From positions 1 to 36,983 of the IMG/VR virus record IMGVR_UViG_3300051212_000518: 36,983 nt of DNA. One strand, written 5' to 3'. Shown piece by piece: positions 1 to 36,983 of the stretch (position 1 is its first letter; every line of letters begins with the position of its first letter). The notes beneath the pieces were generated by a model, which was not told the origin of the DNA, ran no database searches, and worked only from the letters and a program-made list of their open reading frames with translations. Position numbers and translations under genes: made by a program. This DNA comes from a virus.

Positions 1-267
1 TAGTGCAGCCTGTTCGCCAGCCAATTCCTCACTAGTCTTAGCACGCGGCCGCACTACATATACAACTCCATCTTCAATATAAGCAGGCACACGTTCTAAG
101 ACCTGTGTTTGTGGATCATACTGCTTGCGCTCTTGAATAGTTACCAAATTTTCACTAGCTAAAAATTCCGGTGAGGGTCCAGTATGTGGAAAACTAGTGT
201 TGGGAAATAGGTCTTGTATGGTGGCCTGGTCGTATATTTGGCCATTAATTACTCGTGCATAAATCAT
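1..267 (-). CDS. Partial tail-fibre-associated protein (N-terminal 89 codons)
   Basis: The gene runs off the left edge; 89 codons from ATG at 267 are present. The protein begins MIYARVINGQIYDQ and later has a short strand-rich stretch, ERVPAYIEDGVVYVVRP, then a Lys/Glu/Ala-rich run at the edge. An AGGAA ribosome binding site lies just upstream of the start. It follows the giant adhesin after a 21-base gap in the same direction, so it is very likely translated from the same late message. The general look (short beta N-terminus, then a charged Glu/Ala-rich helix) resembles small XkdW-like or fibre-assembly proteins encoded after phage tail fibres. That assignment is an inference, because the C-terminal half is outside the window. 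Confidence 0.7.
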   Translation of the reverse strand, partial: MIYARVINGQIYDQATIQDLFPNTSFPHTGPSPEFLASENLVTIQERKQYDPQTQVLERVPAYIEDGVVYVVRPRAKTSEELAGEQAAL

Positions 268-288
268 TTGTGTTCCTTTTTAAATTAA

Positions 289-3200
289 TTACCAACTTAT
301 ACTACCAGTACCACTGGTGAATCTGTAAACGCGGTATCCAGGGCGTGTTACTGTGTCTATGGTGTAAACTAAACCTAGGCTGGCTTTGAGAGGACGGAAG
401 GAAGTTGGGTAAGCGATGATGACTACGCCGGAGCCGCCAGCACCACCAACACCAGTACCGCCACGCGCACCGCCGCCACCGCCACCTGTATTTGCAGTAC
501 CAGCTGATCCGTTGGACGGGTCTCCGGCTCCGCCGGCTCCGCCACCACCATTGCCAGCAGTTCCACCGCCAGATCCACTACCACCTCCACCACCACCAGC
601 ATAAAAAGTTGCTATGCCAGTAATACTAGACTGAGCTCCAACACCGCCGGCACCAGCTGCGCTAGAGCCTGCTGCACCCGCTCCACCTGCACCACCGCCG
701 CCACCGCCGTGAAAAGTAGTAGCTCCTGCTCCACCGTCATAGCCTTGCCTTGTTGCGTCAAGGTAAGTGGATCCTGGGTAAACGCCCTTACCTCCAGCGC
801 CGCTATTACCGCTATTACCCTGTCCACCGCCTCCGCTGCCGCCATTGCTTCCTGGCGAATTGACGACACTGGCCACACCGCCTCCGCCACCACCACCTAT
901 GGCGGTAACCGATCCAAAAGTTGAAGGTAAACCGTCACTGCGAGCGACAGTGCTCGTACCACCCACCCCACCTGCACCGATTGAGATCGCATAGTTTGTT
1001 GAGCCTGCGACCGCGATCGCACTACCACCGACGAATTCTCGGAAGCCACCAGCACCGCCGCCGCCTCCTGACGCTCCACCGTATCCACCGCCGCCTCCAC
1101 CAGCAACCACCAACGCCTCAACACTACTCGGCGCCGCCAGGTCAGAAGTCAGCGTGCTTGCGGTTCCTCGATCAGGGAAGGCTTTGGTTGGAAGGGCAAG
1201 GGTGTTGGTGCCCGCAAAGACCATCTGGTTTGCGTTAGCACCAGTGCCGGTTACGTATCGAGCGTAGCCTTTGGTGATGCGAATGTCGTCAAAGTTTCCG
1301 TTGAAATATGTGTTTCCGGCTCCGAATCCGATCCGCAAGATCGATGCGGTGAAATTGGTCGAGTTGGTGATATTGGCGTACTGCGTTCCATTGACGTAAA
1401 TGCGCCATGCGGTTCCAGCCCTGGTTATGGCGATGTGGTACCACTGACCAGTGACTAAGGTAATCCCGGAGGTGCCGCCGTAATAGGTTCCAGACGTCGA
1501 TAGATTTAGTGTTCCGGTCGATAGGTAAACGTCAAAACCTGTCCCATCACTACGCCAGTCGAACAGAACACCGCCTGATACGCTGTTGAAATAAGCCCAG
1601 CCCTCGATTGTGAAGTCGCCTGTTCCGAATGTGAGCTCTCGCGAAGACGGCAGGTATAGGTTGTCACCCGTCCCATCGAAGAACATTGACCCCGAGCCAT
1701 ACTTCTTAATGGTCGTTGTGACCACACCAGCGTTGCCAAAGGTCTCGATGACGTTTTTGCCTGTGCTGTCGATGACCCCGCCGTTGGTGAAGTTCAGCAG
1801 GAGGGAGGTGTTGTTGATGAGGGGAAGTGGGCCAGAGGGTGGGGTGAAGTTGCCGGTGTAAAGCGCGGTGCCTTTGAGGACGCGAACACTGCTTAAATAG
1901 CCGGGAAAGTAATATCCACCCGACACGTTATCTCCGGATGTACCGGCGGTGAATCCAACCGTGCTGTTGAAGTTAGTTGTGTTGGTAACGGTCCCGTCTA
2001 AAACGCCATTCACAAAACATCTTGTGGTGCCGCTTTGCCGTGTGATGGCTAGGTGATGCCATGTGTTCAGCGTCAACGTGGTTGCGCCAACCAATGGGGT
2101 TGTTCCGGTTGACCCGTCGCGCAGTTGCAACTTGAGCGTGTTGCTAACCTCAAGACCTGGGGCGACGTAGTTGGGCGATGCCCGTCTCAAATCAACCAGG
2201 GGCGCGAAGGTAGAGGGCGGCGTTGCAGTGAAATAGGCCCAGCACTCGAGCGTGTAGTCGCCAGTGCCCATCTGAAACGCTGGATTAGTCGGACTCTGGA
2301 TGTAATCCAAGTTCCCATCAAAATACCCAGAAGCGCCGTGAACAGAAGCGTCGTAAGCAACGGGTTTGAATGGGGAGAAGGCGACTACTCGGGTATCACC
2401 GTTTTTGGTAATAGTGAAGTTGTTACTACTATTATCTATAAAGCGGTTGCTTTGGCAGGTAAGTAGACTCGTATTAGTGATTGCGGTTAATGGACTAGTT
2501 GATGGTGTGAAGTTTGCGGTGTAAAGTGCTGTACCTTTGATGATGCGCAAATTGGAGATATAGCCAAGTAAAAATCCACTTAAGGTATAAATACATCCTA
2601 TATAAGAAATAGTGGGTGAAACATTATAATTTGTATTATCTGTAAATGTTCCAGTTTGTACACCATCTAAAAATATTTGTAAATTTGTGCCGGAACGAGT
2701 AACAGCTATGTGACGCCAACCAGTATTTTTTAGTAAAACATCGTTCGATAAAAGCGGAGTAGAACCATTATTAAAATTTATTTTGTTGGTTGATGCATCC
2801 CTAGCTAGTCTCCAATTGGTTGTTTGTGACGCATTTCTAGCATCCAAAAGTATTACTGCGGTCGAATCATCATTTTGTAAATAAATCCAAAACTCTATTG
2901 TAAAATCTCCAGTACCAAAAGCAACAGATGAACCAGGAGGCCACGTTAAATAATCACCACTACCATCAAAATAATTCCCCCACCCCGAGTTGCTGAAAGG
3001 ACTAAACGTCCCCTGGGCGACGTTGCCGTTGCGGGTAATCTGGTGCTGGTACTCGGATTCGTCCTGGAAGCCTATGGTGTTGTAGGCACCGCGCTCTTGG
3101 AGGGTAAGGAGGGAGGTTGGAACACTTCGTAGCCCAGTAAATCCAGTTGGTGGAGTATATGCAAAAGTACTGGCACCAAAATTAAAAGTTGCTGAGTTAG

Positions 3201-5112
3201 TACTATAGGGTCTAGCAACAGCTCTATATGTTCCGGCAGTAAGCGTGAACGCTGGATTTGCTCCTGTTATAGGATTACTACTAGCTAACCAAGTTCCATT
3301 TTTACCGAAGAAAAGCTTATTATTATCTAAATCAACGGCACACATAAATACATCGCCAGTTGTTAAAGAACTTGAATATGCAGCCGCTGAATTATTATTA
3401 AATTTTTGTCCTTTTTCAAGAACATAAGCATATGAAGTAGATTCTTGTCCGGGATAACTTGATGAACTATTACCCTGGCTAATACCTATGCTGGTATCAG
3501 TACCTGCGCTAACTAAAGTAGCTTCAAAATACCATTTGCCTGAAGATATAGCAGTTGTACTGTTGGCCTTGTTAAAACCAGATCCGCCTACACCAGTAAG
3601 AGTTAGATTACCGTTACTTAAAGTAACGGAGCTTGCACTTGAATCGAAGGTCGCATAAATGAACTCAGGTATCGCCTGGATGTTTGTCCCGGCGGATTGA
3701 GTTGCGGTTAAGGGTGCCGATGGAACGGTAATGGATGTTTGCGTAGGGTCATAGACTGCAATACCTTTAACTATGCGTGCATTTGAAATATTACCACTGA
3801 AATAATAGTTGTCGGTGCCGTAATAATAACGACCAATACCCATGTCTGCCGTTGTGCCATCAACCGTACTGCTTGTTGTGCTAGCCTTTCTTACACCGTT
3901 AACAAACAGCGCGGCGTTTGTTCCAGCCCTAACTCCAACAACGTGAACCCACTGGTTAAGTGGCACCGTACTTGTGTCCCTAAGACCAGACGTACTGGCA
4001 CCAATTGTAAAAAATAGCTGACTATTATCTATAGTCAACCCAAGACCTGGCCAACTGGTTCCTGAGTTATCAGCCCGTCCAGACATAATTCCTTGATAGG
4101 TATTGGTAAGGCTTGTGCAGTAAATCCATGCTTCAACTGTAACTGCACCAGTTCCAACCGTAAATGCGGCATTAGATCCACAGTTCAACCAATCCCCAGT
4201 ACCATCAAAGTACCCCGACCCGGTAATAATATCTGTTTCGAGAAATGGACTGAAGCTGGAGATGCGGGGTGCGTCGCCGAGCGTCAGCGCGAGCGCTCCG
4301 GTCCGTGGCGTATTGGGCGAATCGCTATCGATGAAGCGACCGGATTGACATAGCAGCAGTTGCGTATTTGCGATTGCGGTCAGTGGGGAGGTCGGCACCG
4401 TAAGGGTGGTCAACGTAGGATCATAAACAACCGATCCCTTTACTAATCTGACGTTGGAGATGTATCCAGAAAAGTAGTCAGAAAAACCGTTGTTGTCCCT
4501 TGCAACACCGATGTAGGCGGCATTGCTGCCAGACTCAATCGAAGCTGCTGAGGTTGCTGTTGCAACCCTTACGCCATTAATAAAGAAACCAAAGTTATTT
4601 CCGCTTCTACTGACGGCGAAGTGCGCCCATGTGTTAGAAATATTTGTGAGGCCTGTGAGGCTTTGGTAAAACACATCCCAGCTTGAATTGGCGGTTGACG
4701 ATCCGAAAATCGCCGAAGTTGGCCCTATTTGAACCATCAAAGCCGGATATGCCGCCGCATTGCTAATAGTAAGAACGCATTTGTTTGCGGTTGCGCTAAC
4801 GTATACCCAACCTTCAATCGTGAAATTGCTGGCTCCAAGATCTACGTTGGTTGTAACAGGAGTGGCGACATAGTCATTCGATCCATCAAAAAACCCTGAC
4901 CAACTGGTCCCATAGGGACTAAAGCTACTTCCCCGTACATCGCCATTGTTTGTGAGCCTGAAGTTGTTTGTACTAGCATCTGAGAAGGCGTTGTAGCTAC
5001 GACCAGTATTTACATCACCTTTAAGATGTAGGCTTACTAGATTGTAGTAAGGATCTGTTTCTTGTGCAGCCTCACCAGTTACTGCTGCTAGTATAGCTGA
5101 TTTTAGTGTCAT
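289..5112 (-). CDS. Giant multidomain tail adhesin: five LamG-like domains, one SPRY domain, glycine-rich tip
   Basis: A 1607-residue protein, probably a receptor-binding tail fibre or tip adhesin. Five concanavalin/LamG-like beta-sandwich repeats show the signature FTIEGWVY or variants near residues 102, 328, 741, 958 and 1171. Each is followed by a W-H-A/I-V-x-R strand, an NG-V turn and a YISN-R-KG-YDP close. Between the second and third lies a SPRY-like domain (about 515-660: WYFEATL, YAYVLEKG, LFFGKNGTW). Residues about 1335-1567 are extremely glycine-rich (runs of GGGG) and end SGVVIIAYP, typical of glycine-rich adhesin tips. The start overlaps the previous gene's stop (TAATG). Base composition is patchwork: AT-rich in the third LamG and SPRY domains, GC-rich in the fourth and fifth LamG domains and the linkers. 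LamG and SPRY folds usually bind glycans or proteins; the exact receptor is unknown. Confidence 0.88.
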   Translation of the reverse strand: MTLKSAILAAVTGEAAQETDPYYNLVSLHLKGDVNTGRSYNAFSDASTNNFRLTNNGDVRGSSFSPYGTSWSGFFDGSNDYVATPVTTNVDLGASNFTIEGWVYVSATANKCVLTISNAAAYPALMVQIGPTSAIFGSSTANSSWDVFYQSLTGLTNISNTWAHFAVSRSGNNFGFFINGVRVATATSAASIESGSNAAYIGVARDNNGFSDYFSGYISNVRLVKGSVVYDPTLTTLTVPTSPLTAIANTQLLLCQSGRFIDSDSPNTPRTGALALTLGDAPRISSFSPFLETDIITGSGYFDGTGDWLNCGSNAAFTVGTGAVTVEAWIYCTSLTNTYQGIMSGRADNSGTSWPGLGLTIDNSQLFFTIGASTSGLRDTSTVPLNQWVHVVGVRAGTNAALFVNGVRKASTTSSTVDGTTADMGIGRYYYGTDNYYFSGNISNARIVKGIAVYDPTQTSITVPSAPLTATQSAGTNIQAIPEFIYATFDSSASSVTLSNGNLTLTGVGGSGFNKANSTTAISSGKWYFEATLVSAGTDTSIGISQGNSSSSYPGQESTSYAYVLEKGQKFNNNSAAAYSSSLTTGDVFMCAVDLDNNKLFFGKNGTWLASSNPITGANPAFTLTAGTYRAVARPYSTNSATFNFGASTFAYTPPTGFTGLRSVPTSLLTLQERGAYNTIGFQDESEYQHQITRNGNVAQGTFSPFSNSGWGNYFDGSGDYLTWPPGSSVAFGTGDFTIEFWIYLQNDDSTAVILLDARNASQTTNWRLARDASTNKINFNNGSTPLLSNDVLLKNTGWRHIAVTRSGTNLQIFLDGVQTGTFTDNTNYNVSPTISYIGCIYTLSGFLLGYISNLRIIKGTALYTANFTPSTSPLTAITNTSLLTCQSNRFIDNSSNNFTITKNGDTRVVAFSPFKPVAYDASVHGASGYFDGNLDYIQSPTNPAFQMGTGDYTLECWAYFTATPPSTFAPLVDLRRASPNYVAPGLEVSNTLKLQLRDGSTGTTPLVGATTLTLNTWHHLAITRQSGTTRCFVNGVLDGTVTNTTNFNSTVGFTAGTSGDNVSGGYYFPGYLSSVRVLKGTALYTGNFTPPSGPLPLINNTSLLLNFTNGGVIDSTGKNVIETFGNAGVVTTTIKKYGSGSMFFDGTGDNLYLPSSRELTFGTGDFTIEGWAYFNSVSGGVLFDWRSDGTGFDVYLSTGTLNLSTSGTYYGGTSGITLVTGQWYHIAITRAGTAWRIYVNGTQYANITNSTNFTASILRIGFGAGNTYFNGNFDDIRITKGYARYVTGTGANANQMVFAGTNTLALPTKAFPDRGTASTLTSDLAAPSSVEALVVAGGGGGGYGGASGGGGGAGGFREFVGGSAIAVAGSTNYAISIGAGGVGGTSTVARSDGLPSTFGSVTAIGGGGGGGVASVVNSPGSNGGSGGGGQGNSGNSGAGGKGVYPGSTYLDATRQGYDGGAGATTFHGGGGGGAGGAGAAGSSAAGAGGVGAQSSITGIATFYAGGGGGGSGSGGGTAGNGGGGAGGAGDPSNGSAGTANTGGGGGGARGGTGVGGAGGSGVVIIAYPTSFRPLKASLGLVYTIDTVTRPGYRVYRFTSGTGSISW

Positions 5113-5747
5113 TATGCATCACCCAAGTAGCTGCCGTAAATTGTGCTGCCTATTTTATGTAAAATAATAAAACTAGTAGCGCTAGTACTTAGTGTTGGAG
5201 CAGTGCCGCTGCCGCCTTGTTTAGTCCAACTAACACCAACACTAGTCCAAGTAATTGTATTAGCACCTGCTGTAATAGCCAGCATAACAGCCTGCCCACT
5301 GGCAAAGCTAGTAGGCGATACTGGAGTACGACTGCTGGCTAGTGTCCAAGTTTGTATAAAACCATTGCTAGGATTAATATCCACACTAGCACCGTCGGTG
5401 ATTGCAAATGGAGTATCAGTAATCTTAGGCTGTGTTATAACTGGACTAGTTAGTGTTTTGTTAGTTAGTGTTTGTGCTGCTGTTAAACTAACTTCACCAG
5501 CAGCACCTTGTGGTCCTGTTGGGCCACTAGCACCTGTAGCACCTGTGGTTCCTGCTGGCCCTGTGGGACCGGTATTACCTGTATCACCTTTGGTAGCATA
5601 TGGCAAACTAGTCCAACTAGTACTACCATCACCTACCTTAAATTTATTGGTATCAGTTTCAACACCTAATTCGCCAGCAGCTAGTGTAGGATTGCTTGTG
5701 GTCCAACTAGCTGCAGCACCTCGTCTAAGTTGTATTTGTTGTGGCAT
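5112..5747 (-). CDS. Short tail fibre with Mtd-like N-terminus and collagen-like stalk
   Basis: A 211-residue fibre protein. Residues 1-52 (IQLRRGAAASWTTSNP, LAAGELGVETDTNKFKVGDG) match the N-terminal module shared by many phage fibres and the major tropism determinant, which normally attaches the fibre. Residues about 54-86 are a collagen-like stalk (GPTGPAG and GATGASG triplets). Next comes the common fibre linker LTAAQTLTNKTLTSP and a C-terminal beta domain (ITAGANTITWTSVGVSW) that usually forms the trimer foot. Both ends overlap neighbours by one base as TAATG, so it is translationally coupled to the collagen fibre upstream and the adhesin downstream. The domain order is clear; the biological target is not. 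Confidence 0.85.
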   Translation of the reverse strand: MPQQIQLRRGAAASWTTSNPTLAAGELGVETDTNKFKVGDGSTSWTSLPYATKGDTGNTGPTGPAGTTGATGASGPTGPQGAAGEVSLTAAQTLTNKTLTSPVITQPKITDTPFAITDGASVDINPSNGFIQTWTLASSRTPVSPTSFASGQAVMLAITAGANTITWTSVGVSWTKQGGSGTAPTLSTSATSFIILHKIGSTIYGSYLGDA

Positions 5748-7426
5748 TAGATAGTACCTCCATCGATAGCCGCTATAGCTAGATAACTAGAATCTGGGAA
5801 TCCACCGTCAATTACTGTGTTGCCGCCGCCTGGAGTACCATTTGCTGCAACGGTGACTCGCCCGTATGTGTCAACAGTAATATTAGCATTTGTATAATTG
5901 CCAGCAGTTACTCCGCTAGCAGCAAGACTAATAGTGCCTGTAGTAGTAATTGGTCCGCCTGTTAGGCCCGCACCAGTTGCAACACTTTGCACTGTACCCG
6001 ACGCACCACCAACTCCAGTAACACTACTAGACATGCCAGTGTCACCAAGTACCAACCAACGTTGTCCTGGTAATATAGTAATACTTGCACCTGCAGCAAT
6101 TGTTACTGGTCCAACGCTTAGTGCATTTTTACCACTAGGAATAATATATGGTGTAGTAATAATTTGACTAGTTTCTACAACTGGTCCGCTGCTACCACCA
6201 CCGCCACCGCTACTAGCAATAGTAATTGTGCTTGCATCATTTCTGGTAATAGTTACATTATCACCAGCTTGCAATTTTACATCGTCTGTAGTACTGTCAC
6301 TGCCAGTTAATCGTAGATTAACTCCGCCTGTGGTAGTTTCAGCACTAATGCCATAAGTAGCTCCGCTACCACCTCCACCACTGACTGTAACTGTAACATC
6401 GCCACCAGTATTTGTAGCTGTTACTCCACTACCAACAAAGTTAATACTACTAACATTACTAGTAAGTAGCGTACCTTCATCACTAATTGCAACGGCACTG
6501 CCTGCTCCTGTAGGTCCTGTAGCTCCTGTGGGCCCTGTGGGACCTGCTACTGTACTTGCACTACCTGTAGGCCCTGTTTGACCTGTGGGCCCTGTTGGCC
6601 CTGCTACAGTACTGTCTGCACCTGTAGGTCCTGCTATGCCTGTTGGTCCTGTAGGACCTGTAGGACCTGCTACAGTGCTATTTGCACCTGTAGGACCTGC
6701 TAGGCCTGTGGGTCCGGTTGGTCCGGTTGGGCCTGCTACTGTACTGTTTGCGCCTGTAGGACCTGTTGCACCTGTGGGTCCTGTGGGACCTGTTGTGCCT
6801 GTTGGTCCTGTAGGACCTGCTACCGTACTATCCGCTCCTGTAGGACCAGTACTACCTGTAGGGCCGGTAGGACCTATAGCACCTGTGGGACCTGCTGCTC
6901 CTGTGGGACCTGCTGCACCTGTAGGACCTGCTGTGCCTGTGGGACCTGTAGGACCACTAGTGCCAGTGGGACCTGCTGCACCTGTGGGACCTAAGGCACC
7001 TGTTGTACCTGTAGGTCCTGTAGGACCAGTTAAACCTGTAGGTCCTGTGGCACCTTGTATTAGTCCTGCATCAGTCCAAGCACTACCACTCCACACATAA
7101 AGATGGCCATCTTGTGTTACTAGGTAGCTATCACCAATAACATTATTACTAGCAGGTAGTGCTGCTACAGTAGCTACACTACCTTTAAGTTGTAAGCCTT
7201 GTCCTTGAGCACCTGTTGGACCTGTAGCACCTGTAGGTCCTGTAGGGCCGATATTACCTGTTGGGCCCGCTACAGTACTTGCAGCTCCTGTGGGGCCTGT
7301 AGGACCTGTAGCACCTTGTACAGTGTTTAAGGATTCCCAGCCTTTGCCATTCCACTTCCAGCTACGCCCACTAAAAGTATATACATAGCCTACACTTAAA
7401 CCTGCTGTTGATGGAAAATTAATCAT
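5747..7426 (-). CDS. Collagen-like tail fibre (559 residues)
   Basis: A structural fibre dominated by Gly-X-Y triplets, mainly GPTG and GATGPTG, over about residues 38-315. The run is broken by one globular insert (about 75-128: [28 protein letters not shown]) of a type repeated in the next fibre upstream. The stalk also carries six regularly placed STVAG interruptions. After the stalk comes a beta-rich region ([20 protein letters not shown]) and a C-terminal domain with [16 protein letters not shown] and TVDTYGRVT, motifs common in phage fibre C-termini. An AGGATAT ribosome site sits before ATG at 7426, and the stop overlaps the next gene. Collagen-like phage proteins form trimeric stalks; placement as a side or terminal fibre is inferred from context. 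Confidence 0.87.
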
Positions 7427-7459
7427 AGTATATCCTATACTTTATCTGTTTACTAGTCA

Positions 7460-10176
<2,717 letters not shown>

Positions 10177-10180
<4 letters not shown>

Positions 10181-10776
10181 CGTATTACATCCTTAACAAG
10201 AGTTATATTACCAGTTAAAAATGGCGTAACATTACCACTAGTGTCTGTGAGTTCAATACCGTATACCGCTGCTGTAAAATCAAATAATGCGGTTTGAGCA
10301 GCGGTAATTGTTACTGTGATAGTACTAGTAACAGGATCTATTACTATTCCTCCGCCAGGAGTACTGTTTCTAGCTAATATAATTGTGTCGCTTGCTGTTG
10401 TAGGCCTTATTTGCATTACTGCACTATAATATTGCAATGGATAAGACGCTTTATATTCAACTGTGCCGCCGCCAGTATATGTTGTAAATCCGCTACTGTT
10501 TACCTGATTAATAATAAGCGTGTTACCTGTAGCATCATTTACTACATAATACTGATCTGCAGATGTAGTATTGATCTCTTTCATGCCACCTACATTAGTA
10601 ACTCTGATTCTCCAGCCGGGCGGAATATTATGATTTGTAGTTGTTGTAATTACACAAGGACCACTTTTAGTTATTGACTGAATATTTGCATAATAAGTGG
10701 TGCTGGTTTCCCACCTATAAACTTGTTTGAAAGTGGTTCCTTGATATATTTTATAATTAATTTTTCCAGGAACCAT
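10177..10776 (-). CDS. Fibre-anchoring tail protein with inserted FCCH-like beta domain
   Basis: A 199-residue protein. ATG at 10776 is preferred over the in-frame TTG four codons upstream because GAGGTG sits four bases before it and the previous gene's TAA ends one base away. The N-terminus ([18 protein letters not shown]) and C-terminus ([46 protein letters not shown], ending VIR) match a widespread small phage tail protein type found before fibre genes. Between them, about residues 35-105, is an extra module ([42 protein letters not shown]). It resembles the FCCH-like beta-barrel insert seen in many phage structural proteins. The stop overlaps the collagen fibre's ATG as ATGA. It probably links the fibres to the tail; that is inferred from position. 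Confidence 0.72.
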
Positions 10777-10777
10777 A

Positions 10778-11122
10778 TTACACCTCAATCTTTCTTATTT
10801 CTGCCAACTTTTTAAAGTTATTAAGCTCAATAGTTAATGTGGATATATCCTGCTGTAATTTATTGTTTTCAATATTTAATTTTGTAAGCTGACTATTTAA
10901 CTCTACAATTTCATTTTGTAGCTTAGTTAGCTCCTCTGTAAGTTTAGCATTCTGAGTACCCATACGCTCTAGTTCTTCGTGCATCATTTTAATAACACTA
11001 GTTTCAGCCTCGGTACTACGCCATTCTTTAAGCAATTTTTGAATACCTACGCCTAAAGCAATAATTGCCATTCCTGCTACACTAACTGTTTGTACCAGGT
11101 TATGATTTTCTACTTCAACCAT
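10778..11122 (-). CDS. Membrane-anchored coiled-coil protein
   Basis: A 114-residue protein with a single hydrophobic segment at about residues 13-29 (SVAGMAIIALGVGIQ). It is followed by a long heptad-rich coiled coil (about 45-110, repeated Leu/Ile at a/d spacing with Glu, Lys and Asn). It is the first gene behind a near-perfect promoter and has a clear GGAG ribosome site before ATG at 11122. The shape (N-terminal anchor, long periplasmic-type coiled coil) is like inner-membrane spanins or holin partners. No outer-membrane lipoprotein partner is visible beside it, so a lysis role is only one possibility. It could also be a membrane-docking or superinfection factor. Confidence 0.7.
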   Translation of the reverse strand: MVEVENHNLVQTVSVAGMAIIALGVGIQKLLKEWRSTEAETSVIKMMHEELERMGTQNAKLTEELTKLQNEIVELNSQLTKLNIENNKLQQDISTLTIELNNFKKLAEIRKIEV

Positions 11123-11244
11123 TGCAGCTCCTTTTTGTTAGCAGTGGTTAACATACATGTTCAATTGTAGCCGGTTTGCCAACTAACTGTATTGGCTCTG
11201 CTATTGTCAAGTAAAAATATTTAAACCTTTTTTGATTCTTGTAT

Positions 11245-11273
11245 ATTATATCACAAGGGCAAGAGGTTGTCAA
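11245..11273 (-). promoter_or_regulatory. Consensus sigma-70 promoter for the fibre operon
   Basis: On the minus strand TTGACA (11268-11273) and TATAAT (11245-11250) are separated by exactly 17 bases. TG one base before the -10 makes it an extended -10 promoter. Transcription would start near 11238 and leave an untranslated leader of about 115 bases before the gene at 11122. It lies immediately downstream of a terminator, so the fibre genes form a separate transcription unit. Confidence 0.85.
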
Positions 11274-11277
11274 CTAT

Positions 11278-11313
11278 AAAAAATGCCCTGCTCAATCGTT
11301 ATTGAGCAGGGCA
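11278..11313 (-). terminator. Intrinsic terminator ending the tail-tip operon
   Basis: A perfect 13-bp stem (arms 11284-11296 and 11301-11313, loop CGTT) reads GC-rich at its base and is followed on the minus strand by six T residues (A run at 11278-11283). It lies about 130 bases after the stop of the 11445-12179 gene and a few bases before the next promoter. The sequence between 11314 and 11444 shows no convincing gene. Confidence 0.88.
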
Positions 11314-11444
11314 ATTAGCTAAACTTTTTAAGTTCTTTGTAGACCTATATGTAGTTTCCAAGTTAATTTGGTCGATTCAGTCACCAGGTCGGGGTAGTTT
11401 GTTCAATCAAAAATTTTTAGATTAACCATAGGAAAAATATTATC

Positions 11445-12179
11445 TTAAATTTCTTCTAGCTGAATACTTGAAGAATACATTGTAAATGTAAAGTGGGATA
11501 TATTAGGTAATTGAACAAATCTACCATAAATTGAATACATTTGTTCTTTTTCTTTATCAGTTATATTTGGAAATGCTGATACAAATATTGGTGTAGACCT
11601 ACCATTGGTTCTAATAATATCAAATAATTGATATTTGTCAGCTTCTGCAATATAGCTAAGATCAAAATTTAATAGTTTATGTCTAGGGTTATGGGTTATA
11701 TACTGATCGCCAGATTGTAATCTTTCATAAGTTGATTGATCATTATACTCTACATTTATACCATAGGGTATATTGTAAATAGGAGACCAATATTTAGCAA
11801 CTATAAATTTCGATACATTAACTGCTCTATTAAAACTAACAACTAATGAGGTTGTTGTACTAGTAGTAGTTAAATATTTGCTAATATATTTAATGCCTCC
11901 GTAGCCAGGATTAGCACTAGTATTAATTGATGTTGTGGTACTATCCGTTACCGCTGGAGAGTATCCTGTAACTGTTAAGGTAACTGGTGATAAATCATAG
12001 GCTAACATAGCCGTTACAACAACTGGTATCCCGCTAGAAATAGAATTAACGGTTAGTGTTACAGGAGTATTAGCAGCTATTGATTGTGTTTGGGACTTAT
12101 AATCATTTAGACTAACTGCGCTAGTACTACCTGCAACCTGCGTAATCTCATTTTTATAAGCAATTATTATATTTGACAT
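11445..12179 (-). CDS. Tail protein of unknown fold, last gene of the tape-measure operon
   Basis: A 244-residue protein that I do not recognise as a named family. The N-terminal half is beta-rich and Thr/Ser-rich (NTPVTLTVNSISSGIPVVV, SLVVSFNRAVNVSKF). The C-terminal part looks like a compact structural domain (LLNFDLSYIAEADKYQLFD, STPIFVSAFPNITDKEKEQM, FTFTMYSSSIQLEEI). It starts 11 bases after the tip protein's stop, is co-directional with it, and is followed by the terminator, so it belongs to the tail-tip operon. A role as a tail-tip or distal-tail accessory protein is inferred from position alone. Confidence 0.75.
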   Translation of the reverse strand: MSNIIIAYKNEITQVAGSTSAVSLNDYKSQTQSIAANTPVTLTVNSISSGIPVVVTAMLAYDLSPVTLTVTGYSPAVTDSTTTSINTSANPGYGGIKYISKYLTTTSTTTSLVVSFNRAVNVSKFIVAKYWSPIYNIPYGINVEYNDQSTYERLQSGDQYITHNPRHKLLNFDLSYIAEADKYQLFDIIRTNGRSTPIFVSAFPNITDKEKEQMYSIYGRFVQLPNISHFTFTMYSSSIQLEEI

Positions 12180-12190
12180 AATATTAAACC

Positions 12191-14797
12191 TTAAACAGTA
12201 ATAGTAATAGTACCGTTAGTTAAGTCAATTACAAAAGTATTAGCGTTATTTCGTAATACTCCAGCAGTCATTGTACCAATATTACTGCTTATAGAAGATA
12301 TATTTCCGTCTACTAACATATTACCATTTAAATAAAAATTTTCAACAATCCAATTGCTTCCATCGTAGTAATACATTTGTGACCACTTATACGTAGTACT
12401 GTATAGTAAACATCTATCTCTATTTTGGCTTGAAAAGCCTGCTCCAGATATTGCAGCATTACATTCTGCATTTATAGTTGCTTGAGCAGTAGGTATAGCT
12501 GTAGCATTATAAAGTCTATTTACTTGTATGCTTCCTCTAATACCGCTACCTGCAGGTCCTGTAGGTCCTGTAGCTCCTGGGGCTCCAGCAGGACCTGTGG
12601 CTCCTGTGGCTCCTGCAGGTCCTGTTGCCCCATTAACTCCGTTAGTTCCGTTAATTCCGTTAATTCCGTTAGTTCCGTTAGTTCCGTTAGTTCCGTTAGT
12701 TCCGTCTTTTGCTTTTATTACAGTAAAATCATCGTAATAAAATTTTCCGGAAGTAGTAACACTAACTCTAACTGTTATACTATCGGTTGTCATGTTGCTA
12801 TATAATATTTTTTGCTGATCTGTTCTACCAGATACAGATGTTAACGTAGCGGAACCGGAAATTACACTCCAATCTAAAGATGTATAAGCTACAGTGGACA
12901 ATGCATCAGTCTTTACAACAGTAAATACTATTTCTGTAGGATCCGATATTCCGGCAGAACTTACTTTAAATATTGAAGGAGCAGCATTTAAAATTAAGCG
13001 TTTTGTAGAATTTAATATATCAGTTATTGGAGTACCTCCTGACCCAACTAATAGTGATGGATCAATGTATGCTCCGCTTCCTGCATTAAGTATAATATTA
13101 CCAAAAGAATCTCTAATTGAAAGACCATTAGTATTAATTTTTGAAGCAGTTACACTTCCGCTAACTAATAAATTTCCATCAATAACTATTCCTGGAAATT
13201 CCCACTGTGTACCAGTATAGGTAATAGTATAAACGTAATTACTACCATTACTAAAAGTTACTGTATCTCCTTTTAGCGGTGTAGTAGGTAATGTACCACT
13301 AGTTGCCGAAGCTATAAGTTCTGTAGCTTTAGTACTATAACTTATAGCTAAATTATTTCCGCTGCCTGATGGATAAACGTAACTATTGGTATAAGCAGGA
13401 TCAGAACTATATAACTGTCTCGTTCCTCGTATTCCATTGGTGCCATTGGTGCCGTTAGTTCCATTAGTCCCATTTGCTCCTGGAGGTCCTGTAGGTCCTG
13501 TAGCCCCATTAACTCCATTAGTACCATTAGTACCATTAATACCATTAATACCGTTAATACCGTCTTGAGCAAATACTTTTGCGGCCGTCCATAACCCAGC
13601 AGTTACGGTAGCAGTATTAGTTTTGCTGATAGCTGGAGCATTTGTAACCCATAGAACAGAGCCATTACTTACTGGAGGAATATCTTTTGTCCATAAAAAG
13701 GGAAAAGTACCACTTAATATGCCGGTAGAAAATGTATATGTTAAAGAGCTGCTGTATGGTCCGCCACTTGTATTAAGAAATTGCGGTGGGGTAGATGTAC
13801 TATTATTTCTAGAATATAGGTAGACTATAGCATTATTGTATTTTGTTTCAGCAAATAGTACAGGACTAGTCCAATCATCAGCATCAATAGTGTCGCTAGT
13901 TTGATCAGCACTAACACTAGCTATAGCTATACTTACATATAAATTTTCAGTAACATTTGGCAACGTGCTAGAATATCCGTTTGCCGCTGCTCCGGACCAA
14001 GTAACAGTATTTGTAGAAAAATTATATGTTGCAACACCTGGTTTATCACTACTAGCTAAAGTAGTTCCGCTAGTTTTATAGGCATAAACGGTGACAACAC
14101 TTTTGCCAATATCACCATCTTTAGTAAATATAACAGGGGTTGACCACAAAGTATTCGCAAAAGTATATTGATTAGCTCTACCAACAGCCAGAGCTTCCGA
14201 TACCCATAACCATGGGCCATCAGTAGCGCTTGGAATAGTTTGAGACCATCCGGTAGGCTGTCCTACTAGTGTACCTAGCGGAAAGTTATATATACTATTT
14301 CCTTCGGTTATTTTCGCTGGTGCAGAAGCACTATTAGTTCTTCTATAAATCTTAAGTAAAACACTATTGAAGGCATCTTTACCTTCTCTAACTATAGGTA
14401 AACTTAAAATATTTTCAGTTGTATTAACACCTATATTACTAGCTGTTTCAGATACTACAACTTTATATTGAACAGTTAAACTTTCTTCTGCTGCGGTTAG
14501 CCAAGCACTATCTAAATTAACTATATAATCTTTAGTAGCACCAACTAGTGTAGTAAAAGATCCAGTATCTCCATATCTAAAAGACCAGGCATAGCTTGGG
14601 CTTAAATACCCTATAGTATTTGCAGTTAATGTAATGGTGCTTGGTACAGGAATTGTAGCCAAGCCCGAGTCAGATGTAGAATCTTTAGCTATTAATATTT
14701 CTTTTACTACTCCAGTAGTAATAGTTACGCTGGCACCAGTTATTCTTGAACTAGCTGTAAATAGTAATTCATTTCTGTCGTTAACAATTGTAGCCAT
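12191..14797 (-). CDS. Tail tip / central fibre protein (gpJ-like C-terminus) with collagen-like spacers
   Basis: An 868-residue tip protein. The N-terminal half has three related beta modules ending in W-x-V or W-x-x-P-V motifs (about residues 190-225, 280-310, 365-410: PWLWVSEALAVG, LYVSIAIASVS, VLWVTNAPAIS). Two collagen-like spacers follow at about 412-457 and 697-752, using GTNG and GING triplets plus GPTG and GPAG. Between them sit the motif IDGNLLVSGSVTASKINTNG, typical of the C-terminal region of host-specificity (J-like) proteins, and an Ig-like domain (TSLDWSVISGSATLTSVSG). The C-terminus (GNMLVDGNISSISSNIG, GTITITV) again resembles J-type tips. It starts one base after the 14799 gene ends. 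Role: central fibre at the tail tip contacting the host. Confidence 0.82.
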   Translation of the reverse strand: MATIVNDRNELLFTASSRITGASVTITTGVVKEILIAKDSTSDSGLATIPVPSTITLTANTIGYLSPSYAWSFRYGDTGSFTTLVGATKDYIVNLDSAWLTAAEESLTVQYKVVVSETASNIGVNTTENILSLPIVREGKDAFNSVLLKIYRRTNSASAPAKITEGNSIYNFPLGTLVGQPTGWSQTIPSATDGPWLWVSEALAVGRANQYTFANTLWSTPVIFTKDGDIGKSVVTVYAYKTSGTTLASSDKPGVATYNFSTNTVTWSGAAANGYSSTLPNVTENLYVSIAIASVSADQTSDTIDADDWTSPVLFAETKYNNAIVYLYSRNNSTSTPPQFLNTSGGPYSSSLTYTFSTGILSGTFPFLWTKDIPPVSNGSVLWVTNAPAISKTNTATVTAGLWTAAKVFAQDGINGINGINGTNGTNGVNGATGPTGPPGANGTNGTNGTNGTNGIRGTRQLYSSDPAYTNSYVYPSGSGNNLAISYSTKATELIASATSGTLPTTPLKGDTVTFSNGSNYVYTITYTGTQWEFPGIVIDGNLLVSGSVTASKINTNGLSIRDSFGNIILNAGSGAYIDPSLLVGSGGTPITDILNSTKRLILNAAPSIFKVSSAGISDPTEIVFTVVKTDALSTVAYTSLDWSVISGSATLTSVSGRTDQQKILYSNMTTDSITVRVSVTTSGKFYYDDFTVIKAKDGTNGTNGTNGTNGINGINGTNGVNGATGPAGATGATGPAGAPGATGPTGPAGSGIRGSIQVNRLYNATAIPTAQATINAECNAAISGAGFSSQNRDRCLLYSTTYKWSQMYYYDGSNWIVENFYLNGNMLVDGNISSISSNIGTMTAGVLRNNANTFVIDLTNGTITITV
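12634..12705. repeat. 9-bp tandem repeats encoding GTN/GIN triplets
   Basis: About eight near-identical 9-base units (TCCGTTAGT or TCCGTTAAT on the plus strand) encode consecutive Gly-Thr-Asn or Gly-Ile-Asn triplets of the tip protein. A second, more diverged set lies at about 13427-13562. Such short in-frame repeats are prone to length change without loss of frame. Confidence 0.8.
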
Positions 14798-14798
14798 T

Positions 14799-16328
14799 TT
14801 ACACTAATACCTCTAGTTCTATAGTACCTTTAATCCAATCTGGTACAGTTGTTACTATTAAAGCATATTTATTCATAAGGCCAAATCTACTTAGTTGTAA
14901 TTGAACGCTATCACCTACCTCTAAATATAAAAATTTACTAATGCAAGTCATTTTATATATTTTTCTTGGCTGTTTGAATAAATTTAGTTTTTTTGTTGCT
15001 ATACTGGTAGCATTAGCTATATCTATTAAATATGTGCCTTCAATTTCTGGTTCAGTTGTAATATTATAATTATTTTTAGCAGTTGTATCTGCTGCAAGAT
15101 ACTCTAAGTATTCTGTACTAAATAATTCTTTGTGCTGCTGTGGTATGGCTGTTTCAAGATTATTTTGTATAGTCCAATTCTTAGCATAGCCAATTCTATG
15201 TCCAGCAACAATAGAGATTTGTTTTATCAAACTTAAACTGTTTAATAATATATCAGAATTAGTAATAAAATTACTAGTTGAAGTTGGAATCGCTAAATCA
15301 ATTAGTTTTAACTTTCCTAATCTGCTAACTGTTAGAATTCTACCAGTATGTTTAGCAATATCCTGACATAACTGTAAAACATTTACTCGATCAGGTATGT
15401 AAACTCCAACTAGTTCACTGCCTTGTGAAGAAAAACTCGCTGTATCAACTACAGAACTACTATATCCTACTAGCTTTCCATAGTTTTTTAATATACTGGC
15501 TATAGTGCTACTAGCAGTATTAAAATAACTATTAGTAGATGCGCCGCTAATTAAATCTACTCCAGCTTTACTTCCTTGTATAGAGCAAGTAATAGTTCCT
15601 ACTGGATTAGCTATTAATCTAAAACTGCCTTGTGGTATGCTAGATACTTGAATTGTAGTATTAAAGGCTACAGGCACACCATTATCTCTAACTTCTAATA
15701 TTTGTTCAACTGCAGTATGATGAACCATATATTCAAGTGTTGTGGGGTCAGTAAATAATGGAGTTATATTATGTACTTCCCCAAAACATATTGGTTTTAG
15801 ATTATTCTTATATTGGTTATTGTAAATATTCTCAGCTACTATATTTCCTTGATAGTAATTACCCAGCGTTAATTCTGATAAGCTTGTATTTAAATTTTGT
15901 AATTTATCAACAAGCTTAAAATTAATACAATTTCTATCCTTAGAATCTATATCTAATATTAAGCCATCAAAAATTAATTCAAAATTAGTATTTATACTAG
16001 TATAAGTTTCCTGTAAGGGCCCTATATAAACTTTTGCAGATTGGTTATTCCAAACATATGTTTCGCTTAAATAACTATCATATTCGCCGTTTCCATTAAA
16101 TATTTCAATGTCGCTATAGCTTATAGATGCAGTATACTCAGTACTTATACTTTGATTTATTGTAAAGTTATTTCTAATAATACCAAAATACTGTTGTCCT
16201 GCAATATTTACTGTATGCGTAGATAGATATAAAGTTTGGGGATTGCCAGCTTGTTTATAATTAATTTGCACAAGCAATACTTTAGGAATATTGCTTGTTG
16301 TTTCTAACCAAGTATTATAAGATAACAT
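14799..16328 (-). CDS. Tail hub / baseplate protein
   Basis: A 509-residue tail protein lying directly between the tape measure and the tip fibre. The N-terminal part has the beta pattern seen in distal-tail and hub proteins (YFGIIRNNFTINQS, SISYSDIEIFNGNGEYDSYL, FELIFDGLILDIDS). The central part has an early NITPLFTDPTTLEYMVHH region. The C-terminal part resembles a hub domain (VNVLQLCQDIAKHTGRILT, YKMTCISKFLYLEVGDSVQL). In this gene order such a protein joins the tail tube and tape measure to the tip. I cannot separate the distal-tail from the hub function by eye; it may combine both. Confidence 0.7.
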   Translation of the reverse strand: MLSYNTWLETTSNIPKVLLVQINYKQAGNPQTLYLSTHTVNIAGQQYFGIIRNNFTINQSISTEYTASISYSDIEIFNGNGEYDSYLSETYVWNNQSAKVYIGPLQETYTSINTNFELIFDGLILDIDSKDRNCINFKLVDKLQNLNTSLSELTLGNYYQGNIVAENIYNNQYKNNLKPICFGEVHNITPLFTDPTTLEYMVHHTAVEQILEVRDNGVPVAFNTTIQVSSIPQGSFRLIANPVGTITCSIQGSKAGVDLISGASTNSYFNTASSTIASILKNYGKLVGYSSSVVDTASFSSQGSELVGVYIPDRVNVLQLCQDIAKHTGRILTVSRLGKLKLIDLAIPTSTSNFITNSDILLNSLSLIKQISIVAGHRIGYAKNWTIQNNLETAIPQQHKELFSTEYLEYLAADTTAKNNYNITTEPEIEGTYLIDIANATSIATKKLNLFKQPRKIYKMTCISKFLYLEVGDSVQLQLSRFGLMNKYALIVTTVPDWIKGTIELEVLV

Positions 16329-16337
16329 AATCTAACC

Positions 16338-19300
16338 TTACACTATTTCTACTTTTGCACGATCTTTCCATTTTGAGTCAACAACTGCATCAACTACTAC
16401 TTCTGCTATTTGTTCGCCTAATTTATTAGTAGCATCATAGTTGGTGATAATCATATCTCCAGTTTGTTTTTGCTGATCTGCTCTTAAACTGCTTATTTCC
16501 GATTTTAGTGCTTGTATTTGTCTAATCATTTCATTAAAAGTTTGATTTGTATTAAACATACCTTGTGTTTGCGTTGCAGTATAAACTCTACCAGACGTTT
16601 TAAAATCTACTACTTCGGGCCCTCTTTCACCTACAAGAGTTAGTCCTTGGCTTAAACCGCCTATTGCCCTACTAGTTACGGCAGAACCACCACTAGCAGC
16701 AGCAATATTTGTATCTATGCTTTCCAAAAGTGTGATCTGTCTGTTTATTCCATCTAATTGTAGTTGCTCTATAGTCGATTTATTTGTTGCAAATACTTCC
16801 GCTGATTCTAGGGCTTGTGTAACAGTATTAAAATCTTGAATATATTGTGGGCCACTAGCGTATACTTTTTGTGAAGCAGTTAGGAAGTCATTACTAGCAG
16901 ACTGTAATTTACCATAAGCTTCTACATCTCCGGTTAGTGCCTTGTTTAATATTGTTTGAAAATCACTACCGGCCTTGCTGTACTTTTCTAGTGGTGTTAA
17001 TATAGAAGTAGCACCTAGTAATAATCCGCTTCTAAAATCCTGTAGTGATTTTGCAAAATCTGCAAACTTTTTACTACTATTTTCTAGCTCGCTGGCTTGT
17101 TTATTTAAGTTATCTATTTCTTCTTTTTTCAACGCTAAATTATCTTCTAGTAGTTTATTATAGGCTTCAGAGTATTTTAATAATGCTACCAGTTGCTCCT
17201 TAGACTTACTACTAGTTTTTGAAGATTCTTTTAGTGCATCTACTAAACTTATATATTCTTTTTTACTTTTTGGCAGTTCTAATTCTGCATCTGCAAAAGC
17301 TTCAGTTAGTCTGTCAAAGCTAAAACTATACCTAGTTGCTGCATCAATAAAGTTTTCTACGTAATAGTTAATACTTGTAGCAAACTGATCTAAATCGCCA
17401 AACTGATCAATTAAATCTTGTTCAAATAATGTTCGGCTATAGGTATCTAGTTCACCTAAACTTACGCCTATCATGCGCAAACCATATCTAACATTTTCAC
17501 TATCGTTAGCTATACGCATTGCTGCTTCTGCATATTCTTCACCAACTTTAGTAAACAATGTTATCCAGGGGTAAGCTTTTTGTACGGCTCTGTTTAAATT
17601 GATACTAAATTCACCAGTAAGTTTACTAATTGCTTCCTCACCACTTAATCCAGCTAAATTAGTATTAATCTGTATTTTAAAATCTTTTAGAACGTCATTA
17701 ACTCTATCAGCATTACCTTCTAATATAACGGCTGCGCCTTGTAGTGTTTGTTTAAAACTTACAAGTGTATCTGATATAGCCATACGAATACTTGGATCTA
17801 ACTCGCCACTTATTCTATTTAAATATTGTTTAGTACTATTCTTTAAACCCCACCAACTACTCTTAGTTACTGTAGTAAGTACGTTTTCCCAGCGCTCAAG
17901 TACCGTGTTACCTGTTTGATTTATTAAGTTATCTAGTTCACCTTCTATACGAATACCTGCCGATATTATTTTTGTGTCTATCTTTTTCTTATCAAATCCT
18001 CCTGTCCACCAATTCCAACTTTTGGTAGATACACTTTGCTCAACAGTGCCAAAAGGAGATTGGTTAGTTCCTGCAAAACCACTAATCTCACCTAATAGTG
18101 CTCTAACTGTTTTATCTGTGTTTTCTTCAACACCACGCAAACTTCTAACAACCTTACTACTATCGCTGTTTAGTATGTTAAAGAAATTTCTAGAAAGTGA
18201 TTCTATGCTGCTAGTAATGCTATCCGCTAAGGCTGTTGGGTCACCTACTACTCCGCCGTCTCGATTAACCAGTTGACCATTTATAAACTGTTGGCCCGTT
18301 CCACTTACTTTATTCATGTCTTCAGCAGTTAAGCCAGTAGTATTTATAGTTCCGGTACCACCTTTGCCGCCACCAAAGGCTGCAAATATAGCCGCAACAA
18401 TACCTGCTGCAACTACTGGTCCTGGTAATCCAATTTGCGAAGTAATTTTACCAAATATACCTGCTGTATAGGCTGGAATCTTTGCTATTAAGCTGGCGTT
18501 TTCTAAACCTGCTTCTTTTACGGCTAGACTACCGGCTGCTGCAAGTTCCATGGCAAATGTTTTTATTTTTGTAGCATACTCTATGGCAGTATTTGTCATG
18601 CGCATTACATGTGTGGCTTTTTCCATAGCGTCTAGTACTTTATATCCGCCTGTTTTTTCTTTTAGCATAGCTTTAGTACTAGCTAAAATTTTAGCGTTAC
18701 CTTTAAGTTCATCGTCAGCAGATTTTTTCTTTTGTTTGTCTATTTCTTTTTGTACTTTTAACTCTTTTGATTTGTCGCCTTGATCTTGTGCAAACCAAAG
18801 ATCGTCTTGCAACTGTTTCATTCTACTAGCATTTTTCTCTTGCGTTTGACTATTTTCTAAAAGTGCTGTAGTTAAATCGCCTAATTTTTTACCTATTTCA
18901 CCAAATGCTCCGGCTAAAGCATCAGTTAATCTAGTAGATCTTTCCAGTTCTTCGTTAAATTTGGCCTGAGAAAGTGCGATTTGCTGCGTTATACCCGCAA
19001 CAGCCAATGTTTTAGCATACTCTATATCTAGTCCAGACAATGTTAAGGCTCTGCTGGCTTCTGCTGCATCTCTTTCTCTTTTAATGGCCGCTTCTCGTAG
19101 CATAAAAGCTTCAAGATCCTTAGTTTGCTCGAGAAGTCGGGCGTTTTCACTATCTCTTATTTCTAATTCACGTAATTTTTTTCTATAGTCAAATTCTGCT
19201 TGTATTCTTGCGAGTTCTTTTTGTGTTTCGGCCTCTTTTATAGAGCTAGAGTACTGTAATTGAGCAACATAAGTATCACTAAATTGATTAAGTGTTATAG

Positions 19301-22300
19301 CTGCATCTATTCTAGCTTTATCAATAGCTACACCAGCTAATATTGCTGCATTATTAGCAGCTTGAATTTTGCTCTCTAATTCAAATCTTTGATTTAACTG
19401 CTGTAATTCTGCAGCGGTTTGTTGTTTAATAGTTTCTACTCTTGCTTGATCAGTTTTTAATCTTTGACTACTTTGCGCAAGCTCTAGTTCATTATAGAAA
19501 GTATTTTTAGCTGATTCTTTAGCTAAACTTTTTTCAGCGTCTGTTTGTAATTGATTGGCTGCTAGTAATTTTGACAAATATTTTTCATTTGCAGCATTAA
19601 TAGCGCGCTGTTCCTCTAACCTTGCATTATCTATAGCCAAGGCCTCTACCTGTGAGCTAACCGATGCTTTACCTATTTCATCTAGACCCGTCATTTGCAG
19701 TTGCATTCTTTGACGTAAAACATCATTTCGTTGGCGTTCCACATCATTTAGCTCTTGCTTGGCTTTATACTCCGCACGCAATTCAGCCAGCGGCTTTTCA
19801 TACTCTCGTAAATTTGCTATTTGTCTACTTTGCTGTGCAATCTGTGCATTTAGTCCGGACACAGAGACTGCAACTTGTTGATATACTCCATTTTGTGCTA
19901 TCTGTTGTGCAGTAAGTGATCCTGTTTCTTTGCTTAAATTACGCATAGCTTGAACAGGATTTTTAAGTACAAGCTCTAGCTTTTGTAGCGATTCTGTATA
20001 AAACTTTACATCAGCAGCAGCTTTTTGATATTCTTCGCTGCCCTGTAAATTTACACTATCAGGACCTTTACCTTCTGATACAAGTGTTTTTAATTTTTCT
20101 TCTGCACTTACTTTATTATATGTAGCCCCAAGACGTTCCTGTGACACTAATAAGTCTTTTTGTGTTTTAATTAATTCTAATTGGTTGCTTATCTCTTGTA
20201 TTTTTAATTCAATTATTTTTCCAGCAAATTGTGGCACTGTGTCAAAAGCAGCATAATATTGCTGTAAAAATTCCGTAGCACCTTTTTGAATCTGTGCATT
20301 AATAGTTTTAGCAACAAGACCTGCGCTAAATCTTACTCCATCACTAAGTGCTCCTGCTACACTATCTCGTATTTTTTCAGCTTGTGCAAATGCTTGTTGT
20401 TGTCTAGCCTGCTGCTTAGCAGATTCGGCTCGCATAACATTTAATTCTTGTTGAATTTGTTGATATTGCTTATAGTCTTTTGTTTCTTCAAAGCTAGCTA
20501 TACTAGGGCTGCCTACTATATTAGCTGCTTCATATGCTGCTTTTATACCTTCTGCTCTTTCTTCTTGCTTTTTAATCTGCTCATCTAAAACTTTTAGTTG
20601 TTTTGCTGCGTTTTTGCTTTCTTCTCTGGCATCGCGCATAGCATCTGCAAATTTTAACAAACCTGCTCCAGCTTGGGGTCCAAAAATAGGATTTTTAGAC
20701 ATCTGCGCTAACGCAGTAGTTAAATTAGCAATAGAGTCTTGTATTGGTCCGTCCATATTAACAGCAAGATCATTTAAACTTTGTGTTGACTGAATAGCCC
20801 ACTGTGTTATAGGACTTTTGTCTGAAAACTGTGTTTTAAGATCTGCAAATAATTGGGTGCCTTTTTTAAAGCCATCTGCAAATTGACTTGCTTTACTAGC
20901 AGCTTCTGCACTGGCAACACTGGTTTGTTTAATAGCAGCATTTAAATTTTTAACAGTATCACTGGCAGGATCTAAGTTTTTTACTGCTTCTATTATGCTG
21001 TTAAAATTAACTTCGCCTATATTTAATTCACTTTGAATTGATTTAGTTAATTTTTCCCTTAAATCGGCATTATCTAAATTTTTAATTGTATCAAATAATT
21101 GCTTGCTAAAGGTTTTTTCAAAGTTCTTTTGCACGCCTCCGCCAAATAAGCTAGCAAATGTATCTTTTATGTTAGCCCACCAGTCTCCTGTTAGTGCATC
21201 TTTAGCTTTCATAGCACTTTTAGTAAGCTCATCCATTGCAATAGACTGTTCAGATAAAGCATTAGATCTTGCTTGAATTGCTTGCACAGAATATGCATCA
21301 CTGGCAAATATAGCTTTAAATGTTTCACCAAGATGCTTGGTTGCTTTGTCAGCCCTATCTACAGCAGAGTCAAAAGCACCTAATGCTTCTTTTGACTTAT
21401 CCATAAAGCTGTCGAGAATGCCTATTACGGACGCAATAACCCCTACCCAACCTAAAAATCCGCTGGCAAAGCGTAATATTGTAGACGTAGCTCCTGCAAT
21501 AGCGGAGCCTAATACACTAATTTTACTAGTAGTTTTTGTAAATGTACTAGCGCCTGATTTGTCTATTTCGGCAAAAGCTAATACTGTAGCATCTTTTACT
21601 CCGGATAAGCTAGCGTTTAAGGCGGCATTACTTTTTATCGAACGTAAATTAGATTCTTCAGCAGCAGTAGCAGCCATTTTTTGATTAAGTGCTAATATTC
21701 CATAGCCCTTTTTACGCTCTTCAATAATTCGCTTATCTTGCTCTGCTCCAACAATATAAGCCTGCTGAGCATTTCTAGCAAGTTCGGTACTATCTGCTAA
21801 TTCACGTAAACTTTTACCTTGTTCTCGATAAGCTTTTTTGCCGCGCTCTAGCTTATCTGCTTCTTTTCTTGCAGCGGCTATATCTGCATCACTAATAGTT
21901 TGAATATCATTAACTAATAACTTTGCGGCAGTTTTACTTCTATCTAACTGCTTTGTTTTTGCAGCATTGTATCTGTCAACGGCTTCATCTTGTTTTGCAA
22001 TTAATGCATCAATATTGTTTTCTTCTATTGCACGTCTAGCTTTAGCGGCGGTTGCAGCTGCGGCATCTGCAGCCACTTGACGAGCCTGGGCACGTTCTGC
22101 TGCCTCATCTGCTTGTCGCTGTAACCCTGCACGAAACTCTCCTACTGCTGGCACTGCTTGTTTTAATAATAACGTACCAATAGCCGTAATTACTCCTAGC
22201 AGCGCTGTTGGGCTGCTGGCAAGTAAGCCTATTAGTGGTGTAAGCGCAACGTTAACAAACTCTAATATTTGTTGTGCAACATTTTTAGTGCTAGCTAATA

Positions 22301-23117
22301 GTTTGCTATATGGATTGGCATCTAGCTCAATTGTACCAAATTTTTCTGCACCTTCTTTTAGGGCTGCAACTGCAAAAGCTTGGCGACGCTCAAAGTCAGT
22401 TAGTGCTCCAGCAGTTTTGTTTAAACTACGAGCATATTCTTGTACTGCTGGATCAATCTTAGTGAAAATACCTATTTCATCTAATAATTCTGGTTCGAGT
22501 TTAGTAATACCTCGTGTTAATCTATTAACTGCATCAAGAGCATCTACACCAAGAGCCTGAGAAGCGCTCTTAGCAACTTTAGCAATTTCTAAAACTTGTT
22601 TACTACTTAGACCGCTGGCAGTAGCTTTAGCTGTTACTTCCGCTGCCTCGCGTAAAGATACAATGCCATCTGTAGCTTTGGTAAACTCTGCAGCTAATTG
22701 ACCTAATGCAATACCGCTGCGGGCACCTAATTGGTCTAAGCCTTTTATAAGATTGGCAGTGTCTGCCGCATTTTTAAGTGCTGTAAACGCAGCACTAACT
22801 GCAAATATATTTGCAGCAAATGTAGCGTACAGACGAACTAATCCACCAAGACCTTGTGCTTGGTTAGCAAAATCTCTACTAGCGGCACCGGTAGTTCCGC
22901 CTATACCTCTTGCTCTGCCATAATCAATATTTTCAAGAGGGCCGGCACTGCCTGCCATTGCAGCCGCTCTGGCGCGACTGGCTCCTGAAGGACGTGTAGC
23001 TGCCATTGCTTTTTGTGCAGCAGTTAGCTCTCTATTTAAGTCTTGAGCGTCTTGACGGGCTTCTTTTAAGCCTTCTGCTTGTACTTTTAGTCTAGCTGTT
23101 ATTTCTTGATTAGCCAT
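16338..23117 (-). CDS. Tape measure protein
   Basis: A 2259-residue protein, by far the longest here, placed right after the tail chaperones as in lambda-like phages. It is mostly helical with long coiled coils (Glu/Gln/Lys/Ala-rich stretches at about residues 850-1450). Hydrophobic segments lie near residues 95-115, 300-325, 550-570 and 1555-1585 (PGPVVAAGIVAAIFAAFGGG). Near the C-terminus is the motif GLTLVGERGPEVVDFKTSG, widespread in tape measure proteins. No lysozyme or peptidase motif was recognised. At the usual ratio of about 0.15 nm per residue the tail would be roughly 340 nm long. It has its own promoter and an AGGGGA-type ribosome site before ATG at 23117. Confidence 0.93.
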   Translation of the reverse strand: MANQEITARLKVQAEGLKEARQDAQDLNRELTAAQKAMAATRPSGASRARAAAMAGSAGPLENIDYGRARGIGGTTGAASRDFANQAQGLGGLVRLYATFAANIFAVSAAFTALKNAADTANLIKGLDQLGARSGIALGQLAAEFTKATDGIVSLREAAEVTAKATASGLSSKQVLEIAKVAKSASQALGVDALDAVNRLTRGITKLEPELLDEIGIFTKIDPAVQEYARSLNKTAGALTDFERRQAFAVAALKEGAEKFGTIELDANPYSKLLASTKNVAQQILEFVNVALTPLIGLLASSPTALLGVITAIGTLLLKQAVPAVGEFRAGLQRQADEAAERAQARQVAADAAAATAAKARRAIEENNIDALIAKQDEAVDRYNAAKTKQLDRSKTAAKLLVNDIQTISDADIAAARKEADKLERGKKAYREQGKSLRELADSTELARNAQQAYIVGAEQDKRIIEERKKGYGILALNQKMAATAAEESNLRSIKSNAALNASLSGVKDATVLAFAEIDKSGASTFTKTTSKISVLGSAIAGATSTILRFASGFLGWVGVIASVIGILDSFMDKSKEALGAFDSAVDRADKATKHLGETFKAIFASDAYSVQAIQARSNALSEQSIAMDELTKSAMKAKDALTGDWWANIKDTFASLFGGGVQKNFEKTFSKQLFDTIKNLDNADLREKLTKSIQSELNIGEVNFNSIIEAVKNLDPASDTVKNLNAAIKQTSVASAEAASKASQFADGFKKGTQLFADLKTQFSDKSPITQWAIQSTQSLNDLAVNMDGPIQDSIANLTTALAQMSKNPIFGPQAGAGLLKFADAMRDAREESKNAAKQLKVLDEQIKKQEERAEGIKAAYEAANIVGSPSIASFEETKDYKQYQQIQQELNVMRAESAKQQARQQQAFAQAEKIRDSVAGALSDGVRFSAGLVAKTINAQIQKGATEFLQQYYAAFDTVPQFAGKIIELKIQEISNQLELIKTQKDLLVSQERLGATYNKVSAEEKLKTLVSEGKGPDSVNLQGSEEYQKAAADVKFYTESLQKLELVLKNPVQAMRNLSKETGSLTAQQIAQNGVYQQVAVSVSGLNAQIAQQSRQIANLREYEKPLAELRAEYKAKQELNDVERQRNDVLRQRMQLQMTGLDEIGKASVSSQVEALAIDNARLEEQRAINAANEKYLSKLLAANQLQTDAEKSLAKESAKNTFYNELELAQSSQRLKTDQARVETIKQQTAAELQQLNQRFELESKIQAANNAAILAGVAIDKARIDAAITLNQFSDTYVAQLQYSSSIKEAETQKELARIQAEFDYRKKLRELEIRDSENARLLEQTKDLEAFMLREAAIKRERDAAEASRALTLSGLDIEYAKTLAVAGITQQIALSQAKFNEELERSTRLTDALAGAFGEIGKKLGDLTTALLENSQTQEKNASRMKQLQDDLWFAQDQGDKSKELKVQKEIDKQKKKSADDELKGNAKILASTKAMLKEKTGGYKVLDAMEKATHVMRMTNTAIEYATKIKTFAMELAAAGSLAVKEAGLENASLIAKIPAYTAGIFGKITSQIGLPGPVVAAGIVAAIFAAFGGGKGGTGTINTTGLTAEDMNKVSGTGQQFINGQLVNRDGGVVGDPTALADSITSSIESLSRNFFNILNSDSSKVVRSLRGVEENTDKTVRALLGEISGFAGTNQSPFGTVEQSVSTKSWNWWTGGFDKKKIDTKIISAGIRIEGELDNLINQTGNTVLERWENVLTTVTKSSWWGLKNSTKQYLNRISGELDPSIRMAISDTLVSFKQTLQGAAVILEGNADRVNDVLKDFKIQINTNLAGLSGEEAISKLTGEFSINLNRAVQKAYPWITLFTKVGEEYAEAAMRIANDSENVRYGLRMIGVSLGELDTYSRTLFEQDLIDQFGDLDQFATSINYYVENFIDAATRYSFSFDRLTEAFADAELELPKSKKEYISLVDALKESSKTSSKSKEQLVALLKYSEAYNKLLEDNLALKKEEIDNLNKQASELENSSKKFADFAKSLQDFRSGLLLGATSILTPLEKYSKAGSDFQTILNKALTGDVEAYGKLQSASNDFLTASQKVYASGPQYIQDFNTVTQALESAEVFATNKSTIEQLQLDGINRQITLLESIDTNIAAASGGSAVTSRAIGGLSQGLTLVGERGPEVVDFKTSGRVYTATQTQGMFNTNQTFNEMIRQIQALKSEISSLRADQQKQTGDMIITNYDATNKLGEQIAEVVVDAVVDSKWKDRAKVEIV

Positions 23118-23179
23118 CTTTTCCCCTAATGGTACACCGGCACTTTTTTGCCTTGTACACCTAGATTTATTTTAGTTTA

Positions 23180-23208
23180 ATTATAACACAAGACTTAAAA
23201 AATATCAA
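23180..23208 (-). promoter_or_regulatory. Promoter of the tape measure operon
   Basis: Minus strand TTGATA (23203-23208), a 17-base spacer and TATAAT (23180-23185), with TGT before the -10 giving an extended -10. It sits between the chaperone terminator and the tape measure gene, so tape measure, hub and tip genes can be transcribed apart from the head and tube genes. Confidence 0.8.
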
Positions 23209-23227
23209 TATCACATTTTTTATGCAA

Positions 23228-23264
23228 TAAAAAAGCCTTCCAGGTATTTATACTAGGAAGGCTT
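23228..23264 (-). terminator. Intrinsic terminator after the tail chaperones
   Basis: Arms AAGCCTTCC (23233-23241) and GGAAGGCTT (23256-23264) form a 9-bp stem with a 14-base loop. On the minus strand the stem runs into a T tract. The stop codon of the frameshift product (23253-23255) lies inside the loop, so termination is very tightly placed at the gene end. Confidence 0.85.
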
Positions 23265-24031
23265 ATCTTTTTGTTTTTGCTGATACAGTTTGGATCTTAT
23301 ACCATCAATTACTGCTAATATTCTAAGTGTTAGTGTTCTATCGCCATTGTCTATTATATTAAATATATTAAATAAGTTGAAAACTATATTATAGTCTTTG
23401 CCTAGAAATAGTCCATTCATTCCTTCCCATCTGTCAGGTAAAAAATTATATATTTCTAAGCACTGCTGTACAAACTCTGGCAAATCTAAAAACTCTATTG
23501 GAATATCGCTGTCTACTACCTCTGTACCCATCATTTCACATAGTTCAAAGTAAGCATCTTTTGTCATGCTTATACTTTGATTTTGAAAGTAGTTATCTAG
23601 TTGATTACCTATTTCGTCGTACTGCTCTTGGAAAAGTTTCCCAAGTCTGTAACTTGCTCGCTAATAAAGCTATCAAAATTTACAGAGCTTTTCATAAGAT
23701 ATAGTGCATTCTCATCACTGTACTCTAGTTCGGCTTCGGGATCTTGATCACTAATATCTACTGGGGCTAATTGCTCTAGGTAACGCATTTTTAACCCAGT
23801 CCAACTTTTTATACTTCCACGAACATATAATTCTAAAAATAAGTCATCATTTAGTTCTTCAACTGGTTGACGATTTTTAAAAGTAGTTTTAGTAGCTTTT
23901 TTACGAATTGTTTGTAGAGTTTCTCTTGATAAAAAACATACGTTAATTTCAAACCCTGGCATTCCCGGGTATTCTACAGTAATTTGCTTACTAGGAACAA
24001 GCATGTTTTTTAACGACACTGACACTGACAT
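23253..24031 (-). CDS. Frameshift product GT (tail assembly chaperone fusion)
   Basis: Produced by reading 132 codons of G (24031-23636), slipping back one base and continuing from 23636 to the stop at 23253-23255, giving 259 residues. The -1 frame is open straight through the gap between the two reading frames (first residues LFQEQYDEIGNQLDNYF) and merges with the downstream frame at MTKDAYFELCEMMG. That ATG (23567) has no ribosome site, so the T part is best seen as made only by frameshifting. In lambda-type tails the T part recruits the major tail protein to the G-coated tape measure. The T segment carries an acidic, Leu/Phe-rich helical region. Confidence 0.88.
23609..24031 (-). CDS. Tail assembly chaperone G
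   Basis: A 140-residue protein between the major tail protein and the tape measure, the classic position of the G chaperone that binds the tape measure before tube polymerisation. The sequence starts MSVSVSLKNMLVPSKQITVE and is acidic in the middle (VDISDQDPEAELEYSDENAL). Near its end the codons TTG GGA AAC contain the heptamer GGGAAAC in the right phase for -1 slippage, after which eight more codons are read before the stop at 23609. An AGGA site precedes ATG at 24031 at a rather long spacing. Sequence family is not certain; the call rests on position, size and the frameshift. Confidence 0.85.
   Translation of the reverse strand: MSVSVSLKNMLVPSKQITVEYPGMPGFEINVCFLSRETLQTIRKKATKTTFKNRQPVEELNDDLFLELYVRGSIKSWTGLKMRYLEQLAPVDISDQDPEAELEYSDENALYLMKSSVNFDSFISEQVTDLGNFSKSSTTK
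23636..23642 (-). promoter_or_regulatory. -1 ribosomal frameshift heptamer GGGAAAC
   Basis: On the minus strand G GGA AAC matches the X XXY YYZ rule in the frame of gene G and is close to the GGGAAAG site of lambda G-T. The downstream -1 frame stays open for 127 codons. No strong pseudoknot was recognised downstream by eye. Confidence 0.9.
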
Positions 24032-24061
24032 AAAAATAAAATCCTATTTGTTTGTTGATAT

Positions 24062-24080
24062 GGGCTCGACTAGCGAGCCC
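24062..24080. other. Hairpin between major tail protein and chaperone gene
   Basis: A perfect 7-bp GC-rich stem (GGGCTCG / CGAGCCC, loop of five) lies eight bases after the major tail protein stop. It lacks a following T tract, so it is not a typical terminator. It may stabilise or trim the message of this highly expressed gene and lower read-through into the chaperones. Confidence 0.6.
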
Positions 24081-24087
24081 TGGTTTA

Positions 24088-25365
24088 TTAAACTGTTAGA
24101 GCACTGTAGTACTTAACTGTAATCTCGTTTTCTTCCTCAAGATCAAGCGCAGTAGCTGTAGAACCTTGTGCTGTAAAATTAATTGTTTGACTAACAACTT
24201 GTTCTGTGTTAATAGTTGGTATAGATAAAATAGCACTAGGCATATTTAGTTCTACACGTGTTGCTGCACTGCTACTACCACCAATGTTTAATGTTAGCTT
24301 AAAATCAGGCTCAACGTCTGTAGCACTGTTTGCTAGCATGTCAGTTAGTAGTGCCGCGCTATTTCCAGCGCCAGATTTTAAATAACAGTTAATAGTACCA
24401 CTAATAGCACGAGTACTTGTAAAGTAAGTAGCTGGTCTATTAACTACGCCTAGATTAGCTGGAGTTAGATATGTAACATTATTACTAAATGTAATACTAC
24501 CGCCTGTTAACGCTATAGTATATGTGTTTCCTGTTGGGGTTCCAGGAGCAGTATAGCTTGGAGTAGCAGTATATGCTTGTAAAGTAATGCTGCTTAACTT
24601 ATTAGCTAAGAAAGGTGCATCTGTTACTTTTTGTTTATAATTGCCAGTTAGTGATCCTGAAAATGTTCCTGCTACAGTACTGCCCGCCGTAATACTACGA
24701 AGTGTACCTCCACGAACAGTCCAAGCAATAGTTGCAATAGAGTCTAGTCCAAAGTCAATTGTAGCCTGATCAACCACACAATTATCAATTGCATAACTAT
24801 TTGCATCTAGTAGAATAATTACGCCAAATTTATGTAACTGGTTTTTATTACTGTTAACCATTGATAATGTACTAACTGGATTGGCTCCTGGTGTTACTGA
24901 CCAAGCAGCGTTTGCTCCAGTACTACTAATTGGAGTGGTATCTCCATTAGTTTGTACCCAAGGATCTGCTGCTGTTGTACTACCAATCAACTCATTTTGA
25001 TTAGGAGCAGCATCTTGGTATCCAGCTGCAAAAGCATTCCAAAGTACTTCTTCTTCTGCTCCAATCCAATCATCAGCAGTACCTGCACCACCAGCATTAA
25101 ACTTAGGACGAACATAAGTACTAAATGTTAGTTCTACAGGCTCTAAGCTTGTATTAAATTGACGCTGACCACGTGCTGGATCAGTACCAGCCTCATTAAC
25201 TGTTACTGTTTCTGTACCAGTAGCTTGACTAAAACTTAAACCATCTAATACCTGAATTTCTCTAGTATTGCTAGTAGTAAATCCTGTAGTCTTGATTACG
25301 CCAGTAACGCTGTTTACATTAGTTGTCCAAAACATCCTGGCGTTACGAATAAGATTAAATGCCAT
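24088..25365 (-). CDS. Major tail (tube) protein
   Basis: A 425-residue protein at the tube-protein position, between tail terminator and chaperones. It is beta-rich with two halves of similar character (VELTFSTYVRPKF in the first; ISGTINCYLKSGAG and VVSQTINFTAQGSTA in the second). This agrees with an expanded tube-protein fold. The start FNLIRNARMFWTTNVNS and end ENEITVKYYSALTV are compact. A strong GGAAGAG ribosome site precedes ATG at 25365 and a hairpin follows the stop, both fitting high expression. The 76-base gap upstream holds no clear promoter. It is longer than a typical tube protein, so extra surface loops or a decoration domain are likely. Confidence 0.83.
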   Translation of the reverse strand: MAFNLIRNARMFWTTNVNSVTGVIKTTGFTTSNTREIQVLDGLSFSQATGTETVTVNEAGTDPARGQRQFNTSLEPVELTFSTYVRPKFNAGGAGTADDWIGAEEEVLWNAFAAGYQDAAPNQNELIGSTTAADPWVQTNGDTTPISSTGANAAWSVTPGANPVSTLSMVNSNKNQLHKFGVIILLDANSYAIDNCVVDQATIDFGLDSIATIAWTVRGGTLRSITAGSTVAGTFSGSLTGNYKQKVTDAPFLANKLSSITLQAYTATPSYTAPGTPTGNTYTIALTGGSITFSNNVTYLTPANLGVVNRPATYFTSTRAISGTINCYLKSGAGNSAALLTDMLANSATDVEPDFKLTLNIGGSSSAATRVELNMPSAILSIPTINTEQVVSQTINFTAQGSTATALDLEEENEITVKYYSALTV

Positions 25366-25441
25366 ATCTCTTCCTTTTTGTTAGATGCTATATTGCATTT
25401 ACTAGACATTTATCTGTAATTAGCAAATTTAGCACAGTTGC

Positions 25442-25882
25442 TTACATGATCTGGTAACGAACTTGTAAGATGATTTCGCCAACTGCATAGGGAGCCAATA
25501 GTCCTTCATCTGTAGTAATTGACTGTATTTCTATTTCAGTTGTACCATATTGATTTGTTGTATCATATACTAGGGTTCTATTTAAATCTATACAAGTTTC
25601 TAGATCATTTAATAATTGTTCTAGCTGATCTTGCGACTCTTCTTCACTTTTAACATATGCTTTAATGCATATATTTAATAACCCCCAAGCAAAATTACCT
25701 GGTAGATAGTCTCTAGTTTCATTTGTAGGATGCACGTATACTGCTGGAAAATCGTTTATTTCATCCCAAAACTTTAATTTGGCATAGCTGTTATTATATA
25801 GATTTGTAACATAAGGAGGATCTCCGTCTATAGACTTAAATGCCTCGCTAAGTGCTTTTACTATACTTGTGCGCTTACTCAT
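25442..25882 (-). CDS. Tail terminator / tail completion protein (gpU-like)
   Basis: A 146-residue protein with the pattern of tail terminator proteins: an N-terminal helix (SIVKALSEAFKSIDG), a central DFPAVYVHPTNETRDYLPG segment, a strand LLNICIKAYVKSEEE, a helix QLEQLLNDLETCID, and a final strand ending EIILQVRYQIM. Such proteins cap the tail tube and join it to the head. The start overlaps the neck protein's stop by four bases (ATGA), so they are co-translated. Confidence 0.75.
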   Translation of the reverse strand: MSKRTSIVKALSEAFKSIDGDPPYVTNLYNNSYAKLKFWDEINDFPAVYVHPTNETRDYLPGNFAWGLLNICIKAYVKSEEESQDQLEQLLNDLETCIDLNRTLVYDTTNQYGTTEIEIQSITTDEGLLAPYAVGEIILQVRYQIM

Positions 25883-27660
25883 ATTGATACGGCCCTTAAT
25901 CTATTTGCTATATTTGCCTGTGCTAATTCTCTGATTGATCTAGAAATTAACAGTTTAGGGTCTCTAGACCTAGGTAGCTCCTGCCTACCACCAGCACTAA
26001 AAGTAGCATAAGGGTTTTTCATATATGTATAAAACACACTAATCATTCCTTGTCTGCTTTTTGATATGTTTTTTACTTTTACACTTTCTGCAAATCTACC
26101 GCTACGTAAATTTAATACATTTTTGCTAGTGCCTGTGCCCATGTTTTGTTTTACTTTTTCTACTAGATTAGCATCTAGTAATGCTTGCAGTCCTAGTACG
26201 GTATTATCTAATTGAACGGCTCTTTTCGATTTAGTAATTGATTTACTACGACCTACTTTTGCTTTTGTGGTAGAACTAGATACATTAGGTTTAATTACAC
26301 TTTTATTACCTGGTAGACTATTAGTTTTAAAACTTGTTGACGCATTAGATTGTTTGTCTTTACCAGTTCTTATTAGGTGTATTAAATCTTCTTGAAGACT
26401 TTGTATTATAGTAGGCGAAAATTTTAAAAAACTTACCAAGTATCTTAAGCCTTTGGCTGACAATATTGACGCCTTCCAGCTTTCAAATAAGTCTTTTCGT
26501 GTTTTTGCAAAAAATTTTTGCACAACAGCATCAATTTCTCTAACTTCTTGTCCGCCACTGCCACCTAAAACTACGCTATTATATTCCGTTTCCATTGAAA
26601 TTAGAACAGAAAACTGCATAGACAATAGTGTTTTAGCTGCCAGTGAAGCAGTTTTATTTACTTGTACCGAAGTTTTTACATGATCGGTATTAAGTATTAA
26701 ATTATCAAAATTAATTCCGCTAGCCTTAGGGCCTTCTAGTGTAGCTGCTAACAATATTCGTTGTGTAATTGGTGTATTTATTCCAACTACTTTGGCTATG
26801 CCGCCCTCTTTAGTAATTATTCCTGTATGTCCTGCAGCACTAAAAGCACCTGCTGTAAAATCTACAGTAGGTACAAAATTATAGTTTGCTTGAAATATTT
26901 CTCGCAGCTCTTTGGTAACTGCTTGATTTACCAAATCAACTGCACGAGTATAGCTATCTACAAAAATTACTAGTTGATAGTCCGAATTATAATTTTGTAT
27001 ATATTCACTAGCACTTTTACTGCTTAACTTAGCTGGAAACTTAGATCTGTAGTAGTCTCGTAAACTTGCGCTAGTCTCTCTGATAACTGCTTCAATTTGA
27101 GCATTTGTTTTATTAACTATTTCGCTGTTGTTGCTAGCAATACCTACAGCAATTTGTGGTTGTAGATTATTAAGCACACGCAGCGCTTTACCTACACGCA
27201 CTATTAACTCTCGTTCACGAATTACATTAGTAAATGTCTTATCTAATGCAGTCATTATCTTATTGGTATAACTGGCAAATTTATTAATTTGAAGCAGGTC
27301 GTTTTCAAAAAGTTGTAGTTGCTGTTCTACTACAAAGTCAAAATCTGCTTCGCCACTGAAAAATGTTTGTCCAGTACTGCTGGTTATACTATATACATAA
27401 TCACTAATCTTGTTTTTTTCTAGTGATCTATTTAGGCCAGTTAGTACACTGTACAATATATTTTTGACATCTACAACATATATTACTGGCAGGGTCTGTT
27501 CAATTGCTGCACGTAAATTAACACCCTTTTTAGCTTCTATTGCTTTGTCATAAATGTTTTGAGTAGCTTTTTTAATTGCATCAGCGCTTGTTCGTTTATC
27601 TTTGCTAACTAAACCTAAAGCTGAACCAATCATAAACTGTGTTAATTGGCCAACATCCAT
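25879..27660 (-). CDS. Unusually large neck / head-tail joining protein
   Basis: A 593-residue protein at the place where lambdoid phages usually encode one or two small neck proteins. The C-terminal about 80 residues (LNLRSGRFAESVKVKNIS, MISVFYTYMKNPYATFSAGG) resemble HK97 gp10-type head-tail joining proteins. The N-terminal about 500 residues are helical and without a family I recognise; a Ser/Lys-rich linker near residues 440-480 (SSSTTKAKVGRSKSITKSKR) separates the two parts. The start shares a base with the previous stop (TAATG). A fusion of an extra domain to a neck protein is the simplest reading, but function of the large part is unknown. Confidence 0.68.
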   Translation of the reverse strand: MDVGQLTQFMIGSALGLVSKDKRTSADAIKKATQNIYDKAIEAKKGVNLRAAIEQTLPVIYVVDVKNILYSVLTGLNRSLEKNKISDYVYSITSSTGQTFFSGEADFDFVVEQQLQLFENDLLQINKFASYTNKIMTALDKTFTNVIRERELIVRVGKALRVLNNLQPQIAVGIASNNSEIVNKTNAQIEAVIRETSASLRDYYRSKFPAKLSSKSASEYIQNYNSDYQLVIFVDSYTRAVDLVNQAVTKELREIFQANYNFVPTVDFTAGAFSAAGHTGIITKEGGIAKVVGINTPITQRILLAATLEGPKASGINFDNLILNTDHVKTSVQVNKTASLAAKTLLSMQFSVLISMETEYNSVVLGGSGGQEVREIDAVVQKFFAKTRKDLFESWKASILSAKGLRYLVSFLKFSPTIIQSLQEDLIHLIRTGKDKQSNASTSFKTNSLPGNKSVIKPNVSSSTTKAKVGRSKSITKSKRAVQLDNTVLGLQALLDANLVEKVKQNMGTGTSKNVLNLRSGRFAESVKVKNISKSRQGMISVFYTYMKNPYATFSAGGRQELPRSRDPKLLISRSIRELAQANIANRLRAVSI

Positions 27661-28223
27661 TAAGCATAGTCCGAAATATATTGATCTAGTACACGCCTAA
27701 TATGTGCAGGAAAGCTTGTTGTAGATACATATTGAATTTGTGTTACATTAGGTGTAACGTCGCGATTAACATGCACAGCACTATTATTTTTTGAATAGTA
27801 CTCTATTAAATCAAGCACAGCTAATTTAAGATCTTCAGGCACGGTTTCATAGCCAGCTAAGTATGTAATTTGGTATCCACGTATATATGGTTTAAATATA
27901 GGATAGTTAATACTGCGAATAGCATTACCATCTAGTACCCAGTCTACATAGGGAACCATAGGCACGTAAGTTTGTCCGTAATCTGTGCTAAGCTCTACAT
28001 CTAAGATTTCTTTAACTGGTCCCTCTGTTAATATAATACTATCATGACCCCCATTAAATTGCTCTACTTTAGGGTCGTCAAAGTAGTCTATAAATGTTCG
28101 GCGACAGTAAGTTTTTACAAGACTACTAATTTTAGGAATAAGTAAATCTATTTCTTGATCTTTATTGTTGCTGGTTATTCCTAGATAACTTTTATATTCA
28201 TTTCTGGTAATTAGGTCGGCCAT
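27660..28223 (-). CDS. Head-tail connector protein (HK97 gp6-like)
   Basis: A 187-residue protein. The ATG at 28223 (MADLITRNEYKSYLG) is chosen because GGAG lies seven bases upstream; the longer in-frame version would begin inside the hairpin that follows the capsid gene. The N-terminal half is helical with the connector-type pattern DQEIDLLIPKISSLVKTYCR, followed by a beta segment (VEQFNGGHDSIILTEGPVKE) and a C-terminal helical region with DLKLAVLDLIEYYSK. This order is characteristic of gp6-like adaptor proteins that ring the portal. It ends one base into the neck gene. Confidence 0.82.
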   Translation of the reverse strand: MADLITRNEYKSYLGITSNNKDQEIDLLIPKISSLVKTYCRRTFIDYFDDPKVEQFNGGHDSIILTEGPVKEILDVELSTDYGQTYVPMVPYVDWVLDGNAIRSINYPIFKPYIRGYQITYLAGYETVPEDLKLAVLDLIEYYSKNNSAVHVNRDVTPNVTQIQYVSTTSFPAHIRRVLDQYISDYA

Positions 28224-28237
28224 ATTAAGACTCCATG

Positions 28238-28291
28238 TGTCTCTAAAAGCCAACACGTTAGCTTTTAGAGACAGGGCTCGCAAGAACCCTG
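28238..28291. other. Two hairpins after the capsid gene
   Basis: A perfect 13-bp stem (TGTCTCTAAAAGC at 28238-28250, its complement at 28261-28273, loop of ten) and a 5-bp CAGGG/CCCTG stem (28272-28291) fill the gap between the capsid gene and the connector. The two share two bases, so they may be alternatives. No T tract follows on the minus strand, so partial attenuation or message protection is likelier than full termination. Confidence 0.65.
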
Positions 28292-28302
28292 CCTAAGTTT
28301 AA

Positions 28303-29715
28303 TTAAACGTAACGAACTGCAACAACACCGCTGCCTTCATTGCTTGTTAAGCGGCTCATAGCGATACGCATACTAGCAACAATAACACGACGCTGATTGA
28401 CGACTTCGTCATCTGTGTCGATACGCATAGCACGATGGTTACCAACAACGAAGTTGCGTGGGTTAACTACAACGGCTAGTGCATCGTTAGCAGCTAGACC
28501 GGCCATTTGTGCGCTAACAACAACTGGAGTTTGGGCGATTAGTCCAACTTGACCAGTAATTAGTGTATTACGTGACTCACTAATCTTGTCTGTACTTTGG
28601 AAAGTAGCATCTTCTAGTAGGTCATAATATGCTGCTTGACTAACAAAGCAGATTAGTTCGCTAGGCTCTAAGCCCCAAACACCTAGTGCACGACGAGCAG
28701 CTTGGAATTTAGCAAATGTAAATCCTGTTGCTCCAGTACCACCAACTGCAACTGTTGGGCTGCTTGTGCCGCTACCGTCATAATATGCTAGACCATTGAT
28801 ACCAGCTGCATATGTTGTAGCACCAACATCATTACCTAGTAGCATAGACTTGTCTAGTGTCTTAGCCATACGACGTGTGATTGCATCACGGATAATAGGT
28901 ACTAGGGCGATAAGACCGTCTTCCTCTTCTTCAAAGGCGATGTATTCCTTGGTAGCTAGCTTAGCGCTGCTGATTTCAATGTCTTTTAGCGCATGTGTAC
29001 GAGCTGTACCACTGCTAGCTGTAGCACCAAAATCACTGTTTGCTACCCAGGTTGCGTCTGCAGCAGCATCTGGATTGATAGGCAGCTTCATAAAAGGCTG
29101 TGGCATAGCAATCTGACGGATTGTACCAGCAACAACTAGCTGACGACGAATCTCGTTTTCCATGTTGGTGCTAACTTCTAGTTCCCAAGTTTGACCTGGT
29201 AGGCGAACTGCACCACCTGCTCCACTACCCGATCCAGCAGCACCAGCTGTACCAGCACTAGCGTACTTTTGTACTAGGCTTTTAGCGTACTTGGTTTCTT
29301 CAATAGGCTTTTTAGTGATTTTGCTAATAAACACAGCAGCTTCTTTTTCTGCATATGTGGCACCTTCGCCATCGCGCTTATCAGTAAACTGCATACGGCT
29401 TTTCTGAATAGCTTCTAGCTCAGCAGCTTTTTCACGTAGTGTAGCTTCTAAGCCTTCTAGTGCACTCTTGTGTGCTTCAGCTTGTTCGCTAAGACGCTTT
29501 TCAACGTCGGCTAGTAGGCGCTCTGCACCTGTGTCAACTGTTTGCACTGAGGCAACAGCTGCTTTAATTTTTGCTTGTAGCTCTAGTTCTGCTTTTTCTT
29601 GAGCAGCTTTTTCTGCTAGTGCTTTAGCTTGTGCTTCTACAACAGCTTTAGCAGCTTGCTCAGCAGCTTGTGCTGTAGCTTTAGCTAACATAAGTTCTAA
29701 TTCTTTTGGATCCAT
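28303..29715 (-). CDS. Nested scaffold-capsid product from an internal start
   Basis: In frame inside the fusion, ATG at 29715 (codon 196, MDPKELELMLAKATA) is preceded by AGAGGA eight bases upstream, a better ribosome site than most in this genome. The start falls precisely between the protease domain and the scaffold coiled coil. It would yield a 470-residue delta-plus-capsid protein without protease, which would let the phage make many capsid subunits per protease. This is inferred from sequence; the parallel is lambda, where scaffold Nu3 is nested in protease gene C. Confidence 0.65.
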   Translation of the reverse strand: MDPKELELMLAKATAQAAEQAAKAVVEAQAKALAEKAAQEKAELELQAKIKAAVASVQTVDTGAERLLADVEKRLSEQAEAHKSALEGLEATLREKAAELEAIQKSRMQFTDKRDGEGATYAEKEAAVFISKITKKPIEETKYAKSLVQKYASAGTAGAAGSGSGAGGAVRLPGQTWELEVSTNMENEIRRQLVVAGTIRQIAMPQPFMKLPINPDAAADATWVANSDFGATASSGTARTHALKDIEISSAKLATKEYIAFEEEEDGLIALVPIIRDAITRRMAKTLDKSMLLGNDVGATTYAAGINGLAYYDGSGTSSPTVAVGGTGATGFTFAKFQAARRALGVWGLEPSELICFVSQAAYYDLLEDATFQSTDKISESRNTLITGQVGLIAQTPVVVSAQMAGLAANDALAVVVNPRNFVVGNHRAMRIDTDDEVVNQRRVIVASMRIAMSRLTSNEGSGVVAVRYV

Positions 29716-30300
29716 GTTCCATTTCCTCTCGTTTGCGCTATTTGCTACGGCGTGATCGTCAAGCCCTTTAGCTGATTTATCACTTACTGCAAATTGCTGT
29801 TTAAATAACTCAAATTCCTCGGCAGTGTCAAATGCTTTGGATAGACTAAAAAGCGTGTTTTGATTAGCAGGAATACTAACCACACTAATCTCATGTAATT
29901 CTAGGTCTTTGATTAAAAATACTTCTGCGGCGCTGTTATACTCGGCATCCTTGACCCTAAACCCGATACTAAAGGCACTTAGGATTCCCTTTTTAACTAG
30001 TTTATACACATTGTCTGCAGCATCCGAGATAGTGGCTTTGATCCACAGTCCCCGCTCATCTACACGGTGTTCAACCATTTTACCTACAGGCATCTGATGA
30101 TTGTGATAGGCTAGTATAATAGGATTTTTAAGGTAATTGGCTAAACCCTTTTCCCATACACTAGTAGGTACTACATCGCCTACACGGTCAACATCATTTG
30201 TTGAAGCATAACCTTCAATGGTTATAGCATCAGATTCCTCATCGGCCGCTTTGGTAGTAAACCTGGAATTAAAGTAAATAACTTTATTTTTAACGTCCAT
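28303..30300 (-). CDS. Fused prohead protease - major capsid protein
   Basis: A 665-residue fusion. Residues 1-160 are an S78-type prohead protease: H66 in YHNHQMPVG, S111 in LSAFSIGF and E137 in LELHEISVVSIPAN fit the catalytic His-Ser-acidic arrangement. Residues about 196-310 form an Ala/Glu/Lys-rich coiled coil like the HK97 delta (scaffold) domain. Residues about 345-665 are the HK97-fold capsid protein (LPGQTWELEVSTNMENEIRR, MAKTLDKSMLLGNDVG, NPRNFVVGNHRAMRIDTDDE). The start is one base from the portal stop. An internal ribosome site allows a second product. Protease-capsid fusions are known in some HK97-like phages; cleavage position cannot be read from the sequence. Confidence 0.92.
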   Translation of the reverse strand: MDVKNKVIYFNSRFTTKAADEESDAITIEGYASTNDVDRVGDVVPTSVWEKGLANYLKNPIILAYHNHQMPVGKMVEHRVDERGLWIKATISDAADNVYKLVKKGILSAFSIGFRVKDAEYNSAAEVFLIKDLELHEISVVSIPANQNTLFSLSKAFDTAEEFELFKQQFAVSDKSAKGLDDHAVANSANERKWNMDPKELELMLAKATAQAAEQAAKAVVEAQAKALAEKAAQEKAELELQAKIKAAVASVQTVDTGAERLLADVEKRLSEQAEAHKSALEGLEATLREKAAELEAIQKSRMQFTDKRDGEGATYAEKEAAVFISKITKKPIEETKYAKSLVQKYASAGTAGAAGSGSGAGGAVRLPGQTWELEVSTNMENEIRRQLVVAGTIRQIAMPQPFMKLPINPDAAADATWVANSDFGATASSGTARTHALKDIEISSAKLATKEYIAFEEEEDGLIALVPIIRDAITRRMAKTLDKSMLLGNDVGATTYAAGINGLAYYDGSGTSSPTVAVGGTGATGFTFAKFQAARRALGVWGLEPSELICFVSQAAYYDLLEDATFQSTDKISESRNTLITGQVGLIAQTPVVVSAQMAGLAANDALAVVVNPRNFVVGNHRAMRIDTDDEVVNQRRVIVASMRIAMSRLTSNEGSGVVAVRYV

Positions 30301-30301
30301 A

Positions 30302-31486
30302 CTACTCCTTAGCTGCTTGTGGCCTACCGCCCACAGACGGATTGGCTGCTGAACCTGCTATATTAGCAGGGATTCTAATTGTATCCTGACCGTCAAGTTT
30401 GGGATACCGTAATTCTACTCTGGCTTCATTTGGTGTTATAATACCACCGTTTACTAAGCTAGCATGATAGCTTGCTATGTCTTTAAGGTCAGGCTGCAGT
30501 GCACTAACACTGCTGGTTATTGCTTCTACATCATAGCCAAAGTACCGTTCTACTGCACTAATATAAAGTCTGGCTAGTGGCAGCACTGTTTCTAGGTAAA
30601 ACAATCTAAGATTAGGGCTAATATTGGCATTATTGCCGCCTTGCAACAATATAGGTGGTACACCTACAGCTGTCATTATGCGTTCGCTGTGTGTTTTTAT
30701 TGCTTGATCAAAGTCTAAGTCGCTGAAACTTTGATCTGACAGTTTATGTGGTTTTAGTCCGCTGTCTAGTATAATAGGTCGCTTGCCACCACTTTTAGCA
30801 TTATACCTCTGCTGCCAGTAGATTAAAGTTTTTTCTTTGGCTGCTGGACTTAGTGTATTTTCACTGGTAAGCACTAGGCCAAACACAGTGCCGTTGTCAA
30901 AAAACTTTTGCTGAAACTCCTGCATGCTATACAAGATATTTATATTTTCTTGACAAGCTGTTAGCCTGCTAGCTCCACGATAAATACTGTCACTGCTTAG
31001 ATCTTTAAAGTAAAATACTTCACTGTCTTTAAAGTCTACATTACCGCTATAGCGATAGCCACGAATATACAGTTTAGGGTCGGTTTGTATGTCTACATTA
31101 TACGCTGGCAAGTGGTACATAAAGGTACCATCATAGTGTATAAAAGCATTGCCCTCCAGCAACAAGTCCTTGAAAATCTCACGACGAAAATCTTGTGCTG
31201 ACTGATAGGGATTAGGACGAAAGTTAAGCAGTGTGTTTAGTGTTTTTTGACGAACACCAACAGTAACTCCGTCATGTATCTTATCTTTAATATCATAGTC
31301 TAAACTAGCGCAAGCACTAACTACCATGTTTACGCTTCTATTTACACTGTCTATGTGCTTAAAAGCAGCTTGATGTGTTAGTATTTGTGTTGAACTACTA
31401 ACATCACCGCCTTCATCATAGTGTATTTGCTGTTGGGCTGGATTTAATTTTTCACGAATCCAACCACTAATCTTTTCTAACGCCAT
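30302..31486 (-). CDS. Portal protein (HK97 family)
   Basis: A 394-residue portal protein, the twelve-fold ring at the capsid vertex through which DNA is packaged. Typical signatures are FRREIFKDLLLEGNAFIHYD (about residues 99-118), a segment with YRGASRLTACQENINILY, GGKRPIILDSGLKPHKLS (about 234-251) and the helix AVGVPPILLQGGNNANISPN. The length is normal for the HK97 type. It lies directly before the capsid fusion and overlaps the 3' end of the HNH gene by 20 bases. Confidence 0.92.
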   Translation of the reverse strand: MALEKISGWIREKLNPAQQQIHYDEGGDVSSSTQILTHQAAFKHIDSVNRSVNMVVSACASLDYDIKDKIHDGVTVGVRQKTLNTLLNFRPNPYQSAQDFRREIFKDLLLEGNAFIHYDGTFMYHLPAYNVDIQTDPKLYIRGYRYSGNVDFKDSEVFYFKDLSSDSIYRGASRLTACQENINILYSMQEFQQKFFDNGTVFGLVLTSENTLSPAAKEKTLIYWQQRYNAKSGGKRPIILDSGLKPHKLSDQSFSDLDFDQAIKTHSERIMTAVGVPPILLQGGNNANISPNLRLFYLETVLPLARLYISAVERYFGYDVEAITSSVSALQPDLKDIASYHASLVNGGIITPNEARVELRYPKLDGQDTIRIPANIAGSAANPSVGGRPQAAKE

Positions 31487-31925
31487 TTAAGCCCCCTGTG
31501 AACTCACTAAAGTAGCTGCCATAGCTGCTGCCGCGAAACATGCTTTCACCTGATATATGTTTTTCACGCTGTAGTTCAATCCAACGACGTTGTTTTTCCA
31601 CTGAGCTAGGACTTGGCGATTTGCCATAGATGCCATGCAGTTGTACATGATGCCTGTTACAGAGTGTAAAAACAAGATCATATATTTGCACATGGTGCTC
31701 GGTAATAAACCTATCGCGAACTGCTAGTATAGCTTCATCACTGCCTATATCAATGTTGTGCTGTTTAGACCAAACCTCTAACAGGTGGGTAATGCTGTGC
31801 AGGTGATGAAGTTCTAGTTCTACTTGGCTACTACAAATATAGCAGTGTGGTTGTTTAACATAGGCACTTTTGGCTTTGTCACGAATCCACTTTACTGGTA
31901 TGCGTTTATTTGTATTTACTGCCAT
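31467..31925 (-). CDS. HNH endonuclease
   Basis: A 152-residue HNH nuclease. C28-x2-C31 (CYIC), the H40-H41 pair (ELHHLHSI) and C89-N-R-H92-H93 (LCNRHHVQLHG) form the zinc-binding and catalytic core. Many cos-type phages encode such an enzyme beside the terminase, where it helps DNA cleavage during packaging; a homing role is less likely because it sits inside the packaging operon. The C-terminus (residues 103-152) is basic and Ser/Arg-rich. A promoter candidate lies in the gap upstream. Confidence 0.85.
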   Translation of the reverse strand: MAVNTNKRIPVKWIRDKAKSAYVKQPHCYICSSQVELELHHLHSITHLLEVWSKQHNIDIGSDEAILAVRDRFITEHHVQIYDLVFTLCNRHHVQLHGIYGKSPSPSSVEKQRRWIELQREKHISGESMFRGSSYGSYFSEFTGGLNGVRKD

Positions 31926-31950
31926 AAAATATTATTCCACAATTTTAGCT

Positions 31951-31980
31951 ATTATAGCCTAGAAGCTAGTACAATTGCAA
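31951..31980 (-). promoter_or_regulatory. Promoter candidate before the HNH-portal-capsid genes
   Basis: Minus strand TTGCAA (31975-31980) and a perfect TATAAT (31951-31956) are 18 bases apart, in the 72-base gap after the large terminase. It would raise expression of the head genes over the packaging genes. Confidence 0.55.
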
Positions 31981-31997
31981 CCACAAATTTTAAGAGC

Positions 31998-33290
31998 CTA
32001 TACTATGTAGCTGTAAAGTGCATAACGCAGTGCATCAGCCATGTGCGAATACTTATCGTGCTTTGGTCGCTCCTTAGCTAACCCCTCGCGGTCATCCCAG
32101 CGATACTGGTCTAGCATATCTAGTACATGTGTACACGACTTAAGTACTCGCAGTTTACCTTGCTGCACTAGTGTTTGCACATAGGCAATGCCAGGTAACA
32201 CATCTTTTTTAGCACGTGTAGTTGCTATATCATAGTTGTAGGCTAGGTCAGCACTAAACTGTGCAGCAGCACTATCTATAAACACTACTTCAACACCCCA
32301 ACGACTAATCATCTTATGAAAATGCTCACAGTGTTGTGCTGTAGTACGCTCTGATTCACAGTAGTCTTCTACTATATAGTAGCAATCACTGGTATAATCA
32401 TAAACAATATTTACCCAAGCTGTGGCATCACGATAGCCTGGATCGCAGCCAGCAAAGCACTCGCCGCGTATATCACTAGGAAGTTCATCTAGTATATACT
32501 CAGCTAAAAAGCCTTCATAGATTTGACCTAGGTAGCTAGTAAAGCTGGCCATGTACTCCTGCTCAAATTCACTCTTAGGCATTGACCTACGTGCTTCTTC
32601 CACGTCCGACTCAGCCATGCGAGTATTCTCTGAATAGTCAGCTTGCAGGCTACACCACTCTGGAAAGTTAGGGTCAAAGCCACGTTGATAAAATCGTGAA
32701 AACCAGTTTTGGCGACCACGCGGTGTGCTAATAAATATTGCTTTGGCATTAGGCTTGTCTAGTGTAGGACGCAGCTGTACATTAAATGCTTCCTCGCCAC
32801 GCTCCGATAGTGCAGCCTCATCAAATATGATTAGGTCATAGCTGCGACCTACGGTACTATCAACTGTGCTAATAGATCCCATTCTAATAGTCGATCCATT
32901 CGACAGTTCAATAATCTTGTCTTTAAGGTTATCACGCTCTACCTCTAGATCAAAATGCTTGATCAATTTACGCTGCAGCTCAAAACTAATAGAGCTCAAA
33001 TTATAGTTAGGCGATATAATCAGCACATTACAGTTGGGTACTAGTGTTACTAGTTGACCAATAATATTGGCTATATAGGTTTTGCCTAATCTGCGTGCAA
33101 GTGCAGCGCAGATAAACCTGTACTGCGGACTGTTAACACTATTGATTAGTGCAACCTGCGGACGATTGATTGTGTCGTAGATACCCAGCAATCTAAGGTA
33201 GTTATCTATGGGCAGTTTAATAAATCGCCTAGCAGGATCAAAATCCGTAATATAATCACATTCTACATCTGGTCTGGAAACTACTAACAT
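31998..33290 (-). CDS. terL: Terminase large subunit
   Basis: A 430-residue packaging motor. The ATPase half shows Walker A-like ARRLGKT (residues 65-71), Walker B LIIFDE (153-158) and coupling motif STPRG (188-192). The C-terminal RNase H-like nuclease has acidic residues at D283 (AGCDPGYRDA), D339 (VVFIDSAAAQ) and D419 (HMADALRYAL). It cuts concatemeric DNA and drives it through the portal. The start overlaps the small subunit stop by one base. A 72-base gap follows, holding a promoter candidate. Confidence 0.95.
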   Translation of the reverse strand: MLVVSRPDVECDYITDFDPARRFIKLPIDNYLRLLGIYDTINRPQVALINSVNSPQYRFICAALARRLGKTYIANIIGQLVTLVPNCNVLIISPNYNLSSISFELQRKLIKHFDLEVERDNLKDKIIELSNGSTIRMGSISTVDSTVGRSYDLIIFDEAALSERGEEAFNVQLRPTLDKPNAKAIFISTPRGRQNWFSRFYQRGFDPNFPEWCSLQADYSENTRMAESDVEEARRSMPKSEFEQEYMASFTSYLGQIYEGFLAEYILDELPSDIRGECFAGCDPGYRDATAWVNIVYDYTSDCYYIVEDYCESERTTAQHCEHFHKMISRWGVEVVFIDSAAAQFSADLAYNYDIATTRAKKDVLPGIAYVQTLVQQGKLRVLKSCTHVLDMLDQYRWDDREGLAKERPKHDKYSHMADALRYALYSYIV

Positions 33291-33763
33291 TAAACACCTT
33301 CGCCACTAATCAGTTTGTGTATAAGCTGACCGTACTTTGATCCGTCACCCTCATTAATTTGCACGTTTACCTGCCGCTGCGGTCCAGCCTGACCTTGCTT
33401 GGCTTTTTCTAGCTGTATCTCGCGGTCTAGGAGGTCCATGCTCATTTTATGGCTAAGTGCTAAGAGTTCAGCTATGTCTTTACTGCTACCAACACCCGAC
33501 TCCTCCATCTCAGTAAACTTTTGCTTGATCAGTGCATCCATGGCGCGGCGCATTAAAAAGCGGTTGTTATATCCAGTATCAAAAAATACGTGGTCTATGT
33601 AGTTGCGTACCTCGCGACGGGCTAGTGTGGTTGTTACCAGTTCAGGGTCGAGGTCCAACTCGTGTGCAACCACTCTGGCGTCCTGCACCTGCAGGTAGCA
33701 ATTGGCAATCTCCAGGGCCTCTGGTGAGATTTTGATGGTTTCTGCGGGTAGATGGGTGCTCAT
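33290..33763 (-). CDS. terS: Terminase small subunit
   Basis: A 157-residue protein immediately before the large terminase with TAATG coupling. The N-terminal region (ISPEALEIANCYLQVQDARV, ELDLDPELVTTTLARREVRN) has the helix-turn-helix pattern of small subunits that recognise the packaging site. The middle is helical and oligomerising (LLALSHKMSMDLLDREIQLE), and the C-terminus is Gln/Gly-rich. Its start overlaps the glycosyltransferase stop as ATGA, joining the packaging genes to the lipid cassette. Confidence 0.82.
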   Translation of the reverse strand: MSTHLPAETIKISPEALEIANCYLQVQDARVVAHELDLDPELVTTTLARREVRNYIDHVFFDTGYNNRFLMRRAMDALIKQKFTEMEESGVGSSKDIAELLALSHKMSMDLLDREIQLEKAKQGQAGPQRQVNVQINEGDGSKYGQLIHKLISGEGV

Positions 33764-34752
33764 AGTGGCCTCACCAAGTTATGTTTAAATATTTGCCAAC
33801 AATTTTGCCAGGTCCAATCTAGGCTATTCTTATAAACTATACTACGATCAAGTTGTAGTGCGGCTAAAGTAGCCACGGTCAAGTCTTGGTCTAAATAGCC
33901 TGTAACCCCATGATTTACTACATCTTGGGGTCCGGGTACTGGATAGGCTGCTATAGGTGTGCCACAAGCCATTGCCTCCAGCATAACTATACCAAAGGTA
34001 TCCCACCTACTAGGAAATACGAACACATCTGCTTGTTGATAGTATTCAGCCAATTCATGTCCTGTTTTGTATCCAGTATATAGCACGCCTGGATAATGTT
34101 TCTGCAAATAACCTAACTGTGGGCCGTCACCTACTAGGATCTTGCGGGTATTTGGTATATCTAGCTTGCAAAAATCCTCTAAGCTTTTTTCCACACTAAC
34201 GCGACTAACGCATAAGAGTGTTATTAGCTGCTTGTGCTTTTGTGCTACTGGAAAAAATATCTCACGATCAACGCCACGTGTCCAGGTGACTACATTATTA
34301 AGTCCATGTAGTTCAAGCTGCTGTTTAACAGTATTGGTAGTTGTTAAGCAGCGACCACTGTGCTTGTGAAACCAGCGTATATACCGCCAGGTTAACCAAG
34401 GTGGAACGCCTAGTAGTTTATGTAGTCCTTCAGGAAAGCGAGTATGATAGCTAGTATTGTACTTAATACCACGACGTGTAAGATATGCTCTAGCCCACAA
34501 ACCAACAGGACCTTCTGTGGCGATATGATAATAATCCGCAGGTATCGCCTCAATCGCCTGGGCCATCTTGCGTGGAAGGGCAAGTTTAACCTCCGGGTAG
34601 CCAGGACAATTAACATAGCCGAACTGAATGGGACTAAGATAAACAATACTATAGTCATCCAGAACAGCACATGCCTCCAAGTTTTTGTATGTAGTAACCA
34701 CCCCATTTATTTGATCCGGTAAATTATCTGTTATTACTAAGATCTTTTTCAC
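33760..34752 (-). CDS. agt: GT4 glycosyltransferase, Agt-like (glycolipid synthesis)
   Basis: A 330-residue GT-B glycosyltransferase. The N-terminal motif ITDNLPDQINGVVTTYKNL and the stretch HIATEGPVGLWARAY ... TSYHTRFPEGLHKLLG ... TRGVDREIFFP are the acceptor side. The C-terminal donor site has LVGDGPQLGYL and WDTFGIVMLEAMACGTPIAA (D-x7-E in place of the usual E-x7-E) followed by VPGPQDVV. This pattern is that of Agt/PimB-like enzymes that add a sugar to diacylglycerol or a related lipid. The start is GTG at 34752 with AGAGGA upstream. Neighbour of a PlcP-like gene, as in bacterial lipid-renovation loci. The exact sugar and acceptor cannot be read from the sequence; a lipopolysaccharide role is the alternative. 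Confidence 0.82.
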   Translation of the reverse strand: MKKILVITDNLPDQINGVVTTYKNLEACAVLDDYSIVYLSPIQFGYVNCPGYPEVKLALPRKMAQAIEAIPADYYHIATEGPVGLWARAYLTRRGIKYNTSYHTRFPEGLHKLLGVPPWLTWRYIRWFHKHSGRCLTTTNTVKQQLELHGLNNVVTWTRGVDREIFFPVAQKHKQLITLLCVSRVSVEKSLEDFCKLDIPNTRKILVGDGPQLGYLQKHYPGVLYTGYKTGHELAEYYQQADVFVFPSRWDTFGIVMLEAMACGTPIAAYPVPGPQDVVNHGVTGYLDQDLTVATLAALQLDRSIVYKNSLDWTWQNCWQIFKHNLVRPL

Positions 34753-34909
34753 AGTGTCCTCTTACTGTAAACCAGGGAAACTTAACCCAGGTTTTCATTG
34801 ATTGTAGTGCTAGTTCGCAACTAGCTTGTGTTTGAAATTGTAGTTGTACGCGACCAGGTATGTCGCTGGCGTCATAGATGTTAACTACTAACAATATTAA
34901 TAGGTACAT
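34724..34909 (-). CDS. Small protein with hydrophobic N-terminus and two cysteines
   Basis: A 61-residue reading frame that overlaps the PlcP-like gene's end by 29 bases and the glycosyltransferase start by 29 bases. It begins MYLLILLVVNIYDAS, a short hydrophobic stretch like an uncleaved anchor or signal. The rest has QTQASCELALQSMKTWVKF and FTVRGHCEKD, with two cysteines that could pair outside the cytoplasm. The shape resembles small secreted phage proteins often seen beside other genes. The ribosome site is weak, but coupling to the upstream gene would compensate. Function unknown; it may also be a chance frame. Confidence 0.5.
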   Translation of the reverse strand: MYLLILLVVNIYDASDIPGRVQLQFQTQASCELALQSMKTWVKFPWFTVRGHCEKDLSNNR

Positions 34910-35669
34910 TTTGCTCTGGTTTAGGGTCTTGAATAGTATGCCACTCTACTATGGCAAACGTTCCAGTATAGTCCTCGACTAGGGCTGTACAACTTTCTAC
35001 CCAGTCTCCGTCATTCATATAAATTATATTGCCAATACGCTTAATTTCAGGTTTGTGTATATGCCCACAAATAACACCGTCAAAGTGTCGTTTTTCGCAA
35101 TAGGTGGCTAGTGTTTGCTCAAATTTAAACATAAAGTCTACTGCGCGTTTCACGCGCTGCTTTAGGAACTTTGAAAAGCTCCAGTAGCCAAATCCCAGTT
35201 TATGTCGCCACCAGTTATACTTTGTGTTTAGCTCTAGAAGTACGTCATAGGCTTTGTCACCTAGCCAGGCTAGCCAAGGTGCTATGCGAGTAATGCCATC
35301 AAATAAGTCGCCGTGTATGAGTAGGTATCGTCTGCCATCTATGCCAATATGCGTCCACTGATTGGCTATTTTTATCCTGCCAAAGCTAAGATCATAGGGT
35401 ATTAGCGGCCGTAAAAATTCGTCGTGATTACCTGCAATCCAGATAACTTCTGTGCCCTGCTTGGCATGCTTTAATATTTGACGTACTACATCTGTGTGGC
35501 TTTGACGCCAATACCATTTATTTTGTTGTGCTTTCCAGGCATCTACAATGTCGCCTAGTAGGTAGATTGTTTCTGCACTATTATGTTTTAGGAAGTTGGT
35601 GAGTAATTCAGCCTTGCAACCTTTGCTGCCAAGATGAACGTCGGAGATAAAAATGGTTTTGTAGTCCAT
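34881..35669 (-). CDS. plcP: PlcP-like metallophosphoesterase (phospholipid phosphodiesterase)
   Basis: A 262-residue calcineurin-type phosphoesterase. Metal motifs: SDVH (9-12), GDIVD (39-43), GNHDE (80-84), HGD (119-121) and GHIH (202-205). The surrounding sequence (WYWRQSHTDVVRQILKHAKQ, WLAWLGDKAYDVLLELN, GYWSFSKFLK, GDWVESCTALVED) follows the PlcP type (COG2908) rather than the classical LpxH. PlcP cleaves phospholipid head groups to give diacylglycerol, which Agt then glycosylates during phosphate limitation. ATG at 35669 is chosen: GGGAGT is upstream and the longer frame starts inside the promoter. LpxH-like UDP-diacylglucosamine hydrolysis remains the alternative. Confidence 0.83.
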   Translation of the reverse strand: MDYKTIFISDVHLGSKGCKAELLTNFLKHNSAETIYLLGDIVDAWKAQQNKWYWRQSHTDVVRQILKHAKQGTEVIWIAGNHDEFLRPLIPYDLSFGRIKIANQWTHIGIDGRRYLLIHGDLFDGITRIAPWLAWLGDKAYDVLLELNTKYNWWRHKLGFGYWSFSKFLKQRVKRAVDFMFKFEQTLATYCEKRHFDGVICGHIHKPEIKRIGNIIYMNDGDWVESCTALVEDYTGTFAIVEWHTIQDPKPEQNVPINIVSS

Positions 35670-35697
35670 GTGTGTACTCCCTAATTTGGTTAGTTTG

Positions 35698-35726
35698 ATT
35701 ATATCATGCGGGCTAGTGTTTAGCAA
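35698..35726 (-). promoter_or_regulatory. Promoter of the plcP-agt-terminase operon
   Basis: Minus strand TTGCTA (35721-35726), 17 bases, then TATAAT (35698-35703). Transcription would start near 35691, about 22 bases before the plcP start codon. The same TTGCTA hexamer at the same spacing is used by the divergent plus-strand promoter at 35886. Confidence 0.8.
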
Positions 35727-35792
35727 GTTCGAGTTTTGGCACCTTGGGCTTTTTGAAAAATTTTCATAAGGTACACGTGTGGGTGGGCCCCA

Positions 35793-35824
35793 CGGTTATA
35801 AATAATATAACAGTCCGATAACCG
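35793..35824. promoter_or_regulatory. Operator-like inverted repeats in the divergent control region
   Basis: CGGTTAT (35793-35799) and ATAACCG (35818-35824) are exact inverted repeats 18 bases apart. Nested inside them GTTATA (35795-35800) and TATAAC (35806-35811) form a second perfect repeat. They lie between the two divergent promoters, as expected of a regulator site. The rest of 35727-35857 holds a GTGGG/CCCAC inverted repeat and no gene I can support. Confidence 0.5.
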
Positions 35825-35857
35825 CCCTAGTATACCATGTACCTAGCAGTTTGTCAA

Positions 35858-35914
35858 CTACCATTCGTCGGCTGACAGACGGCACTTGCTACTGCTGCTC
35901 GATTGGCCTATACT
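35858..35914 (+). promoter_or_regulatory. Plus-strand promoter with conserved upstream block
   Basis: TTGCTA (35886-35891), a 17-base spacer and TATACT (35909-35914) drive the HTH gene. The upstream block CTACCATTCGTCGG (35858-35871), the overlapping GTCGGCTGA (35867-35875) and GGCACTTGC (35881-35889) recur almost unchanged before the second plus-strand promoter at 36801. Confidence 0.75.
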
Positions 35915-35947
35915 AGAGTTTCTTTCAACCACTACGGAGTAGCGAAA

Positions 35948-36274
35948 ATGGCAACAGCCAAAGCCCCGAACTATAGCCCTGAGCAAACTGCTCAGATTGT
36001 GGCCGACTATCAGGCCGGTGTTACGGTTGAGCAAATTGCCCAAACTATGGGCAAGACTGTTCGCTCAATTGTAGCGAAGCTCAGCCGTGAAAAGGTTTAT
36101 ATCGCTAAAGAATATAAAACCAAGAACGGCGAAGCTCCAATCAAAAAAGATGTTCACGCTGATTTTATCGGCGCAGCTCTCAGGCTCTCAGAGAACGATA
36201 TAGAATCGTTAACGAAGGCTAACAAGAGCGCACTGCGTGCGATCTCGGATTTTATCCGTAACTCTGCCAACTAG
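35948..36274 (+). CDS. Small HTH-type DNA-binding protein
   Basis: A 108-residue basic protein. ATG at 35948 is preferred because GGAG lies eight bases upstream; the longer frame begins inside the promoter. The N-terminal half (YSPEQTAQIVADYQAG, VEQIAQTMGKTVRSIVAKLS, REKVYIAKEYKT) is a clear helix-turn-helix of the resolvase/sigma-like kind. The C-terminal half is helical with SENDIESLTKANKSALRAIS. Similar small proteins are common in environmental phages and of unproven function. As the first gene of the plus operon, opposite the late genes, it is a natural candidate for a regulator or DNA-organising protein. Confidence 0.78.
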   Translation: MATAKAPNYSPEQTAQIVADYQAGVTVEQIAQTMGKTVRSIVAKLSREKVYIAKEYKTKNGEAPIKKDVHADFIGAALRLSENDIESLTKANKSALRAISDFIRNSAN

Positions 36275-36276
36275 GG

Positions 36277-36298
36277 TATAGGGGTGCAAGCCCCTATA
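36277..36298 (+). other. Hairpin before the 70-residue gene
   Basis: TATAGGGG and CCCCTATA form a perfect 8-bp stem with loop TGCAAG, starting three bases after the HTH stop and ending eight bases before the next ATG. There is no T tract, so it is not a standard terminator. AGGGG in its left arm is the only ribosome-site-like sequence near that ATG. Confidence 0.6.
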
Positions 36299-36306
36299 TA
36301 AACATT

Positions 36307-36519
36307 ATGAAAAATGTAGCACTTGCCACTGATCCAAAAATTATAGCGTTCAATCGTCGTGCTGAAGTTGCTGTTGAGGAACCGTTACAGTTTTTTATTG
36401 TTCCCACTGATTACAAAGGTTTCATGTGGCTTATAAAAAATAGAATCTTAGGTCGCAAGCTCACTGGGCCTAGCTATAATAAGCATTACAATACACTTAC
36501 TGGATCGATGCAAGAATGA
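36307..36519 (+). CDS. Hypothetical protein, 70 residues
   Basis: Not recognised. The sequence begins MKNVALATDPKIIAFNRR, has a hydrophobic middle (PLQFFIVPTDYKGFMWLIKN) and a basic, polar C-terminus (RILGRKLTGPSYNKHYN). No normal ribosome site precedes ATG; a stable hairpin does. Its stop overlaps the next small frame as ATGA. It belongs to the plus-strand operon of the HTH gene. Confidence 0.62.
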   Translation: MKNVALATDPKIIAFNRRAEVAVEEPLQFFIVPTDYKGFMWLIKNRILGRKLTGPSYNKHYNTLTGSMQE

Positions 36520-36593
36520 GAACACTTACCCTGGCCCTGTGGCTGTACGCTATGTTTATGATAACATTTCTTGCACGCTACTGTTTCACGTGA
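36516..36593 (+). CDS. 25-residue hydrophobic micropeptide
   Basis: ATG at 36516 overlaps the stop of the 70-residue gene (ATGA), so it could be translated by re-initiation. The product (MRTLTLALWLYAMFM then ITFLARYCFT) is almost entirely a single membrane-spanning helix. Its stop codon lies in the centre of the parS-like palindrome. Too short to assign; it may be a membrane micropeptide or a chance frame. Confidence 0.4.
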   Translation: MRTLTLALWLYAMFMITFLARYCFT

Positions 36594-36603
36594 AACAGTA
36601 GCG
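36576..36603. other. parS: parS-like centromere site in a 28-bp perfect palindrome
   Basis: The 28 bases are a perfect palindrome centred between 36589 and 36590. The central 16 bases (36582-36597) read TGTTTCACGTGAAACA, which is the consensus ParB-binding parS of bacterial chromosomes. There is no following T tract on either strand, so a terminator is unlikely. No ParA or ParB gene is visible in the window; the site may be bound by the host ParB or by a phage ParB encoded elsewhere. Confidence 0.82.
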
Positions 36604-36608
36604 CACAC

Positions 36609-36666
36609 AAAAAATATACCGCTATATTTTTTATAGCGCAGGCGCCAAATTATAGCATATAATTTG
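36609..36666. repeat. AT-rich inverted repeats beside parS
   Basis: AAAAAATATA (36609-36618) pairs with TATATTTTTT (36623-36632). An alternative stem CGCTATA/TATAGCG overlaps it at 36620-36638. CAAATTATA (36646-36654) pairs with TATAATTTG (36658-36666). GGCGCC lies at 36641-36646. On the plus strand the first could act as a terminator of the small operon; together with parS the set looks like a protein-binding or origin-type region. Confidence 0.6.
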
Positions 36667-36688
36667 CAACCGTGTCAAGCCCCCGCGG

Positions 36689-36806
36689 CTACCGTTCGTC
36701 GGGTAGGATCGACCACTGGTCGGCTGATGTATGGTAGGTTTTGGCGGTATGGGCGGTAGGCTAAAAGGGCACTTGCGCTTGCATTGGTTACTAATGCGTG
36801 TATAAT
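36689..36806 (+). promoter_or_regulatory. Second plus-strand promoter with the conserved upstream block
   Basis: TATAAT (36801-36806) has TTGCAT (36779-36784) 16 bases upstream; an alternative TTGCGC lies at 36773. CTACCGTTCGTCGG (36689-36702), GTCGGCTGA (36719-36727) and GGCACTTGC (36769-36777) repeat the elements of the promoter at 35858-35914. CGACC/GGTCG at 36710-36722 is a perfect short inverted repeat and could be an operator. The 36667-36800 stretch otherwise holds no gene. Confidence 0.7.
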
Positions 36807-36812
36807 AGATTC

Positions 36813-36904
36813 TGTTGTAAGGCATGACTCTAGGCGGCTAGTAACCCCGCCTACCCTCGGATAGGGCCGATAGGGCAAGGGCAGACAAGTTAAACCTTAC
36901 AACA
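36813..36904 (+). ncRNA. Structured 5' leader RNA, predicted three-way junction
   Basis: A 10-bp closing stem (TGTTGTAAGG at 36813-36822 with CCTTACAACA at 36895-36904) begins where transcription should start. Inside it are a 7-bp hairpin (TAGGCGG 36831-36837 / CCGCCTA 36847-36853) and, directly next to it, a hairpin of CCC-TCGG with CCGA-TA-GGG (36854-36875). A purine-rich single strand (36876-36894) returns to the closing stem. This arrangement is like a riboswitch or protein-bound leader. It does not match a class I know. The HAD gene starts 26 bases downstream. Confidence 0.6.
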
Positions 36905-36930
36905 TTCTAGACTTTATAAGGATATAGGTT

Positions 36931-36983
36931 ATGAAAAGGATAGCGATCTATGACATGGATGGCACAATCGTTTGCAGTATGCA
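36931..36983 (+). CDS. HAD-superfamily phosphatase, N-terminus only
   Basis: Seventeen full codons before the right edge read MKRIAIYDMDGTIVCSM. DMDGT is HAD motif I, with the nucleophile Asp followed by the acid Asp two residues later. AAGGA lies about nine bases before the ATG. Phage HAD proteins include nucleotidases and polynucleotide phosphatases; which type cannot be told from this fragment. It is preceded by a promoter and a structured leader. Confidence 0.72.
   Translation, partial: MKRIAIYDMDGTIVCSM

Follow-up and report, generated by a model that had tools for sequence, protein, structure and literature searches.

The window, a virus record of 36,983 bases, carries a PlcP-type phosphoesterase gene, a 61-aa open reading frame (ORF) and an Agt-type glycosyltransferase (GT4) gene at the head of a terminase operon. 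We conclude that the phage module they form is real, recurs and is under selection. It is a virus-adapted version of a system known from bacteria, has one component found only in viruses, and occupies a position that is unusual but conserved. Family-level gene identity, intact active-site residues, linkage, purifying selection and recurrent insertion are what we observe for this module. We think it probable that the three genes serve the phage as its own membrane-lipid remodelling module, through which phosphate would be freed for phage DNA.

Gene order and promoter-like sites

The set lies on the minus strand. The plcP-like gene (35669->34881; 262 aa, ATG start) encodes a calcineurin-like phosphoesterase with all metal ligands and a GNHDE motif. 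A virus-specific 61-aa ORF (34909->34724, ATG start) bridges it to the agt-like gene for the GT4 glycosyltransferase (34752->33760; 330 aa, GTG start), and then come terS, for the terminase small subunit (33763->33290; phrog_3802, 4.8e-34), and a T5-like terL, for the large subunit (33290->31998; phrog_2, 9e-42). The 61-aa ORF has an overlap of 29 nt with each enzyme gene, the GT4 gene and terS share ATGA (4 nt), and terS and terL overlap by 1 nt in TAATG. An earlier note on this DNA had read the region as an adjacent PlcP-type and Agt-type pair in overlapping frames, running on into terS and terL. The adjacency is borne out, as is the run-on, by the minus-strand order and by the GT4/terS and terS/terL overlaps. 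The overlapping frames hold in part: each enzyme gene overlaps the 61-aa ORF, whereas plcP and the GT4 gene do not overlap each other. The two genes of the proposed cassette are thus both present, but the conserved third ORF between them had been overlooked.

The terS, terL, portal and head protease/capsid genes stand in T5 order, and TerL is ~48% identical over its full length to those of T5-like phages of Salmonella, Escherichia and Vibrio. Judged by its terminase type and head gene order, the window is a fragment of a T5-like phage. On the left, the insertion site of the cassette is bordered by a divergent gene for a D5-like DNA-binding protein (35903..36274, plus strand, ATG probably at 35948; phrog_323 'transcriptional regulator, D5-like', 2.4e-8). 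Elsewhere in the window, several long tail-fibre genes with collagen-like and tail-fibre PHROG matches occupy the minus strand at 5747-14797, including those for proteins of 906 aa and 868 aa.

A consensus scan found two sigma-70-type promoter-like sites on the minus strand upstream of plcP, one at 35829..35857 (TTGACA-17-TATACT, 11/12, with TG before the -10) and a second just 5' of plcP at 35698..35726 (TTGCTA-17-TATAAT, 10/12). Both resemble the usual strong sigma-70 sites of a host, from which early expression would be possible; we infer 'late' expression of the cassette only from its position beside terS. No terminator-like site is listed on the minus strand from plcP to the start of terL, and a single promoter for plcP through terL is plausible from the sequence despite a further promoter-like site inside plcP (35050-35023, 10/12). 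L260 and L262 are among the relatives that retain the upstream site though they have no cassette, and cassette-less relatives have a site comparable to the second one just before terS. A search for a Pho box upstream of plcP gave one weak match (3 mismatches) compared with ~3 expected by chance, for a consensus that may not be the host's, and there is therefore no sign of induction by phosphate starvation. Further upstream, a sigma-70-type sequence matching at 12/12 (TTGACA-18-TATAAT) lies on the minus strand at 36649-36678 and is upstream of the region with the divergent D5-like gene. No tRNA genes, sought as hints to the host, were found.

Identity of the three products

The plcP product matches PF00149 (5.7e-16, Pfam), and its metal-binding residues D10, H12, D40, N81, H119, H203 and H205 are conserved. 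It fails the LpxH models, with 46.1 bits against TIGR01854 (cut-off 190.35) and 57.8 bits against NF003743 (cut-off 134). The two families coexist: four bacterial genomes examined encode both, and in them true LpxH scores 249-279 bits, compared with 44-48 bits for the PlcP-like protein. The GNHD motif has His in 36/36 viral or phage PlcPs and in 40/40 bacterial PlcPs, while 5/5 LpxH sequences have Arg (GNRD); the window protein carries GNHD, and the Arg diagnostic of LpxH is absent. By bit score it is closest to viral PlcPs (373-532), followed by bacterial PlcPs (257-295), a set chosen by similarity and a neighbouring agt homologue with biochemically characterised PlcPs not among them, and by LpxH (37-51). 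On the tree it falls in a virus-only clade (SH-aLRT 99) inside PlcP, at the end of very long branches from LpxH; this tree came from a quick search and its long branches make the fine placement unsure. The earlier note's choice of PlcP over LpxH withstood bit scores, tree, motif and coexistence with true LpxH alike. At the level of sequence, the phosphoesterase is settled as PlcP-type, and an identity as LpxH is rejected.

The second enzyme matches both GT4 domains in Pfam (PF13692, 4.9e-24; PF13439, 1e-13) and, weakly, PF20706 'GT4-conflict' (27.4 bits, cut-off 26). Its predicted model (pLDDT 91) has a GT-B fold with GT4 structural matches (BshA, MshA, PimA and others), which do not settle the substrate. 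It scores 215-275 bits to plcP-linked bacterial GT4s compared with 31-35 bits to E. coli WaaG/WaaB, and on the latter scores we rejected an identity as a lipopolysaccharide (LPS) glycosyltransferase. All viral GT4s fall into a single clade (support 100), whose neighbours are SAR11 and an alphaproteobacterial homologue (95), in a tree from which WaaG and WaaB had been dropped because their saturated branches made an earlier tree useless, and in which SAR11 plcP-linked homologues stood in for the characterised Agts (Agrobacterium agt, PB7211_960 and P. aeruginosa Agt1/2). In these comparisons the GT4 groups with plcP-linked bacterial Agt homologues and not with LPS enzymes, and the reading as an Agt-type enzyme stood on both tree and scores.

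The 61-aa protein has five invariant residues (D16, P18, C31, K43 and C53 in an alignment of 24) and a predicted beta-beta-alpha-beta fold (AlphaFold2, pLDDT 92). It had no Pfam, PHROG or PDB fold match, and its best viral model match was a protein of an uncultured phage (E 4e-3). Its profile matched nothing in 80 bacterial plcP loci or in three other phage loci, and tblastn against 50,697 phage records likewise returned nothing. Starting from this ORF, plcP was directly upstream in 76/77 loci and a glycosyltransferase gene downstream in 72/74. Our guess is that the protein is a virus-specific accessory to the two enzymes, perhaps tethering or tuning them. Median dN/dS is ~0.07 for plcP, ~0.19 for the GT4 gene and ~0.24 for the 61-aa ORF, which indicates purifying selection on all three.

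Recurrence and insertion among phages

Relatives of the window PlcP occur in hundreds of uncultured phages, nearly always next to a gene for sugar transfer, a pattern that suggests remodelling of the host membrane by phages as they infect. We considered those viral plcP loci that have 1.5 kb or more of downstream sequence, 143 in all, ranked by likeness to the window and not dereplicated. A glycosyltransferase gene lay within 1.5 kb downstream in 127 of them, this GT4 in 72 and a GT2/GT21-like one in 55 (the GT2 partner also matches GT21, with PF13506 over its cut-off), and the remaining 16 had no nearby gene of these two families. Partner-family genes were found within 1.5 kb behind plcP in 132/153 viral loci, compared with one such gene in ~1.34 Mb of the same contigs at more than 2.5 kb from plcP. 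The pairing is far beyond chance. Searched from the other side, plcP was just upstream of the GT4 gene in 49/51 viral relatives.

The partners are not fixed. At least 23 shifts of glycosyltransferase type are needed on the viral PlcP tree, compared with 56 if types were random, which means that partners are swapped, but not freely. The distance correlation between plcP and GT4 is lower in viruses (0.45) than in bacteria (0.88); perfect co-inheritance in phages is thus unsupported, and the partners have probably been reshuffled. The possibility that a single host locus was the source of both genes is addressed in part by the trees, in which the viral PlcPs make up one clade and the viral GT4s another, both with good support; a donor bacterium was not identified. 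None of 50,697 records of isolated phages was matched in the plcP search and in the GT4 search alike, and a DNA-level search with the cassette region returned only a 111-bp match, in pelagiphage Mosig.

Several viral contigs carry further genes at the plcP locus. A RimK-type ATP-grasp ligase gene lies between plcP and GT4 in some (L190 1970-2860, TIGR00768, 224 bits; L206 10889-11779), and a second, different calcineurin-like phosphoesterase gene in others (L015 9774-10556, PF00149; L170 8338-9141; L322 1773-2630). In one contig a nucleotide-sugar (UDP-glucose-type) dehydrogenase gene directly follows plcP (L200 3679-4503), and its product could be a source of UDP-glucuronate for an acidic glycolipid. 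A ribonucleotide reductase (RNR) small-subunit gene stands behind plcP or plcP-GT2 in L016 (10743-11729) and L176 (11463-12449). A 3.7 kb contig of a Hyphomonas metagenome-assembled genome (L087) carries a plcP (258-992) that groups with that of Mosig (support 97) and shows no Agt match; it may be phage DNA mis-assigned to that bacterium in binning.

The earlier note had called placement at the head of the late operon unusual. It is not singular, as the GT4 gene directly precedes terS (terS within 800 bp) in 44 contigs. The same pair was also found upstream of terS in related phages: among 73 scorable T5-like TerLs, 17 have the set before terS, five have plcP-GT2 between terS and terL, and 51 have neither, so the set is dispensable. 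Its presence and absence require at least 13 changes on the TerL tree. The closest relative, L260 (TerL 98% identical), has an empty site: a block of ~1.97 kb in the window (33767..35735) corresponds to 141 bp of other sequence in L260. In blastn, homology stops at 35736 and is back at 33766, with flanks 90% and 89% identical. Cassette-less relatives retain the upstream promoter, and so the set has apparently entered between terS and the promoter region of that gene. As far as these alignments go, the cassette is an insertion before terS that recurs among T5-like relatives.

Related T5-like phages with plcP and then GT2 between terS and terL (L076 2578-4039, L331 3026-4487, L323 3977-5429) carry a lipid cassette of a second kind in this operon, in place of plcP-agt before terS. 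One contig (L229 5346-6030) has IscU-type and IscA-type iron-sulphur assembly-like genes between plcP-GT2 and terL, and other relatives have other small, metabolic-looking, unrelated genes between terS and terL. The gap between the two terminase genes looks like a hotspot for imported genes.

Proposed role and comparison with known systems

By homology to characterised bacterial enzymes, PlcP would act on host phospholipids, removing their phosphorylated head group so that diacylglycerol remains. The Agt-type GT4 would then move a sugar from a UDP-sugar onto the diacylglycerol, giving a phosphorus-free glycolipid such as MGDG or GADG. In this way the bulk of the membrane would be kept while phosphate-containing head groups are released for phage DNA, with the 61-aa protein as a virus-specific accessory. 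The reactions of the phage enzymes are thus read from their bacterial homologues, and phosphate salvage as the benefit is one step further removed. A context of phosphate and nucleotide supply is suggested by other copies of plcP, that of Mosig lying beside a putative phosphate transporter gene and others near RNR, ThyX or PhoH genes; among 90 sampled neighbour ORFs there were five RNR large-subunit and five small-subunit genes, neighbour counts that come without a background rate. Against salvage, the location of the set before terS points to expression together with packaging, a stage at which phosphate demand is not obviously highest. We also lean slightly towards a broader view, in which phages would own a virus-adapted module of PlcP, a small protein confined to viruses and an exchangeable glycosyltransferase (GT4 or GT2/GT21-like). 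It would have long evolved among phages and repeatedly entered T5-like terminase operons outside Pho control, and much viral 'lpxH' in virome studies would really belong to it.

The main rival keeps the same chemistry and gives it another aim, a late change of the host envelope (charge, receptor display, sensitivity to lysis or superinfection) instead of phosphate salvage. We regard it as possible but rather unlikely. The linkage of expression to terS-terL would fit it, as would the result of the Pho box search, and in Ruegeria loss of aminolipids lowers phage adsorption ~4-fold (PMC9938194), so lipid changes can act on phage entry. That study concerns aminolipids and not glycolipids, however, and the phosphate transporter, RNR, ThyX and PhoH neighbours of plcP elsewhere fit nucleotide and phosphate supply better.

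The other explanations appear far less probable. Phage glycosyltransferases often modify DNA. This habit and the weak 'GT4-conflict' match would favour a GT4 that acts on a non-lipid substrate (DNA bases or a phage protein) beside an unrelated hydrolase, but the GT4 belongs specifically to the plcP-linked family and has plcP just upstream in nearly all viral relatives, and we consider this quite unlikely. It is very unlikely that the set is passenger DNA, a host-derived moron of no function to the phage that was kept by chance near a recombination-prone terminase junction. Patchy presence, clean empty sites and the unrelated genes between terS and terL in relatives would be expected of such DNA, whereas purifying selection on all three genes, virus-only clades, a virus-only third gene and the repeated re-pairing of plcP with one of two glycosyltransferase types would not. 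We give hardly any credence to an LpxH-like lipid A enzyme that alters LPS jointly with an LPS transferase of the GT4 family. Annotation of relatives as UDP-2,3-diacylglucosamine hydrolase would favour it, as would the LpxH entries at the head of the named profile and PDB matches of the phosphoesterase, but the protein is far under the LpxH cut-offs, has His for the diagnostic Arg, sits in a separate clade of a family that coexists with true LpxH, and is paired with a GT4 that barely matches WaaG/WaaB.

If lipid remodelling for phosphate is the correct reading, phages would treat membrane phospholipid as a reserve of phosphate, and would remodel the membrane of the host in the course of infection. 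The ~112 kb of a T5-size genome hold ~225,000 phosphates, so that tens of virions per burst would require some millions, which by a rough estimate is on the order of the phospholipid content of a small cell. Matched relatives with and without the cassette make this a directly testable system. Viral 'lpxH' has been listed among genes from a Lake Baikal virome (PMC9611531) and from the surface Eastern Mediterranean at ~0.003 uM phosphate (PMC10653327). Such entries may partly be misnamed plcP and would then point to phosphate stress and not to LPS synthesis. In the open literature, with subscription papers and preprints outside the search, we found no paper that treats phage plcP or agt by name.

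Among phages, Pelagibacter phage Mosig and Synechococcus phage S-SRM01 have PlcP homologues (48% and 34% identity) with the GNH motif, annotated as UDP-2,3-diacylglucosamine hydrolase or diphosphatase. In contrast to the window, they have no Agt homologue beside plcP and no 61-aa ORF, and plcP is not next to the terminase genes. Mosig, from a cultured phage-host pair, has its plcP homologue divergent from the putative phosphate ABC transporter gene (L082 4894-5841 and 5992-6729). T5-like phages (Demerecviridae) share with the window a TerL ~48% identical and the terS-terL-portal-protease order, but in Salmonella phage S124 the gene before terS encodes a pb5-like receptor-binding protein and not the plcP-GT4 set. 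LpxH has the calcineurin-like fold and metal ligands in common with the window PlcP, which differs from it in score, diagnostic residue and clade.

The closest likeness is to bacterial lipid remodelling by PlcP and Agt, which is already well described. Complementation of a plcP mutant of the marine strain Phaeobacter MED193 has been done with SAR11 plcP. In SAR11 HTCC7211 the agt gene stands behind plcP, and its expression in E. coli yields MGDG and GADG; bacterial plcP contexts of types 3 and 5 include processive glycosyltransferases (PMC4796936). The latter resemble the viral loci with a GT2/GT21-like partner behind plcP (55/143) and not the arrangement of the window. In the bacterial loci checked, plcP is followed by this GT4 in 50/72. 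The systems of SAR11 HTCC7211, Agrobacterium and Pseudomonas aeruginosa thus use the same two families in the same order, whereas the set in the window, for which no Pho box was found, is encoded by a phage, belongs to virus-only clades, includes an extra 61-aa gene and is fused to terS-terL.
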